From contig NZ_CP114589.1 in NCBI RefSeq assembly GCF_027286325.1, forward strand, positions 186,001-250,000: a stretch of DNA of 64,000 nucleotides, written 5' to 3'. The notes beneath the pieces were generated by a model. It searched no databases. It worked only from the letters and a program-made list of their open reading frames with translations, and had not been told where the DNA came from. Shown piece by piece: positions 1 to 64,000 of this stretch (position 1 is the stretch's first letter; each line of letters opens with the position of its first letter). Position numbers and translations under genes: made by a program. Origin of the DNA: Salinivibrio kushneri. GTDB lineage: Bacteria; Pseudomonadota; Gammaproteobacteria; Enterobacterales; Vibrionaceae.

Positions 1-209
1 AGGCATTATCATCATGGTGTCAGCACTTCGCCGCCGCTTGCGATAAAACGCCAAGTCACGCGGCAACAACACGCTTTTTACTCGGCCTATCTTCACCGCT
101 ACATACCAAAATCAAAGCGAAGACAATACCTGGCTTTGGCGCCCTTGCGTCGTATCCGTTTCAAACGGTTAACGCTCAAGTGCTCGCTGCGCTAGGCGCC
201 AAACAGTAA
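1..209 (+). CDS. C-terminal end of a RecQ-like DNA helicase (partial)
   Basis: An open frame enters from the left edge and stops at 207-209, giving the last 68 residues of a protein. The tail contains RFLLGLSSP followed by PGFGALASYPFQTVNAQV. This resembles the conserved C-terminus of the longer proteobacterial RecQ-family ATP-dependent helicases (RFL-G--SP, then FG-L, then PF--V). No helicase motor motif lies inside the window, so the identity rests on this short tail alone. A second frame is also open to 195 but reads as a basic, low-complexity peptide and is less likely to be real. Confidence 0.4.
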   Translation, partial: ALSSWCQHFAAACDKTPSHAATTRFLLGLSSPLHTKIKAKTIPGFGALASYPFQTVNAQVLAALGAKQ

Positions 210-434
210 CGGATTAACAATGTGGCGCATCAGCTTGGCAACGCTCGGAGCGCCACCTCAGGCCGTTAATATTGCCGAAATGGAGTGCATGATCGCCAAC
301 AAACTATCTTTTCAGTCTTGCGGAAAAAGTGACATTTATCCCCAGCCGCCAGTGTTTTGTTCATATACTGGTAGTAATAGGCGTCTGCATTGCACGCCAT
401 CATTTCGAGCCATTGCCAGTTTCAAGGGTAGTTT

Positions 435-1859
435 ATGCGGCATTCTGGGATGTTATCTGTGGTGACTCGCGTCATCGTTGTGATTATGAGCGTTAGCGTA
501 CTCTTGACCATCACGCTGGGTGTTGACGCTGAGCAAAGTCAACAATCCAAGCTACAAAGCCCGATTTTAAAAGTGGCAAACTCGCACGCTTGGCGGCCAT
601 TTTCCTATCTTGATGGCAACCAGCAACCGAAAGGGATCTTGATTGATTTTTGGAACGAATTTGGTAAACGCAACGGCTATCAGATTGAATTTGTGCTAAC
701 TGATTGGCAGCAATCGATTGATGCGGTGCGGAGCGGACAAGCCGATGTTCACGCTGGCTTACTCCGATCGCCAGAAAGGCTGTCGTTTATGGATTTCGGC
801 ACCCCACTTTTCAGCATCGATACGCAAGTATTCTTTAGCCAGGCTCTCACAGGCATATCGGCGGATTATGTGTTAGCGGGCGATACCGACCACGCAGTCG
901 GTGTTGTGCAAGGCGGGTACGAAGAAGAGTTTATGAGAACGGAATTTCCGGACGTAACGCTAAAGCTTTTCCCGAATAACCAAGCCATGCTTGATGCTGC
1001 GTTATCCGAAGCCATCCAAGCATTCGTCGCCGATCTCCAAGTGGCCAATTATCACCTTTATACCACTACGAACCAAAATCTGTTTATCCCCGTCAGGCAC
1101 CTCTATACGGAAATGTTGTATGCCGGTTTTGCCAAAGGAAATACAGCATTAATCAATCAGGTTGATAATAAATTTGCTTGGCTCGACGATGACACTAAGC
1201 GGCGGCTACTCAACCGATGGGTGTATTACGATGTCGAGACCGTCTATCCCTCGTATTTGTTACCAACACTGATAGCCTTTGGCGTGATGATTGGCATCAG
1301 CTATATCGTATTGCTGAAAAGAACGGTCAAACAGAAAACACAGGCATTACAAGCAGCTAACGATTTATTGCAAGATCAGGCCATTACCGACTCACTCACC
1401 CATCTTCACAATCGACGTTATTTTTATCAGTGCTTATATGGGCAGATGCGTAAGGTAAAAGGAATGACGTTGATGGTGTTTGATATTGATGATTTTAAAG
1501 CCTTTAACGATGGCTTTGGCCATGCACATGGTGACGAAGTACTTTGCTTTGTCGCCCAAACAGCACGAAGTCTATTACCCAATGACGCTGTGGTGGCACG
1601 GATCGGGGGCGAGGAGTTTGCCGTACTGCAGTACTTTTCCACCGCTGAACGCGCACTCGCGCAGGGCAAACTTTTATGTGAGGAAATCTCAAGGCAAAGC
1701 CTTGCTTTGTTTAACCACCCGTCGATGCCCGTCACCGTGAGTTTAGGGTTAGCTTACTACCCTAACGGCATGCCGCATTGTGAAATTGTTGATGCGGATA
1801 AAGCGATGTATCAGGCAAAAAAACAGGGAAAAAACTGTGCGGTGCTTCATGAGATATAA
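435..1859 (+). CDS. Diguanylate cyclase with periplasmic SBP_bac_3 sensor domain
   Basis: The 474-residue protein begins with a hydrophobic signal or anchor segment (about residues 8-30). A periplasmic solute-binding domain of the SBP_bac_3 type follows (about 45-270, with the family-like stretch WRPFSYLDGNQQPKGILIDFW). One transmembrane helix lies near 278-297 and a cytoplasmic GGDEF domain near 315-474. The active-site loop is GGEEF at 391-395, preceded by the usual DSLTHLHNRR and DIDDFK segments, so cyclic-di-GMP synthesis is expected. The RxxD inhibitory site is not visible in its normal place before the loop. An AAGGG ribosome-binding site precedes the ATG at 435. The gene stands alone; an amino acid or similar small solute is the likely cue, but the ligand cannot be read from sequence. 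Confidence 0.88.
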   Translation: MRHSGMLSVVTRVIVVIMSVSVLLTITLGVDAEQSQQSKLQSPILKVANSHAWRPFSYLDGNQQPKGILIDFWNEFGKRNGYQIEFVLTDWQQSIDAVRSGQADVHAGLLRSPERLSFMDFGTPLFSIDTQVFFSQALTGISADYVLAGDTDHAVGVVQGGYEEEFMRTEFPDVTLKLFPNNQAMLDAALSEAIQAFVADLQVANYHLYTTTNQNLFIPVRHLYTEMLYAGFAKGNTALINQVDNKFAWLDDDTKRRLLNRWVYYDVETVYPSYLLPTLIAFGVMIGISYIVLLKRTVKQKTQALQAANDLLQDQAITDSLTHLHNRRYFYQCLYGQMRKVKGMTLMVFDIDDFKAFNDGFGHAHGDEVLCFVAQTARSLLPNDAVVARIGGEEFAVLQYFSTAERALAQGKLLCEEISRQSLALFNHPSMPVTVSLGLAYYPNGMPHCEIVDADKAMYQAKKQGKNCAVLHEI

Positions 1860-1868
1860 CACTTTATT

Positions 1869-1892
1869 CGCGGCTACCACAGATTGTAGCCG
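1869..1892. terminator. Hairpin between convergent genes
   Basis: A nine-base stem, CGCGGCTAC with GTAGCCGCG and a short loop, sits between the stops of the diguanylate cyclase and the M20 peptidase gene. There is no long T-run on either side, so it may terminate both genes weakly. Confidence 0.5.
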
Positions 1893-1905
1893 CGAGATCC
1901 TTAGA

Positions 1906-3036
1906 CTACTTTTGCTGGGCTAACCGTGATAAGATTCGTGTAAGCAAGCGGATCCTAGGCTCAATGGAATCGAGTTGCAAATACTCACCATCACTATGGA
2001 AGTTGGCACCTACTGGCCCAAAACCATCCAAACTGGGGATCCCAATGGCAGCGGTATTATTCGCATCAGATCCGCCACCTACCGCTTTCCAATGAATTGG
2101 AACATCTTCATCAAAGGCAGCCGCTTCGACAAGCCCCATCAAGTGCTCTGTTTCAGACGTCGGAACCATTGCCGGTTTGTAAGCTTCACGGACCAATTCA
2201 ATGGTGACATCAGGCGTGTAAGGATGAGAGGCGCAGGCTTGAATGGCTTGATCGAGCGCATCATAGGCGGTGTTATCCCAAAACCGAATATCAACCAGTG
2301 CCGATGCATGCGCGGCCACAATATTTGCTCCCGTTCCGCCTTCAATCACGCCAGCATTAATACTGGTGCCGGCCTCAAGATCTTTCATACTATCGAGCGT
2401 CACCAGCCAGTGAGCTAACTCTGTGATCGCGCTACGTCCTTTCTCTGGCTCATTCCCCGCGTGCGCCGCATGGCCTGATATAGCTATTTTATACCGTGCC
2501 ATGCCTTTACGCGCTTTCACTAAACCGCCATCAGCCCGTGCTGCCTCTGCCACCAGCACATAACGTGCATCGCGTGCAACGGATTCCAACCAGTCACTAG
2601 AATGTATCGAGCCCACTTCCTCATCGGGATTCATACAAATGCAAATGCTGAGTGCATCACGTTCTGCTTGTGGTAATGCGCGCAATGCATACACGATATT
2701 CAACAAGCCCGATTTCATATCGGATACACCCGGGCCGTAGGCAAAGCCATCCTCCACATGCATCGGACGCTCAGCCGCCGTCCCTTTTGGAAACACAGTA
2801 TCCATATGGCCAATCATCATCACATCAATATGCGGATCGGTGGACTGGTTTCTGATCTCTAATCCAACCCCTGCCTCACCACAATCGACACGCTTAATGT
2901 GCCAGCCTGTCATTTGTTCATACTTATCAGCCATCAAGGCTGCAATCACCTCAATGCCGTCGCGCTGGAACGTGCCACAATCGACATTCACCAGAGGCGC
3001 TAACTCATCCAAGTAGCGTTGCAAAGAAAACATCAT
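1906..3036 (-). CDS. M20 family metallopeptidase (glutamate carboxypeptidase-like)
   Basis: This 376-residue zinc peptidase shows the M20 metal and catalytic residues in order: H77 and D79 in GHMDT, D106 in GVSDMKSG, and E139/E140 in DEEVGS. The bacterial dimerisation insert follows, and a late GGGSDAN motif fits the carboxypeptidase G2 branch. It should release a C-terminal amino acid from a small peptide or acylated amino acid. The start is the ATG pair at 3036/3033 behind AGGAGG; an earlier in-frame start would overlap yjiG. It is the last gene of a yjiH-yjiG-peptidase unit. In E. coli the equivalent position is held by the isoaspartyl dipeptidase IadA, so a role in taking up and cleaving an unusual peptide is inferred. 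Confidence 0.85.
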   Translation of the reverse strand: MMFSLQRYLDELAPLVNVDCGTFQRDGIEVIAALMADKYEQMTGWHIKRVDCGEAGVGLEIRNQSTDPHIDVMMIGHMDTVFPKGTAAERPMHVEDGFAYGPGVSDMKSGLLNIVYALRALPQAERDALSICICMNPDEEVGSIHSSDWLESVARDARYVLVAEAARADGGLVKARKGMARYKIAISGHAAHAGNEPEKGRSAITELAHWLVTLDSMKDLEAGTSINAGVIEGGTGANIVAAHASALVDIRFWDNTAYDALDQAIQACASHPYTPDVTIELVREAYKPAMVPTSETEHLMGLVEAAAFDEDVPIHWKAVGGGSDANNTAAIGIPSLDGFGPVGANFHSDGEYLQLDSIEPRIRLLTRILSRLAQQK

Positions 3037-3044
3037 TATGCCTC

Positions 3045-3512
3045 CTAAAGTAAAAGATTCATTACCCACATCGCACCAAAAGCATTCAGAATCGAAATGC
3101 CAACCATGATGGGGATATAACGGCCTTCGGTACCAATCGGGCCCATTACTCGGCCGATGTATTGCACTTGTGAGCCCATTAAATAGATAGCGGGGACCAA
3201 AATCGCAATGTGGGTGCCGGTGAGAATGCCTTGGTCAAACAAGGTGATCACCACACCAACCGCGCCTCCCATTGACATCCATGCCCCCATTAACACGGCC
3301 GCGGCTTCGCCGGGTAAGCCAAATACCGCCATCACAGGCGAAAACACCTCACCCATCAAGCCTAATAAGCCGGTGATTTGCAGCGCCTTAATAATCACAA
3401 ACGCCATGACCACATTAGGAACTGTCGACGTCGTCGCAATGTGCCAACCTTTCTTTGCCCCTTCGACAAAGATGTCAGTGATCATGGGTTTACTGCTGGA
3501 AGAATGAGTCAT
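3045..3512 (-). CDS. yjiG: YjiG-like nucleoside-recognition (Gate) membrane protein
   Basis: This 155-residue integral membrane protein closely resembles E. coli YjiG, for example PNVVMAFVIIKALQITGLLG, GLPGEAAAVLMGA and MSMGGAVGVV. It belongs to the Gate/SpmB-like family, thought to form transport proteins of unknown substrate. Its ATG overlaps the stop of yjiH by four bases (ATGA), indicating translational coupling, and the M20 peptidase gene begins nine bases after its stop. The YjiG/YjiH pair probably acts as a two-subunit permease. Confidence 0.85.
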   Translation of the reverse strand: MTHSSSSKPMITDIFVEGAKKGWHIATTSTVPNVVMAFVIIKALQITGLLGLMGEVFSPVMAVFGLPGEAAAVLMGAWMSMGGAVGVVITLFDQGILTGTHIAILVPAIYLMGSQVQYIGRVMGPIGTEGRYIPIMVGISILNAFGAMWVMNLLL

Positions 3513-4246
3513 GACGCGTGCTCCTCTTGATAGGATTGAGACTTGTCTCGCTGTGGTCCTTTACCCTCGGTGATATTGAGGTAGACACGAAATACATTGG
3601 CGCCGATGAACTTAAACAAGAAGATCACACCAATCGCGAGACCAATCGACGAGGTCACGGCCAACGAGCCATCTGACAGCGTCAGAGTAAATAGCACAGC
3701 ACCTGATGAGAAAAAGTTGACGATGGTTGCCCCAGCCGTGAACTGAAACATGGTGAACACATCCGTTTCCCGTTTGGTCAAGTAACCTTCATCTTTGAGT
3801 TGACGCGTCATCGCCGCCCCCGCATCTGTACTCTGCATAGAGGCAATTAATGCCAATCCTGAGTTGCCGGGAATGCCTAGTACCGGTTTCAATAATGGGG
3901 TTAAAAGTCTGCGCGCTGCATCAAGCGCCCCATAATGCTCAAGCACACTGATCATACCGAGTGCGAACATCACCGTGGGAATAAGGGTCAGCGCAAAAAT
4001 AAAACCGTCTCGCGCGCCACTCCCGCCTTTGCCGCGAAGGGACGTCGTTGCCACCTCCACCGACCCATCGGCCGCCGCTGTCGCTTGATAAGCCACCTGC
4101 CCGAAGGATCCGTTCAAGGTGGTAAAATCAAACACGCCGTACCATTGATTGGATTGCAACAATCCCGAGAAAAATACGATCGCAAAGATCAATGCCAAGT
4201 AACATCCCCATGTCACTTGTCTTTCTGTTTCGGTTGGATGTGTCAT
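3509..4246 (-). CDS. yjiH: YjiH-like nucleoside-recognition (Gate) membrane protein
   Basis: This 245-residue multi-pass membrane protein has Gate-domain features: a central GIPGNSGLALIASMQSTDAGAAM stretch, with a conserved glycine-rich turn between helices, and a further helix pair near the C-terminus. Length and gene order match the E. coli yjiH-yjiG pair. The start follows a GAGGG site. It is the first gene of a three-gene unit whose third member is an M20 peptidase. Substrate transport is inferred from family and context; no substrate can be assigned. Confidence 0.83.
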   Translation of the reverse strand: MTHPTETERQVTWGCYLALIFAIVFFSGLLQSNQWYGVFDFTTLNGSFGQVAYQATAAADGSVEVATTSLRGKGGSGARDGFIFALTLIPTVMFALGMISVLEHYGALDAARRLLTPLLKPVLGIPGNSGLALIASMQSTDAGAAMTRQLKDEGYLTKRETDVFTMFQFTAGATIVNFFSSGAVLFTLTLSDGSLAVTSSIGLAIGVIFLFKFIGANVFRVYLNITEGKGPQRDKSQSYQEEHAS

Positions 4247-4306
4247 AAACCGCCCTCATGCTCAATCAACATTGGGTCTATCATCGGAGCAGACACAGAA
4301 ACGAAA

Positions 4307-4322
4307 GTTGATTATTATCAAC
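4307..4322. promoter_or_regulatory. Palindrome upstream of yjiH
   Basis: The 16-base sequence GTTGATTATTATCAAC has perfect six-base inverted arms and lies about 60 bases before the yjiH start. It could be an operator for the yjiHG-peptidase unit. Apart from this and the terminator at 4515-4540, the 314-base gap holds only AT-rich DNA. Confidence 0.35.
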
Positions 4323-4514
4323 CTATGGCGCAAGAAGAGAGACGGAATTTACATAATATAGACTGATTCAAAACCTAACAAATTAAGCCAAAATAAAGAG
4401 TGATGAATGTGACACTAGCGGCTGATTTCATTAGGTTTATCTGTCACTACTAAAGGATGCGCGTAAATCGCTTCGGATAAGAAATTCACTACAAATACAT
4501 AAGTAAAATTAATA

Positions 4515-4540
4515 AAAAAGCGCCCTAAGGCGCTTTTTAG
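4515..4540 (-). terminator. Rho-independent terminator after the serine transporter gene
   Basis: GCGCC-CTAA-GGCGC is flanked by an A-run on the left and Ts on the right. On the minus strand it gives a GC stem followed by at least six Ts, about 20 bases after the transporter stop. Confidence 0.85.
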
Positions 4541-4560
4541 TCTGAGAGTACGGGGCTGAC

Positions 4561-5808
4561 TTAGCCCATCAGGTTATAGAGCAACGCTGAAATAGCCAGC
4601 ATGCCGGTGACGAAGATAAAGTACGTCCCCGCTTTACCGCGATACTGTGCCAGCGCTTTGACTTTATAAGCCGCGACAGTGGGCATAATAAAGAGGATCA
4701 TCGCAATCACAGGCCCAGACAGTGCCCCCATCATGTCGAGGATGCTGGGGTTAATCACCGCACACCACCAAATGGCAAAGAACATCACCATCACGCCAAG
4801 TTTATCGGCCTTTTTGTAGGTCAATTTGCTGTGTTTGGTGACTAGGCCATTTAGGCTTTCACGAGCGCCAAGGAAATGCCCTAAAAACGACGATGTGATC
4901 GCAATGAAAGCAACCAGTGGTCCTAATGTGCCGATAAATGGGTTGCGGGTAACGTTGGCAAGATACGACAGTACCGATACATTTTGCGCTTTTGCTTCCG
5001 CCATTTGTGCCGGTGTCAACGTTAACACACAAGAGAAAACAAACAGCAGAACGAAAGCAACTAGCATCACGCCAGCGCGCTTTAGGATCTGTTCTGACTT
5101 TACTCGCGCATCGTCACCGTAGTGGCGGCGTTGAATGTTAGCAAAGCTAGAAATCGCAGCGGCATGGCTGAACGAAAAGATCACCACAGGCACCGCGAGC
5201 CAAAGATTCATTCCCAGTTCACCCATTGCAGGCATGGCTAGGTTTGGAGCTTGCCATGATGGTATTAGGTAAAAAGACAAAAATGCCAAGATAGCCACCA
5301 GAGGGTAAACCATCGCTGCAAATGCGCGCAGCATTAGGCGCTCGCCGCCCATCATGATCGCAATCATACCAGCGACTAACACACCAGAAAGCATTACGCG
5401 GTTTGGCGACGCCCACCCGAGCTGATTAACCAAAAAGCTATCAACTGTATTGGTCAGCCCAACGCCATATATCAACAAAATGGGGAAAATAGAAAGGAAA
5501 TACAGCACGGAGATCAAACGGCCTGCATGACTGCCGAAGTGTTCGGCAACCACATCGGTGAAATCGGCATCTTTGTGGCGCGACGACAGCACAAAACGTG
5601 CTAGGCCTCGGTGAGCCATAAACGTCATCGGAAACGCCAGTACGGCCATAATCATGAGCGGCCAAAAGCCTCCCATCCCAAGATTAATCGGGAGGAACAG
5701 GATCCCAGCCCCCACCGCGGTACCGAATAAGCTCAGGGCCCAATGGGTATCATGTTGGGTCCAACGGTGCGATACACTTTTTGAGGAGATATCTATAGTC
5801 TGGTTCAC
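4561..5808 (-). CDS. sdaC: Serine transporter, HAAAP family (SdaC-like)
   Basis: This 415-residue protein has about eleven hydrophobic helices and strong resemblance to E. coli SdaC along its whole length: GTAVGAGILFLPIN in helix 1, PMTFMAHRGLARFVLS, VVIFSFSHAAAISSFA, and FVFSCVLTLTPAQMAEAKAQN. The family carries out proton-coupled serine uptake; threonine or another hydroxy or aromatic amino acid is possible for distant members. The usual E. coli partner sdaB (serine deaminase) is not adjacent. The gene has its own terminator and a long AT-rich upstream region, so it is probably monocistronic. Confidence 0.82.
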   Translation of the reverse strand: MNQTIDISSKSVSHRWTQHDTHWALSLFGTAVGAGILFLPINLGMGGFWPLMIMAVLAFPMTFMAHRGLARFVLSSRHKDADFTDVVAEHFGSHAGRLISVLYFLSIFPILLIYGVGLTNTVDSFLVNQLGWASPNRVMLSGVLVAGMIAIMMGGERLMLRAFAAMVYPLVAILAFLSFYLIPSWQAPNLAMPAMGELGMNLWLAVPVVIFSFSHAAAISSFANIQRRHYGDDARVKSEQILKRAGVMLVAFVLLFVFSCVLTLTPAQMAEAKAQNVSVLSYLANVTRNPFIGTLGPLVAFIAITSSFLGHFLGARESLNGLVTKHSKLTYKKADKLGVMVMFFAIWWCAVINPSILDMMGALSGPVIAMILFIMPTVAAYKVKALAQYRGKAGTYFIFVTGMLAISALLYNLMG

Positions 5809-6233
5809 GTCAAACTCTCTTAGTTATAATATTTTGTGCGGTTGCATAGTAGCGAGTTCGACTTAAAGTATCACATAAATGTAATAGACATATGTCCTAA
5901 TTGTTTTGTTAAAAACTTGTCACATAATCTAGTTATAAATCAAAAAGGCAGTTTATAACACCACAAAACCACCATTTAAATGAAATTAAAAACCAAATTA
6001 TCACGCAAAGATAGATTGATTGAATTGTTTGCAAAATAATGCAACAACCACATTTTCGTTCGCAACATGTTGACAATGTGTAACAACTCATCTCTCAGTT
6101 TTTGATGATAAATTATTCACCTGTTACATCTCGCTCGCGCAAGCGATTAGCGAGGGCGATCACACGCTGTAAGTGGCAAGGCGTTTATCCTGTGCTGAGC
6201 AACATGCAATCCAACTCAGCGATAGGCCTACTT
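5809..6233. other. Divergent intergenic region between sdaC and rihA
   Basis: This 425-base AT-rich gap must carry the promoters of both genes. Near rihA, 6130-6154 contains an inverted repeat CTCGCT...AGCGAG enclosing CGCAAGCGATTAGCG. That is close to, but not a full match of, a LacI-family (PurR/CytR type) operator. A frame open from 6102 leads into rihA, but 6102-6233 does not read as protein. No other structure stands out. Confidence 0.4.
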
Positions 6234-7169
6234 ATGCGTGAATCTATTATTATCGACTGCGATCCCGGCCATGACGATGCCATTGCACTGGTGATGGCGT
6301 GTGCACTCCGCCAGCTTGACATCAAAGCAGTCACTACCAGTGCCGGAAATCAAACCCCAGATAAAACCCTTTACAACGCCAGACGCATTTTGACTTTGTT
6401 GCAACAAACACACATCCCGATCGCAGGTGGCGCACACAAACCACTCACTCGAGAGCTCATTATTGCTGATAATGTTCACGGTGAGTCGGGCTTGGATGGC
6501 CCTGCACTGCCAGAGCCTGCGATGGATGCCCACCCCGATAATGCCGTTAACCTGATGGCCAATGTGCTTCAAGACGCTGACCATCCCATCACCTTGGTCG
6601 CGACAGGCCCCTTAACCAACGTGGCTTTACTCTTAGCCGCCTACCCTGATTTAACCAATCGGATTAAACGAATTGTTTTAATGGGAGGTGGCGCCACATT
6701 CGGCAACTGGACACCGGCCGCCGAGTTTAATATTTATGTTGACCCAGAAGCCGCTGATCGCGTTTTCCGCGCAGGGATCCCAATCACCATGTTTGGATTA
6801 GATGTTACCCACCAAGCGTTAGTGAAAGATGAAGACGTGTCTGCTATCCGCGCCATCGATAATTCGGTGGCACAAACAGTGGCAGGCTGGCTTGATTTCT
6901 TTATGCGCTATCACCGCGATCCCAAATGGCGCTTAGACGGCTCGCCGCTGCATGACCCCTGTACTATTGCATGGTTAGCGATGCCTGAGCTGTTTGAGTG
7001 TGAGTCCGTATGGGTGGGTGTCGAGACACAAGGCGCGTTGACCACTGGAATGACGGTGGTTGACCGTTATCACGTCACGGGCAACCTCGCGAATACAGAG
7101 GTGGCGATGTCAGTCGATCGAGCGGGCTTTCTCAACTTGCTATGCGATTGCTTACGCCAATACGACTAA
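6234..7169 (+). CDS. rihA: Pyrimidine-specific ribonucleoside hydrolase RihA
   Basis: This 311-residue nucleoside hydrolase matches E. coli RihA in length and throughout in sequence. The calcium-binding N-terminus is [14 protein letters not shown], followed by [18 protein letters not shown]-like and [19 protein letters not shown] segments, and [17 protein letters not shown]. It cleaves cytidine and uridine to base and ribose in the cytoplasm. I chose the ATG at 6234 because it gives the family length exactly; longer in-frame starts add residues with no family resemblance, although the ribosome-binding site here is weak. It sits alone, with a divergent serine transporter upstream and a convergent protease downstream. 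Confidence 0.9.
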
Positions 7170-7193
7170 AAAAAGCGCGGCTTTCGCCGCGCT
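7168..7193 (-). terminator. Terminator for the secreted protease gene
   Basis: The stem AAGCGCGGC-GAAA-GCCGCGCTT, read on the minus strand, is followed by seven Ts. It lies 60 bases after the protease stop and overlaps the end of rihA. In the plus direction it has no T-run. Confidence 0.8.
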
Positions 7194-7254
7194 TAACGTC
7201 ACTTAGCTATTAAGGCTGTTTCGGTACTAAGAGTACCTCACGCGCGACACAGCA

Positions 7255-8838
7255 TTAGTACCGCGCTGTCAAGCTGACACCGTTAAAAGCGGTATAACCA
7301 TTCAGCATCACGTGATAGCGACCGTTTTGTGTGCTTTGCACGGTACACACCTCACTATTGCCGTAATTGTAAGGACGACAGTCCCAGTTGTTTAAGGTTG
7401 GCTTCGACCCGTGACGTAGGTATAGATCTGCATCACCTGAACCACCGCTGATGTTAACCGTTAGGCGTTGCCCTGCATCGACATCAACATAGAAGAAGCG
7501 CTGCGCACCTTGTGTCCCAGAAATACCCGTGACTGGCTGGCCATTTTTAAGCTCATTTGTTGGCCCTGGTGTCGGGTCACAATCAGGCTCGCAACTGCTA
7601 TCCGCTTGGCTGTAGAGCAATTTGTTAACCGACCCACGAGGATCGCTAACTTTGTTGACGCTGGCACGGTTACTGATCAAGTCCGCAAGTTGCGCAGGTG
7701 ACAGGCTACTATTTTCTTGTAAATACAAAGCAGCGACACCGGCAACATGAGGTGTCGCCATTGAGGTACCGCTGATGGTGCGATAACCACCGTCATACCA
7801 AGCAGATTTGATTTGCGAGCCTGGTGCAAATACATCAAGGCAGCTGCCCCAGTTTGAGAAGCTAGAGCGATTATCACTGCTTGTTGTTGAGCCCACGGTG
7901 ACGCCACTGGGCTCACGGGCCGGCGAGCTGTTACAGGCGTCGGCATTGGAATTGCCAGCCGCCAGCATAAAGCTCACACCCGATTGCACCGCACTGGCAA
8001 CCGCACGATCCAGTGCTGTAGACACACCACCACCTAAGCTCATGTTTGCCACCGATGGTCCACTGGCATTGGCAGCCACCCAATCAACCCCTCCAATCAC
8101 ACCGGACGTTGAGCCCGAACCACTACAGCTCAGCACTCTCACCCCAACAATGTCGACATTTTTGGCGACGCCATATTGGCTCCCCCCGATAGTGCCGGCC
8201 ACATGGGTACCATGGCCGTTACAGTCTGAGGCGTCATTATCGTTATCAACAAAATCATAGCCAGAGCGAGCACGACCACCAAACTCTACGTGTGACGTTG
8301 TCACACCTGTATCAATGACATACGCCGTCACACCTGTGCCATCAAAATTGGTGCTGTAGTTGTTATCCAAAGGCAGGTTGCGTTGGTCAATGCGATCCAA
8401 CCCCCACACTGGATTACTCTGGTTGGCGTTTGGGGTGACTACCGGATCCAACGAAATCGTTTTGTCTTGCTCGATAAAATCAACTTGCTCGTCCATACGC
8501 AACGCGCGCAGTTGCTCTGGCGTCAATTTGGCCACGAAGCCACTCAGCGAACGGTCAAACACTTTCTCAACTTTAACCGCGTGTTGGTTGACCATGCTTG
8601 AAACGGTCTGCTGCGTGAAGGTTTGTAGCGCTTGTGGATCGTCGCTGAGCGTCATCGGTTGTTTGAATACCACAATGTATTGGTCCTCGATCCCCTGCTT
8701 GTCTGACGCGACAACCAGTGGCGCTAGCGTTTGCTGCTGAGAGATCGCTTGTTTACCTTCTTCCTGTTTTGCGAGCGCTGCAGGCGATGCAGCAACGAGT
8801 GCAGATGCGATACAGCAGCTAAGAACATGCTTTAACAT
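7255..8838 (-). CDS. Secreted subtilisin-like (S8, proteinase K type) serine protease
   Basis: This 527-residue preproprotein has a signal peptide (1-23), an inhibitor I9 propeptide (about 53-130, YIVVFKQP to VDFIEQD), and an S8 catalytic domain with triad D176 (VIDTGV), H209 (GHGTHVAGT) and S359 (GTSMATPHVAG). After a short linker comes a C-terminal PPC domain (about 445-527, with GDADLYLRHG). This layout matches Vibrio alkaline serine exoproteases and aqualysin-type enzymes; the PPC domain is usually removed after secretion. The start at 8838 follows AAGGAA; a longer frame would place non-signal sequence ahead of the signal peptide. Several cysteines suggest disulfides in the mature enzyme. 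It is monocistronic, with its own terminator. Confidence 0.93.
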   Translation of the reverse strand: MLKHVLSCCIASALVAASPAALAKQEEGKQAISQQQTLAPLVVASDKQGIEDQYIVVFKQPMTLSDDPQALQTFTQQTVSSMVNQHAVKVEKVFDRSLSGFVAKLTPEQLRALRMDEQVDFIEQDKTISLDPVVTPNANQSNPVWGLDRIDQRNLPLDNNYSTNFDGTGVTAYVIDTGVTTSHVEFGGRARSGYDFVDNDNDASDCNGHGTHVAGTIGGSQYGVAKNVDIVGVRVLSCSGSGSTSGVIGGVDWVAANASGPSVANMSLGGGVSTALDRAVASAVQSGVSFMLAAGNSNADACNSSPAREPSGVTVGSTTSSDNRSSFSNWGSCLDVFAPGSQIKSAWYDGGYRTISGTSMATPHVAGVAALYLQENSSLSPAQLADLISNRASVNKVSDPRGSVNKLLYSQADSSCEPDCDPTPGPTNELKNGQPVTGISGTQGAQRFFYVDVDAGQRLTVNISGGSGDADLYLRHGSKPTLNNWDCRPYNYGNSEVCTVQSTQNGRYHVMLNGYTAFNGVSLTARY

Positions 8839-9155
8839 ATTGTATTCCTTACAATGGTTAAACGTATCAAAAGTTAATTGCCTACAAATAACAACAAGCA
8901 CGTTTATAAAGCTATGCATCAACAGCCATTTTTTCCGCAGAGAAAATCGCTTTATTTGCCCAACCTACCAGTATTATTTACTATTGCATCAGCAGTATCA
9001 TTTTTAACCTTTTGTTTACAAAGTGTTTGTATAAGCCATCCATGAGTACTTAAGACTTTTTTACTAAAAATGATTGATGAACAGTTCCTTGATACTGCTC
9101 ACAGCTAAAATGAAAGTGAATTAACACATGCAGTTATAGAGTGAGATTGATTGGC
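8839..9155. other. AT-rich upstream region of the protease gene
   Basis: About 320 bases of AT-rich DNA lie between the protease start and the terminator of the next minus-strand gene. It must hold the protease promoter, but I see no convincing operator, repeat or small gene. Confidence 0.4.
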
Positions 9156-9182
9156 ATAAAAAAACCAGTGACAGAGCACTGG
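9156..9182 (-). terminator. Terminator after the hypothetical gene at 9212-9715
   Basis: On the minus strand, CCAGTG-CTCTGT-CACTGG is followed by seven Ts, 30 bases after the stop of the gene. Confidence 0.82.
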
Positions 9183-9211
9183 CCGGTAAGATAGTCGGTG
9201 TTCGACCTAAT

Positions 9212-9715
9212 TTAACTTGACTGCTCATGCACCAACACGCCGCCTTCAAGCGCCCCAACTAATACATTCGGTACGTCAGCTTCATCAGAGGTAACAGCAA
9301 TACGCGTACCCGGACCAATCGCTGAGATGGGGGCTGCCATCATCAAAGAGCCACGCTCCCCGTCATCAACAAGCTTCCAAGATGGCGCGGCTGCCGCATG
9401 ATCATTGGCATATAGCCGACACTTGTTTCTGTCAGGTTCAATTAAACAGTCCAGGCCATACTCAATGTCGTCATAAAAAAACGACCACTGATAATAACCC
9501 GCATTGACGCTGCAAGGGGTTTTGATAAAACTCAACGCCTCTGCGTTATCTTGGGTTAAGGTAATAAAGCGCTGCGCATCCGGCACCATCGCTAAATACC
9601 CCAGTGATTTGCCATTGGCATCGGTGACCGCGAGCTTTACCTCTTGCTCAACCATCGCGCGCTCATGATCGCCAATGTCTGGCAACATGGAATCGGGTTG
9701 TACTGAAAACGCCAT
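9212..9715 (-). CDS. Hypothetical acidic soluble protein
   Basis: I do not recognise this 167-residue protein. It has no signal peptide and no membrane helix. It is acidic and reads as a compact mixed fold: MVEQEVKLAVTDANGKSLGYLAM, then YYQWSFFYDDIEYGLDCLIEP, and a glycine-rich C-terminal half. Coding is supported by a good AAAGGAG site seven bases before the ATG at 9715, an intrinsic terminator after the stop, and codon use like its neighbours. It is a single gene between the protease and the aldehyde dehydrogenase, and position gives no hint of function. Confidence 0.7.
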   Translation of the reverse strand: MAFSVQPDSMLPDIGDHERAMVEQEVKLAVTDANGKSLGYLAMVPDAQRFITLTQDNAEALSFIKTPCSVNAGYYQWSFFYDDIEYGLDCLIEPDRNKCRLYANDHAAAAPSWKLVDDGERGSLMMAAPISAIGPGTRIAVTSDEADVPNVLVGALEGGVLVHEQSS

Positions 9716-9864
9716 TGTGTCGCTCCTTTGGTTGCTTCGCACCACTTTTAACAGTTATGTAACAACCAAAGATATAGATCAATTTCTCGGAAAAGTTTAG
9801 TGATCCGCTCAGTTACTGGGGACATCGCTCATATCGCTACGCCTCATCGTGAAAACTTGCAGGC

Positions 9865-11301
9865 TTACCGCATTAACCACCAGCGCATTAAGCGTTTGTA
9901 CCAGCGGTTGTACGGGGGTTTGACTAAAAAGCTGGTGTCCCATTTATCGCGGGTGAGGACAGTTTTGCTGTGGCTAAAGGTATAAAAGCCTTCAATGCCG
10001 TGGTAATGACCCATGCCGGAATCGCCAATGCCGCCAAAAGGCGCATCTTCGGCAGCGACATGGAACAAGGTTTCATTAATCCCCATGCCGCCGGCGTGAA
10101 GCTGTGTGGTGGCTTGCGTGCGTATCTCAGCATCATTGCTCATCAAATACAAAGCGAGCGGTCGCGGACGCGCCTGAATATAACGCAACGCCTCAGAGAA
10201 ATCTTGATAGGTAACCACAGGCAGAAGAGGGCCAAAAATCTCTTCTCGCATCACCCGCATATCATCGGTGACGTGGGTCAACAACTGGGTCGGCCAGCGC
10301 TTATTTTCGGCGGTCGGCACGGTTTGCTGGTCGAGCGCACACCAGCGACGCGCCCCCTTATCGAGCGCATCTTTCAGTGTTTCCTCTAGCCGCGTCGCTT
10401 GGGTTTGGTTAATGATCTGGCTGTAATCTGGGTTGGCTTCAAAGTCTGGGTATAGCGCTCGGAACGCGCGTTGATAGGCATGGATAAAGGCTTCTTGCCG
10501 ATGTTCAGGGCAAAGCACATAATCGGGCGCGACACATATTTGTCCAGCATTTAAACACTTCCCGTAAATGAGCCGTGAGACGGCCACGTCCATATCAATT
10601 TGATCATCAATGATCACCGGCGATTTACCCCCCAATTCGAGGGTAACCGGGGTTAAATTATCGGCCGCCGCCAGCATGACTTGGCGTCCGACCTGGGTTG
10701 AGCCAGTAAAAAAGAGGTGGTCGAACTCTAGTTCGGTAAAGCGGCGCGACACTTCAACTTCACCTTCTACCACGGCCACTTCGTTTGGGCTAAACACCTC
10801 AGCGATTAACGCACGTAAAACCTGATTGGTGTTAGGCGTGAACTCCGAAAGCTTGAGCATTACCCGATTGCCGGCCGCCACCGCGCAAATCAGGGGGCTT
10901 ACGGCCAGCATAATCGGAAAGTTCCAAGGCACAATGATCCCAACCACCCCTTTGGGTTGTTGGTGCACGACCAATTGAGTTCCCAACAAGGTAATGCCTG
11001 GACGCCGTTTTTGCGGCTTCATCCATCGCTTTAATCGACGACGGGTGTAATCAATCTGGTGTAGCAAGGGCAAGATGTCGGCAATTTCAGTATCAACGGG
11101 CGCGCGGTAGCCGTAATCGTCGCTAAGGGCTTGTTGTAATGCAGGCGATTTTTGCTTGATGGCCTGACGCAAGCGCAGCAGCGCGTCGCGACGATGGCTG
11201 TACTCTAAAAAAGGACACTGAGACACCTGCTCTTTTTGCGCGTCGAATGTCTCACGCATCTCTTTAACCGTTTCCAACCACTGTGAGCCTGGCTCCGTCA
11301 T
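9865..11301 (-). CDS. NAD(P)-dependent aldehyde dehydrogenase (coniferyl-aldehyde dehydrogenase type)
   Basis: This 478-residue ALDH-superfamily enzyme has PWNFP at 125-129, catalytic E222 in LELGGKSP and catalytic C256 in NAGQICVAPDY. The short N-terminal region and the C-terminal ending resemble the CalB/coniferyl-aldehyde dehydrogenase branch, which acts on a range of aliphatic and aromatic aldehydes. The ATG at 11301 lies five bases after AGGAGG. The gene diverges from a flavo-iron-sulfur dehydrogenase operon across a 340-base gap. Oxidising the aldehyde released by that amine dehydrogenase would be a natural job, but this is inference. It has a basic C-terminus (KRLMRWWLMR). Confidence 0.85.
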   Translation of the reverse strand: MTEPGSQWLETVKEMRETFDAQKEQVSQCPFLEYSHRRDALLRLRQAIKQKSPALQQALSDDYGYRAPVDTEIADILPLLHQIDYTRRRLKRWMKPQKRRPGITLLGTQLVVHQQPKGVVGIIVPWNFPIMLAVSPLICAVAAGNRVMLKLSEFTPNTNQVLRALIAEVFSPNEVAVVEGEVEVSRRFTELEFDHLFFTGSTQVGRQVMLAAADNLTPVTLELGGKSPVIIDDQIDMDVAVSRLIYGKCLNAGQICVAPDYVLCPEHRQEAFIHAYQRAFRALYPDFEANPDYSQIINQTQATRLEETLKDALDKGARRWCALDQQTVPTAENKRWPTQLLTHVTDDMRVMREEIFGPLLPVVTYQDFSEALRYIQARPRPLALYLMSNDAEIRTQATTQLHAGGMGINETLFHVAAEDAPFGGIGDSGMGHYHGIEGFYTFSHSKTVLTRDKWDTSFLVKPPYNRWYKRLMRWWLMR

Positions 11302-11641
11302 CCTTGCCTCCTCTATCGATACAAGATCGCGATAAATCACTCCTCCATTGATGACATAGCCATCTTGTTTACGCAATAGCGCTCGGACGAGATGGCGTTA
11401 CTGTTCATACGCCCCTTATCGCGCAAACCTGACCTTTATCATGATCAAACCCACAACATCACCATTATTTCCATAGTCTTTGTGAGGAGTAACAAATACG
11501 AAACAAAAAGTAACGGCATATTCACAAAGCAAGTTTAGTATACGCATCGCCTAACAAACAAGACACAAAGTCCACTCAATTAAACAAGGTGAGAGGGCGT
11601 CACCACGGTTCCGACAATAGACGAAAGAGATAATTAAAACG
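11302..11641. other. Divergent control region: aldehyde dehydrogenase / dehydrogenase operon
   Basis: This 340-base gap separates two divergent transcription units. It holds a small inverted repeat GGTGA...TCACC near 11589-11603 and TA-rich -10-like stretches (GTATAC near 11537), but no motif I can assign. Confidence 0.4.
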
Positions 11642-11983
11642 ATGAAACGAAATCAAGACATTACCGATGCAGTTGGCGAAACTTTCTCGATCCGTGTCAA
11701 TGGCGAGACGGTTCCTGCCATCGCTGGAGAAAGCGTGCTAAGCACCTTGCTCGCAAGCAATATCCGTGCACTATCTAAAAATGATTATGGCCGATTAGCC
11801 AGTGCCTATTGCGGCATGGGCGTATGCCATTGCTGCACGCTGGAAATCAACGGCCGCCATAAACAACGTGCGTGTCAGGTCGCCGTTCAACCCGATATGG
11901 ATGTCCGCACTGAAGCCAACATTGTGGTTGAGAGCAAGGAGCTTGAAAGCAGTAACGTCGAGCAAGGAGAAACCTATGTCTAA
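11642..11983 (+). CDS. 2Fe-2S ferredoxin-like subunit of a flavin dehydrogenase (HcnA/OoxC-like)
   Basis: This 113-residue protein has one Fer2-type domain. The cysteines C57, C62, C65 and C78 in CGMGVCHCC...RAC match the plant-type 2Fe-2S pattern. The family supplies the small electron-transfer subunit of three-component FAD dehydrogenases such as HcnABC (glycine to cyanide), opine oxidases and D-hydroxyproline dehydrogenase. Its stop overlaps the start of the next gene by eight bases, so the subunits are co-translated. The substrate cannot be set from this subunit. Confidence 0.88.
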   Translation: MKRNQDITDAVGETFSIRVNGETVPAIAGESVLSTLLASNIRALSKNDYGRLASAYCGMGVCHCCTLEINGRHKQRACQVAVQPDMDVRTEANIVVESKELESSNVEQGETYV

Positions 11984-13355
11984 ACCTGTTGTTATTGTTG
12001 GCGCTGGACCAGCTGGCCTGTCTGCCGCGGTCACACTGGCCAAGCACAAGGTCGCGAGTATTATTGTTGATGAAGCGCCCAAACCCGGTGGCGTCGTCTA
12101 CCGTGGTCCATGGCGAGAGACTGACGCGCTGCCTCATTTGGATGATAAATGGAAGGCCACCTCACAATCCCTGCGCGAACAATATCGCCAGCATCAGGAT
12201 TTGATTGACCTACGTAGTTTGACGCGGGTACTGGGGCCAATGGCGGACCAACACCTCCTTACTGCCCATGAAGATACGCTATCAACCATTGACTATGAGC
12301 AATTGATCCTCGCCACCGGTTGCCAAGAGCGCAGCATTCCCTTTCCCGGCTGGGATATGCCTGGAGTGATGCTTCTCGGCGGTATCCAACTTCAAATAAA
12401 AAGCGGCTTGGTGCGTCCCGGTCACCGCTGCGTGATCACCGGCACGGGTCCTTTGCTCGTCTTGGTTGCTTGTCAGCTTCACAAAGCCGGTTGTGATATC
12501 GCGGGTATCTATGAAGCGGCACCATTCAAAGACTTGGCACGTGAAACGCTCGCCCTCCTCAACCGTCCACAGCTCGCGCTAGATGGTCTCTCGATGATGA
12601 TGTATCTCAAACGCCACCATATCCCGATACATTACGGTTGGGGCGTGGTCAAAGCCTCGGGTGACACCCAAGTCGAGCACGTCACGGTAGCCCCCTACAG
12701 TACAGATTGGCACCCAGATGTTAGCCGTGCCGAAACCATAAATGCCGATGTACTTGGTGTGGGTTACGGCTTTGCAGCACGCTCTCAGCTCGCACAACTA
12801 ATGGGACTAGATATGCAGTACGATCACATGAGCGGGGCGATCCCCGTGGTGGACGAGTGGCAACGAGCCAGTCTCGACAACGTTTACTGCGCCGGTGATA
12901 CCGTGAAATTTGCCGGCGCAGAAGCCGCCATGTTGGAAGGCAAGATTGCGTCTTACTCCGCACTGAAGGCACGCAATATTTCAATGCCTAATCTTGACAA
13001 TGAGTTTAAGGCTCTGCGTCATCAGCTCGAAAAGAGCTACCGTTTCCGTAAAGGCTTTGATACGGCAGGCTACCGTCGCCCAGGCCTGCTCAGTTTGCCG
13101 GAAAAAGACACAGTGATCTGTCGCTGCGAACAAGTGAAAAAGGCTGACATTGATAACGCCATCAATCAAGGCGTCAAGGATGTGATTACGTTGAAAATGC
13201 GTACCCGCGTTACCATGGGTGACTGCCAAGGAAAAACTTGTGCGCACTATTGCTACGACCGACTCAATGAGAGCACGACGTCGCCTCAGCCTTTGATTCG
13301 CCCTCGATTCCCACTCGACCCTATTCCTTTTGCTGCGTTGGAGGATGACGCATGA
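11976..13355 (+). CDS. FAD/NAD(P) oxidoreductase subunit with BFD-like 2Fe-2S domain (HcnB/OoxA-like)
   Basis: The 459-residue protein opens with an FAD Rossmann motif, VVIVGAGPAGLSAAVTLAKHK. It has a second dinucleotide motif near ITGTGPLLVLVACQL, and a late CAGDTVKFAGAEAAMLEG segment typical of this class. The C-terminus carries a BFD-like iron-sulfur site (CRC...GDCQGKTCAHYC). This is the large FAD subunit of HcnABC-type or opine-oxidase-type complexes. I placed the start at the ATG 11976 because the Rossmann motif follows directly. It overlaps both neighbours (8 and 4 bases), which indicates a stoichiometric complex. Confidence 0.88.
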   Translation: MSKPVVIVGAGPAGLSAAVTLAKHKVASIIVDEAPKPGGVVYRGPWRETDALPHLDDKWKATSQSLREQYRQHQDLIDLRSLTRVLGPMADQHLLTAHEDTLSTIDYEQLILATGCQERSIPFPGWDMPGVMLLGGIQLQIKSGLVRPGHRCVITGTGPLLVLVACQLHKAGCDIAGIYEAAPFKDLARETLALLNRPQLALDGLSMMMYLKRHHIPIHYGWGVVKASGDTQVEHVTVAPYSTDWHPDVSRAETINADVLGVGYGFAARSQLAQLMGLDMQYDHMSGAIPVVDEWQRASLDNVYCAGDTVKFAGAEAAMLEGKIASYSALKARNISMPNLDNEFKALRHQLEKSYRFRKGFDTAGYRRPGLLSLPEKDTVICRCEQVKKADIDNAINQGVKDVITLKMRTRVTMGDCQGKTCAHYCYDRLNESTTSPQPLIRPRFPLDPIPFAALEDDA

Positions 13356-14608
13356 AACGGTACGACATCGTAATTTGTGGCGGCGGCGTGATCGGCGCAT
13401 CGGTGGCTTACCATTTAAGCCGCGAGCGCGACTTATCCATCGCCGTTGTGGACTATAAATACCCTGGAAATGCCTCGCGTGCGTCAGCCGGTGGCCTATG
13501 GGCGATGGGCGAGTCAACCGGCCTTGGCTGTGGCGTTATCTTGTTTAAAACCCTTTCTAAGCAGATGCAGGAAAGCGGCGAAGGGGGATCACCAGAGATC
13601 AAACCGCACATTATGCCCAAGCCGTTCTTCGATATGGCGATGCTGTCTAACCAGCTCTATCCGGCATTGTATGATGACCTGATGACGCATCACGGTGTGG
13701 ACTTTAAGTTTGAGCGTACCGGTCTGAAGTTTGTCATGTTTGATAAATACGACAAACTCTATGCCGAACATATTGCGGCCGCCATTCCTGATCGCCAAGA
13801 GCATGTTCGTTGGGTGTCTCAGGAAACACTTCACGCACAAGAGCCTAACGTGTCACGCGCGGCAATTGGTGCGATGGAGTTTGAGGGGGATCACCAAATC
13901 AACCCCTATCGCCTCAACGAGGCCTATTTGGAAGCAGCACGGCAGAACGGTGTCGAGCTATATCTCAATACCAAAGTCACGGGCGTGGTGAGACAAGGTA
14001 ACCGGGTTGTCGCGGTGGAAACAGAAAACGGTAAGCTAGGTTGTGGCACCATGATCAACGCTGGTGGCGCGTGGGCGGAAAAACTCAGCTTGTGGGCAAC
14101 TGGTATGCCCATGCCTGTCTTCCCAGTCAAAGGCCAAGTGATCGTCTCCGAGAAGCTACCCAAGCTTTTAAATGGCTGTTTAACCACCAGTGATTGTTAC
14201 ATCGCCCAAAAAGATAACGGCGAAGTCTTGATTGGCTCAACCACCGAAGAGCGTGGGTTTGATACCACCACAGACATGAAGTACATCAAACAGCTGGCAC
14301 AAGGCGCCATGAAGTCTATCCCCGAGCTGAAAAAGATGAATATCAAGCGCTGCTGGGCGGGCTTGCGTCCAGGCTCACCGGATGAATTGCCAATCCTTGG
14401 TGCGGTGCCGGGCATTGACGGTTATCTCAATGCCTGTGGGCATTTCCGTACCGGTATGTTGACCTCTGCCATCACCGGAAAGGTAATGAATGAAGTGGTA
14501 CGTGGTCTGCCAACCACCATTGATCTTGAACCCTTCTCCTACACGCGCTTTTTGGATGGCCAAGGAAAGATGATCGGCAACTACCACCTCGATGTCGCCT
14601 TACCCTAG
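13352..14608 (+). CDS. FAD-dependent amino/imino-acid oxidoreductase subunit (DadA/HcnC/OoxB-like)
   Basis: This 418-residue DAO-family flavoprotein starts with an FAD-binding motif, YDIVICGGGVIGASVAYHLS. It has the usual substrate-side segments (INAGGAWAEKLSLWA, PVFPVKGQ) and ends with RCWAGLRPGSPDELPILGAVPG...GHFRTGM. It should hold the catalytic site that oxidises a C-N bond of an amino acid, opine or N-methyl compound and pass electrons to the two upstream subunits. The ATGA overlap with the previous gene and the terminator at 14634 close the operon. No racemase, transporter or other pathway gene that would identify the substrate is linked. Confidence 0.87.
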   Translation: MKRYDIVICGGGVIGASVAYHLSRERDLSIAVVDYKYPGNASRASAGGLWAMGESTGLGCGVILFKTLSKQMQESGEGGSPEIKPHIMPKPFFDMAMLSNQLYPALYDDLMTHHGVDFKFERTGLKFVMFDKYDKLYAEHIAAAIPDRQEHVRWVSQETLHAQEPNVSRAAIGAMEFEGDHQINPYRLNEAYLEAARQNGVELYLNTKVTGVVRQGNRVVAVETENGKLGCGTMINAGGAWAEKLSLWATGMPMPVFPVKGQVIVSEKLPKLLNGCLTTSDCYIAQKDNGEVLIGSTTEERGFDTTTDMKYIKQLAQGAMKSIPELKKMNIKRCWAGLRPGSPDELPILGAVPGIDGYLNACGHFRTGMLTSAITGKVMNEVVRGLPTTIDLEPFSYTRFLDGQGKMIGNYHLDVALP

Positions 14609-14633
14609 CTAAAAGATCCGCATTCACTTCCCA

Positions 14634-14660
14634 AAGCCTGCTGTGTGCGGGCTTTTTTTG
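14634..14660 (+). terminator. Terminator of the flavo-dehydrogenase operon
   Basis: AGCCTGC-TGTGT-GCGGGCT is followed by seven Ts, 27 bases after the stop of the last operon gene. Confidence 0.88.
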
Positions 14661-14834
14661 TTATTAAGCTGTAACTTAGCGATGGTTTTCGCGCTGAATT
14701 TAGCGCCATAGCCCACAGAAAGCAGCTTGGTTGTTGAGCAAATATTGTCGCTTTATTGATCTCAGGCTTATACTGGAACAAACTCAGTTTAACGCCAGCT
14801 TTATTCGCTGATATCGAAAGGAAATGTGGTAGGC

Positions 14835-15830
14835 ATGAACGACGAGCCAACAAAGAACGAAATATTGACGGAAAGTGGTACGAATGAGCTAGAGATCATT
14901 GAGTTTCACCTAATCAAGCAACTTCCTGACGGCAGTACCAAAACCTGCTACTACGGTATCAACGTTGCCAAAGTTCGCGAAGTTATCCAAGTGCCCGAAA
15001 CCACTGACTATCCAAACGCCCAGGCGCACATGATTGGGGTGTTTTCATCACGCGACAAGCTAACGCCACTGATTGATCTCGCAGGCTGGTTAGGCGTCCC
15101 GACGCGCCCAGAAAAAGATAATAAGTTTGTGATTGTCACCGACTTTAACAACATGACCAATGGTTTTTTGATTGACAGCATTAGTCGTATCCATCGTATT
15201 TCCTGGGAAGCCGTTGAGTCACCGAGTCAATTCCTAGAGGCAGGCGAACAAGATTGTGTGGTCGCTGTTGTCCGCAAAGACAATAACCTGATTATGATTC
15301 TGGACTTTGAGAAAATCATTGCCGATATCAACCCTGAGTTGAGCATGGAAAAGTACGATGTCACTCAGGACAGAAACGTCAACATTTCCGAGTCCAGCGC
15401 TAAAAAACGCGAAGCAAAAACTATCTTAGTGGTAGACGATTCCGCCTTCATCCGTAGCCTGATTGAAAACACGCTACGCTCAGCCGGCTTTAATATTATA
15501 TCGGCCAAAGATGGTGGCGAGGCCTTTGACAAACTCACCGAATTTGAACGCATTTCCAAAGAAGAAGGCGTGTCGATTAATGAGTTTGTGGATGCGATTG
15601 TGTCAGACGTAGAGATGCCACGTATGGACGGTATGCACTTAATAAAACGCCTCAGAGAGATGGATACTTATAAAACGATGCCGATTATCATGTTCTCATC
15701 GATCATGAGCGAGGATAACCGCGCTAAGGCCTTACAATTGGGGGCCAATGATACCATCACCAAACCCGAAATCGGTCGCATGGTTAGCCTAGCTGATACC
15801 TATGTGTTCGGCGCACCGCTTGACGAATAG
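14835..15830 (+). CDS. cheV: Chemotaxis coupling protein CheV (copy 1)
   Basis: This 331-residue protein has an N-terminal CheW-like domain (about 15-165, YYGINVAKVREVIQVPETTDYPNAQAHMIGVFSSR) and a C-terminal receiver (about 195-325, VVDDSAFIRSLIENTLRSAG, with phospho-acceptor aspartate in IVSDVEMPRMDG and lysine in ITKPE). CheV couples chemoreceptors to CheA and can be phosphorylated by CheA to tune adaptation. Start choice is not certain: the ATG at 14835 lies 12 bases after AAAGGA, and a GTG at 14826 is in frame. No other che gene is adjacent; two further cheV genes lie at 52757 and 54131. Confidence 0.92.
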   Translation: MNDEPTKNEILTESGTNELEIIEFHLIKQLPDGSTKTCYYGINVAKVREVIQVPETTDYPNAQAHMIGVFSSRDKLTPLIDLAGWLGVPTRPEKDNKFVIVTDFNNMTNGFLIDSISRIHRISWEAVESPSQFLEAGEQDCVVAVVRKDNNLIMILDFEKIIADINPELSMEKYDVTQDRNVNISESSAKKREAKTILVVDDSAFIRSLIENTLRSAGFNIISAKDGGEAFDKLTEFERISKEEGVSINEFVDAIVSDVEMPRMDGMHLIKRLREMDTYKTMPIIMFSSIMSEDNRAKALQLGANDTITKPEIGRMVSLADTYVFGAPLDE

Positions 15831-15857
15831 CGCACGATAATAATCGAAAAGATCAAC

Positions 15858-15893
15858 AAAAAAGGCTGCACATTGGCAGCCTTTGTTGGTTTT
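15858..15893. terminator. Bidirectional terminator between cheV and the symporter gene
   Basis: AGGCTGC-ACATTG-GCAGCCT has Ts on its right and As on its left, so it can serve both convergent genes. The minus-direction T-run is the stronger one. Confidence 0.85.
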
Positions 15894-15922
15894 AGCGTGA
15901 CACGTGGTAAGTCGTCAAGCCA

Positions 15923-17305
15923 TTAACTATCGGTCACCTGTGAGCGATGACTTTCACGATAACGGTGACTGGCAAAATACGTTTTAGCGGCTTGGTTTAC
16001 CTTAGGCGCCAGCAGCAACGCTGAGACCATGGTGGGCACCGCCATCAGCCCATACGCCCCAATGAGGAATAAGAACACCACATCCAGCGATAATACCGCC
16101 CCCAGCACCACAAGCGATAAGTACAGGTACTTATAATACTGACCCGCCTGCTCGCCAAATAAATACACAAAGCATTTATAGCCGTAATACCAGAATGTGA
16201 ATACCGTGGTGAACGACAACACTAACACCTGTGCCGCCAATAGCCACGCCCCTGGCGCGCCAAAGGCCGCTTTAAAGGCTGCCATGGTCAGGCTAACACC
16301 TTGCATGCCCTCGGCTTGATCAAGCACACCAGTCACTAAGATCACCAACGCAGTGCAACTACAGACAATGATGGTATCAATAATAGGACCCAGGCTAGCG
16401 ACCAATCCTTCTCGGACTGGCTCATTGGTTTTTGCCGCACTGTGGGCCATTACCTCGGTGCCAATCCCGGCCTCATTAGAGAAAGCGCCACGACTCACAC
16501 CCACAATAATCACACTGATTAGGCCACCAAACATCGCATCCGGTGAAAGCGCGCTGGCGAAAATGGACTGAAAGACGCCAGGCACGCGCTCGGCATTGAG
16601 CGCCAAGGCAGCGATCGCCATCACCATATAGCTGCCCGCCATCAACGGCACCAGCGCACCGGCAACATCGGCCACGCGCTTCAAACCTCCCCAAATCACC
16701 ATACCGACGAAGACCGCCAGCACAATGCCCATTACCCACGAGAACGCGCTGCTCTCTAGCCAAGCGACCCCCGGAAACAGTTGGGTTTGCACCACGGCAC
16801 CAAGCTGGTTAATTTGGAAAGATGGCACAAACCCCATCAGACCGGCAATGGCAAACATCACCGCCAACCATTTAAATTTAGGCCCTAAACCATGCCGCAC
16901 CGTATACATTGGTCCGCCGTGCACATTGCCGTTCGCATCTTTATGACGATACATAACCCCCAGTGTGCAGGTGTAGAACTTGGTCGATACCCCCAATAAC
17001 GCGGTGAGCCACATCCAAAACACTGCCCCCGGCCCACCAGCACTCAGCGCCAGCGCGACGCCTGCGATATTGCCAAGACCTAGCGTACCAGACAGTGCTG
17101 CCGCTAAGGCTTTGCGATGAGATAAGTCACCATGACCACTGCCATCATCCACTTTGCCGGTTAACAGCTTGATGCTGTGCGCCATATACCGAAACGGCCT
17201 TAGTTTGCCATACAGGGTAAAGAAAACCCCACCACCAACCAATAAGACCAGCATCGGTTTACCCCAGATAAACCCGACAAACGCGTTAATCCATTCTTCA
17301 ATCAT
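15923..17305 (-). CDS. Alanine/glycine:cation symporter (AGCS family)
   Basis: This 460-residue membrane protein has about eleven helices and clear AGCS signatures: GDLSHRKALAAALSGTLGLGNIAGVALALSAGGPGAVFWMW, then GVSRGAFSNEAGIGTEVMAHSAAKT. It should import alanine and/or glycine with sodium. I prefer the ATG at 17305, nine bases after AAAGG, to the one at 17314, which directly abuts that site. A nested inverted repeat (17332-17393) lies in the leader. No glycine-riboswitch core is visible, although such riboswitches precede related Vibrio symporters. Confidence 0.88.
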   Translation of the reverse strand: MIEEWINAFVGFIWGKPMLVLLVGGGVFFTLYGKLRPFRYMAHSIKLLTGKVDDGSGHGDLSHRKALAAALSGTLGLGNIAGVALALSAGGPGAVFWMWLTALLGVSTKFYTCTLGVMYRHKDANGNVHGGPMYTVRHGLGPKFKWLAVMFAIAGLMGFVPSFQINQLGAVVQTQLFPGVAWLESSAFSWVMGIVLAVFVGMVIWGGLKRVADVAGALVPLMAGSYMVMAIAALALNAERVPGVFQSIFASALSPDAMFGGLISVIIVGVSRGAFSNEAGIGTEVMAHSAAKTNEPVREGLVASLGPIIDTIIVCSCTALVILVTGVLDQAEGMQGVSLTMAAFKAAFGAPGAWLLAAQVLVLSFTTVFTFWYYGYKCFVYLFGEQAGQYYKYLYLSLVVLGAVLSLDVVFLFLIGAYGLMAVPTMVSALLLAPKVNQAAKTYFASHRYRESHRSQVTDS

Positions 17306-17331
17306 GTTTTGCATCCTTTCTTGATGCCTGG

Positions 17332-17393
17332 CTAATTATTTTGCTTGCTAGACCACCGTCTAGCCGATGCACGCCAACTAACAAAATAATTAG
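17332..17393 (-). repeat. Nested inverted repeat in the symporter leader
   Basis: A perfect 12-base outer repeat, CTAATTATTTTG (17332-17343) with CAAAATAATTAG (17382-17393), encloses a seven-base hairpin GCTAGAC-CACC-GTCTAGC (17347-17364). It lies 27 bases before the symporter start. It could be an operator pair, or an RNA structure if transcription starts upstream of it. The rest of the 405-base gap up to trhO holds AT-rich promoter DNA with no other clear element. Confidence 0.6.
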
Positions 17394-17710
17394 ACCATAA
17401 AGCAATAAAACCATTCTGACGTGACTAAAAACGCATTCAAACTAAGTCCAAATTCGCTTTCAGGCGATAAAAACACCGTTTATACGTGATGTTGATCTCA
17501 TAAAAACCAGACGACTATGAATAACTATCAATACAATTTGATTTGAGCACAAAGTAGAGTGCGTCGCCTTCGTCATTATCAGAGAGCGCAACATTTAACC
17601 TTACTTTTAGCCGGTGTTTTGCGTCAGTGGCATTCGCTATACTCCGCGCTCACACATACATACACCACCCATGCACTGGATTTACGCTCCAGCCAGCAAG
17701 AGGAAACAAC

Positions 17711-18691
17711 ATGTCTAAATATGTCATTTGTGCCTTATATAAATTTGTCACACTCGACGACTATCAGTCTTTGCAAGCACCATTGCTTGAAGTAATGGAA
17801 GCCAACCAAATAGGCGGCACGCTCCTTCTCGCCCAGGAAGGCATAAATGGCACAGTGGCAGCGACAAGAGAAAATATGGATGCGCTGTTTACGTGGTTTA
17901 GAAAAGACCCACGCCTAGCGGATATTGACTATAAAGAGTCATTCGAAGACAGCCAGCCATTTAGTCGCACCAAGGTAAAACTCAAAAAAGAAATTGTGAC
18001 CATGGGGGTTGAAGGCATCGATCCGCGCCAAAGCGTGGGCACTTATGTCAAACCAACCGAATGGAACCAATTAATCAGCGATCCAGATGTGTTAGTGATC
18101 GATACGCGTAATGATTACGAAATCGAGATCGGCACCTTTGAGCGAGCCGTTAATCCACAAACAGACAGCTTCCGTGAATTTCCAGACTATGTCGAACAAC
18201 AGCTTGACCCTAGCAAGCACAAAAAAGTCGCCATGTTTTGTACTGGCGGGATCCGCTGTGAAAAATCGACCGCTTTCTTGAAAGAAAAAGGCTTTGATGA
18301 GGTGTATCACCTAGAAGGCGGGATCCTTAAGTACCTCGAAGAAGTGCCTGAGAGTGAAAGCTTGTGGAACGGTGAGTGTTATGTTTTCGACAGCCGTGTT
18401 GCCGTTAATCACGATTTGGAGCGAGGGTCTTACGCAATGTGTAATGCCTGTCGCCTGCCCATCACGCAAGCGGACATGGAAAGCGAACACTATGAGCAAG
18501 GTGTCTCCTGCCCCAAATGCATCGACAAACATACCGACGCCCAAAAGGCGGCGTTTCGAGAGCGAGAGTACCAAGTCCGTCTTGCACGAGAACGCGGTGA
18601 ACAACACGTCGGCGGTGAAGCGAGAAAGATCATTGAACAACGTCGCGCAATGAAAAAATTCCGGCGCCAACGTCAAAACCAAGATAAATAA
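17711..18691 (+). CDS. trhO: tRNA uridine(34) hydroxylase TrhO
   Basis: This 326-residue protein (old name YceA) hydroxylates wobble uridine 34 of certain tRNAs to 5-hydroxyuridine, using oxygen. It has the N-terminal acylphosphatase-like region ([21 protein letters not shown]), a central rhodanese domain (about 115-215) with the essential cysteine C177 in [12 protein letters not shown], and a C-terminal zinc-binding-like CNAC...CPKC region. The ATG at 17711 follows AAGAGGAAA. It is monocistronic with a strong terminator. Confidence 0.95.
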
Positions 18692-18696
18692 TCGAA

Positions 18697-18728
18697 CAAA
18701 AACGGCACGCCAGACGTGCCGTTTTTTA
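18697..18728. terminator. Terminator after trhO
   Basis: AACGGCACG-CCAGA-CGTGCCGTT is followed by a T-run and preceded by As, a strong bidirectional-looking hairpin six bases after the stop. Confidence 0.9.
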
Positions 18729-18819
18729 TGATTTTATGAGATTGGGTCGGGCTAACGTATAGTAACAACTGGATTGTTTAACGATGCCGTTTCTGCCGGA
18801 TAGCAAGGAGTGAATAAGC

Positions 18820-20472
18820 GTGTTGATTGGTCCCTTTTATAGCTTGGTCGCCGCGTGTTTATTTACGGTCAGCTGGTGGATGCCCCACTTCCTTCTTACC
18901 TTGCTTTTCGCATGGTGCGCGGCAGCGTTTTTCACCGTCAGCATCGCTTATTGGCGCAACCAGCCTCGCCTTTTTCGCAAACGCCAATCTGGGCAGTTGC
19001 CTCGCATCAGTCAGTGGGTGTTTGCGCCATTTTTTGCCTTTACCCACCTGTATAATCGTTGGGCGAGGAAACGTGATATCACACCGCCCGTCCAGCAAGT
19101 TGCTCCTGGGCTCTATGTCGGTGCCCGCCTGACCCATCAAGACATACCCGATCTACAAGCACAAGGTATTGATGGAATATTAGATGTCACCGCTGAGTTC
19201 GAAAGCGTCGACCGCTTCACCCAATCACAGACTGTTGCCTATCTATCTGTGCCGGTTCTGGATCACGCCTACCCCTCGCGTAGCCAACTGATGCGCGCAT
19301 TGCAGTGGCTGCATCAGCAGCGACAAGCCAGGCACAACGTCGTGGTACATTGTGCACTAGGACGCGGGCGGTCCGTGATGGTGGTGGCCGCCTACCTTTG
19401 GGCGCTTTCCCCTCAACAAACGCTTGATGAGGTACTGGACGCAATCAAAACAATACGCCCTAAAGCACACTTGAACCGACGCCAGCGCCGCGCTTTGGTG
19501 CGTTTTCAGCAAAGCGGTGCGTTGCGGTTGGCGCGTCCCATTGCTTGGATCATTGCTAATCCTGCCGCAGGTGGAAAGAAATGGCGTAAGCACCGCGACT
19601 ATATTCAGGCTTATTTAGGTGACGGGTATCGGTTAGTCGTCCATCAGACACGCCATAATCGTCGCAGTTATCAACTCGCTTGCCGCGCTGTTTCACAACA
19701 GGCTGATGTGGTGATCGCTGCCGGTGGAGATGGCACAGTAAACGCCGTTGCGAGAGCACTGATTAACACCGCAATCCCTTTAGGCGTATTGCCGCTTGGC
19801 ACCGCAAATGCCTTGTGCCATGCGCTGTGGGGGATAAAAACTAAATTTTTAAATATTGATGCAGCTTGCGATGTGATTTTAGATGGGGCACCTCGAACTA
19901 TCGACACCGCACGCTGTAACGGAAAAGTGGCGTTGCTAGTCGTGGGCGTCGGCTTTGAACAACAAATGATTCGCCATGCCGCTCGAGAGCAAAAAAATCA
20001 ATTAGGCCAGTGGGCGTATTTGCAGGGTTTATTTGGAGCCGCCAGTCAAAATCAAGCCATCGATTTGACCGTTCAATTCGACCAGCAAGCGCCTCAATTG
20101 ATCCGCACCACCAGTATGGTGGTCGCCAATGCCGCGCCAATGACAACCTTATTGGCACAAGGGCAAGGCCAGCCAAATTACGCCGACGGCAAACTCGATG
20201 TCACTTGGCTCACCGCAAGCACCACCAAAACAGATACCGCATTATCCCTGATGGAATTAGCACTCTCGAGCCTGTTTGAAACACGGTTAGGCCGCTTTAC
20301 TCACTATCAACAAGTGACACGCGTCTCGATACGTGCCACATCCGTCATTGACTATGTCATTGACGGCGAGCTTTATCGCGACCGAAAACTGACGATTGAC
20401 GCGCAGCCTCAATCACTCGCGATCCTGTCTCCTCCTCTGCCTGATACGGCTCAATCAGACGATAACGCATGA
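18820..20472 (+). CDS. Dual-specificity phosphatase / diacylglycerol-kinase-like fusion
   Basis: This 550-residue protein has three parts. Residues 5-45 form one or two membrane helices. Residues about 90-230 form a dual-specificity phosphatase domain with HC(x5)R at 177-184 (HCALGRGR) and a candidate general acid D148. Residues about 240-540 form a diacylglycerol/sphingosine-kinase catalytic domain (IIANPAAGG and GGDGT at 302-306). The GTG start at 18820 is nine bases after AAGGAG. One chain thus combines a phosphatase that may act on lipid phosphate with an ATP-dependent lipid kinase at the inner membrane. The architecture occurs in other gammaproteobacteria, but to my knowledge its reaction is not established. 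The 3' end overlaps the convergent sigma-54 activator gene by 22 bases. Confidence 0.88.
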   Translation: MLIGPFYSLVAACLFTVSWWMPHFLLTLLFAWCAAAFFTVSIAYWRNQPRLFRKRQSGQLPRISQWVFAPFFAFTHLYNRWARKRDITPPVQQVAPGLYVGARLTHQDIPDLQAQGIDGILDVTAEFESVDRFTQSQTVAYLSVPVLDHAYPSRSQLMRALQWLHQQRQARHNVVVHCALGRGRSVMVVAAYLWALSPQQTLDEVLDAIKTIRPKAHLNRRQRRALVRFQQSGALRLARPIAWIIANPAAGGKKWRKHRDYIQAYLGDGYRLVVHQTRHNRRSYQLACRAVSQQADVVIAAGGDGTVNAVARALINTAIPLGVLPLGTANALCHALWGIKTKFLNIDAACDVILDGAPRTIDTARCNGKVALLVVGVGFEQQMIRHAAREQKNQLGQWAYLQGLFGAASQNQAIDLTVQFDQQAPQLIRTTSMVVANAAPMTTLLAQGQGQPNYADGKLDVTWLTASTTKTDTALSLMELALSSLFETRLGRFTHYQQVTRVSIRATSVIDYVIDGELYRDRKLTIDAQPQSLAILSPPLPDTAQSDDNA

Positions 20473-21851
20473 TATTGCTGGAGTTTGTTGTATAAGGTTT
20501 TAGGGCTGATCCCAAGCGCCTTAGCCGTACGCTGACGGTTTCCTTGATAGCGTGCGAGTGTTTGTAAAATCGCTGCTTTTTCGAGTTCATCAAGACTGAT
20601 CCCCTCTGGCAACGCAAGCGTCTCAACTGCTGTCGACGGATCATCAGCCATCACGCTAGCGGGTAGATCCGAAACGTCAATACGCCCATCGCTCAATAAA
20701 AAACCATGCTCAATAGCATGTTTGAGCTCACGTACATTCCCTGGCCAATGGTAGCGCTGGACGCACTCGAGCGCGTTATCACTCATACTCACTTCGGCTT
20801 GATGATTAAGATTCAATTCAGCGAGGAAATGTGTAGTCAGAGCATGAATATCATCCCCTCTCGCTCTTAGTGGCGGAACCGTCACCACAAACTGTGCCAA
20901 GCGATAGTAAATATCCTCACGCAGCTTACCCTGTTGGATCGCATCTAGAGCATCTCGGTTCGTCGCCGCCAACAATCGAACATTGGCTTTTTGATTGCGT
21001 GTCGAGCCAACCGGGCGGTACTCTCCTGACTCCAGCACCCTCAGTAATTTCACTTGCAGCGACTGGGGCATTTCCGTAATTTCATCGAGAAAGACCGTTC
21101 CCCCTTCGGCTTGATAAAAAATCCCTTGGTGATCCTGGTGCGCGCCAGTAAACGCCCCTTTGACATGACCAAATAACTCACTTTCAATTAGCTCTGGGCT
21201 CAGCGCCCCGCAGTTGACCGCCATAAAAGGGGCATCCCCTCCTTTGCTTCGTATCCCCACCCCACCGGCTCCCGTCGATCGCCCCAAACAATGGAGTGTT
21301 TTAGCGACATGCTCCTTGCCCACTCCACTCTCACCGACGATAAACACATTCGCTTTCGTTGGACCTAGCCGTTGAAGTTGGCGGTACAATGCCAGCATCG
21401 GGCCTGATGAGCCCAATAAATAACCGTATTGATCCGCCTGGCTAGTAACAACGGGTTTACCCTGTGAGTGTCCGCTATTCGCACTGTGAATCCGATCAAT
21501 AACGAGATGCTGAAAGACCTGCTTATCAACAGGACGACGAAACACCGTCGCTGCCATGTCTTGGGCGTGGAGATTCCAAGCGGGAAATGGCGCGCCATCA
21601 GTCAATAGCACCCATTGCATGTGAGTAGAGCCCGTCATGATGGCGAGCAGCTCATCAATATCACCATCCTTGGTGTCAACATCTAATAGGACCCAGTCAG
21701 GAGCATCAGTCTGACATGCTTCTAGCAGTGCAGCCGATGTATCAAACCACACCAAGTTTGTAGAGCGCACCGTAGCCGCCACCTTTAGCATCTCACGCAA
21801 AGCAACATCTGACGACTGAGGTAGATAAGCGAACACACAAGATGTATACAT
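20451..21851 (-). CDS. Sigma-54-dependent transcriptional activator with atypical receiver
   Basis: This 466-residue enhancer-binding protein has an N-terminal receiver-like domain (1-125), a sigma-54 AAA+ domain (about 145-375) and a Fis-type helix-turn-helix at the C-terminus (GNRQRTAKALGISPKTLYNKL). The Walker A motif is GESGVGKE (173-180), the sigma-54 contact loop is GAFTGA (232-237), and Walker B is VFLDE (253-257). The receiver keeps a possible acceptor D57 but lacks the acidic pair at its start, much like VpsR-type regulators, so control by phosphorylation is uncertain. No kinase gene is adjacent. The divergent BON-domain gene carries a -24/-12 promoter and paired palindromes and is the likely target. 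Confidence 0.9.
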   Translation of the reverse strand: MYTSCVFAYLPQSSDVALREMLKVAATVRSTNLVWFDTSAALLEACQTDAPDWVLLDVDTKDGDIDELLAIMTGSTHMQWVLLTDGAPFPAWNLHAQDMAATVFRRPVDKQVFQHLVIDRIHSANSGHSQGKPVVTSQADQYGYLLGSSGPMLALYRQLQRLGPTKANVFIVGESGVGKEHVAKTLHCLGRSTGAGGVGIRSKGGDAPFMAVNCGALSPELIESELFGHVKGAFTGAHQDHQGIFYQAEGGTVFLDEITEMPQSLQVKLLRVLESGEYRPVGSTRNQKANVRLLAATNRDALDAIQQGKLREDIYYRLAQFVVTVPPLRARGDDIHALTTHFLAELNLNHQAEVSMSDNALECVQRYHWPGNVRELKHAIEHGFLLSDGRIDVSDLPASVMADDPSTAVETLALPEGISLDELEKAAILQTLARYQGNRQRTAKALGISPKTLYNKLQQYHALSSD

Positions 21852-21909
21852 AGCATTCCTTCCAAGCAGTTTTGTTGCTCTACACTGCCATATCTAACGT
21901 CAGCAATTA

Positions 21910-21944
21910 AGTAATAATTACTACCTATCAGGCAATAATTACCT
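21910..21944. promoter_or_regulatory. Paired palindromes, putative enhancer sites of the sigma-54 activator
   Basis: AGTAATAATTACT (21910-21922) is a perfect palindrome. AGGCAATAATTACCT (21930-21944) has the same core with one mismatch between its arms. Their centres are 21 bases apart, two helical turns, and they lie 65-100 bases upstream of the -24 element. This is the layout expected for an upstream activating sequence bound by a Fis-type activator. Confidence 0.55.
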
Positions 21945-22008
21945 TAAAACAAAAACACCAAGCTACTAAAAATCCATTAAGTTATTGATATTCATATACT
22001 TTAAAACT

Positions 22009-22024
22009 TGGCACAGGTTTCGCA
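22009..22024 (+). promoter_or_regulatory. Sigma-54 (-24/-12) promoter of the BON-domain gene
   Basis: TGGCAC-AGGTT-TCGCA matches the sigma-54 consensus TGGCAC-N5-TTGCA with one mismatch and keeps the invariant GG and GC ten bases apart. Transcription would start near 22036, leaving a leader of about 45 bases before the ATG at 22082. Confidence 0.7.
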
Positions 22025-22081
22025 ATTAGTGAGAGTAGCAGCGCCACAACGTTGCTCACACTCATTGAAAAGGAGGGTTAC

Positions 22082-22660
22082 ATGAAGACGACTCCGCAAG
22101 GTCGATTTCATCCTTTATTTGTATCATTAGGGTTAGCATTGGCACTGAGTACTTCATCTGCCGTGGCAGATAGTGGTAACAATCAGTGGCAAGATGAAGC
22201 CAAAGACGCGTGGATTGATGGGAAAGCCGAGTCGATGCTGATGGTGAACACTAACCTCAATAATTTTGATATCAACACAGATGTAGAGCAAGGCGTGGTC
22301 ATTTTAACTGGGAAAGTCGACACCGAGCTTGATAAAAGTTTGGCCAGTGGTTTAGTTCGTCAGATTGATGGCGTGAGTAAGGTAGAAAACGAGCTCACTG
22401 TGTCGCAACCTGCGAGCCAGTCAGCCGACCTAGGCCAAGCCGTGGTTGACACCAAAGTCAGCGCGGCACTTAAAACAAGCTTGTTGCTGAATCCAGATAT
22501 CAGTGGAACCAATATTGATGTCTCTGTTGACGATGGCGTCGCAACCTTATCAGGCGAAGTGAAAAGTGACGCAGCGCGCGATCTTGCTGTGTTAATGGCT
22601 GAGAACGCTCAGGATGTTGAGCGAGTCATTGACGAGCTCGACGTTCAAGGTAACGCCTAA
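22082..22660 (+). CDS. Periplasmic protein with two BON domains (OsmY-like)
   Basis: This 192-residue protein has a signal peptide (about 1-31, ending SSAVADS) and two BON domains (about 45-108 and 122-190), each with the alternating pattern -ILTGKV---VDGVSKV-NEL and ATLSGEVKSDAARDLAVLMAENAQDVERVIDEL. The layout matches OsmY, a periplasmic envelope-stress protein. The ATG at 22082 follows AAGGAGG. A sigma-54 promoter lies upstream and a coiled-coil protein gene follows 68 bases later, probably in the same transcript. The divergent activator suggests regulated rather than stationary-phase sigma-S control. Confidence 0.87.
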   Translation: MKTTPQGRFHPLFVSLGLALALSTSSAVADSGNNQWQDEAKDAWIDGKAESMLMVNTNLNNFDINTDVEQGVVILTGKVDTELDKSLASGLVRQIDGVSKVENELTVSQPASQSADLGQAVVDTKVSAALKTSLLLNPDISGTNIDVSVDDGVATLSGEVKSDAARDLAVLMAENAQDVERVIDELDVQGNA

Positions 22661-22728
22661 ACGTTACGGCGCGTCGCCGCTGATGAATCGCCTGTGCGCA
22701 TACTTAAACTCTTTTTAGCGGAGGTATT

Positions 22729-23010
22729 ATGCAACGCCAAGAGATGATAGATAAGCTACATAGTCGCTTGCACGACTGGAATCAAGAAATCGATAAACTT
22801 GAAGAAAAAGCGAATGTCGCTTCGACGAATGCAAAGGCAGAGTATCGCGAGTCAATTGAGCATCTACGCGCAAGAAAAGAGCAAGCGAAAACACGCATCA
22901 ATGAGCTGCAACATGCCAGTGACGATGCGTGGGACGACATTAAACAAGGGGCTGAACAAGCGCTAACGTCCCTCAAAGAAGCGTACGACTCAGCCAAACA
23001 AAAATTCTAG
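22729..23010 (+). CDS. Small charged coiled-coil protein
   Basis: This 93-residue, almost entirely helical protein is rich in E, K, Q and A, with heptad-like spacing throughout (LHDWNQEIDKLEEKANVASTNAKAEYRESIEHLRARKEQAKTRINEL). It has no signal peptide or membrane helix. A GGAGG site precedes the ATG. It follows the BON gene without a terminator between them and ends before a strong one, so the two probably form a sigma-54-dependent stress operon. The sequence resembles small bacterial stress-induced helical proteins, but I cannot name a family with certainty. Confidence 0.75.
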   Translation: MQRQEMIDKLHSRLHDWNQEIDKLEEKANVASTNAKAEYRESIEHLRARKEQAKTRINELQHASDDAWDDIKQGAEQALTSLKEAYDSAKQKF

Positions 23011-23050
23011 CTAACACACAAGGATTGAGACAATTCGCTCCAAAATCTTT

Positions 23051-23078
23051 GCCGCTCTCATCGGAGCGGCTTTTTTTT
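23051..23078 (+). terminator. Terminator of the BON/coiled-coil operon
   Basis: GCCGCTC-TCATC-GGAGCGGC is followed by eight Ts, 40 bases after the stop. Confidence 0.92.
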
Positions 23079-23124
23079 GTCTCTATGTTAAGGTAATAGC
23101 TCTATTTTACTAAAAGGAGGGATT

Positions 23125-23976
23125 ATGCAGGCTCGTGCACTTTTTGTTGCGATATTGAGTGTCTTCGGTGCCATGTGCGCCATCCAGTTTGGCGCATCCT
23201 TTGCTAAGCAATTGTTCCCTCTTGTAGGCCCCATCGGAACCACTGCCCTACGCGTTGGCTTTTCAGCGCTTATTTTATGGCTTGTATTTCGCCCATGGCG
23301 TCAGTGGCCACGCGCGCGACACTGGCGCGCCATCGCTGTTTACGGTAGCTGCCTGGGCGGCATGATGATGTTGCTTTACCTCTCGATCGAAACCATTCCT
23401 CTTGGTATTGCCGTCGCATTAGAGTTTACAGGCCCTTTATTAGTCGCTCTGCTCTCTATCCGCCGCGCTAGAGACAGTCTATGGATCGTGCTCGCCGTAG
23501 GCGGTGTGATCACATTGCTCCCGGATCTATCAGGTGTGGATGCCCTCGACCCGCGAGGGGTTGCTTACGCGCTAGCAGCGGGTGGCTGTTGGGCTGGCTA
23601 TATTCTATTTGGACAAAAGGCAGGGAATTTAGCGCCAGGCGGCGGGACGGTTGCTTTAGGAATGAGCGTTGCTGCCCTCTATCTCGTACCAGCGGGCTAT
23701 ATTGCGACTGAAGGTGCTATTTTTCAATGGCAATTGATACCCTTGGGAATCGCCGTCGCACTCATCTCAAGTGCTATTCCCTATTCTCTGGAAATGATTG
23801 CGTTACGCAACATGCCCAAACAAACCTTCAGTGTGATGATGAGTTTAGAGCCTGCTGTCGCGGCCATGGCTGGGCTCCTCGTTCTCGATGAACAACTGGC
23901 CCTGCGTCAATGGCTCGCCATTGGCATGGTGATCAGCGCTTCACTAGGCAGTACGTTATCGGCTAAAAGGCATTGA
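23125..23976 (+). CDS. rhtA: Threonine/homoserine exporter RhtA (EamA family)
   Basis: This 283-residue protein has ten predicted membrane helices and two EamA repeats. It is similar along its length to E. coli RhtA: ASFAKQLFPLVGP, LYLSIETIPLGIAVALEFTGPL, SSAIPYSLEMIALRNMP. RhtA exports threonine and homoserine; specificity within the family varies, so other amino acids or analogues remain possible. The ATG lies three bases after AAAAGGAGGG, a strong site. The gene is monocistronic, with terminators on both sides. Confidence 0.83.
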   Translation: MQARALFVAILSVFGAMCAIQFGASFAKQLFPLVGPIGTTALRVGFSALILWLVFRPWRQWPRARHWRAIAVYGSCLGGMMMLLYLSIETIPLGIAVALEFTGPLLVALLSIRRARDSLWIVLAVGGVITLLPDLSGVDALDPRGVAYALAAGGCWAGYILFGQKAGNLAPGGGTVALGMSVAALYLVPAGYIATEGAIFQWQLIPLGIAVALISSAIPYSLEMIALRNMPKQTFSVMMSLEPAVAAMAGLLVLDEQLALRQWLAIGMVISASLGSTLSAKRH

Positions 23977-24003
23977 CGAAAAAGCACTAACACCCACCAA
24001 TAG

Positions 24004-24033
24004 AAAAGAGCGCCGATGGTCGGCGCTCTTTTT
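24004..24033. terminator. Bidirectional terminator between rhtA and glpD
   Basis: AAGAGCGCCGA-TGG-TCGGCGCTCTT is followed by Ts and preceded by As, located between two convergent genes. Confidence 0.9.
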
Positions 24034-24077
24034 CGTCATCGCATCGTGTTAACGACACAGGCTCACTTTACCGAGTG

Positions 24078-25619
24078 TTAGCTCGCCTCACTTAATGGCA
24101 GTGCGTGTACTTTAACTCGCTGCTGCTCGATGTATTGGCTAATCGCATCAGCCTGTTCCTCAGTCAGATACAAGCCTAATTTGGTGCGACGCCATAATGC
24201 ATCTTCCGCGTGCTGAACAAACTCATGTTGTACCAAATAGTTAATTTCTACTTGGTAGACACCCACAGCAAATTGATGGCCCATATCCGCCTCACTCTGG
24301 CAACCTCTCAACAGCTGATGCGTACGTGTGCCGTAAGTATCGACAAATCGCTGCGCCGTCTCGGGGCTCAACCATGGATAGCGCTGCTTAATCGACAGGG
24401 CTAATTCTTCACGAGTGCAACTGAAGTCTCCACCTGGTAGCGCACCATTCGCCGTCCAAGGCTGACCCATTTTGTCAAAAAATGGCTCGAGTTTGCGCAT
24501 CGCAGATTCCGCTAATTTGCGGTACGTGGTGAGCTTACCCCCAAAGATAGAAACCAAGGGCGCCTGATTGCCTTGTTGTTCCAATTCTATGGTGTAGTCA
24601 CGTGTCATCGCCTGCGGCGAGTCTGACTCATCATCACATAATGGTCGTACACCGCTATAACTCCAAATCACATCGCTAGGCTGGATTTGATGCGTAAAGT
24701 GCTGATTAACCACATCGACAAGATAATCAATCTCAGCATCATCGATTTTCGCTTCACGCGGATCGGCTTTGTGCTCGACGTCCGTGGTGCCAATGAGTGA
24801 GAACTTATCCAAGTACGGAATAACAAATACGATGCGACCGTCGTTATTTTGCAAAATATACGCTTGTGGGTCTTGATGAATACGCGGCACGACAATGTGA
24901 GAGCCTTTAATCATTTTGATCCCACGAGGCGATTTTTCGTGGAGACTGTCATCGTAGAATTGCTTCACCCAAGGGCCAGTCGCGTTCACCAATGCCTTGG
25001 CTTTGCGCTCAAAACGCTCACCAGTGTGTGCGTCCTCTAGAGTCACTCGCCAAATCCTGTTTTCACGCTCTGCCGCGACCACTTGGCAGTAATTGCGCAC
25101 CTCTCCCCCTTTTTCACGCGTATATTGCGCATTGAGTAAGGTTAAACGCGCATCATCAACCCATGCATCTGAATACTCAAACCCGACTTTCATGTCTTTG
25201 TTCATATAACCGGTTTTGCGCAAATCGACCTTGTGACTGCTTGGTAGCGTCGACCGTTTACCTAGGTGATCATATAAAAAGAGTCCACATCGGATCATCC
25301 AGGCTGGGCGAAGGTACGAGCGATGAGGCAAGCGGAAACGCATTGGAAAGGCAATATGGGGGGCCTTGTTGATCAGTACCTCACGTTCGGCCAGTGCTTC
25401 CGAAACCAAACGGAACTCATAATGCTCGAGGTAGCGCAGTCCACCATGAATAAGCTTCGAGCTCGCGGATGAAGTTGCCGATGCAAAATCTTTGGCATCG
25501 TACAGACCCACATTGAGTCCACGACCCGCCGCATCCGCAGCGATACCGGCACCATTAATCCCGCCCCCAACCACGAGGATATCGAGAAGTGCGTCTTGAT
25601 GAGAATTATGCGTAGTCAT
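24078..25619 (-). CDS. glpD: Aerobic glycerol-3-phosphate dehydrogenase GlpD
   Basis: This 513-residue membrane-associated flavoenzyme oxidises glycerol-3-phosphate to dihydroxyacetone phosphate and passes electrons to quinone. It shows the FAD-binding N-terminus DILVVGGGINGAGIAADAAGRG, then SSASSKLIHGGLRYLEHYEFRLV, and GPWVKQFYDD...GIKMIKGSHIVVPR. The length matches E. coli GlpD. The start is preceded by AGG. A GlpR-type palindrome (25642-25657) lies just upstream, and the glpK terminator separates it from glpFK, so it has its own promoter. Confidence 0.96.
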   Translation of the reverse strand: MTTHNSHQDALLDILVVGGGINGAGIAADAAGRGLNVGLYDAKDFASATSSASSKLIHGGLRYLEHYEFRLVSEALAEREVLINKAPHIAFPMRFRLPHRSYLRPAWMIRCGLFLYDHLGKRSTLPSSHKVDLRKTGYMNKDMKVGFEYSDAWVDDARLTLLNAQYTREKGGEVRNYCQVVAAERENRIWRVTLEDAHTGERFERKAKALVNATGPWVKQFYDDSLHEKSPRGIKMIKGSHIVVPRIHQDPQAYILQNNDGRIVFVIPYLDKFSLIGTTDVEHKADPREAKIDDAEIDYLVDVVNQHFTHQIQPSDVIWSYSGVRPLCDDESDSPQAMTRDYTIELEQQGNQAPLVSIFGGKLTTYRKLAESAMRKLEPFFDKMGQPWTANGALPGGDFSCTREELALSIKQRYPWLSPETAQRFVDTYGTRTHQLLRGCQSEADMGHQFAVGVYQVEINYLVQHEFVQHAEDALWRRTKLGLYLTEEQADAISQYIEQQRVKVHALPLSEAS

Positions 25620-25641
25620 TGTTAGCCGACCTTGTTCAAAT

Positions 25642-25657
25642 ATGAGCGAACGAACAT
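25642..25657. promoter_or_regulatory. GlpR-type operator upstream of glpD
   Basis: ATGAGCGAACGAACAT has the dyad ATGnnCGnnCGnnCAT, 23 bases before the glpD start. A second, half-matching site, ATGTTCGAAAAATTAT, lies at 25707-25722. The glpF upstream region carries the same dyad. GlpR of enteric bacteria binds TGTTCG/CGAACA-type half sites, so repression by a glpR encoded elsewhere is likely. Confidence 0.6.
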
Positions 25658-25874
25658 TAATTGATAAGTATAACTGTATATCAACTTTCGTTTTCGGTCA
25701 CCACTTATGTTCGAAAAATTATTATTGACTGTGACAAGTGTAGAAGAAGTGTTAAGAAAAAGGCGTTCGTGTGAACTAAAAAGCCGTCAAAAAGGTAGCT
25801 AGTGCTTTAGGGGCGGAGAAAAATCGTAGTTTAAGAGAGGGATACGGTCTATCGATCGACGAAAAGGTTAATAT

Positions 25875-25902
25875 AAAAAAGGCGCGAAAACGCGCCTTTT
25901 AC
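25875..25902. terminator. Terminator after glpK
   Basis: GGCGCG-AAAA-CGCGCC is flanked by six As and four Ts. On the minus strand it gives a GC stem followed by six Ts, 20 bases after the glpK stop. Confidence 0.88.
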
Positions 25903-25922
25903 TAAAAAGAGCGGGATCAGGC

Positions 25923-27506
<1,584 letters not shown>

Positions 27507-27575
27507 TCATTGCACACTGCTCAATGTCGCGCATTGTTTTATTTGATGCTGAGCGCCGCTGCACACAGCGCTAGG

Positions 27576-28439
27576 TTATGCGTTAACCTCTCTCGTCTCC
27601 GTTTCAGCCAGTTCATCATCGTCACACTGGTTGGGAATAGTACAACCATGCCCTGCCTGGGGTAGATACGGGGCAATCGCTTTCGGGTACAACCACCCAC
27701 CGAAGCAAGCACCCAAAATAGGGGCAACGATAGGCACAATGAAGTATGGGATGTCACGCGCGCCCGTCAGGGCATAGTCCCATCCAGCTAGGTAAGCGAA
27801 AAGCTTCGGACCAAAGTCACGCGCTGGGTTCATCGCAAACCCGGTCAATGGACCTAGCGAACCACCGATAACCGCGATAAGAATACCGATTAGCAGTGGG
27901 TTCATTGGGCCACGTGCCGCACCATTGTTTTCGTCACCCAGCGCGAGAATACCGAACATCAATACCGCTGTGATCACAAACTCTACCGCCATGGCGCCAG
28001 TAAACGACAAGGCAGGATGCGCATAGGTAGAGAAGATCCCCGCCGTCGATAAGGCCTCAGGGCTACTACGCACCATGTTGTTTGCCAGCTCAAACTCGAC
28101 AAAAAGGTTGCTATAAAGGCTATAAACGAGCGCAGCCGAGGCAAACGCGCCAAGCATTTGTGAAATGATGTAAGGAACAACTTTACTCTTATCAAAGCCA
28201 TGGAAAGCTGCGAGGGCAATGGTAACGGCTGGATTAATGTGCGCACCGGACACCCCTGCGGTACAGTAAATGGCGATGGCGACACCAAAGCCCCATACAA
28301 TACTGATTTCCCACTGACCAAAGTCAGCACCGGTGAGCACTAAAGCGGCGACGCAGCCCACACCAAAAAAAATGAGTAAGCCCGTGCCGATAAACTCGGA
28401 CACGCACTCTCCTAATAGAGTCGACGATGCCTTTTTCAT
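27576..28439 (-). CDS. glpF: Glycerol uptake facilitator GlpF
   Basis: This 287-residue aquaglyceroporin has six membrane helices and the two pore motifs GAHINPAVT and GFAMNPARDFGP. The aspartate after the second NPAR is the glycerol-channel signature. It lets glycerol diffuse across the inner membrane, where GlpK traps it. It is the first gene of glpFK. An AAGGAT site precedes the ATG, and a GlpR-type palindrome lies about 100 bases upstream. Confidence 0.96.
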   Translation of the reverse strand: MKKASSTLLGECVSEFIGTGLLIFFGVGCVAALVLTGADFGQWEISIVWGFGVAIAIYCTAGVSGAHINPAVTIALAAFHGFDKSKVVPYIISQMLGAFASAALVYSLYSNLFVEFELANNMVRSSPEALSTAGIFSTYAHPALSFTGAMAVEFVITAVLMFGILALGDENNGAARGPMNPLLIGILIAVIGGSLGPLTGFAMNPARDFGPKLFAYLAGWDYALTGARDIPYFIVPIVAPILGACFGGWLYPKAIAPYLPQAGHGCTIPNQCDDDELAETETREVNA

Positions 28440-28535
28440 ATGATTATCCTTGTCACTGTTAGTAGGGTTACACGTTCAAAACCACACTATCATTTTGCAT
28501 AATCACAGCATCTCGAAAACAAACTCACAACAAAA

Positions 28536-28551
28536 ATGAGCGTTCGAGCAT
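28536..28551. promoter_or_regulatory. GlpR-type operator upstream of glpFK
   Basis: ATGAGCGTTCGAGCAT shares the dyad ATGnnCGnnCGnnCAT with the site before glpD and lies 97 bases upstream of the glpF start. Confidence 0.6.
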
Positions 28552-28726
28552 AATTTTATGTCTCAATACTGACATTTTTGTTAACCACATCATCATTTGA
28601 GCAAGTTCGCGCACAAAGTGAGCAAGTGGCGCTTGGGCAGCTTGGAAGGCAGGCGGCACGTCGTTCGCCCCGCCTGGTGCGGTATTGACCGCCTTGAGAG
28701 GTTGTTTGTTATTTGTTAACTGACAG

Positions 28727-29419
28727 TTACTTAGATATGCCGATCGTATCTAGGTCAATCCCCTGCTCTTTCGCAAGTGATTCGAGTACGGGAAGTAAAG
28801 GACCCAATTGCTCATTGAGCGTCTCGCGCACCGTGTCAACCATCACTTGCGTCTGGCGCTCGATTTCGATATTCACGAGGTCCCCTTCCACCTTTCGCTC
28901 GAACGTTGTCATTCGACGTGTTTCAGGAATAAGCCAAACATCAAACCAGCCTTGGTCTTTGTTCACCTCTGCGATGGTCAAGCTCGCACCATTGATGGCA
29001 ATATAACCTTTGGAAAAAACATAACGCATCCATTCAGGCTGTACCGAAAAGCGCAAACGATAGTTTTCTTCCTGTACGAGCACATCGGATAAGGTTGCAC
29101 GGCAATCGACGTGTCCCGATAACGGATGCCCGCCAATTTCAGCGCCATCTTTCGCAGCACGTTCAGCGTTCACCGTATCCCCAGCTTTGATGCTGTTTAG
29201 CGTCGTAATCGCGAGGCTTTGTACCATCACATCAAAACGGACTAGCGTGGAATCAAGTTGCTCCGTCACTGTCAGGCACACACCATCTATGGCGACACTG
29301 GCACCCACCTCTAACCCTTCACAAAAGCCATCAGGGAAACGAATATCAAATGTTCGAATGCCTTGGTGATCGCGGCAAGCTTCAATACTTGCCACCGCTT
29401 GAATAATTCCGGTAAACAT
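28727..29419 (-). CDS. ribE: Riboflavin synthase, alpha subunit
   Basis: This 230-residue enzyme dismutates two molecules of 6,7-dimethyl-8-ribityllumazine to riboflavin. Two lumazine-binding repeats are visible, MFTGIIQAVASIEA...GASVAIDGVCLTVTE and GGHPLSGHVDCRATL...YIAINGASLTIAEV. The family-defining start MFTGI sets the ATG at 29419, behind AGGAA; the C-terminus is somewhat longer than in E. coli. The gene is alone, and no FMN-riboswitch core is visible upstream. In enteric bacteria this gene is named ribC or ribE. Confidence 0.93.
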   Translation of the reverse strand: MFTGIIQAVASIEACRDHQGIRTFDIRFPDGFCEGLEVGASVAIDGVCLTVTEQLDSTLVRFDVMVQSLAITTLNSIKAGDTVNAERAAKDGAEIGGHPLSGHVDCRATLSDVLVQEENYRLRFSVQPEWMRYVFSKGYIAINGASLTIAEVNKDQGWFDVWLIPETRRMTTFERKVEGDLVNIEIERQTQVMVDTVRETLNEQLGPLLPVLESLAKEQGIDLDTIGISK

Positions 29420-29712
29420 GGGCATTTCCTCTATTATTGGCTTGGGTATCATAGAGTCGCACAGCGCACCATGCAATTGGCATTGGCACACAAGACTGAG
29501 CCATATGATCACGAGATAATGACTTTATCCCAATTTTGTCACGCGCTTTTTGTCCGTGTCTGGAGGCGAAAGCGTAGATCTATTTATTGTATTTTTCGAC
29601 TCAGCCTCAAATTCTGTCTAATTGTACCTACAAATTCGGTGTTAACACTCATATCATAGCGCGGATAATTTTCTGTCTGTCACTAGATATTAATGCCCGA
29701 AGGATAATGAAC

Positions 29713-30345
29713 ATGGCCAACGATCGATCATCGGATCAGTCTCAGGAAAGTGCATCTAATTCCCAAATAGAGAAGACACCTCTAGTAAAGAAACTGGATA
29801 ATCAAGAGTTAAAAAACACAGGCTTTTGGCTCAGCCAACTATTTATGATCATATCAACTATAGTGGGTGTCTATTTGGCCGCCCAAAGCGGCTTGGAGCA
29901 AGCCTTAACATTTGATGCATATAGTAAAATGGAGGATAACTATTATTTGCGACAATCCCTTCATGCTGAACTTGCCGACAATGCCGATGCGATTGAGGCC
30001 TATGCTGATGAGTTTCTAATTCGTAGTCGTCCATTACAAGAAATTAAAAATTTTCGCCCTCCTCTTGATCGTTATGTTTGGGAAACGATGAAATACAACC
30101 CAACAACGTTAGAAACACCCAGTTCGTTAATCACTCAGGCTCGCCGATTTTATTCACACTCCGATAATTTAATGGATAGAGCCGAACAACGAGCCTTAGG
30201 TGCCAACTATGCAGGTAAGCAGCTAAAAAAGCTGGTGAAAAAGCTTCGAGAACAAACATTACCCGATTTAAAACACAGTGCTGAGCAATTGAAAAAGGAA
30301 CTCAGTGAGAAAGGTGTAGAAATCGGTTCACTTAAGGAAACATAA
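29713..30345 (+). CDS. Unknown single-pass membrane protein linked to a rhomboid protease
   Basis: I do not recognise this 210-residue protein. It has a polar N-terminus (1-37), one membrane helix (about 38-61, FWLSQLFMIISTIVGVYLAAQ), and a charged, mostly helical C-terminal part that ends in a likely coiled coil (about 165-205). I chose the second ATG (29713) because its distance from GAAGGA is better. The stop is two bases before the rhomboid gene, so they are co-transcribed and probably work together. A single helix with small residues would suit a rhomboid substrate or adaptor. The two genes look more AT-rich than their neighbours, which might indicate transfer. Confidence 0.72.
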   Translation: MANDRSSDQSQESASNSQIEKTPLVKKLDNQELKNTGFWLSQLFMIISTIVGVYLAAQSGLEQALTFDAYSKMEDNYYLRQSLHAELADNADAIEAYADEFLIRSRPLQEIKNFRPPLDRYVWETMKYNPTTLETPSSLITQARRFYSHSDNLMDRAEQRALGANYAGKQLKKLVKKLREQTLPDLKHSAEQLKKELSEKGVEIGSLKET

Positions 30346-30347
30346 TC

Positions 30348-31439
30348 ATGACCAAGCATAATAGTTGCCCAAAATGTCAAAACCAAGAGTTACTTGCGAC
30401 CGAGTATCAGGGTGAAACGATTGACGTATGTCGTGGATGCGGAGGTCTCTGGTTTGAGAACATGGAAGTCAATCGTCTAATTGAAGAAGTCAATGATGGG
30501 CCGGTAGGTGAATGTTTCAGCGAGCGTTTTGGCGATTGGATCGCAGACACGGAACTCGCTTGCCCAGAATGTGACGAACATATGACACGCCACCACTTAC
30601 TCGAAAACTTTCATGTTGAGATTGATGTATGCCGACAATGTAACGGTAGCTGGATCGACAAAGAAGAGCTAGAAGCGGTAGAGAAAAGTCCTGTACTAAA
30701 AGAAACGCTCGATCATCTAAACCAAAAAATCAGCTGGAAAACATACTTATTTCAGATGCTCACTGCTATGCCCGTTGAGTACAACATCAAACCTCAAAGC
30801 AAGCCATGGGTAAACTGGTCATTAATCGCTATTAACATTCTTATTTTTCTAACCTATGCAGCGAATGACAGTAGTATGCATTATGTCCTTGATAACTATG
30901 CAATGGTTGCAAACGAGGTGAGCCATGGGGAAAAGCTCTATACTTTGCTGACTGCGACATTTCTTCACGGTGGTCCAATGCATCTCGCTGGTAATATGTA
31001 CTTTCTTTTTGTTGTCGGAGACAACATAGAAGATGTACTCGGCCATAAAAAGTATCTCATGCTTTACTTGCTCTGCGGTTTAGGCGCGTCACTGATCAGC
31101 ATGGTTGCTCATATAGGCAGTACTATCCCAGCTCTGGGAGCTAGTGGTGCTATAGCGGGGTTATTTGGTATCTATCTTGTTTGGTTCCGCAATGCTAGTT
31201 TGACATTCATGTTCTTTTTTTATCAGCGCAAGCTCTCCGCCGCTTGGTTCTTTGCTATTTGGCTTGGTTTTAATCTCGTGGGAGCACTTTCCGGTGCGAT
31301 GGGTGTCGACTACGCAGCACACATCGGCGGTTTTGTAATTGGCCTGGGGATTGGCCTAGCCACTAAAGAAAAAGTATGGAAAGCAAACCCTCTGGTACGA
31401 TTGATAAATAGCGAATTTGCACAAATTAAACGCACCTAA
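30348..31439 (+). CDS. Rhomboid intramembrane serine protease with N-terminal zinc ribbons
   Basis: This 363-residue protein has two TFIIB-type zinc-ribbon modules at the N-terminus: C7-x2-C10 with C28-x2-C31, and C72-x2-C75 with C95-x2-C98, each followed by a W-D/E-E-L-like turn. A six-helix rhomboid domain follows (about 155-350). The HxxxN motif (H212, N216), catalytic S266 in GASGA and H325 in AAHIGG are all present, so the protease should be active. It cleaves single-pass membrane proteins within the bilayer. The upstream membrane protein is a natural candidate partner. Two hairpins follow the stop, the second with a T-run. Confidence 0.88.
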   Translation: MTKHNSCPKCQNQELLATEYQGETIDVCRGCGGLWFENMEVNRLIEEVNDGPVGECFSERFGDWIADTELACPECDEHMTRHHLLENFHVEIDVCRQCNGSWIDKEELEAVEKSPVLKETLDHLNQKISWKTYLFQMLTAMPVEYNIKPQSKPWVNWSLIAINILIFLTYAANDSSMHYVLDNYAMVANEVSHGEKLYTLLTATFLHGGPMHLAGNMYFLFVVGDNIEDVLGHKKYLMLYLLCGLGASLISMVAHIGSTIPALGASGAIAGLFGIYLVWFRNASLTFMFFFYQRKLSAAWFFAIWLGFNLVGALSGAMGVDYAAHIGGFVIGLGIGLATKEKVWKANPLVRLINSEFAQIKRT

Positions 31440-31489
31440 ATGACATGCTGTAAGCATCGCGTCGGTTTAGGTCGCGATGCATTTCTCTT

Positions 31490-31527
31490 CAGCCCCCATT
31501 TCCATGCTATTTGGGGGTTTATTTTTG
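31490..31527 (+). terminator. Terminator after the rhomboid gene
   Basis: CCCCC and GGGGG stems separated by 15 bases are followed by TTTATTTTT. A separate hairpin, GCATCGCG with CGCGATGC, lies just before it at about 31454-31480. Confidence 0.75.
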
Positions 31528-31588
31528 CTTAAAATCACGTTATTGATACACATCACATTTCCTCCTCGACAGCTTCGGAGGCTAGTTA

Positions 31589-32602
31589 ATGACGACCATT
31601 GCCGTATTTGGCGCCAAATCTTATGACAAGGCTGCCTTCTCCCATGTGAATGCTGCGTTTAATTATACGTTTGAATTCCATGATTTCTTACTCACTGAAA
31701 AAACCGCCAAGATGGCGCAAGGTGCACAAGCCATTTGTGCTTTCGTTAACGACGACCTTTCTCGGCCCGTTTTAGACATTCTCGCTGATTCAGGGGTTTA
31801 TTTAGTCGCGTTGCGTTGCGCGGGGTACGATCGCGTCGATCTAGATGCAGCAAAATCACTGGGCATCACCGTGGTCCGTGTCCCCGCTTACTCGCCTGAG
31901 TCGGTCGCCGAGCATACGGTTGGCATGATGATGTGCCTCAACCGCCGTTTTCATAAAGCATACCAACGCACCCGAGACGCTAATTTTGAGCTGGAGGGTT
32001 TAGTTGGGTTTAATTTCCATGGTAAGACAGCTGGGATCATCGGCACGGGCAAAATTGGGATTGCAACCATGCGCATTCTTAATGGGCTAGGCATGCGTAT
32101 TCTCTGCCACGACCCCTATGAAAACCCCGAAGCCATTGCGCTTGGTGCTGAGTATGTCTCGAAAGAAACACTGTATGCCCAAAGCGATATTATTTCCCTG
32201 CATTGTCCGATGTCTCAAGATAACTATCACTTGCTCAGCGCTGACGCCTTTGCGCAGATGCAGGATGGGGTGATGGTGATTAATACTAGTCGGGGGGAAC
32301 TACTCGACTCGGTTGCCGCCATTGAGGCACTTAAACAGGGGCGCATCGGATCGTTGGGGCTCGATGTTTACGATAATGAGCGTGAACTGTTTTTCCAAGA
32401 TAAGTCGAATGATGTGATTGTCGATGATGTATTCCGGCGCCTGTCAGCCTGTCACAACGTGCTGATCACCGGCCACCAAGCGTTCTTGACCAAAGAGGCA
32501 CTGCACAATATCGCCGAGACGACGTTAGCCAACGTTCAAACCGTTCTGAGCGGACAAACCAGCCAAAACCAAATTAGCGAAGTGGAAGATCGTAGCGATT
32601 AA
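31589..32602 (+). CDS. ldhA: Fermentative D-lactate dehydrogenase LdhA
   Basis: This 337-residue D-2-hydroxyacid dehydrogenase reduces pyruvate to D-lactate with NADH. The NAD-binding motif is GIIGTGKIG. The substrate arginine lies in INTSRGELLD, and the catalytic histidine in ITGHQAFLTKEAL, typical of LdhA rather than other family members. GGAGG precedes the ATG. It converges on an alcohol dehydrogenase gene, and the two share a terminator hairpin. Both regenerate NAD+ in fermentation. Confidence 0.95.
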   Translation: MTTIAVFGAKSYDKAAFSHVNAAFNYTFEFHDFLLTEKTAKMAQGAQAICAFVNDDLSRPVLDILADSGVYLVALRCAGYDRVDLDAAKSLGITVVRVPAYSPESVAEHTVGMMMCLNRRFHKAYQRTRDANFELEGLVGFNFHGKTAGIIGTGKIGIATMRILNGLGMRILCHDPYENPEAIALGAEYVSKETLYAQSDIISLHCPMSQDNYHLLSADAFAQMQDGVMVINTSRGELLDSVAAIEALKQGRIGSLGLDVYDNERELFFQDKSNDVIVDDVFRRLSACHNVLITGHQAFLTKEALHNIAETTLANVQTVLSGQTSQNQISEVEDRSD

Positions 32603-32644
32603 TCGCAACTGGGGCGCTGATTAACCCTACTCTCTAATTACGAA

Positions 32645-32672
32645 AGCAGGCCTGATGATTCAGGCCTGCTTT
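32645..32672. terminator. Shared hairpin between ldhA and the alcohol dehydrogenase gene
   Basis: AGCAGGCCTGA with TCAGGCCTGCT forms a long GC stem between two convergent genes; T-runs on both sides are short. Confidence 0.75.
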
Positions 32673-32700
32673 GTGATGGGACGACGCGCTTTGATGCGCG

Positions 32701-33849
32701 TTACATGGCTTCCATGAAAATCTTGGCGATTTCGTCGTGTGTTGCTTGTTTCGGGTTAGTGAAACCGCACGCATCTTTCAGCGCATTTTCGGTCAGCACA
32801 TCAATATCTTCTTGCTTGGCGCCTAATTCGTTCAAGCCAGCCGGAATCCCCACATCCGTTGAAAGCGACTGAATCGCTTGGATGGCGGCTTTCGCGCCCT
32901 CATCGGCAGTCATATTCTCGGTGTCTACTCCCATCGCGGTGGCGACATCACGCAAACGCTCAGCACAAACCTGCGCGTTGTAGCGCTGAACATGAGGCAA
33001 CAGTACGGCATTGCATACGCCATGCGGCAAGTCATAAAAGCCCCCGAGCTGGTGAGCCATTGCGTGGACATAGCCTAAGGATGCATTGTTAAATGCCATG
33101 CCCGCCATGAACTGGGCATACGCCATTTGCTCGCGCGCTTCGATGTTTTGTCCATCAGCGACAGCGGTGCGCAGATGCTCTTGAATTAACGTCATCGCTT
33201 TTAACGCCACCGCATCAGTAATCGGTGTCGCGGCGGTAGACACATAGGCTTCAATCGCGTGAGTGAGCGCATCCATACCTGTGGCCGCAGTTAATGACGC
33301 AGGCTTAGCCAACATTAACTCAGGATCATTAACCGAAATGATAGGTGTGGTGTGCTTATCCACGATCGCCATTTTAATGTGGCGTGCCTCATCGGTGATA
33401 ATGCAAAAACGCGTTATTTCCGATGCGGTTCCGGCGGTGGTATTGATGGCGATTAATGGCAACTGGGGTTTAGCAGATTGATCCACCCCTTCATAATCAC
33501 CAATTTTCCCGCCATTAGTCGCCACAAGGGCGATCCCTTTTGCACAATCGTGTGGTGAACCACCACCGAGTGAAATTACACAATCACACTGGTTCTCATG
33601 TAACAGTGCCAGCCCTTGCGCCACGTTTTCGGTAGTCGGGTTCGGCTGCGTGCCATCATAGACCACGCAATCGACCTGGCGGCTATCAAGCAGGCCCGCA
33701 ATTTGTTTTACCACGCCAATTTGATTCAGCACCTTATCTGTTACGATCAGCGCTTTTTTGAATCCATGTGACTGAATCGCGTCTGCCGCTTCTGCAAGGC
33801 ACCCAGCCCCCATCAAGTTAACGGCTGGGATAAAGAACGTGCTCGACAT
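32701..33849 (-). CDS. adhB: Iron-containing alcohol dehydrogenase (AdhB/ADH II-like)
   Basis: This 382-residue group III alcohol dehydrogenase closely resembles Zymomonas mobilis Adh[56 protein letters not shown], and [26 protein letters not shown], which holds the metal-binding histidines. It should interconvert ethanol (or propanediol-type alcohols) and aldehydes with NAD. The ATG at 33849 lies nine bases after AAGGAG. Closely related enterobacterial proteins (YiaY, FucO) have other substrates, so the alcohol is not fixed by sequence. Confidence 0.87.
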
Positions 33850-34134
33850 GATCGTTGGCTCCTTTTGTAGGGATAATGGGGTTGGCACGAAAACGATGCT
33901 CCCCCTTTGATTTGATGCCTTTTTGTAACACGTGATTTGTTCGTCACATTTTGATCCAGCGCAATTCGCTTGGCTGGATGCAGAGATAAAAAGGCAAAAT
34001 TGAGAGTTCTGTCATCGGCGCGCATAATATTGTTTAAAACGACAGCAACAATTCATTTTTTTGACACTTTCTTGAATAACACTGTCTAACGTGCGATAGG
34101 TTATGGTAGCTAACGCTTAAACAGAGAGAAGACA

Positions 34135-34773
34135 ATGGGAAAAAAATACAAACTCACCGCTGTGGCAGTATTGACGGCATCTTTGGCACTCACGGGGTGT
34201 GAATCGATGTCCAATACCCAAAAAGGCGCAGCCATTGGAGCCATTACTGGAGCTATCGCGGGTAAGTCAACATCCAATCATAAAGATAAGCGCGCATTTA
34301 TTGGGGCCGCGATTGGTGCCATTGGGGGAGCTGCCGTCGGCAACTACATGGATAAACAAGAGCAAGCTTTCCGTGAGGAGTTAGCCGGCTCTGGTATTCA
34401 GGTGGTCCGTGAAGGGGATAATATTCGCCTGATTATGCCCTCAAACATCACCTTTGGGCTTGACCAGGACGCCATTGCCGCCGACTTTTATCCAACCCTC
34501 AATGCCGTTGCTAACGTAATGCGTAAGTACGATAAAACCTTTTTAAGCATTGAAGGGCACACGGATAACACCGGTGCCGCCTCTTACAACCAACGCTTGT
34601 CAGAGCGCCGAGCAATGAGTGTCAAGGGCTACTTAGCCAGCCAATCGATTGACAGCGCTCGCCTTTATACGTCTGGTTTTGGCGAAACCCGTCCTCTGGT
34701 CGCGAACAACAGTGCCTCTAACCGCGCCTTGAATCGCCGCGTTGAGATCCAAGTCGTTCCTAATACCCAGTAA
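34135..34773 (+). CDS. OmpA-like outer-membrane lipoprotein (YiaD family)
   Basis: This 212-residue lipoprotein has a lipobox LTGC (acylated C22). A glycine-zipper region follows (about 30-75, GAAIGAITGAIAG and GAAIGAIGGAAVG), then an OmpA C-terminal peptidoglycan-binding domain (about 95-208, with GHTDNTGAASYNQRLSERRA and NRALNRRVEI). It should sit in the outer membrane and bind peptidoglycan. Length and order match YiaD-type proteins. It is monocistronic; an eight-base hairpin follows the stop. Confidence 0.9.
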   Translation: MGKKYKLTAVAVLTASLALTGCESMSNTQKGAAIGAITGAIAGKSTSNHKDKRAFIGAAIGAIGGAAVGNYMDKQEQAFREELAGSGIQVVREGDNIRLIMPSNITFGLDQDAIAADFYPTLNAVANVMRKYDKTFLSIEGHTDNTGAASYNQRLSERRAMSVKGYLASQSIDSARLYTSGFGETRPLVANNSASNRALNRRVEIQVVPNTQ

Positions 34774-34780
34774 TATGGGA

Positions 34781-34811
34781 TCGGCGCGTTCATAATACGT
34801 GAGCGCGCCGA
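34781..34811. terminator. Hairpin between convergent genes
   Basis: TCGGCGCG with CGCGCCGA forms an eight-base stem with a 15-base loop between the lipoprotein and photolyase-related genes. There is no T-run. Confidence 0.45.
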
Positions 34812-34820
34812 ATAAACAGA

Positions 34821-36377
34821 TTACAAAGCATCTAAGTTATCGAGCAACGCGTCTGCATGCGTTAAGATACTATCACGCTGAGCCTGCTCCATTTTGTCCC
34901 AATTTCTATAGGGCATGGCTGTGCGTGGATTATGCGCAAATCGCTCGCGGTGACGGTGCATAAAGTGCCAATAAAGCGCGTTGAGCGGGCAGGCTTGCTC
35001 CCCCACTTTCTCCTTCACTGAATAGTGACAGTCGCTGCAATAGTCGCTCATGCGATTAATATAGGCCCCACTGGCCGCATAAGGCTTGGTCGCGACGAGT
35101 CCATTATCAGCAAACTGTGTCATCCCTCGGGTGTTTGGCATCTCAACCCACTCAATCGCATCGATGTATATCGACAAATACCAATCATCTACCTCATCCG
35201 GCGCGATACCCGCCAATAGGCAAAAGTTGCCTGTCACCATTAGGCGTTGGATATGGTGCGCGTACGCGGTCTGCAAGGATTGTGAGACGGCCTGTGAAAC
35301 ACACCGCATTTGAGTGTCGCCCGTCCAAAAAAAGCGGGGTAAGGGTCGCTGCGCTGATAATGCGTTTTTGTTGGCGTAGGCAGGCATATTTGTCCAATAG
35401 ACCCCGCGTATATACTCTCGCCATCCTAAAATTTGCCGCACAAACCCTTCAATTTGGGCCAGGTTAACGTCGTCGGTTGCGCGAAAGTGGGCAATGGCGG
35501 TTTCGATAACCTGCATTGGATGTAATAACTTGGCATTTAACGCAAAGGATAAACGGCTGTGATAGAGGCTCCACTGGTGTTCGCTTCGCCCTGTCATGGC
35601 GTCTTGAAACTGGCCAAATAAAGGAAGGCAATACCGGCAAAAGTGATCGAGTAAACGTTTTGCTTGCGAGCGCGTAATAGGCCACAGCAAATCAGGCATT
35701 GGTTCGCCAATGGTCGCGATTTGATGACGTTCAATACGAGCCAAAATATCGCGTACATCATTGCTAAATATTAAGGGGGCTGGAATAGCCGCTATATCAC
35801 TTTTCTTGAGTTTATTACGATTGTCTTGATCATAATTCCAGCGCCCACCTTCAGGCGAATCACCCTCCATCAAAATGTCGAACTGCCGACGCATATCGCG
35901 GTAGAAATACTCCATTTTACGATGTTTATTGGCAGTGAACTGTTTAGATATTTGATCATAAGGCAGCAGAAAGTGCTCGGTATCCACACATTTTTTTGCC
36001 ACATGTTGAGGGAGAGACATGCTAGCGAGTTGCTCACAGAGTCGGTACTCATCCGGCCGTTGATATTCAAACGCGTTGATCTGATAGCGTTCGCACAGGT
36101 CAGTCACTAACGCCGGTAGGTCATTGTAGTGTTGGGTGTCATCCAAGGTTAAGTAGCAAACGTGATGACCTGCTTGGCTCAGGGCGTGGGAAAACGCTTC
36201 CATGGCAGCAAAAAACGCACTGACCTTTTGAATATGATGGTTGACATAGCTTGCTTCTTGCTTGAGCTCGGCAACAAGATAAAGCACCTTTTCATCGGTT
36301 TTTTTGTACCATGAGTGGCTGGCGTTAAGCTGATCCCCTAACACAAGACGCAAGGTTGAATACGGGCTGTTAGTCAC
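34821..36377 (-). CDS. FeS-type cryptochrome/photolyase-related protein (PhrB-like)
   Basis: This protein of about 518 residues belongs to the deoxyribodipyrimidine-photolyase-related (FeS-BCP) family, whose studied members are prokaryotic (6-4) photolyases with FAD, a lumazine antenna and a 4Fe-4S cluster. It begins LRLVLGDQLN, has the FAD-side region RQILGWREYIRGVYW, and ends with cysteines in NFCLLAG and YCSDCHY...QACPLN that match the four cluster ligands. I prefer the GTG at 36377, behind GAGG; an upstream GTG at 36428 adds 17 unconvincing residues. It likely repairs UV lesions using light. A secreted repeat protein is encoded divergently. Confidence 0.85.
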   Translation of the reverse strand: MTNSPYSTLRLVLGDQLNASHSWYKKTDEKVLYLVAELKQEASYVNHHIQKVSAFFAAMEAFSHALSQAGHHVCYLTLDDTQHYNDLPALVTDLCERYQINAFEYQRPDEYRLCEQLASMSLPQHVAKKCVDTEHFLLPYDQISKQFTANKHRKMEYFYRDMRRQFDILMEGDSPEGGRWNYDQDNRNKLKKSDIAAIPAPLIFSNDVRDILARIERHQIATIGEPMPDLLWPITRSQAKRLLDHFCRYCLPLFGQFQDAMTGRSEHQWSLYHSRLSFALNAKLLHPMQVIETAIAHFRATDDVNLAQIEGFVRQILGWREYIRGVYWTNMPAYANKNALSAQRPLPRFFWTGDTQMRCVSQAVSQSLQTAYAHHIQRLMVTGNFCLLAGIAPDEVDDWYLSIYIDAIEWVEMPNTRGMTQFADNGLVATKPYAASGAYINRMSDYCSDCHYSVKEKVGEQACPLNALYWHFMHRHRERFAHNPRTAMPYRNWDKMEQAQRDSILTHADALLDNLDAL

Positions 36378-36520
36378 TGGCACCTCGATAATTGTCAAAT
36401 AAACCCTAAGCGATACGCAGCAAACCACATTTTCGATGATTAACCCCAGCGGGTGCTTGAATCTTAGGGAAAACCCTCTACATTAGAGCCAGTATTGATA
36501 ACCCATGCGGCTGCGAGGCG

Positions 36521-37099
36521 ATGAAAGCATTCTTTGTCGGGCTTTGCCTACTCCCAATTACAATGATAGTGGCTTACCCCGCACTCGCCATGAATGAGCC
36601 GGCCAGTCAGTTTGTTCAAGATCTTCGCTTTCACGGTTACATCGACAATTATGGCAATGTAAAACTTCGATTCGCCCCAATTACAGCACTACCTGCCGGC
36701 TTTAAAACCAAAGGCTACTTAGATATCGAAGCCAGTGACATTGTTCGGCTCCCTCGTGGGCTCGATGTTGGCGGCTACTTTAATGCCGCCAATACAGCGA
36801 TTCGACAACTACCGAGAATGAAAGTCGGCGGCTATATCAACCTCACCAATACCGCGATTACCCGTCTGCCCCCAAACTTAGTCGTGCGGGGTGATTTAAG
36901 TCTTGTCAACACACCGCTCACCCAATTACCGCGCCGTTTATTCGTCGAGGGAAACTTGTACCTAACTAACTCGCCCATCGAGAGCATCCCTGACGACATC
37001 TATGTGGGTGGTAACCTATATATCCGTGGCACTAAGATCCAATCGGTCAGCCCTGATCTGCGTATTGAGGGGCAGGTGCTACCTTCTGTAAATCAATGA
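36521..37099 (+). CDS. Secreted leucine-rich-repeat-like protein
   Basis: This 192-residue protein has a signal peptide (about 1-23) followed by at least six tandem repeats of 19-20 residues with the pattern LPxxLxVxGxLxLxxTxIxx, for example LPRGLDVGGYFNAANTAIRQ and LPPNLVVRGDLSLVNTPLTQ. The repeats should build a short beta-solenoid with a hydrophobic core. Similar repeats are common in bacterial and phage hypothetical proteins, and I know of no assigned function. The single-gene setting, next to a divergent photolyase-related gene, gives no clue; a binding role in the periplasm or outside the cell is a guess. Confidence 0.78.
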   Translation: MKAFFVGLCLLPITMIVAYPALAMNEPASQFVQDLRFHGYIDNYGNVKLRFAPITALPAGFKTKGYLDIEASDIVRLPRGLDVGGYFNAANTAIRQLPRMKVGGYINLTNTAITRLPPNLVVRGDLSLVNTPLTQLPRRLFVEGNLYLTNSPIESIPDDIYVGGNLYIRGTKIQSVSPDLRIEGQVLPSVNQ

Positions 37100-37188
37100 T
37101 CTCATGACAGCTGTTGATCGAATTAGCGCTCCATTCGTACGTTAACCCCGAGCCTAATTTTTAAACTACAGTCAAAAAACGGTCCATT

Positions 37189-37851
37189 ATGATTATCTTA
37201 CATCATCTAGAACAGTCGCGGTCGCAGCGTATTGTCTGGTTACTCGAGTCCCTTGCGATTCCGTATCAGCTGGTGCGTCACCAACGTGACCCAAAAACCA
37301 AGCTTGCGCCCCGCGAGTTAAAGAAAATACACAGTTTGGGAAAAGCGCCTGTTATCGAAGACGGCGATGTTGTCATCGCAGAGTCAGGGGCGATCATTGA
37401 ATACCTAATCGACAAGTACGGTGATGGCACTCTGACCCCTAGCACTGACGAAGAAAAAGCCCTGTACCGCTATTGGATGCATTATGCAGAAGGGTCACTA
37501 ATGCCGCCGCTGGTGATGTCTCTGATTTTTAGCAAGATCCCCAAATCACCGATGCCGTTCTTTATTCGCCCTATCGCCAGAAAATTGATGAAGGGGGTAA
37601 CGGAGCAGTTCTTAGCCCCTCAGCTTCGCGATCATTTTGCGATGATTGATTCACATCTCGCCAAACACACGTGGCTATGTGGAGACACGCTAACAGCGGC
37701 CGACATTCAGATGAGCTTTCCGCTATTGGCGGCGCGCAAGCAATTGGATGCTCAAAAGCACGCCAATATTCTTCGTTACCTTGAACGCGTTGAGCAACAA
37801 CCGGGCTATCAAAACGCCTTATGTGTCGTCGGCCCACTCAAAACGCTTTAG
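37189..37851 (+). CDS. Glutathione S-transferase
   Basis: This 220-residue protein has a thioredoxin-fold N-terminal domain (1-80, ILHHLEQSRSQRIVWLLE, with the glutathione-binding V-P-like turn KAPVIED and IAESGAIIEYL) and an all-helical C-terminal domain. It should conjugate glutathione or reduce peroxides. The ribosome-binding site is weak. The gene converges with a second, more distant GST gene; the two share little sequence and are not a recent duplication. Confidence 0.85.
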   Translation: MIILHHLEQSRSQRIVWLLESLAIPYQLVRHQRDPKTKLAPRELKKIHSLGKAPVIEDGDVVIAESGAIIEYLIDKYGDGTLTPSTDEEKALYRYWMHYAEGSLMPPLVMSLIFSKIPKSPMPFFIRPIARKLMKGVTEQFLAPQLRDHFAMIDSHLAKHTWLCGDTLTAADIQMSFPLLAARKQLDAQKHANILRYLERVEQQPGYQNALCVVGPLKTL

Positions 37852-37903
37852 TTTGCCTAAGCGATATCATTTGCCAAAGCGCTGACCTGGGCCAATGGGT
37901 GAA

Positions 37904-38524
37904 TCATGTGGGCAGCGTCGATGCTGCCTGCATCACCCAGCGCTGATAACCGGACCGCTCACTCAGTTGTTGATACCAACGAGAAACATTGGGTGGTAGC
38001 ACCCAGTCGCTTTGCTGGCTAAGGCAATGGATTAAACTTCCCACGGCAATATCTGCCAACGTAATGCGATCTGAAGTGAGATATAGCTGGCCGTCGAGAG
38101 CATCATTAACTCTATCTAGCTCATAGCGGCATTGTTCCATCGCCCGTTGTTTCGCTTGCCTCTCATCAGAACCGTCAGGCGTCGAGGCAAACAAAGCGGC
38201 CTTGATGACTGGCTGGAAAGAAGACAAGCACCAGTCCATCCAGCGCTCATAACACGAACGTTGAAACGCACAATCGGGATACCACATCTTGTTCCCGTAG
38301 CACGCCACCAAATAGCGCAATATGGTATGCGATTCCCAAACACTGTTGGGGCCATCTTCGAGCACGGGCACCTGGCGCATCGGACACCGCTGTGCGACCG
38401 CTTGGGCATCGTGCCGATTGTGGTGAATGTCGACTTCTTCTAACGCAATACTTAAATCCAGCTCATCAATCAGCCACATCACTTTTTGAACATTAATTGA
38501 TAGCGGGTGCCCATAAATCTTCAT
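37904..38524 (-). CDS. Glutathione S-transferase
   Basis: This 206-residue GST has the N-terminal pattern MKIYGHPLSINVQKVMWLIDELDL, QVPVLEDG with the cis-proline, and WESHTILRYL. A helical C-terminal domain ends with IAVGSLIHCLSQQ (the conserved ADIAVG turn). It belongs to the theta-like bacterial GSTs. AAGGAGA precedes the ATG at 38524. Confidence 0.85.
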   Translation of the reverse strand: MKIYGHPLSINVQKVMWLIDELDLSIALEEVDIHHNRHDAQAVAQRCPMRQVPVLEDGPNSVWESHTILRYLVACYGNKMWYPDCAFQRSCYERWMDWCLSSFQPVIKAALFASTPDGSDERQAKQRAMEQCRYELDRVNDALDGQLYLTSDRITLADIAVGSLIHCLSQQSDWVLPPNVSRWYQQLSERSGYQRWVMQAASTLPT

Positions 38525-38845
38525 TTGGCTCTCCTTGTCACGCGATAAAGCATTTCCTTGCTTGGGTGCGCCTTTGAGGCTCGCATAATCCTTTATCTAT
38601 AGCAAGTAATCGGGTAGATCAGCCAAAAACCTCAATACTCGACCAATAATGCACGGAAACAGCAACAGGTTGCACCTCGTTTTGAGTGTTTTGTGATGTT
38701 TCCTTCTGAAACGGAAATTCCAAATTGCGGCAAGCTTATCCAGCTATGTCACATTTCTTTCATTATGTATTGGCCTGCCCATATATCAGCGTTAATCTAT
38801 TGATTGTTAAGACTTATTAACAAAACACTCAACCAAGGAAGGATT
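38525..38845. other. Divergent intergenic region before the oligopeptide-binding protein gene
   Basis: This 321-base AT-rich gap must hold promoters for the GST gene and the binding-protein gene. I see no operator, repeat or small gene in it. Confidence 0.4.
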
Positions 38846-40453
38846 ATGAAAGCAACGGTATTAGCCAGTGCGCTAGCACTCGCATTGAGCGGCTCGGCAT
38901 TGGCCGCGCAAGTTCCTGATGACGTCACACTCGCCGAAAACCAAACGCTTATCTGGGGCGTATCGGGAGAAGTACCCACGTTAGACCCCACCAAATCCAG
39001 TGATTCAGCCAGCAATAAAATCATCTCCGATTTGTTTGAGGGATTGATGGTGCGCAATCCAAATGGCGACGTGGTGCCTGGTTTGGCAAAAGATTGGGAA
39101 GTAAGCGAAGACGGGCTAACGTATACGTTCCATCTGCGCGAAGCCAAATGGTCTGACGGTGAGCCCATTACCGCTGCCGATGTGGTTTATACACTACAGC
39201 GTGTGGTTGACCCGGTCACTGGCGCGCCTTATGCGTGGTACCTAGGCACGGCCAATATCAAAAATGCTAAAGCGATCACCGACGGCGAAAAACCCGCCGA
39301 GCAGCTTGGCGTCAAAGCCATCGACGATCACACGGTGGAATTTACCCTTGAGCGCCGCACGCCCTACTTCCCAAATATGCTCACCCACTCGTCCACCTAC
39401 CCGGTACCACAGCACGCGTTAGAAGCCTTTGGTGACAGCTGGACGCGCCCAGATAATATGGTCAACTCTGGCGCCTATAACCTCACCAACTGGGTCATTA
39501 ACGAGCGTATTGATTTGGCGCGTAACCCACTTTACTGGAATAACGACGAAACGGTGATTAATAAAACCTCCTATGTCGCCTCCAGTGATGTCAACGCTGA
39601 GTATAACCGTTACCGTACCGGTGAAATTGATATCACTTCGAGCTTTCCACTCGAGGCCTTTGATCAAATTAAGAAGGAACGCCCTGATGAGTTGATCACT
39701 ATGCCGTCTCTGGCGACCTATTATTATTTGTTTAATACAGAGAAAGCGCCCTTTGACGATGTGCGAGTGCGTAAAGCTTTGTCGTATGCGATTGATAGAA
39801 ACATCATTACCGACATTATTCTTGGTCAAGGTCAGCTTCCGGCATATAGCGCCACGCCACCAGCCATCAATCATTTTGAGCCACCTAAGCTCGAATGGGC
39901 GGAAATGAGCCAAGATGAGCGCTATCAAAAAGCCAAAGCTTTGCTAGCAGAAGCCGGCTTTACCCAAGATAACCCACTGGAATTTGAGCTAGTCTATAAC
40001 ACCATGGAGTCACACAAAAAACTGGCGTTAGCCGTGACGTCTATGTGGAAGCGTCACCTTCCTGTCAATGTCAACTTGGCCAACCAAGAGTGGAAAACCT
40101 TCTTGCAAAAAGTCTTGCAAAAAGACTTTGATGTCGCCCGTGACGGCTGGATAGGTGATTACAACGAGGCATCCACGTTCCTGAGCTACTTCAGCAGTGA
40201 TGGCATGAATAAAACCAGCTGGGGCAACGAAGACTATGACAAAGCACTTGATCAAGCGTTAACGGTGGCAGAGCCCGAGAAACGAAAAGCGTACTACCAA
40301 GAGGCAGAGCGTATTTTCGCCCGTGATATGCCAGCGATCCCATTGTACTTCTACACCCGTAGCGTGATTAAGAGCCCGAAAGTGGGCGGGTACAACACAG
40401 ATAACCCCAACAAGCTTCGGTATACACGCAACCTGTATATTACTAAAAATTGA
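38846..40453 (+). CDS. Periplasmic oligopeptide-binding protein (OppA/MppA-like)
   Basis: This 535-residue protein has a signal peptide (1-20, ALALSGSALAA). The SBP_bac_5 fold follows: WGVSGEVPTLDPTKSSDSASNKIISDLFEGL, then WSDGEPITAADVVYTLQRVVDP, and VRKALSYAIDRNIITDIILGQGQLPA. It should capture peptides for an Opp-type ABC importer. No permease or ATPase gene is linked, so it either shares a transporter encoded elsewhere, as MppA does, or acts as a sensor. The ATG follows AAGGAAGGA, and a strong terminator follows the gene. Confidence 0.92.
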   Translation: MKATVLASALALALSGSALAAQVPDDVTLAENQTLIWGVSGEVPTLDPTKSSDSASNKIISDLFEGLMVRNPNGDVVPGLAKDWEVSEDGLTYTFHLREAKWSDGEPITAADVVYTLQRVVDPVTGAPYAWYLGTANIKNAKAITDGEKPAEQLGVKAIDDHTVEFTLERRTPYFPNMLTHSSTYPVPQHALEAFGDSWTRPDNMVNSGAYNLTNWVINERIDLARNPLYWNNDETVINKTSYVASSDVNAEYNRYRTGEIDITSSFPLEAFDQIKKERPDELITMPSLATYYYLFNTEKAPFDDVRVRKALSYAIDRNIITDIILGQGQLPAYSATPPAINHFEPPKLEWAEMSQDERYQKAKALLAEAGFTQDNPLEFELVYNTMESHKKLALAVTSMWKRHLPVNVNLANQEWKTFLQKVLQKDFDVARDGWIGDYNEASTFLSYFSSDGMNKTSWGNEDYDKALDQALTVAEPEKRKAYYQEAERIFARDMPAIPLYFYTRSVIKSPKVGGYNTDNPNKLRYTRNLYITKN

Positions 40454-40490
40454 TCGCCACTGAATAAGTCGCTATCAAACACGAAGCCCA

Positions 40491-40520
40491 ACGCCACGCT
40501 TTAACGCGTGGCGTTTTTAT
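40491..40520 (+). terminator. Terminator after the oligopeptide-binding protein gene
   Basis: ACGCCACGC-TTTAAC-GCGTGGCGT is followed by TTTTTAT. Confidence 0.9.
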
Positions 40521-40533
40521 TCATACGCACAAA

Positions 40534-40570
40534 CAAAAAAACGCCAGCCTTTCGGCCAGCGCTTTTTTTT
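40534..40570 (-). terminator. Terminator after tRNA-Asn
   Basis: On the minus strand, CGCTGGCC-GAAA-GGCTGGCG (two G-U pairs) is followed by seven Ts, just downstream of the tRNA 3' end. Confidence 0.82.
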
Positions 40571-40574
40571 AATT

Positions 40575-40650
40575 TGGCTCCCCCAACTGGACTCGAACCA
40601 GTGACATACGGATTAACAGTCCGCCGTTCTACCAACTGAACTATGGGGGA
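40575..40650 (-). tRNA. tRNA-Asn (GUU)
   Basis: This 76-base cloverleaf includes an encoded CCA end. The acceptor stem is TCCCCCA with TGGGGGA, the anticodon loop is CTGTTAATC (GUU), and the T-arm is CACTGGTTCGAGTCCAGTT-like. The sequence closely matches E. coli tRNA-Asn outside the acceptor stem. It stands alone with its own promoter and terminator. Confidence 0.98.
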
Positions 40651-40674
40651 ATCGTCTTTACGACAACGAGCGAG

Positions 40675-40703
40675 ATGATAGGCAATCCATTATCTCGGTG
40701 CAA
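40675..40703 (-). promoter_or_regulatory. Sigma-70 promoter of tRNA-Asn
   Basis: Read on the minus strand, TTGCAC and TATCAT are spaced by 17 bases. They place the transcription start about 17 bases upstream of the mature 5' end. Confidence 0.75.
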
Positions 40704-40801
40704 GCCTTTTTTCAATAAATCCCCACACACTCGGCTCGAATGGCTAAAAAGGCAACAAATCAGACGATTAAACTATCGTTTTTGCACTGACGTAGGTAAA
40801 A

Positions 40802-42766
40802 GTGCAAATATACAATCCAGTAGCTGACTTCGAGGACCCAGAGACATTGGACAAAGACGCATCGCTCCCACTGTTTGTTGCCGGCCCCATGCTAAGGCGT
40901 ACGACACAACATGAAGTAACCTTATGGTCAGTGCTGACACAAAAGCCCGACGATGGCACCGTGTCGGTTTATCAACACGACCAGATATTAGCATCCAAGC
41001 CATTATCAGCTGGGAATTGGTTTCGTATTGGCGAGCGTGCGTGGATCGTGCTTCATCATCTCCGGTCGGCCCATGGATTTCCTGTCGATCGCCCCTTGTC
41101 ATACGACATACAAATCAACCGTAGTGGATTGGCTGACATCCAACCAGATGTCTTATATGACAACGAGCAAGCGCCCTCTTTTTGTATTCCCTCAACAGCC
41201 ACCCACATCGCGCATGGCTCATGTCGACATCCTCACCACCACTGCGATGATGCCCTCGTCACTCTCGACCAACATTTAGCCACGGCCCCTATGACACAAT
41301 GGCCCAATATGTTGATTATGAGTGGCGATCAAATCTATGCTGATGACGTCGCCACGCCGATGCTGCAGCGTATTCGCCGATTAATTGCCGTATTGGGTCT
41401 TAAAAATGAGTATTTCGAGGCCGCGCCCATTGTCGACTGCCGTGCATTGGATACACACCCTGACAGCTATGTGCAACGCGGCAAACTTCTCCCTAACCAG
41501 CGTGCGGAAAAAGGCAGCCGCCTAGAGAAACTGTTTGGTCAACCACTGCCTATTTTTACATCCAAAACCGTCTCAAATCATCTGATAAGCTTTGCAGAGC
41601 ACGTTGCCATGTATTTGCTGGTGTGGGCCCCCGTTTCTTGGGCGCTAACAGATGGGCCTCATCTTCAACCTCCCAGTCAACTTACCGAGGAGCAACGCGA
41701 GCGCTATCAACAAGAAAAAGCCACTTTGGATGTGTTTCGCGCCGGCTTGCCTCAGGTGCAAAGACTGTTTGCGCACCTATCAACCTATATGATCTTTGAC
41801 GACCATGACATCACCGATGATTGGAATATCACTGTCGGATGGGAGCAGGCGGCGTACTTTAATCCCTTTTCTCGCCGTATTATTGGTAATGGTCTCATGG
41901 CGTATTGGTTGTGCCAAGGTTGGGGCAATGCGCCCGATAACTTTAGCCAAGACTTTCTTACTACCGCCCGCCAAAGCGCCTATCAGCCCATTGATATTCG
42001 CGACCCAATAGACATACAAACAGAGGCTCACCAGGCCATGGTGGAGCAATGTCTGCGCTTTGAACACTGGCATTACACGGTGCCAACGACGCCACATCTC
42101 GTGGTATTAGACACACGTACTCGTCGCTGGCGATCCGAATCAAGAATGAATAAACCGTCGGGTCTGATGGACTGGGAAGCACTGATGGATTTTCAACATG
42201 ATCTACTAAGACATGATAGCGCGGTGATTGTCTCTGCTGCCCCCATGTTCGGTGTTAAGTTTATTGAGGTATTGCAAAGAGTCGCGACCTGGCTAGGCGT
42301 GCCCACTGTCGTGGATGCCGAAAACTGGATGGCCCACCCAGGGAGTGCCAATACGCTACTTAGTATTTTTCGTCATCAACGCACGCCCACCAATTACGTG
42401 ATTTTATCTGGGGATGTGCATTACTCGTTTGCTTATGATATCCGAATCCGATTTCGCACCCATAGCCCGCGTCTGTGGCAAATAACCGCCAGTGGTTTCA
42501 AAAACCGCTTCCCCGAGCCACTCCTCACCATTTGCGAGTGGTGCGATCGAGTTTTGTTCAGCCCACTGTCGCCACTGAATTGGCTCACAAAACGCAAGCG
42601 TATGCGTATTGAGCGGCGCGACCCTGATACACCAGGCCCGAAGCGTCTCGTCAATGCCAGCGCCGTGGGGTTGGTCACTTTGAATGAAGATGGCTCTCCA
42701 CGCACCATTAGCCTTCTGAAGACCGATGGTCAACGCGTCTCTTTTCCCGAAAAGACAAACACCTAG
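40802..42766 (+). CDS. PhoD-like metallophosphatase family protein
   Basis: This 654-residue protein has PhoD-family metal-site motifs in order: AHGSCRHP, MSGDQIYADD, MIFDDHDITDDWNI and YVILSGDVHYSFAYD. PhoD enzymes are calcium/iron phosphodiesterases or phosphatases. Unlike classical PhoD, it has no twin-arginine signal at the N-terminus (MQIYNPVADFEDPETL), so it is probably cytoplasmic. The start is a GTG after AGG, so the exact start is not certain. It belongs to the longer, uncharacterised PhoD-like group, and its substrate is unknown. A structured region and a DUF465 gene follow. Confidence 0.82.
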   Translation: MQIYNPVADFEDPETLDKDASLPLFVAGPMLRRTTQHEVTLWSVLTQKPDDGTVSVYQHDQILASKPLSAGNWFRIGERAWIVLHHLRSAHGFPVDRPLSYDIQINRSGLADIQPDVLYDNEQAPSFCIPSTATHIAHGSCRHPHHHCDDALVTLDQHLATAPMTQWPNMLIMSGDQIYADDVATPMLQRIRRLIAVLGLKNEYFEAAPIVDCRALDTHPDSYVQRGKLLPNQRAEKGSRLEKLFGQPLPIFTSKTVSNHLISFAEHVAMYLLVWAPVSWALTDGPHLQPPSQLTEEQRERYQQEKATLDVFRAGLPQVQRLFAHLSTYMIFDDHDITDDWNITVGWEQAAYFNPFSRRIIGNGLMAYWLCQGWGNAPDNFSQDFLTTARQSAYQPIDIRDPIDIQTEAHQAMVEQCLRFEHWHYTVPTTPHLVVLDTRTRRWRSESRMNKPSGLMDWEALMDFQHDLLRHDSAVIVSAAPMFGVKFIEVLQRVATWLGVPTVVDAENWMAHPGSANTLLSIFRHQRTPTNYVILSGDVHYSFAYDIRIRFRTHSPRLWQITASGFKNRFPEPLLTICEWCDRVLFSPLSPLNWLTKRKRMRIERRDPDTPGPKRLVNASAVGLVTLNEDGSPRTISLLKTDGQRVSFPEKTNT

Positions 42767-42773
42767 AAAGCTC

Positions 42774-42853
42774 GCCTGCTACATCACCGTGATTATCATC
42801 GATGAAATTTGGATAATCGCGGTAAGCAGGCCTAACCTTATAAAAGGTAGGCC
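42774..42853 (+). promoter_or_regulatory. Two overlapping hairpins before the DUF465 gene
   Basis: A long stem pairs GCCTGCT with AGCAGGC (42774-42780 and 42825-42831) and continues inside as ACCGTGATTATC with GATAATCGCGGT (42786-42797 and 42812-42823). A second stem, GGCCTAACCTT with AAGGTAGGCC (42829-42839 and 42844-42853), shares bases 42829-42831 with the first. The second lies just before the GGAGG site of the next gene. It may be an attenuator-like leader or a processed junction. Confidence 0.6.
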
Positions 42854-42869
42854 GATAACAGGAGGCTTT

Positions 42870-43109
42870 ATGCAAGGAGAAAACCACGCACTCGTTTTTG
42901 ATTTCCCAGAGCATCGCGATCGTATCCACCATCTGAAGCAATGTGACCCAGCGTTTCAACTCGATGCACAACGCTACCACCAACTTGATCACCATATTCG
43001 TGGTTTAGAGATGAACCAAATCCCTACCAGCGACGATGTTTTTACCGCCATGAAACGACAGCGCGCGCACCTCAAAGACCGCTTGTACGAAAAGCTACGC
43101 ACACATTAA
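42870..43109 (+). CDS. YdcH-like DUF465 protein
   Basis: This 79-residue, mostly helical protein has the DUF465 pattern HRDRIHHLKQCDPAFQLDAQRYHQLDHHIRGLE followed by LKDRLYEKLR. These small cytoplasmic proteins form helical hairpins; their function is unknown. The ATG at 42870 lies after GGAGGCTTT; a longer frame from 42726 runs through the upstream gene and the hairpins and is not real. The sugar dehydrogenase gene starts 13 bases after its stop. Confidence 0.85.
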   Translation: MQGENHALVFDFPEHRDRIHHLKQCDPAFQLDAQRYHQLDHHIRGLEMNQIPTSDDVFTAMKRQRAHLKDRLYEKLRTH

Positions 43110-43122
43110 TGGGAGGTGATCA

Positions 43123-44247
43123 ATGCGTCTGTCGCATTCATTGTGCTTGGTGGTTCTGTTTCTTGGAACAATAGGGGCTGCAGAGGCGAAAACCATCAAC
43201 ACGGAGGCGGTAAACCTCCGTGTTGAAACATTGAAGTCCGTTTTTTCTCACCCATGGGGGATCACTGAGCTTCCGGATGGCGATCTGCTAATCACTGAGC
43301 GAAACGGCAAACTTAAGCGTTTAACACCTAATGGGCTAGTCGTTTCAATTTTAGGCACCCCGAAAAACGTGTTTCAAGAGGGACAAGGGGGGCTACTAGA
43401 TATAGCCTTGGCACCTGACTTTGCTACCAGCCAGCGTTTGTACCTCTCCTATGCCGCCGTCGATGAGCAAGGACAAGCAGGCACGGAGGTAATGATGGCC
43501 ACACTGTCTAAGGATGTATTGATTGACAATCGCGTTATCTTTAAAGCCCTTCCCAAGCGCGGTGGCGGACGCCATTTTGGTAGCCGTTTATTAGTCACCT
43601 CTAACCATCTGTATATCACGCTCGGCGACCGTGGCCAGCGCAATCGCGCGCAATTTGCCGACGATCATCTGGGTGCGCTCGTTCGTCTTAATCTTGATGG
43701 CACAGTACCGAAGAGTAACCCGTTCACAAAGGTGGATGACAAACGTGCGGAAGTGTTTAGCTTCGGACACCGAAATATCCAAGGTATCGCATTAGATAAC
43801 AACGGTACACGTATTTGGGCACACGAGCACGGTCCCCAAGGTGGCGATGAGCTCAACGTTATCCTCGCCGGTGAAAACTATGGCTGGCCGACCATCACGT
43901 ATGGCGTTAACTATGGGCTGGGCACACAAATCGGAGAAGGCACATCCCATCCTGGCATGCGCCAACCTGTGTATTACTGGGATCCCTCTATCGCCCCATC
44001 GGGCATGACGATGGTCAACAGCCAGCAGTTTCCGATGTGGAACGGGGATTTACTGCTCGGGTCGTTAAAGTTTGGCTTGTTAGTGAGGCTAGAGCTGGAG
44101 AATGGCCAAGTCACGCATGAAGAGCGAATGTTAGAGGGTCAGTTTGGCCGCATTCGCGATGTGATACAAGCACGTGACGGCAGTTTGCTCATCCTCACTG
44201 ATAGAAGAAATGGCAGTGTATTACGGGTGACACCATTATCAGAGTAG
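43123..44247 (+). CDS. Periplasmic PQQ-dependent aldose sugar dehydrogenase (YliI-like)
   Basis: This 374-residue protein has a signal peptide (about 1-22, ending GAAEAK) and a six-bladed beta-propeller of the glucose/sorbosone dehydrogenase family: HPWGITELPDGDLLITERNGKL, GQGGLLDIALAPDF, GRHFGSRL, GHRNIQGIALD and HEHGPQGGDELN. The last two hold the catalytic histidine and cofactor/metal residues. It should oxidise aldose sugars with PQQ. No pqq biosynthesis genes are in the window. GGAGGTGATCA precedes the ATG. Confidence 0.88.
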   Translation: MRLSHSLCLVVLFLGTIGAAEAKTINTEAVNLRVETLKSVFSHPWGITELPDGDLLITERNGKLKRLTPNGLVVSILGTPKNVFQEGQGGLLDIALAPDFATSQRLYLSYAAVDEQGQAGTEVMMATLSKDVLIDNRVIFKALPKRGGGRHFGSRLLVTSNHLYITLGDRGQRNRAQFADDHLGALVRLNLDGTVPKSNPFTKVDDKRAEVFSFGHRNIQGIALDNNGTRIWAHEHGPQGGDELNVILAGENYGWPTITYGVNYGLGTQIGEGTSHPGMRQPVYYWDPSIAPSGMTMVNSQQFPMWNGDLLLGSLKFGLLVRLELENGQVTHEERMLEGQFGRIRDVIQARDGSLLILTDRRNGSVLRVTPLSE

Positions 44248-44257
44248 CAGGTAGGCA

Positions 44258-45028
44258 CTAGGTAAGACTAGAGGTAACCTCGCCGTCATTGTGAGGTATC
44301 GACAGACGATATTGCTCACCATCGTAGTCTAAATTGGTGACTAACCACGCGCTTTGTGATTTAGCGCGATCATCGAATTTAAGCCCACAATGATAACGCT
44401 CACCTTTAAGACGGTGACTCAATATGACCCCACTCATTGTCAACGCTTGGCTGGCTGAGATACCCGTTAGGCTGAGCGTTGCATTTTGTTCCGTATCAAT
44501 CTGTAAGCCAATCGCACGGTAAGAAAACAAGCATCCGCCCACAGAGAGATCGTGTATCGTCACGGGTACGCTCGCTTTACCGTCTATGCTTAACGCTGCA
44601 GAGAGCTCGACATTGAAACGCTTGTCTTGACGCAAAGGCGTGGCGCTAGCACCGTCACGAGCCAGCTCGACACATAAAAGGGTATGGTGGGCTTCCATCA
44701 AGCCTTGTACTTTTCCACCAAATCGAATCAGCGAACCATCGGCAGACACACCATGAAGACGTAACCGATAACCCGCCCCAAAATACTGCTTTTTCTGTTG
44801 GGCCGACAGTTTGGGCAACTGCAGATAACAAAAGCGTTGTCCATCACTGCCAATCAACAACCCATTAAATCGAAACAAAGCTTTAGTTGGCGTCTGAATA
44901 TGAACACGTACCAAGGTTGCCACTCCCAACTTAAGTACCGCGTGAGTGACAGCTAAAGCGATGGCTTCTTGATTTTTTTCTATCGCGTTGAGTTGCTCTT
45001 TTATGGGCATATTGGCGGTCGTTGTCAT
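44258..45028 (-). CDS. PilZ-domain cyclic-di-GMP-binding protein
   Basis: The 256-residue protein has an N-terminal YcgR-like flavodoxin-type region (about 30-125) and a PilZ domain (about 128-245). The cyclic-di-GMP site is intact: R133-x3-R137 (RQDKR) and D160-x-S162-x2-G165 (DLSVGG). It is likely an effector that slows flagella or alters surface behaviour when cyclic-di-GMP rises. It converges with the sugar dehydrogenase gene ten bases away. Four cyclic-di-GMP-related genes are in this window, but none is adjacent. Confidence 0.85.
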   Translation of the reverse strand: MTTTANMPIKEQLNAIEKNQEAIALAVTHAVLKLGVATLVRVHIQTPTKALFRFNGLLIGSDGQRFCYLQLPKLSAQQKKQYFGAGYRLRLHGVSADGSLIRFGGKVQGLMEAHHTLLCVELARDGASATPLRQDKRFNVELSAALSIDGKASVPVTIHDLSVGGCLFSYRAIGLQIDTEQNATLSLTGISASQALTMSGVILSHRLKGERYHCGLKFDDRAKSQSAWLVTNLDYDGEQYRLSIPHNDGEVTSSLT

Positions 45029-45143
45029 CCGTTAATAGGAATTACAGTATTTTCATCAACATCGGTTGTATTGAGTATAGATCGCACTATTCGCCCATGT
45101 TAATTTTTCGACACATAAAGCACTCATCTATCAAGGACACATC

Positions 45144-46150
45144 ATGAAAGGGACGCTAAAACGACTACTGCTCGGCACAATGCTGGTCAGCTCCCCCCTT
45201 GCCCAAGCCAGCGATCAAGCGGAATGTGGCAAGGTCTCTATCGCGGATATGAATTGGAACTCAGCCACACTCATGGCACATGTTGACCAATTTATCTTAG
45301 CGCATGGATATGGGTGTGATGCCTCTCTTGTCCCAGGCGATACCATGCCTACCGGTGTATCGATGACAGAAAAAGGCGAGCCCGATATTGCCCCAGAGTT
45401 TTGGACAAACTCACACAAAGCAATGTTGGATAAAGGCGTGCGAGAGGGGCGATTACGGTATGCAGGCAATGCATTCTCACAAGGGGGCAACGAAGGCTTT
45501 TGGGTACCCAAATATATGGTCGATCAACACCCCGAGCTAGCGACTATTGAAGGTATCAAAGCGCATCCAGAGCTGTTCCCTCATCCCGAAGACCCTGACA
45601 AAGCCGCATTTATGGGTTGCCCGGCGGGATGGACATGTCAAATCTCAGCCCAGCACATTTTTAACGCTCTTGAGTTGGACAAAGCTGGCTTTGAAATTGT
45701 CGACCCAGGCTCTGCAGCAGGCTTAGCTGGCACCATCGTGCGTGCCAATGAGCGAAAAAACCTTGGTTTGGTTATTATTGGGCACCGACCCCTGTAATGG
45801 GAAAATATGAAATGGTTGAGGTCGATTTGGGTGCCGATGTCAATTTAGCGCACTACAAACAGTGTATAACTCAAGCGGACTGTCGCTCACCCCAAGTCAC
45901 CGCATTTCCTACCTCCCCCGTGCACTCACTGACCACAGCATCATTTGCCAAACAAGCGCCCGCGGCATTCAACTATATCAGCCGCCGCGAATACGATAAT
46001 CAGGTAATGAGTGACATGCTGGCTTGGATGGATACCTACCAAGCGGACGGTGAAATAGCCGCAGACGAGTTTCTTCGACGCTATCCAAGCCTTTGGCATC
46101 AGTGGGTCGATACACAAACTGCGCAACGTGTCGAAGACGCACTACGATAA
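45144..46150 (+). pseudogene. Glycine-betaine/proline-type binding protein (ProX/OpuAC), frameshifted
   Basis: A signal peptide (ending PLAQAS) and an OpuAC-type binding protein are encoded from 45144, but the frame ends early at 45797. The next 117 codons (45797-46150, MGKYEMVEVDLG...) continue the same family in the -1 frame. Adding one A to the A6 run at 45755-45760 restores ERKKPWFGYYWAPTPVMGKYE, the conserved ligand-binding stretch, and gives one protein of 335 residues. So the gene is either inactivated by a one-base loss, a sequencing error in a homopolymer, or rescued by slippage. No proV or proW gene is linked. It would capture osmoprotectants. Confidence 0.85.
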
Positions 46151-46189
46151 CGGTAGAACATACGCCTTCAGAGACGTCAACAGACATGA

Positions 46190-46220
46190 CTTGCCGAGGG
46201 TCAAGCACGACCTCGGCAAG
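46190..46220. terminator. Hairpin between convergent genes
   Basis: A perfect ten-base stem, CTTGCCGAGG with CCTCGGCAAG, has an 11-base loop and lies between the binding-protein pseudogene and the oxygenase gene. No long T-run follows on either strand. Confidence 0.55.
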
Positions 46221-46232
46221 CATAAAAGTGTG

Positions 46233-47075
46233 TTACTCGATCACGCCAAGCTCACGGAGGCGTTCCATCAAATAACTGTTAGCCGTATGGCGCTCAGACA
46301 GGACAACATCAGGCTTAGGGTGCAAAAATAGCGGCAGCGAGATACGCGCTTTGGTTTTATCCGCGCCTTCCGGGTTCACGACACGGTGAGTGGTAGAAGG
46401 GAAATAACCGCCGGATGCTTCTTGAAGCATATCACCAATATTGACGATTAAATTACCAAAATCACAAGGTACATCTAACCAGCTCCCATCTTTCGCTTTA
46501 ACTTGTAAGCCAGGTTCATTGGCAGCAGGCAATATTGTCAGCAAATTAATGTCTTCATGAGCCGCGGCTCGAATCGCTCCAAGCTCTTCATCACCCTTTA
46601 ATGGTGGGTAGTGTAAGACACGCAATAAGGTCTGTTGGCTACCATTAATCATGCTAGAGAGCGGTTGCGAGAAATGTTGGCTTATATCAGAAGGTGATTG
46701 ACGCTCTACCCACGAGAGCAAGGTTTCCGCTAAATGCGTGGCATGCTCGTAATAAGACTGTAAATTCCCTCTCAAGGCGTCTGGACACTGCCCCCATGGG
46801 TAATAATGAAAGAACTCTTTCAGATCACGCTTGGTATGGCCTTTCGCCGTTTCTGCTACTTTTGAGGGAAAAAAGCCGTCTTGGGTGTCGGGCTTATAGG
46901 TAAAGCGGTGCTTGTCTTCGGTATTAAAAAAACCTTCCCATTGCTGATAGATATCGGCGACCCATTGTTGCTGCAAAGGGTGATTTTTTAATACACCAAA
47001 ACCTGTTTCACGTAGGGATTTAACAAACGCCTGCTCTGCATCAGGCGCAGTAAAGTCAATGGCTTGCAGTGTCAT
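46233..47075 (-). CDS. 2-oxoglutarate/Fe(II)-dependent oxygenase (isopenicillin N synthase-like)
   Basis: This 280-residue protein has the non-haem iron triad H173-x-D175 (AAHEDINLLT) and H230 (STTHRVVNP), with the co-substrate motif R244-x-S246 (ARISLPLF). The N-terminal DIOX_N-like part has ETGFGVLKNHP. The family hydroxylates, desaturates or cyclises small molecules; bacterial members like this one include ethylene-forming-enzyme relatives, but the substrate is not predictable. It is monocistronic. Confidence 0.87.
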   Translation of the reverse strand: MTLQAIDFTAPDAEQAFVKSLRETGFGVLKNHPLQQQWVADIYQQWEGFFNTEDKHRFTYKPDTQDGFFPSKVAETAKGHTKRDLKEFFHYYPWGQCPDALRGNLQSYYEHATHLAETLLSWVERQSPSDISQHFSQPLSSMINGSQQTLLRVLHYPPLKGDEELGAIRAAAHEDINLLTILPAANEPGLQVKAKDGSWLDVPCDFGNLIVNIGDMLQEASGGYFPSTTHRVVNPEGADKTKARISLPLFLHPKPDVVLSERHTANSYLMERLRELGVIE

Positions 47076-47269
47076 AATGCTCTCGTAATCGTTTGCTTTT
47101 TATCATGAGGTAAGTGAAACAATAGTGTAACAGGCAGGTAAACGGGTACAATGCCATCCTGTTTTCACAGAGAAACGCTTTGTTTCTATACGGGGATAAT
47201 TTAACCTCAAGATAGGCAAACGTGTATCACGTGTTACACTCTATGCCGTTGTCAACGCATGGAGGTTAT

Positions 47270-47647
47270 ATGGGCGTTATTCGTTGGATCCTAGGTAAAA
47301 TTATTCTGGTTGTAGAGTCATTGACCCAACCCAAATCCCCTCAATTAAACGCCGCGCAAAAGCAAGCAATGGACACATTGGCGCAGCAGGTCACTTTATA
47401 CCAATTTGCGGCCTGCCCCTTTTGTGTAAAAGTGCGCCAAGCAAGCCGAAAATTCGGCTTACCGCTTCAGACCAAAGACGCGAAGCGCAACATGGATGCC
47501 AGAAAAGAGCTTGAACAAGGGGGAGGGAGAATCAAAGTCCCCTGTTTGCGTATCCAAGAGGCAAACGGTGAGGCGCGCTGGATGTATGAATCAGATGATA
47601 TTATTGCCTATTTAAACAAGCAAACCACACCAATCATTGAAAAATAA
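47270..47647 (+). CDS. Glutaredoxin-like / GST N-terminal domain protein
   Basis: This 125-residue protein has a hydrophobic N-terminal helix (about 3-18, VIRWILGKIILVVESL) followed by a thioredoxin-fold domain with the redox motif C49-P-F-C52 and the cis-proline loop IKVPCLRI, ending with a YESDDIIAYL helix. It should be a membrane-anchored glutaredoxin-type thiol oxidoreductase. The ATG at 47270 is directly behind GGAGG, so the longer frame from 47222 is not used. Confidence 0.82.
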   Translation: MGVIRWILGKIILVVESLTQPKSPQLNAAQKQAMDTLAQQVTLYQFAACPFCVKVRQASRKFGLPLQTKDAKRNMDARKELEQGGGRIKVPCLRIQEANGEARWMYESDDIIAYLNKQTTPIIEK

Positions 47648-47747
47648 TTAGACACTCATCAGGCTAGCGTCTATGTTTTTAGTGACAAGACTCCTTCGCT
47701 TGCCCCTTGTTGCCCGACCGGCTTATGCCATTTATCGGGCTTTGCTA

Positions 47748-47786
47748 AACTGCCCTAGCCCTATGCGTGGGCAGTTTTCTTTTTTA
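47748..47786 (+). terminator. Terminator downstream of the glutaredoxin-like gene
   Basis: AACTGCCC with GGGCAGTT (47748-47755 and 47769-47776) is followed by TTCTTTTTTAA. A second possible stem, TGCCCGA with TCGGGC, lies before it at about 47711-47740. The rest of the 323-base gap holds the promoter of the next operon, with no other feature seen. Confidence 0.72.
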
Positions 47787-47970
47787 ATTCAATAGTAAAT
47801 CGCGTGACTGTATCTGGTTTATTCATACGATCCACCAGCCCTTACTGCCAGAGAAATGGACCCTTTCCCATTTTCCTTCGGAGCGTATATCATTGCGGTC
47901 ATCGCTCTGTCTTGAGTTAGGTTCAATCACACACTAGCTTTAAAAAGATGGAGATAATAAGGAGTATGAC

Positions 47971-48486
47971 ATGACAACGTACGATCCCAGACACACTATC
48001 CGCAAAAGCCGTTATACCAACCTGCTCATTGTTTTCGCGCTGTTGTGTCTCATGCTGGTCAGTCATGGTGTCAAAGCAAGACCGATCTTGACCCTCTATG
48101 GCGATGTCGCCAAGCAATCGTTTACTCGTGAAGAGCTGATGCAGCTGGCTGACCGCACAATTGAAACGGAGACCCCTTGGACGGAAGGTAGGCAGGTTTT
48201 TCTCGGTGTGTCAGCACAAAAACTGTTGAAGGTTTATGACAAGCAAGGTCATGAATTGAAAGTTCACGCCCTCAATGACTATTGGTCCAAACTATCGACG
48301 GACGAGATTAATAAGTATAACCCTGTTTTCGCCATCAAGAAGAACGGTGAATGGATGCCTATTCGCGACAAAGGGCCGATTTGGGTGATCTACCCATTAT
48401 CCGAATTTAACCAGTACGACAATGAGATTTTACATAGCCGTATGGTTTGGCAAGTGAACCGTATCGAAATATTAGAAAAAGAATAA
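47971..48486 (+). CDS. Periplasmic molybdopterin-domain-like protein (PruR-like)
   Basis: This 171-residue protein has an N-terminal signal or anchor helix (about 18-36). Its domain resembles a reduced oxidoreductase molybdopterin-binding (sulfite-oxidase) fold: LTLYGDV, SFTREELMQLADRTIETETPW, FLGVSAQKLLKVYDKQGHELKVHALNDYW and GPIWVIYPLSEF. It lacks the cysteine typical of sulfite-oxidase-type active sites. In Agrobacterium, a periplasmic protein of this type (PruR) binds pterins and controls the adjacent GGDEF-EAL enzyme DcpA. The same gene order here suggests an equivalent sensor pair. AAGGAG precedes the ATG. Confidence 0.75.
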   Translation: MTTYDPRHTIRKSRYTNLLIVFALLCLMLVSHGVKARPILTLYGDVAKQSFTREELMQLADRTIETETPWTEGRQVFLGVSAQKLLKVYDKQGHELKVHALNDYWSKLSTDEINKYNPVFAIKKNGEWMPIRDKGPIWVIYPLSEFNQYDNEILHSRMVWQVNRIEILEKE

Positions 48487-48589
48487 AAACAGCCTTATTG
48501 GCTCAATCATGGTTTTTGCCTACACCACGAGCCTCTAGACTAACCCATAAGCTGCTAGGCAAAACACAGTAGTAAAGGATTGTATCAGC

Positions 48590-50509
48590 ATGGTAAAGCG
48601 CCCTCTTATCGGTTTCATCATTTTTGTATTTACCACGTTAGCCTTCGCGGCCGCGGCGCTTTACCAGTTTCATAATGCCTACGCACGGCAAGCACTTCAT
48701 ACCCAATTGTCGGCATGGGCTTTAGCACAAATGGAGCTAGAAACCTTAGAGTTTCGCAATGAACTCGCCTTGTACCTCGCCACGGCAACAGACAAACAGT
48801 CTCTTATCCTCTCTTATGACATCCTATGGAGCCGTTATGACACGTTTTTAAGTAGCCAAGAAGCCGCGCCCATGCGTCGCACGTTTGATGCCCAACCTGT
48901 GGTACAACGTGCTTTTCGTTTAATTCAGCAACACGAGCAAGCGGTGTTGAACGGTGACCGTCAGCGGCTTTCTGGCCTTCTTCATGAAATGGATATTGTC
49001 CTTCCTCAGGTACGAAATCTGATGGTAAATAATTTTACTGGCCCGGCGGCTATCGAACAGCGCGCGTTTTTACAGCACCAACTAAAAACCATGTACGCGG
49101 CCATCATTATACTGATGTCGTTATTGATTTATTTCGCCTTTCGCCTCTATCGCAATAGTAGCAGACAGCAAAAAATGGCATGGCACGATAATCTCACCGG
49201 CCTACCCAATCGCAACTACCTCTTGGAATATCTCTACAAAGCCGCCCATAAAAAACAAATACACACCTTGTTATTGATCGATGTTCGTCGTTTTAAAGAC
49301 ATCAATGATCTGATGGGATACGAACAAGGCGATGTCGCGCTAATACAGTTAGCCAATGAATTAAAAAGTATGTGCTTGCCTTATGGTTACCCTTGCGCAC
49401 GGATCAGTAGTAATGAGTTTGCGGTGCTCGCATACACCGACAATCGCCATCTGAGCTTTTTTACTCAACCTTTGTGCAACGCGTTGCGAAGCGCAATTGA
49501 CAATGTTTATCCGGGCCATCGGTTAGCGGTGGCCATTGGCGTCGCAAAGAGCCTCGATTTAGATGATACTGTCATCAGGAATCATCGCCAGTTTGCCAAT
49601 CAACTGTTAAACAACGCGGATCTTGCCCTGATGAAAGCCAAAAGAGCGCCTGTGACGCAAGACAGTGTTGATATATTCAAAGCGGAGTACGAGCAAGAAG
49701 CGAAGCAACGTCGTCAATTACGCGATGAGCTCAAGGCTCACCTTGACGATCCCTATCAAGAGACACTCTATGTATTGTTCCAACCCATGGTGTCATCGGC
49801 GTCAAGGCGCCTCGGTTGTGAGTGTTTGATTCGCTGGGACCATGCTGAGTTTGGTCCCATTGATCCAGCGCTCATCGTCAGTGTCGCCGAAGAATCAGGC
49901 CTGGGTCGGAGGTTAGGTGCCTGGCTTTTGCGTCAAGTTTATCTGGCATTAAACACCGAATGGCAAACCATTAATGACCGCATTGATATTGCGATTAACC
50001 TTTCTGACTCGTTTTTCAACGAGTCCTTGATTGCCGATGTGATCACTGTGTTTGCCGATCACCCAGAACAACGTAAACAACTGATTTTTGAGGTCACAGA
50101 GACGATGACCATCGACGATATTGGTCGCTTCAGTCTGTTGATGAATCAACTGCGCGACGTCGGTATTCGGATAGCGCTCGATGATTTCGGTACCGGTTGG
50201 TCATCTATGTCAGTACTCAGCCACCTGAGCTTTGATAAAGTCAAAATTGATCGCTCATTTGTCACCGGAATGGCCAATACACCACGCCAGCATGTGCTAG
50301 TGGATACCATTTGCCATATGGCGCACCAGCTCGATATTCGCGTGGTTGCCGAGGGCGTCGAAACACAAGAACAACTCACCAGCCTAAAGCAGATGGGCGT
50401 TGACGAATTCCAGGGCTACTTCTTCGCCAAGCCACTGTCCGCACTGGACTTTTATGCTTTCTGCATCGATCACTTAAATCATAAAGACAAGTTATTGATA
50501 GAGGACTAA
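48590..50509 (+). CDS. Membrane GGDEF-EAL protein (DcpA-like), likely phosphodiesterase
   Basis: This 639-residue protein has membrane helices at about 5-25 and 165-185 with a periplasmic sensing region between them. A degenerate GGDEF domain follows, with SSNEF at 273-277 in place of GGDEF. The EAL domain (about 385-635) keeps the catalytic set: E411 (ECL), NLSD, FEVTE, DDFGTG, VKIDRSF, AEGVE and FQGY. Hydrolysis of cyclic-di-GMP is therefore expected and synthesis is not. The PruR-like periplasmic protein is encoded 103 bases upstream and probably regulates it. Its stop overlaps that of the convergent gene by four bases. Confidence 0.88.
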   Translation: MVKRPLIGFIIFVFTTLAFAAAALYQFHNAYARQALHTQLSAWALAQMELETLEFRNELALYLATATDKQSLILSYDILWSRYDTFLSSQEAAPMRRTFDAQPVVQRAFRLIQQHEQAVLNGDRQRLSGLLHEMDIVLPQVRNLMVNNFTGPAAIEQRAFLQHQLKTMYAAIIILMSLLIYFAFRLYRNSSRQQKMAWHDNLTGLPNRNYLLEYLYKAAHKKQIHTLLLIDVRRFKDINDLMGYEQGDVALIQLANELKSMCLPYGYPCARISSNEFAVLAYTDNRHLSFFTQPLCNALRSAIDNVYPGHRLAVAIGVAKSLDLDDTVIRNHRQFANQLLNNADLALMKAKRAPVTQDSVDIFKAEYEQEAKQRRQLRDELKAHLDDPYQETLYVLFQPMVSSASRRLGCECLIRWDHAEFGPIDPALIVSVAEESGLGRRLGAWLLRQVYLALNTEWQTINDRIDIAINLSDSFFNESLIADVITVFADHPEQRKQLIFEVTETMTIDDIGRFSLLMNQLRDVGIRIALDDFGTGWSSMSVLSHLSFDKVKIDRSFVTGMANTPRQHVLVDTICHMAHQLDIRVVAEGVETQEQLTSLKQMGVDEFQGYFFAKPLSALDFYAFCIDHLNHKDKLLIED

Positions 50510-51864
50510 TCAAAAACTTCTTCTATATCGACCACTTTTGAGCGGTTAACCGTAATTTTCCAACGTTGATACACCGTCGGCTGCCCTTTTAACCGCTGAC
50601 AACTAATAAGATTAAATTGATGCCGCTTTTCAACCGAATCTTTGAGTACTTGGCCTTCATTAAGCCGATATAAGCGCTGGCTACCGCGGTCCATAAGGCG
50701 AGAAAAAGAGCGGAAGTCAAACTTCCACACATCACGAGTGGTGTCATAGCCCGACAAAAAACGGGTTGTCTCTAATTGTGTTTTCACTTTAAGCCGCACT
50801 ACCGCCTCTTCCCGTTGACGAAGTTTGCCACGACGCAATTTCTTCACTTCATCGGGTAGGGCAGCAAAATCCATATAATCTAGCCACTCTAACTGCCGAC
50901 CTATTTGTCGATTGGATGTGGGGTCAATAAAACGTTTTCGCCACTTGGGACGCCCTTTACGAATCCAGCGCCACAGCGCATCACGTAAATCATCTTTAAA
51001 GATCTCTCGCAATGCATACACACCCGCCATGGCCAACACGAACGATAAGGTGATTTCGCCTAAATATTGACGTGCACGGACAATAACAGTGGTGACAAAC
51101 AACATCACAAACGCCGTCGCAGACGCTTTAGCCAGTTTGTTAAGATTTTTACCTAACGCCTGCGGCACTTGGCGAATCGTTACGGGAAACTCAATCAAGC
51201 GGCGCGCAAGGCGCATCTTATTGACCATACGGGTAGGATCACGCCGTGCTTTATCCGAGTTATAACGGTTGACAAGACGGTGTGCCTCCTCAGCTTGGCA
51301 CAATTCAATCAATTGCTGGCGTACCCCCTTGTAGACGTTTCCACGCGGCATATGGGCCAGTAACGACAGAAAACGTTGCTCGGTCAACCAAGATAAATAG
51401 TTATCTATATTATGGTAATACTTGAGTAGCTTGGTGTTTTGCGGTTTATAGCGCCGGAGTCGCCGTAAAATCTCCACCGCCATCTCTATCGTATCTTCTA
51501 ACTGCTCTAACGCTTGTTCATCCTCTAGCCCAGCAACGGATTCAAAAAAATCGTGCGTCGCTTTTTCGAGCGATAAGGCATACTGGTACGCGTAGAGACT
51601 CAAGCTCACTCGATATTGTTCGGTTGGCAGTTTGTCACGACTGGCCAGGCGAGCATGCACCAAGGGCAGATGATAACGAGACGTAAAATACGTCCGACTA
51701 TTAGCAAGGACACGGTAGTAAAACTCATCTTCAGAAAGCACATGCTTACCAAACTTAAGCTCACCAGGGACGAAGAGATAAAACTCGACCTCTTGGGCAC
51801 TGACTTCTTCATTGAGCACAGCCACCCTGACTGATAAGCCCTCATGTTTGTCTACTGTGATCAC
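50506..51864 (-). CDS. Conserved hypothetical membrane-associated protein
   Basis: I cannot assign a family. The 452-residue protein is basic, with a beta-rich N-terminal part (ITVDKHEGLSVRVAVLNEEV...VEFYLFVPGEL), a helical middle with many E and R residues (about 105-200), and two adjacent membrane helices (about 250-290, SATAFVMLFVTTVIV and ITLSFVLAMAGVYALREIF). A positively charged C-terminal region follows. I chose the GTG at 51864, seven bases after AGGAG; the frame could extend to 51924. Convergent overlap with the GGDEF-EAL gene is four bases. Neighbours suggest, but do not prove, a signalling or envelope role. Confidence 0.75.
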   Translation of the reverse strand: MITVDKHEGLSVRVAVLNEEVSAQEVEFYLFVPGELKFGKHVLSEDEFYYRVLANSRTYFTSRYHLPLVHARLASRDKLPTEQYRVSLSLYAYQYALSLEKATHDFFESVAGLEDEQALEQLEDTIEMAVEILRRLRRYKPQNTKLLKYYHNIDNYLSWLTEQRFLSLLAHMPRGNVYKGVRQQLIELCQAEEAHRLVNRYNSDKARRDPTRMVNKMRLARRLIEFPVTIRQVPQALGKNLNKLAKASATAFVMLFVTTVIVRARQYLGEITLSFVLAMAGVYALREIFKDDLRDALWRWIRKGRPKWRKRFIDPTSNRQIGRQLEWLDYMDFAALPDEVKKLRRGKLRQREEAVVRLKVKTQLETTRFLSGYDTTRDVWKFDFRSFSRLMDRGSQRLYRLNEGQVLKDSVEKRHQFNLISCQRLKGQPTVYQRWKITVNRSKVVDIEEVFD

Positions 51865-52192
51865 GACTGCTCTCCTGTGAACGCCAATAAATTTGCTACC
51901 AAGCGGATCCCCCATAATACGCATGCAACCAAGGTGTTACGAGTATCGCACATTTACCGCAACACGAGTGAAAAACAGCCATCTAGCCTTAATCAAACTG
52001 GTCGTTTTTTGCTCAATCTATCGTGTTCGGGTTGCTCTCCACGACTCACGTGGACTGCCGCCATTGCTTACAAAGAAATTAACGGGGTTATCCACAGGTA
52101 CAGTAGATAACTTTGCAATCAAAGCGCTAAATATAGTTCAGAGTGTACAATATCTAGTATGCATATGGCGTCATCCTCCTTCAGGTACTAAA
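51865..52192. other. Intergenic region with an isolated DnaA-box match
   Basis: This 328-base gap lies between two minus-strand genes. TTATCCACA at 52088-52096 is a perfect DnaA box, but I see no second box, no AT-rich unwinding repeat and no replication gene, so it is not evidence of an origin. Frames open across the gap do not read as protein. Confidence 0.4.
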
Positions 52193-52684
52193 TTAGCCTC
52201 GAAGTCGCTTAGGCCAGTCGAGAAAGCAAAGCTGTGCATGCGTATTCGCGACCTCTGTCCAGTGCTCGACGGGATATTGCACCACCGCCACACCTGAGGT
52301 CGGCAAGTTATCCTTGGTCATCCCCACTCCATATAGATACTCGTTTAGTGCGGGGTTATGGCCAATAATCATCGCCACATCTTGTTCTAACTCGAGTGCT
52401 TGGATGGTATGAATGATTGCCGATGCATGCTCACTGTATAGCTTTTCTTCTAAAACGATGGGCGGCTTATCGGTCAGCGTTTGTGCCACGAGTACCGCGG
52501 TGTCTTTTGCGCGTTGCGCTGTACTGGTCACAATCGTTTGAGGCTGATGCAACCAAGCGTTCAAGCGCTCTGCCATTTGTGGCGCTTGTCGAAACCCTCT
52601 CGGGTTGAGCGGACGCTCGTGATCGTCGAGGCTCGGATCATCCCAACTCGATTTTGCATGGCGCATGAGAAATACCGTTTTCAT
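52193..52684 (-). CDS. sixA: Phosphohistidine phosphatase SixA
   Basis: This 163-residue histidine-phosphatase-superfamily protein starts with the RHG motif (LMRHAKSSW) and has the SixA-specific DDHERPLNPRGFRQAPQMAERL and STAQRAKDTA segments, then GHNPALNE with the second catalytic histidine. SixA dephosphorylates phosphohistidine on HPt domains or PTS proteins. GAGGAGGGACG precedes the ATG. It lies just downstream of cheV copy 2 behind a terminator, so linkage to chemotaxis is positional only. Confidence 0.93.
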   Translation of the reverse strand: MKTVFLMRHAKSSWDDPSLDDHERPLNPRGFRQAPQMAERLNAWLHQPQTIVTSTAQRAKDTAVLVAQTLTDKPPIVLEEKLYSEHASAIIHTIQALELEQDVAMIIGHNPALNEYLYGVGMTKDNLPTSGVAVVQYPVEHWTEVANTHAQLCFLDWPKRLRG

Positions 52685-52704
52685 CGTCCCTCCTCATTGT
52701 TCAA

Positions 52705-52735
52705 TAAAAAAAGCGAGCCACGGCTCGCTTTTTGT
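52705..52735 (-). terminator. Terminator after cheV copy 2
   Basis: AAGCGAGCC-ACGGCTCGCTT forms a GC stem flanked by As and Ts. On the minus strand it is followed by a T-run, about 20 bases after the cheV stop and just upstream of the sixA start. Confidence 0.88.
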
Positions 52736-52756
52736 TCTCACCAGTGCCTAGGCTGT

Positions 52757-53701
52757 TTAACTCGCCACAACTTGGCGCAAACGCTCCTGCACCACGTTGA
52801 CCAGAAGGTCGGGCTGGAATTTAGAGATAAACTGATTACAGCCCACTTTCTCAACCATTGCCTCATTGAAGCTGCCGCTTAATGAGGTGTTCAGTGCAAT
52901 GTATAAATCACTCATCCGGCTGTCAGAACGCACTTCGTGTGTCAGTTTATAACCGTCCATTTCCGGCATTTCCGCATCCGTGATCATCAGCAAAATTTCG
53001 TCACTCACGTTTTTGCCTTCATCGCACCAACTCTTGAGCAAATTCAGTGCTTCAGCACCATTTTTCTTGATGATGCACTCGACACCAAACTGCGACAAGG
53101 TTTCACTGACCTGGGCGCGCGCCGTGGATGAGTCATCGACAACCAGTACTCGCTGTCCGGTCATATAAGGGGTCAGTTGCGGGTCGAGGACATCTTCAGA
53201 AACACCCACTTCATACGCAACGATCTCAGCCAGCACTTTTTCCACATCCACAATTTCCACTAAACGCGTCTGCCCATCAAAGTCTTGGCGAGTAATGGCC
53301 GTTAAGTAATTATTACGCCCTGAGCTGGAAGGCGGCTCCATGATCTCATCCCAGCCCATGTTTTTAATATTGATCACCTGCCCAACGAGGAACGCTTGGA
53401 TGGTGCGGTTATATTCAGTCACGATAACGTTACATTCATCCGACATGCCTATCGAGCCCATGCCGATAGACTGACGTAGGTCAATCACCGGAATAGATTT
53501 ACCGCGAATCATGGCAACGCCTCGGATGTTCGGATGGGAGCCAGGCATTTGGTTGAGCTTTGGCACTTTAATGACTTCACGTACTTTAAACACGTTGATG
53601 GCAAAAGGTTGGGTAGAGCCAAGGTAAAACATTAGAAGCTCGAGGCGGTTTTCACCCACCAATCGTGTCCGCGAATCTACCGAATCTAAAATATTGGTCA
53701 T
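52757..53701 (-). CDS. cheV: Chemotaxis coupling protein CheV (copy 2)
   Basis: This 314-residue protein has a CheW-like domain (about 20-165, LMFYLGSTQPFAINVFKVREVIKVPKLNQMPGSHPNIRGVAMIRGK) and a receiver (about 185-310, VLVVDDSSTARAQVSETLSQFG, acceptor aspartate in MITDAEMPEMDGYKL). It should couple receptors to CheA. It is divergent from a third CheV across a 429-base gap. The two share the NxxPGSHPxxxG motif but differ in much of the rest. Confidence 0.94.
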   Translation of the reverse strand: MTNILDSVDSRTRLVGENRLELLMFYLGSTQPFAINVFKVREVIKVPKLNQMPGSHPNIRGVAMIRGKSIPVIDLRQSIGMGSIGMSDECNVIVTEYNRTIQAFLVGQVINIKNMGWDEIMEPPSSSGRNNYLTAITRQDFDGQTRLVEIVDVEKVLAEIVAYEVGVSEDVLDPQLTPYMTGQRVLVVDDSSTARAQVSETLSQFGVECIIKKNGAEALNLLKSWCDEGKNVSDEILLMITDAEMPEMDGYKLTHEVRSDSRMSDLYIALNTSLSGSFNEAMVEKVGCNQFISKFQPDLLVNVVQERLRQVVAS

Positions 53702-54130
53702 AGTTCACTCAACCGTCGTGTTACTGCTCATTCGCATTTATCCGGACACGTAAATCCTTGTTAACGTGCCTCAATGTTGGGCGCTTTTGTGTCGCGTTGC
53801 ACTCTGACTCTCCAGTCCCGTGACAAAAAGCTTATATCTTTCTTATTTTAGGTAAGATACAGCCACAGGCAACCTCTTTGCATAAGGTGACGCCTAAATG
53901 ACTGGCTCACTTAGCCTATATCTTCCGCTATGTTAACAAAATGCGTGTCCCAAAAGCGTGGTATACACCACGTTTAAATGAGACTATCAATAAGTTTCAA
54001 ATATGAGACAATAGCAGGCAAAAGTTTTATCTTTTCGCCCGTTAGCCCTATCCTTGGGTTAAGAATAGGTGATCAAAGACAACACTGTTACCATACTCAA
54101 AAGACTGACGATAACACGCAGAGTGATGCT
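53702..54130. other. Divergent control region between two cheV genes
   Basis: This 429-base gap contains the near-perfect palindrome CGTGGTATACACCACG (53957-53972), which may be an operator. A reading frame open from 53978 runs into cheV copy 3, but its first 51 codons do not read as protein. No sigma-28 promoter of clear quality was seen. Confidence 0.45.
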
Positions 54131-55060
54131 ATGAAGAGCAAAGCGAATCAAGCACAAGGCATGTTGATGTTCCGCCTCACCGCCACCCAATCTTTCGCGA
54201 TTGGGACGCTGAAGGTGAGAGAAATCATCCCCTTTCAGCCGCTCACGGATTTGCCGGGATCTCACCCAACGGTGATCGGAACCACTAGCTTCCGTGGCAT
54301 CGCCACCCCTGTCATTGATATGGCAAAAGCGATTGGCTACAAACCCGTTGCCAAGTCAGAATGGGAGTCTTGCTATATTATCGTGACTGATTGTCAGCGT
54401 CGCGTCATGGGCTTTTTGGTGCGTGGGATCGACAAGATCAGCGAGTGCGATTGGCGTTCTATTTCAGAGCCACCGGAAACCTTAGGAACACGCGCGTTTC
54501 TTACTGGGGTGATGAACATCGACGATAAGTTGGTGCAACTGCTTGATGTTGAATACATTATGGAGCACATTTTCCCATCAGATCCCGATAAGTTACATCC
54601 CATCCTGGCTGACGTGGATCGTGAGAAACTCAAGCCTATGAATATCCTCTTGGTCGATGATTCACTGACGGCGAGACGGCAATTATCAGAGGCGCTAGAC
54701 AGCATAAACATCCCCTATTTTGTCACCAACAACGGCCTAGAAGCGCTGCAAATGATGAAAAATGCCGCCTCAGCCGGCAAGCCATTTGATATTATTGTCA
54801 GCGATATCGAAATGCCTGGGATTGATGGCTATGAACTCGCCTTTGAGATCCGCAGCGACGATAAACTCGCCGAGGCGTATCTTATCCTCCATACCTCATT
54901 ATCGAGTGATATTAGTGTTGACCGAGCGAAACAAGTCGGGGCACACGAAGCACTAACGAAATTTGATGCCACTGAGCTAGTGCAAGCCATGTTGCGCGGC
55001 GCGATGATGAAAACATCCGGTTCATCGGTCAAGTTAGAAGGCAGTCCAACCGATTACTGA
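54131..55060 (+). CDS. cheV: Chemotaxis coupling protein CheV (copy 3)
   Basis: This 309-residue protein has a CheW-like domain (about 8-155, MLMFRLTATQSFAIGTLKVREIIPFQPLTDLPGSHPTVIGTTSFRG) and a receiver (about 175-295, ILLVDDSLTARRQLSEALDS, acceptor aspartate in IVSDIEMPGIDGYEL). I chose the ATG at 54131 because the CheW domain begins nearby; the longer frame adds 51 residues without family resemblance. The ribosome-binding site is weak. A long inverted repeat follows at 55080. Confidence 0.92.
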   Translation: MKSKANQAQGMLMFRLTATQSFAIGTLKVREIIPFQPLTDLPGSHPTVIGTTSFRGIATPVIDMAKAIGYKPVAKSEWESCYIIVTDCQRRVMGFLVRGIDKISECDWRSISEPPETLGTRAFLTGVMNIDDKLVQLLDVEYIMEHIFPSDPDKLHPILADVDREKLKPMNILLVDDSLTARRQLSEALDSINIPYFVTNNGLEALQMMKNAASAGKPFDIIVSDIEMPGIDGYELAFEIRSDDKLAEAYLILHTSLSSDISVDRAKQVGAHEALTKFDATELVQAMLRGAMMKTSGSSVKLEGSPTDY

Positions 55061-55079
55061 GCGTGTTTACCACGTTATG

Positions 55080-55120
55080 GGTGAGCCTTGATATGTGTCA
55101 TGACACTGTCAATGCTCACC
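55080..55120. repeat. Long inverted repeat downstream of cheV copy 3
   Basis: GGTGAGC (55080-55086) pairs with GCTCACC (55114-55120), followed inward by TTGA with TCAA and an inner GTGTC-AT-GACAC. The stem is about 18 base pairs with one mismatch and one bulge. There is no T-run, so it is not a classical terminator. The following 217 bases up to 55337 are non-coding, with TTTAGCCAGCTAAA as a smaller palindrome. Confidence 0.6.
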
Positions 55121-55337
55121 TGTTATCGTTGCCACCATCAATAAGCGAAGAAGGTAGGGTGACGGTTTAGCCAGCTAAATGGGGTTGTTGATAAACTGGC
55201 CTCACAATGTCTCTCCTTCACCCTCCTGTTTCATTCAAGTGTTTAAAAACTCCTCACTTCAAGCGCGAAAAGACTGGGTTTGCTGCGGCGCTTGTGGTTT
55301 AATTTTTTCATACTTAAAAAGATAGAAGGCGACTACT

Positions 55338-55643
55338 ATGACCAGCGTATACGAGATCGTTAAGCACTCACGACAAAAGAACAAACTGAAGCGCGAAATC
55401 CAGGACAACGACAAAAAAATCCGCGATAACCAAAAGCGGGTGGTGCTATTAGAGAACTTGCTCGATTACATCCAGCCCGAGATGTCGTATGAAGAGATCG
55501 TGGAGATCATCAAAAACATGAAAGGCGATTATGAAGATCGCGTTGATGACCACATCATCAAAAATGCGGAAATTTCTAAGCAGCGCCGTGAAATAAGCCG
55601 CACTATCAAAGAGTTAACCAAGCAAAGTAAAAGCGGCAAATAA
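55338..55643 (+). CDS. Small coiled-coil protein of unknown function
   Basis: This 101-residue, highly charged helical protein has two coiled-coil stretches (about 8-45, [28 protein letters not shown], and 75-97, [21 protein letters not shown]) joined by a region with conserved-looking [31 protein letters not shown]. It has no signal peptide or membrane helix. AGAAGG precedes the ATG and a strong terminator follows. Similar short coiled-coil proteins occur in Vibrionaceae, but I cannot assign a function. Confidence 0.8.
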
Positions 55644-55663
55644 GCCCCCATTAATGAGAGACC

Positions 55664-55694
55664 AAAAGGCCTACCGTGACGTAGGCCTTTTTTG
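55664..55694. terminator. Terminator after the coiled-coil gene
   Basis: AAAAGGCCTAC-CGTGAC-GTAGGCCTTTTTT is a strong hairpin with a T-run, about 20 bases after the stop. Confidence 0.92.
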
Positions 55695-55913
55695 ATGGAT
55701 TGATTTATTGCTTTCAGGTGTTCCCCCTTTACTGTCATTCCCTACCGCTTTGACTTGTATCATACGATTTATCGACGTACTGACGTCACTCGAAGCAGGC
55801 TTTTTACTCTCCGTATTTGTATGCTCTTTATGCCTTATTTTTCAAACGGCTAGATTACATGCATCAATCCAACTATCTATGTATTGACAATCAGGTCACA
55901 TATCAATAATCAT

Positions 55914-55932
55914 AATGATATCCATTATCATT
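55914..55932. promoter_or_regulatory. Fur box upstream of the TonB-dependent receptor gene
   Basis: AATGATATCCATTATCATT is close to the 19-base Fur consensus (GATAATGATTATCATTATC type) and lies 88 bases before the receptor ATG. The flanking AATAATCATAATGATAT adds overlapping half sites. Iron repression is likely. Confidence 0.7.
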
Positions 55933-56020
55933 TGATATTGGAAAAAAGGTAGTAACGAAGATGTACTGCAGGGACGCAGCCTCACCATGCCCTGCAGGGT
56001 TGTGACGTATAAGGATAATT

Positions 56021-58204
56021 ATGAACACCATAAAAGCAGTCAGCTTTTCGCTCTCGCCGCTGGCGTTAGTGATCAGTGCCCATCTCGCCCATGCCGCCCC
56101 TTCTACGGCCAATACTGAAACCATCATTGTCACCGGCAGTAAAATTCAAACCACGATCGCCGATTCAGCCAGCACCAACTGGGTGATCAGCAATGAAGAA
56201 TTAACCCGTGAAATTCAAGGCGGTGAGTCATTAAAAGGCGCGCTCGGAAAGCTGATCCCAAGCTTTGACTTTGGTAGTACTAACGCACGTACCAATGCCT
56301 CACAGAATTTACGTGGCCGCAGCGCACAAATCATGATTGATGGCGTGGCATTGAATGCTGCTCGCACCATCAGCCGCCAACTGGATAGTATCGACCCCTT
56401 TAATGTTGCTCGTGTTGAGGTACTGTCAGGCGCGACCTCCATTTATGGTGCAGGGGCAACCGGCGGTATTATCAATATCATCACCAAACGCGGTGAAGCA
56501 GGCGATGCACAACTCAAGGCGCACACTGGCTTTACCACCGGATTTAACAACAGCGACGACCTCATCAAAAAAGCCGCGGTCGCGGTATCTGGCGGTAGTG
56601 AAAGGTTGCAAGGACGCTTATCCGTAGCCTATGAAGGCAAAGGCGCGGCCTACGACGGCAATGGCGACCCCATCCTGCCCGATGTCACCCAAACCGATAC
56701 CCAATTCAATGACCGCATTGATGTGATGGGTAGCTTAGATTACCGCCCTGATGACGAACAGCACCTTTCCCTGACTGCACAATACTATGACAGTCAGCAA
56801 GATACGGATTATGGGATTGATTATGGGCCTATATTTGCAGGTCTTAAAGATGACTCATTGATTAAACGCTCCGATGGACTGGAATTGGATGAACAACCTT
56901 TCACTGAGCGTATGATGCTAAACGCTCAGTTTAGTCATGCTAACGTCTTTAACCATTCCTTACTGGCCCAAGCTTATTATCGCAAAGAAACCTTTGGGTT
57001 CTTCCCATTTCCTATTCGTGATCTGGGCATGAAATATCTTGGTGCATCAGAGCAAAGCAACCAAGTCCTCGGCGCGAAAGTCTTGTTGGAGAAAGAATTC
57101 GATAATCTGACACTCAACTACGGAACAGACTTTAGCCAAGAGAAATTCGATGCATTCCAGCGTATCTACGATCAAGGAACGAGTCTGACCAGCAATGGAC
57201 TAGAATTTAAGCACCTAGGGGATGTAGGTCGTTATCCTGATTTTACGACCAATAATGCAGGCGTATTTGCCCAAGCAGATTGGGCTGTTAACGATAAGCT
57301 GAATGCTTTTGCCGGATTGCGCTACCAGTACACAAAATATAAAGGCGATGACTTTATCGGCTTTGCGGAGCAAGCGAGAATACTCGTTGGAAAACTAAAC
57401 AGCGCGGATACCATCCCTGGTGGTACGACGGATAAAGATATTTGGCTCGCGAATGCGGGACTCAAGTATGACCTGACCGACAACCAACAAGTTTGGGCCA
57501 ACTTTAGTCAAGGCTTTAATATGCCGGACCCGGGCAAATTCTACGGTAAAGGCCAATATTCAGGCGGCAACCTCACCAATAGCGTGAATGTTCAAAACAC
57601 GGAACTGGATGGCGTAAAAACCAATTCCTTTGAGCTAGGCTGGCGCACTCAGCAACAAGACTACAACGCGCAAGTCGCCGCTTACTACTCTATGTCGGAT
57701 AAGTCTTACAAATACAACAGCAACTTGGATGTTACGTTAGATAGTGACAAACAGCGTATTTATGGCCTCGAAGGACAAATCAAATACTACCTCACTGACA
57801 CTTGGTATAGCCGTGCACAGGGCCACTTAGTGCAAAGCGAAATCAAAAATAATGGGCAATGGGATGAGCTAAGCATCTACAATGCGAGCCCTTCTACTGC
57901 AATGGCGGCTGTTGGCTATGATAATTTCGATTGGGGTACAGAGCTCAACCTGCAACACGTTGGCGATCTGTCTGATCAAGACAATGATCGCATCGAAGGT
58001 TACGAGCTAGTTGGGCTAAACGGTTACTACACCTTGCCGGTCGGCCAACTTAACTTCGGCATCCAAAACCTGTTCGATAAAGACTATCAGACTATTTGGA
58101 GCCAAAAAGCGCAAAAAGTCTATAGTGCCTACGGACTTGGCAACCTCTTCAACTACGCCGGTGTGGGCCGTACCTTTAGCTTGAGCTACAGCGCCACGTT
58201 TTAA
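56021..58204 (+). CDS. TonB-dependent outer-membrane siderophore receptor
   Basis: This 727-residue protein has a signal peptide (about 1-25, AHLAHA) and a TonB box-like ETIIVTGS at about 33-40. The plug domain (about 45-155) has LRGRSAQIMIDGVALN and VEVLSGATSIYGAGATGGIINIITKRG. A 22-stranded barrel follows, ending with the outer-membrane sorting phenylalanine (SLSYSATF). It should import a ferric siderophore, and a Fur box upstream fits this. No siderophore synthesis or ABC transporter gene is linked, so the siderophore may be foreign. AAGGATAAT precedes the ATG. Confidence 0.93.
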   Translation: MNTIKAVSFSLSPLALVISAHLAHAAPSTANTETIIVTGSKIQTTIADSASTNWVISNEELTREIQGGESLKGALGKLIPSFDFGSTNARTNASQNLRGRSAQIMIDGVALNAARTISRQLDSIDPFNVARVEVLSGATSIYGAGATGGIINIITKRGEAGDAQLKAHTGFTTGFNNSDDLIKKAAVAVSGGSERLQGRLSVAYEGKGAAYDGNGDPILPDVTQTDTQFNDRIDVMGSLDYRPDDEQHLSLTAQYYDSQQDTDYGIDYGPIFAGLKDDSLIKRSDGLELDEQPFTERMMLNAQFSHANVFNHSLLAQAYYRKETFGFFPFPIRDLGMKYLGASEQSNQVLGAKVLLEKEFDNLTLNYGTDFSQEKFDAFQRIYDQGTSLTSNGLEFKHLGDVGRYPDFTTNNAGVFAQADWAVNDKLNAFAGLRYQYTKYKGDDFIGFAEQARILVGKLNSADTIPGGTTDKDIWLANAGLKYDLTDNQQVWANFSQGFNMPDPGKFYGKGQYSGGNLTNSVNVQNTELDGVKTNSFELGWRTQQQDYNAQVAAYYSMSDKSYKYNSNLDVTLDSDKQRIYGLEGQIKYYLTDTWYSRAQGHLVQSEIKNNGQWDELSIYNASPSTAMAAVGYDNFDWGTELNLQHVGDLSDQDNDRIEGYELVGLNGYYTLPVGQLNFGIQNLFDKDYQTIWSQKAQKVYSAYGLGNLFNYAGVGRTFSLSYSATF

Positions 58205-58216
58205 TTGTATTACTTC

Positions 58217-58238
58217 GCGCCCAGCCCTCGCTGGGCGC
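58217..58238. terminator. Hairpin after the TonB-dependent receptor gene
   Basis: GCGCCCAGC-CCTC-GCTGGGCGC is a strong nine-base stem 12 bases after the stop, without a T-run. Confidence 0.55.
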
Positions 58239-58479
58239 CTGGACGTTGCAGCTTCCCGGTTTTCCAATCAATACCCTCACCCGCTGACACCCAGCCGTCT
58301 GTCATTAAGGGCAAACAGCTCGCGTGGATATCGCTACCGTTTTATCCTAAATAAGAAAAGCGCGTGGTGTGATTACAATGTTATTTCATTGGCTTAATCA
58401 CGCCTCATTGCGTGGCAAGGGATGAAGTCAGTAACTACACTGTCTGGTAGTTCATCCATCACATTGCGAGAAAGAATGA

Positions 58480-59298
58480 ATGAAAGCCATTTTGCTGTCT
58501 TTTTTACTCAGCATTACCCTCGTTAGCCACGCTCACGCCAGAAACATTACCTTTGGTATCGTGCCACAACAATCTGCGATTACATTGGCTAACAACTGGG
58601 GCCCGATTTTAGAATACGTCTCTCAACAATCGGGGTACAACCTTGTCTTTCGTACTGCCAAAGACATTCCCGAATTCGAAAAACGCGTGCTCACCGGTGA
58701 ATATGATGTCGCTTACATGAATCCTTACCACTATACGGTTTTCCACCAAAAGCCAGGCTATCAAGCGTTTGCGAAGCAAAAAGATAAGCGGATTCACGGT
58801 ATTTTAGTCGTCAAAAAAGACGCATCCATTTCCTCACTTGAAGCGCTCGATGGCAAGCGCTTAGCGTTTCCTTCACCGGCCGCGTTTGCCGCCAGTGTGG
58901 TGCCTCGAGCCGCGCTCAACAATCAAGGCATAAACATTACACCGCAATATGTCTCGTCTCATGACTCCGTTTACTTAAACGTTGCGCGAGATTTCTTTAT
59001 TGCTGGTGGTGGCATTGAACGTACGTTCAACAATACCGATCCCGAGGTTAGCAAGCAGTTGCGAGTATTATGGAAAACCCCTGGCTACACACCTCATGCG
59101 TTCGCGTTTCATCCTGACCTTGACCCTCAAGTCGCCGATGCGATTAAAGCGGCCTTTCTCTCCCTCAATCACAGTGAAAAGGGCCAAACACTGCTGGGAA
59201 ATATCAGTTTTAAAGGGATAGAGCCAGCGCAGAACGAGGATTGGGACGATGTAAGAGCGTTAAACATTACGCTGTTGCAACACTTATTGAGTGACTAG
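58480..59298 (+). CDS. PhnD-like periplasmic substrate-binding protein
   Basis: This 272-residue protein has a signal peptide (about 1-20, ending AHAR) and a phosphate/phosphite/phosphonate-binding (PhnD, SBP type 2) fold: ITFGIVPQQSAITLANNWGPILEYVSQQSGYNL, YDVAYMNPYHYTVF and LDGKRLAFPSPAAFAASVVPRA. No ABC permease or ATPase is linked. The stop is three bases before a sensor kinase gene, so the protein most likely presents a ligand to that kinase. The true ligand could be a phosphonate or another anion. Confidence 0.85.
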   Translation: MKAILLSFLLSITLVSHAHARNITFGIVPQQSAITLANNWGPILEYVSQQSGYNLVFRTAKDIPEFEKRVLTGEYDVAYMNPYHYTVFHQKPGYQAFAKQKDKRIHGILVVKKDASISSLEALDGKRLAFPSPAAFAASVVPRAALNNQGINITPQYVSSHDSVYLNVARDFFIAGGGIERTFNNTDPEVSKQLRVLWKTPGYTPHAFAFHPDLDPQVADAIKAAFLSLNHSEKGQTLLGNISFKGIEPAQNEDWDDVRALNITLLQHLLSD

Positions 59299-59301
59299 CC
59301 C

Positions 59302-60936
59302 ATGTCCTTACGATTAAAGACCATCTTAGGTGTCGCCCTGATTGAGGCGATCCTGTTGGCGATTCTGCTGACATTGACCCTGAACTATTTGGAAACCACC
59401 AACTACCAAGGGCTCAACCAACGTGCCAGTTCAACAACCCAGTTATTCGCTTCCACGGTAAAAAATGCGGTGTTATCGTTCGATCTCGCCACCGTCGATT
59501 CTTTTACTCAAGAGCTACTCCATAACAGCGATATTATGTATGTCGCGGTTGTAGGCGGTAACGGAAGCGTCCTATCATCAGCTGGGGACCTTCCTGATTC
59601 TTTCAATACAAACATTCTTGAGATGAATGCACAGTCCGTCACGGATGGACTATATGATGTACGCGCGACCATTTCCGAGTCGAACATTGAGTTTGGTTCG
59701 GTCTGGATTGGCTTTGACCTAACAGGTCTATTAAGCCAGATCCAAGATGCCAAAAACTGGAGCATGCTCATTGTGCTAGGCGAGATGCTGTTAGTGGCCT
59801 TATTCTCCTATCTATTAGGGAGCTATCTCACCCAGCGCTTATCAGAGCTTAAAAACGCCGCCGATACTATCGCCAGTGGCGAGCGAAACGTGCACATTTC
59901 AACTCACGGGAAGGATGAACTGGCCAGTGTGGCTACCGCGTTTACCAATATGATTCAAGCATTGCGTGATTCCGAAAACAAAACCGAGACCTACCAAAAG
60001 CGGTTAGAGGAAGCGAATCAATCGCTGGAAACCAAGGTGGCGCGACGTACCGCTGATCTGGTGCGGTCGAATGAACAGCTACGCGAGATAAACCATCAAC
60101 TCAAGCAAACGCAGGAGAAGCTGGTCGAAAGCGAGAAAATGGCCTCGATTGGGACCATGGCGGCAGGCGTTGCTCATGAGATCAATAACCCCATCGGCGT
60201 GGTGAAAAGTAACCTTCAAATGTGTCAAGAGTATCTCGAGACTTACCAAAAGTGGACAGATATTGCCGAGCGAGTGGTTCACCAATCAGAGCCTATTGAG
60301 ACCCTCACTCGCTGGAAACAACGCCACTTCGTGGATGACATCTACGATGATTTCAGTGATAGCCTTGCCGATGCTAACGACTGTGTGCAACGTGTCATCA
60401 ATATTGTTTCCGCCTTACAGCAGTACTCCAGTTATAATCAACAAACACGCCAACACTTTCAAAGCGTTGAAATCTTTGCGGTGATTGATGAGGCGCTGAA
60501 TGCCCTGTCTCCACCCAAGAATATCAACATATCTATTGCTGCCAGTCTCTATCAACTTCCTCCGGTGATGGGCCGCCATGACGAACTGGTCATGCTGTTT
60601 AAAGAAGTGCTCAAAAATGCACTTCAAGCTTGTGAACGCGGTCATGCAAAGATGACACATCATATTGACGTAGACGGTATGGAGAATGACGATTTGTGCA
60701 CCATCACGGTGAAAGACTCAGGACCGGGGCTACCTCAAGATGACAGCCATCGAGTTTACGATCCCTTCTTCACCACCTTACCCGTTGGGCAAGGCATGGG
60801 GCTCGGGTTGACCTATGCCTATGATATTGTTCGCCATCATCAAGGGACGATACAGCTTACTTCAACCACGGAAGGCACCACAGCGACCATCGCACTCTTG
60901 CGTCAGGTCACTCGTGCAGCGGCGAATAATGCTTAA
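59302..60936 (+). CDS. Membrane sensor histidine kinase with HAMP domain
   Basis: This 544-residue kinase has membrane helices at about 8-30 and 153-173, a periplasmic region of about 120 residues, a HAMP domain (about 174-226) and a coiled coil (about 228-278). It then has a HisKA domain with H292 in AAGVAHEINNPIG and a HATPase domain with N-box EVLKNALQAC, G1 DSGPGLP and G2 GQGMGLGL. It is probably told of ligand by the PhnD-like protein encoded directly upstream. It has no receiver of its own; the convergent EAL response regulator ten bases away is the nearest partner. Confidence 0.92.
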   Translation: MSLRLKTILGVALIEAILLAILLTLTLNYLETTNYQGLNQRASSTTQLFASTVKNAVLSFDLATVDSFTQELLHNSDIMYVAVVGGNGSVLSSAGDLPDSFNTNILEMNAQSVTDGLYDVRATISESNIEFGSVWIGFDLTGLLSQIQDAKNWSMLIVLGEMLLVALFSYLLGSYLTQRLSELKNAADTIASGERNVHISTHGKDELASVATAFTNMIQALRDSENKTETYQKRLEEANQSLETKVARRTADLVRSNEQLREINHQLKQTQEKLVESEKMASIGTMAAGVAHEINNPIGVVKSNLQMCQEYLETYQKWTDIAERVVHQSEPIETLTRWKQRHFVDDIYDDFSDSLADANDCVQRVINIVSALQQYSSYNQQTRQHFQSVEIFAVIDEALNALSPPKNINISIAASLYQLPPVMGRHDELVMLFKEVLKNALQACERGHAKMTHHIDVDGMENDDLCTITVKDSGPGLPQDDSHRVYDPFFTTLPVGQGMGLGLTYAYDIVRHHQGTIQLTSTTEGTTATIALLRQVTRAAANNA

Positions 60937-60945
60937 TCGCTGTCG

Positions 60946-62571
60946 CTAAGCTTGAGAGGGCATGTTGTTGTGTTTAAAAGTCGCTAAAAACTCAAGGAGA
61001 TGATCACGGCTAAGCGGCGCACCAATGCCATAGCCCTGTACACGCGTGCATCCTTTTTCTCTCAAAAAATCAATTTGGTTTTGATTTTCGACCCACTCAG
61101 CGACCACCTCTACATTCATTAACGCCGCACTCTGGCTAATCGATGACAAGATCACTTCGTCCATTTCACTCTGGCCGATATTACGAACAAAGCGACCATC
61201 AATTTTTATCACGTCAAAAGGTAAATCACACATGGATTCAAAGCCAGCGAAGCCGGTACCAAAATCATCCAGCGCACAGGAAATACCGAGTGATTTCAAA
61301 CGATCCATTTGTTGGTGGGCATGCGTAAAGTTATGAATCCTGTCGGTTTCGACCAGTTCAACCTCCAGTTGCGGGACATCATCTGGATAGTCAGGTAAAA
61401 GGCGCTGAATCACGCCTACCACAAACCCCGTCTCCAATTGGCGAGCGGTCACATTGACACTGATTGTCTTGAGGGGGTCTGCCTGGCGTAATAAACGAAT
61501 CGCTTCCAGTGCTTGTTCAAACATCGCGGTGGTTAACACGTCTTCGAGCTTGTATTGACTTAGCAAAGGCAAAAACGCCGCAGGACTTTGATAACCACCC
61601 GATTCGAGTCGACGCCTCACCAGTGCTTCAAAGCCATCAATTTCGCCAGTTACAATATTCAATTGTGGCTGAAAGAATGCCTCGAAGTGTTTGGCTTCAA
61701 TATCGCGAATCAAAGTACGCAACGTTGCGTCGTCTTGATGCTCATCAGGACAAGGAAGCCAATAGTGCGCATCATAAAGCGGTATTTTTTTCGCTTTACG
61801 CGCCTGAATCGTCTCGAAGGATATCTCCTGCCAAGAGCGAAGCGCGCTGACCATCAATTGTGTAGGCAGTGCTTTCTCCTCACCGGCACGGTTCAAGCTC
61901 TCAATCAACGCATTTAACAAACAATGACCTGTCGATGAGTACGCCAACAACCCCACAAACTTATCTGCGATGCGATACCAGTGAAATTCCGTTATTTGAT
62001 GAAGATGTTCACTGACACGCTGTAACTGATGATTCCCCGCCATCACCGACTGGGTTTCATTGATCGTGCTGGTTCCTTGACTATCAATAACCACCACCAA
62101 CCACGGCGTTTTAACATCCACCGCCATAGCTTGAATGCGCTGATTAAGGGCGTCTTGCGAAAAGCATCTCGTCAGCGTATCGTGCGGTAAAGACGCTTGT
62201 TTATTGCTCAAGATCGTTTTAACCGTATTGCACAACACCTCACGATCCCAAGGTTTGCTAACGTATTGGCTCAGTGCTCCGGCATTGATGGCCCGGGAAA
62301 CACCCGGCAGATCCGCTTGTCCGGATAACATGATGGTGGCAATGTCAGGATAACGTTGATGAATGTTAATCAGTAATTCCGCACCGTCCATGTGCGGCAT
62401 CCGATAATCGGAAATCACGAGACCAATGTGATGTTCAGATAAAATAGCAAGCGCCTGCTGGCCCGACTCTGCGGTATGAATATGCGCCACAAAACGACGC
62501 AGTTCTCGCTTTAGCGCACGTAGGATATGCGGCTCATCGTCAACCAATAGAATTTCCGTGTACGCCATCAT
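60946..62571 (-). CDS. Response regulator with EAL phosphodiesterase domain
   Basis: This 541-residue protein has a receiver (1-125, ILLVDDEP, acceptor D55 in ISDYRMPHMDG, lysine in VSKPW), a degenerate GGDEF-like middle (RIADKFVGLL in place of the GGDEF loop), and an EAL domain (about 285-535). The EAL residues EALVRR, ELVETD, DDFGTG, VIKIDGRF, AEWVE and VQGYGIG are present, so phosphorylation-controlled hydrolysis of cyclic-di-GMP is expected. Its ATG overlaps the stop of the upstream kinase gene by four bases, making that kinase the likely cognate partner. Confidence 0.92.
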   Translation of the reverse strand: MMAYTEILLVDDEPHILRALKRELRRFVAHIHTAESGQQALAILSEHHIGLVISDYRMPHMDGAELLINIHQRYPDIATIMLSGQADLPGVSRAINAGALSQYVSKPWDREVLCNTVKTILSNKQASLPHDTLTRCFSQDALNQRIQAMAVDVKTPWLVVVIDSQGTSTINETQSVMAGNHQLQRVSEHLHQITEFHWYRIADKFVGLLAYSSTGHCLLNALIESLNRAGEEKALPTQLMVSALRSWQEISFETIQARKAKKIPLYDAHYWLPCPDEHQDDATLRTLIRDIEAKHFEAFFQPQLNIVTGEIDGFEALVRRRLESGGYQSPAAFLPLLSQYKLEDVLTTAMFEQALEAIRLLRQADPLKTISVNVTARQLETGFVVGVIQRLLPDYPDDVPQLEVELVETDRIHNFTHAHQQMDRLKSLGISCALDDFGTGFAGFESMCDLPFDVIKIDGRFVRNIGQSEMDEVILSSISQSAALMNVEVVAEWVENQNQIDFLREKGCTRVQGYGIGAPLSRDHLLEFLATFKHNNMPSQA

Positions 62572-63893
62572 GGGCTGCGCCCTCCTTTCATCACCTCATG
62601 GACTGGCGAAGAAATACGCTCAGCCTGATTTCCCGAGCAGGGCAACACAATCGTAAACGTCGTCCCTTTTCCTTGCTCACTGGTTACTGTGATTTGGCCA
62701 CCGTGAGCGACAATAATATCGCGCGAGACGGACAAGCCAAGCCCCGTCCCCTGCCCGACCGGTTTGGTGGTATAAAATGGCTCGAAAATCGTCGCCAGCG
62801 CCTCTTCTGGGATCCCTTGGCCGTTATCTTTGATTTCAATAATCAGATGCTCGTCATCGAGGGGGGCGACAGAAATCTTTATGTTTCCCTCGCCCTCAAT
62901 CGCGTGTGCGGCATTAATGAGTAGATTGAGAAAAACTTGATTCAACTGCATGGGCTGACAAAGGATATCAGGTGTCTGAGGCGCGTAGTTTCTCTCTATT
63001 TCAATCGCATACTTAATCTCGTTATGGATGATTTTCAGTGTCGAGTCGATACCACGGCGTATATCGGTGGTCGCCCACTCACCATTGTCAACGTGTGAAA
63101 ATTCTTTGAGATCTTTGACAATCGTCATCACTCGCGTGATCCCTTCTAACGACTCTTCAATCAGATCGCTGGCATCTTCGAGTAAATAACTCAATTGAAT
63201 ATCGTCTTTTAGCGCCTGCCGATCTGCCAGTAAGGCCCTATTGTCGGTGCTCTCTATCTTTTCGTCCAAGCAACGGACATAGGCGGTAAATTTATCTAGA
63301 TAGTCGTATAGCGTGCGAATGTTGGAGGAGATAAAAGCGATAGGGTTATTAATTTCATGGGCAATGCCCGCCGATATTTGCCCAATCGACGCCATTTTCT
63401 CTGACTGAAGCAGTTGACGCTGTAACTGCTTGAGTTCTGAAACGACCTCTTGATACGCCTCAGTGCTTCGTTTGAGTCGCTCAGTATCTGGGATAGAGGG
63501 AAGAGCATCTCGCGTAGGGGCCGCCAACGCTGTCGGGCGATAAAAACAAATGGCAACCTGTGTCACCTCGCCATGCGCTGACAGAATGGGAAGAAATTCG
63601 ACGTCTTGCCATAGGTATGCCGCATCAACATCCCCGGATATATCTACGATGACAGCGCCGGATGACTGCAATGGCGCTTGCGTCGAGAAAACCGTGTCGA
63701 TGTTTTGTTGTAAAAATTGATGATCAGCAGGAAAATGCGCTAACAGCGCGTCTCCAACGAGTGTGTCGTTTGCTGCGTTGAGGCTGCGAAGAAAGCAGGT
63801 ATTGGCGTCAACGATACGATAGTCGCGATCGATAAGACATACCGCGATAGAGAGTCCATTTAAAATCGCGGGTGAAATCTTGTTATCCTCCAC
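62568..63893 (-). CDS. Cytoplasmic PAS-domain sensor histidine kinase
   Basis: This 441-residue kinase has no membrane helix. A PAS domain (about 8-118, NGLSIAVCLIDRDYRIVDANTCFL) is followed by a HisKA domain with H179 in SAGIAHEINNPIAF and a HATPase domain with INAAHAI, DNGQGIP and GQGTGLGL. The start is a GTG at 63893, behind GGAAGGGGAAC. It forms a two-gene operon with the EAL response regulator. The motif SEKMASIG before its histidine recurs in the convergent kinase at 59302, so both may belong to one kinase group and feed one regulator. Confidence 0.92.
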   Translation of the reverse strand: MEDNKISPAILNGLSIAVCLIDRDYRIVDANTCFLRSLNAANDTLVGDALLAHFPADHQFLQQNIDTVFSTQAPLQSSGAVIVDISGDVDAAYLWQDVEFLPILSAHGEVTQVAICFYRPTALAAPTRDALPSIPDTERLKRSTEAYQEVVSELKQLQRQLLQSEKMASIGQISAGIAHEINNPIAFISSNIRTLYDYLDKFTAYVRCLDEKIESTDNRALLADRQALKDDIQLSYLLEDASDLIEESLEGITRVMTIVKDLKEFSHVDNGEWATTDIRRGIDSTLKIIHNEIKYAIEIERNYAPQTPDILCQPMQLNQVFLNLLINAAHAIEGEGNIKISVAPLDDEHLIIEIKDNGQGIPEEALATIFEPFYTTKPVGQGTGLGLSVSRDIIVAHGGQITVTSEQGKGTTFTIVLPCSGNQAERISSPVHEVMKGGRSP

Positions 63894-64000
63894 GTTCCCC
63901 TTCCATATTTATGTCACATGCACAGCAAACAACAGCGTCATAGATTGTTATCCGGCACATTCAAATCGTCTCCTTATACGACTGAGTAAAAAAAGCGCCG

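Follow-up and report, generated by a model that had tools for sequence, protein, structure and literature searches.

A PruR-DcpA-type gene pair in a Salinivibrio-like genome as the probable hydrolase arm of a two-armed pterin/cyclic-di-GMP system

The gene pair at positions 47971-50509 of the window (the whole stretch of DNA that was analysed, 64,000 nucleotides) is probably the hydrolase arm of a PruR pterin/cyclic-di-GMP (c-di-GMP) system that is divided between two arms, a reading that we would put at a probability of roughly 0.7. In the proposed mechanism, the pocket of an exported PruR, a truncated version of the sulfite-oxidase type, would hold a small pterin in its reduced form; tetrahydromonapterin, supplied by FolX-FolM of this genome, is the likeliest candidate. 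Once loaded, PruR would dock on the membrane protein encoded at 48590-50509, at its four-helix periplasmic domain, and two transmembrane (TM) helices would carry the signal to the GGDEF-EAL module in the cytoplasm: the GGDEF half would be catalytically dead, acting as a linker or possible GTP site, while the EAL half would hydrolyse c-di-GMP and be activated by loaded PruR. A paralogous PruR on the other chromosome would govern a GGDEF-only synthase. What has been observed is the homology, the fold, the motifs, their conservation through the genus, the division of PruR into two lineages and the genes of a ligand pathway. We infer the ligand, the docking of PruR on its receptor, the sign of the response and the enzyme activities, with sign and ligand carried over by analogy from Agrobacterium tumefaciens. 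With the A. tumefaciens sign, loaded PruR would raise the hydrolase and restrain the synthase, so that, if the sign is kept for both arms, both would lower c-di-GMP in the presence of ample reduced pterin; a shortage or oxidation of pterin would raise it.

The pruR open reading frame (47971-48486, + strand) and that of its GGDEF-EAL partner (48590-50509, + strand) are separated by 103 bases, and the sequence confirms both the coordinates and the spacing reported in the first-pass annotation. Its identification of a PruR/DcpA pair is likewise backed by homology, fold and putative pterin-site residues in the first protein, and by the adjoining GGDEF-EAL partner with the W-X7-E receptor domain of the DcpA type. 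Contig C2, which carries the locus, belongs to a Salinivibrio-like genome of the Vibrionaceae, and the closest homologues are in S. siamensis (92%) and S. sharmensis (88%). PruR-DcpA is a published and widespread system, of which V. cholerae is described as having two pairs (PMC13259868), and the published family has more than 5500 members. The pairing goes far beyond chance: it is conserved across Salinivibrio, and the PruR family is present in 213 of 331 Vibrionaceae-family genomes. No RNA (riboswitch) was found near the locus in an Rfam scan, and a promoter/terminator scan at the locus gave matches at chance level only. Flanking the locus in the window are a PilZ-domain protein (44258-45028, - strand), a possible c-di-GMP receptor link, and two CheV proteins (52757-55060), a possible link to chemotaxis.

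The product of 47971-48486 is a PruR by homology and fold, and a candidate pterin-binding protein. Its size (171 residues) and its start fit this family, with an N-terminal Sec signal peptide assigned by eye to residues 1-36 (47971-48078, + strand; cleavage after VKA). A phmmer search against PDB sequences had four strong matches, the solved PruRs 7KP2 (E=1.3e-41) and 7KOS (3.7e-25) followed by 7RKB (5.8e-25) and 7KOM (3.5e-21), the next match having E=0.32. The mature domain, modelled without its signal peptide, gave an AlphaFold2 (AF2) model built from 68 homologues with a mean pLDDT of 94.2. Its top Foldseek match is V. cholerae PruR 7KP2 (TM 0.94; 53% identical, or 55% by sequence alignment), followed by A. 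tumefaciens PruR Atu3496 (7KOS, TM about 0.88) and then by V. vulnificus VV2_1280 and a Klebsiella PruR with neopterin. Below the PruRs come sulfite oxidases and the bacterial SUOX-type oxidoreductase 1XDQ/1XDY (TM 0.6-0.7). The earlier suggestion of a reduced molybdopterin-domain fold agrees with this model, and the structure prediction against PruR and sulfite-oxidase domains that had been proposed as a check, once run, yielded a truncated SUOX-type PruR fold. The three residues assigned to pterin binding in A. tumefaciens PruR (PMC13259868) are all present, as N102 and Y104 (within N102-D103-Y104, 48274-48282, + strand) and W160 (48448-48450, + strand) of the putative pterin site; W160 is invariant across 68 aligned PruRs, while all 19 PruRs of the hydrolase (phosphodiesterase, PDE) arm and all 24 of the synthase (DGC) arm have N102 and Y104.

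Since the fold is of SUOX type, and the S. kushneri copy is annotated “oxidoreductase,” it might be argued that the protein is a true molybdopterin oxidoreductase whose neighbor is unrelated. This is extremely improbable: Pfam gives no match to an oxidoreductase, not even at E<1, identity to a solved pterin-binding PruR is 53% with the tryptophan kept at position 160, and pairing with W-X7-E receptors is conserved. The only cysteine lies within the signal peptide, leaving no Moco-ligating cysteine, and at E<1 a combined Pfam and NCBIfam scan found no family except a spurious Ish1 match. A Moco oxidoreductase reading of 47971-48486 was rejected on the missing Pfam match, W160 and the PruR fold.

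The partner, a 639-residue membrane protein, has the features of a DcpA-type receptor: it is the downstream neighbor, has two TM segments, and carries at W43-X7-E51 (48716-48742, + strand) the W-X7-E motif defined for DcpA/DTB receptors (PMC13259868). The predicted periplasmic four-helix sensor domain between the TM segments (residues ~27-168; 48668-49093, + strand) is all-helical in its AF2 model (pLDDT 87.7). It aligns with the corresponding region of an Ochrobactrum DcpA-type protein (hhalign probability 99.2%, E=2.9e-19) whose adjacent PruR shares 75% identity with A. tumefaciens PruR. The region is about 140 residues plus TMs here, in keeping with the roughly 190 residues of the DcpA type. 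Foldseek matched the domain to generic helical bundles only, and no fold relative is therefore claimed for it. Invariance of the W-X7-E motif in alignments A4-A6 comes partly from the way rows were selected and is not counted as evidence; a conserved arginine nearby (R81/R82) played no part in that selection.

The output half of the partner points to phosphodiesterase activity only. Its GGDEF domain (residues 197-353, Pfam E=8e-22; 49178-49648, + strand) is predicted to be non-catalytic: the loop S273-S274-N275-E276-F277 (SSNEF; 49406-49420, + strand) retains neither of the glycines and lacks the catalytic acid. The EAL domain (residues 390-615, Pfam E=8e-62; 49757-50434, + strand) keeps a complete predicted catalytic set, with E-x-L-x-R present as ECLIR (E411; 49820-49834, + strand) along with the N, E, DD, K, E and Q residues. 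The PDE-only output previously proposed thus stands as a prediction from sequence, and the combination that would mark a dual-competence DcpA, with GGDEF and EAL both intact, is absent: the loop is SSNEF and the EAL complete. The loop is degenerate in all seven Salinivibrio copies (SSNEF in five, counting the window, NSNEF in one and SGNKF in one, the G093 copy, where the second acid is lost too), and the EAL catalytic residues are complete in the six readable Salinivibrio copies and in all Vibrio PDE-arm copies. Thirteen other PDE-only copies have GADEF or GADQF (12) or GSDEF (1), so that the wiring described in the first-pass annotation as distinct is not an isolated case: loss of the GGDEF motif is common to most of the Vibrionaceae PDE-arm lineage.

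Could the partner nevertheless be an ordinary dual-function DcpA, its SSNEF half keeping some cyclase activity and PruR biasing it between synthesis and hydrolysis? Gene order and receptor domain are those of DcpA, the GGDEF domain is under purifying selection, and the motif is intact in two Vibrio relatives of the same PDE-arm clade (L024 and L041). Against these stand the loss of both glycines and the catalytic acid, with the second acid also gone in the SGNKF copy, and the effect of a glycine-to-alanine change at one of these glycines: a GADEF mutation of V. fischeri VF_0985 drastically cut its cyclase effects, leaving PDE-like behavior (PMC11575326). Residual cyclase activity is in our estimate highly improbable. 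The low dN/dS of the dead GGDEF domain (0.03-0.045), comparable to that of the EAL domain (0.04-0.06) and the periplasmic region (0.02-0.055), suggests instead that the domain is kept for structure or regulation. The GGDEF half of FimX senses GTP (PMC8846402), and a similar role is possible by analogy here.

A different kind of objection is that the partner may be no enzyme at all. LapD, a membrane protein, has degenerate domains and works across the membrane, and the LapD profile matches the partner at E=1e-36, so that a LapD-like c-di-GMP receptor or scaffold might be envisaged. The full set of EAL catalytic residues, there in all six readable Salinivibrio copies and every Vibrio PDE-arm copy, makes this very unlikely, as do the best NCBIfam matches, which are phosphodiesterases, though none reaches its cut-off. 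Nor is the partner of the PruR-DTB kind, as a Pfam scan found no histidine kinase output in it. The reading preferred for the partner is a DcpA-type receptor with a predicted PDE-only output.

At the level of the genome, the predicted output is not one-way, since there is a second PruR, whose partner has a GGDEF domain alone, with its motif intact. A PruR search of the same genome found this paralogue (PruR2) on contig C1, the other chromosome. Downstream of it comes a 418-residue membrane protein that lacks an EAL and whose single GGDEF domain has an intact loop (RLGGDEF). Four of the seven other Salinivibrio genomes share this layout, with PruR2 in an unbroken frame; among all eight, two have the hydrolase-arm locus alone (G094 and G096), and one (G091) is the sole case with no PruR. 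In the draft genome G096 the PDE-arm partner (L012) is broken into three frames. The receptor domains of the PDE and DGC arms are homologous (hhalign probability 98.2%, E=4.7e-14). In the present genome PruR2 itself (L007 4133-4667, G000:C1) is split into two frames at a run of seven G, as against six in S. siamensis, and the synthase arm may thus be without its sensor, unless the break is an assembly error. A similar one-base difference at a homopolymer junction divides the window's glycine-betaine binding protein (OpuAC, 45144-46150) into two frames, the gene being intact in two sister species, which makes an assembly error at the PruR2 G run a real possibility.

Partner classes were assigned at 123 PruR loci. 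The 61 from Vibrionaceae were chosen partly by score, so that their proportions are not frequencies: 19 partners are PDE-only, 17 GGDEF-only (motif intact), 10 with a dead GGDEF and no continuous EAL (including the broken G096 copy), 6 dual, 1 a GGDEF with a dead EAL, and 8 kinase or other. The 62 from elsewhere comprise 46 kinase or other, 8 dual, 6 GGDEF-only (the assignment being uncertain for several) and 2 with a dead EAL, and none among them is PDE-only. A class-wide sample proved poor in PruR (20 of 369), and a phylum sample (60 of 399) was therefore used instead. Across Vibrionaceae, PruR phylogeny parts the two arms: in a PruR-only tree of 66 rows the PDE arm forms a clade of 22 rows (support 100/98) and the DGC arm a group of 24 (96/87), and output labels require 12 changes, compared with 39.3 in shuffles. 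A GGDEF-domain tree that placed a dead GGDEF-only group beside Salinivibrio was flagged as a possible long-branch join and dropped.

Other partner types came to light in the survey. In one Vibrio subgroup (L038, L045, L046, L117-L120 and L123) the partners lack an EAL and have a degenerate GGDEF (e.g., SGSQF), with neither c-di-GMP activity predicted; those at L003 5387-7384, L047 and L081, with an intact GGDEF and a degenerate EAL, are a mirror image of the window protein. Two V. cholerae relatives show a frame change in the PDE-arm receptor at a run of eight T near the second TM segment (L018 near 1748, L019 near 1862), relatives having intact copies; it could be phase variation, slippage or error. 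PruR genes also occur on 639 plasmid records (e.g., NZ_CP097838 and NZ_CP123849), many from Klebsiella, E. coli or Salmonella and 399 of them predicted to be conjugative; on two plasmids with annotated neighbors, PruR adjoins kinase-type ATP-binding proteins.

Do the two arms act together? A second PruR is present in 16 of the 24 genomes seen with a PDE-arm PruR, and in all 15 readable cases, the closest V. cholerae relatives among them, it is partnered by a GGDEF-only protein whose motif is intact. As for contact between each PruR and its receptor, the distances among PruRs in 12 two-armed genomes follow those of their own receptors (r 0.94/0.94) more closely than those of the other arm's (0.76/0.80), and within Vibrio the gap widens (0.95/0.97 vs. 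0.58/0.68); gene linkage adds to this tracking, which makes it supportive rather than decisive. Another possibility is that the window locus is a stand-alone PDE-only switch, with the second PruR/synthase pair responding to another pterin or redox state and no coordination between the arms. Identity between the PruR1 and PruR2 lineages is only about 35%, four positions (61, 68, 82 and 120) are specific to the arm, the loci are on different chromosomes, and the hydrolase arm stands alone in two Salinivibrio genomes. However, the arms do not differ at the pterin-site residues N102, Y104 and W160, and both arms occur together in most of the PDE-arm genomes examined; uncoordinated arms are, on balance, rather unlikely, albeit the most serious competitor to the two-armed reading.

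A candidate ligand could be made in the cell itself. Genes for a FolX epimerase and a FolM dihydromonapterin reductase lie side by side in the genome, which also encodes PhhA phenylalanine hydroxylase and PhhB pterin carbinolamine dehydratase, all four above NCBIfam cut-offs; by annotation, FolX-FolM with PhhAB is the predicted tetrahydromonapterin route. Such a route has been proposed for signaling in A. tumefaciens (2026 review, PMC13259868).

More broadly, and more tentatively, at somewhat below even odds, a bifunctional PruR-DcpA system may have been split in Vibrionaceae into hydrolase and synthase pairs, each with a PruR reading the same periplasmic pterin pool, which would exert a push-pull on c-di-GMP, the dead GGDEF being kept as an allosteric domain. 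No statement of a hydrolase-only/synthase-only division of the Vibrionaceae pairs was found in the texts read, a set without the primary PruR (PNAS 2024) and DcpA (mBio 2015) papers. That pterins act as signals in the periplasm or outside the cell is a recent proposal, based mainly on one dual-function A. tumefaciens enzyme, in which synthesis and hydrolysis are inseparable without mutations. With a PruR of its own for each activity, the effect of loaded PruR on a pure hydrolase and on a pure synthase could be asked separately, and a host equipped to make monapterin itself, in contrast to V. cholerae as the 2026 review portrays it, would make the question of a self-made ligand testable.

Several known systems resemble this one in part. 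LapD-type receptors have a degenerate, non-hydrolysing EAL, whereas that of the window protein, as read from its sequence, has its catalytic residues complete. In HmsC-HmsD and similar pairs a periplasmic protein likewise controls a membrane c-di-GMP enzyme, but the sensor of HmsC-HmsD is unrelated to PruR and HmsD makes c-di-GMP. FimX-type enzymes also join a degenerate GGDEF to an EAL, without a periplasmic sensor pair. In PruR-DTB systems (L004 and many other proteobacterial loci), PruR adjoins a protein whose periplasmic domain is also of this type, but the output is a histidine kinase. V. cholerae PruR (7KP2) and its relatives (G314, G193, G192 and G196) have both a PDE-arm partner and a second PruR with a GGDEF-only partner; there the PDE-arm loop is GADEF (with EAL) rather than SSNEF, and V. 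cholerae is without a PruA-type reductase according to the 2026 review (PMC13259868), where the present genome has FolX-FolM. A. tumefaciens PruR (Atu3496)-DcpA shares the two-gene order, the exported PruR with its fold and pterin residues, the W-X7-E periplasmic receptor and the GGDEF-EAL output, but there DcpA has both activities, whereas in the window protein the GGDEF is predicted to be dead (SSNEF) and the putative cyclase lies in a second PruR-linked protein.
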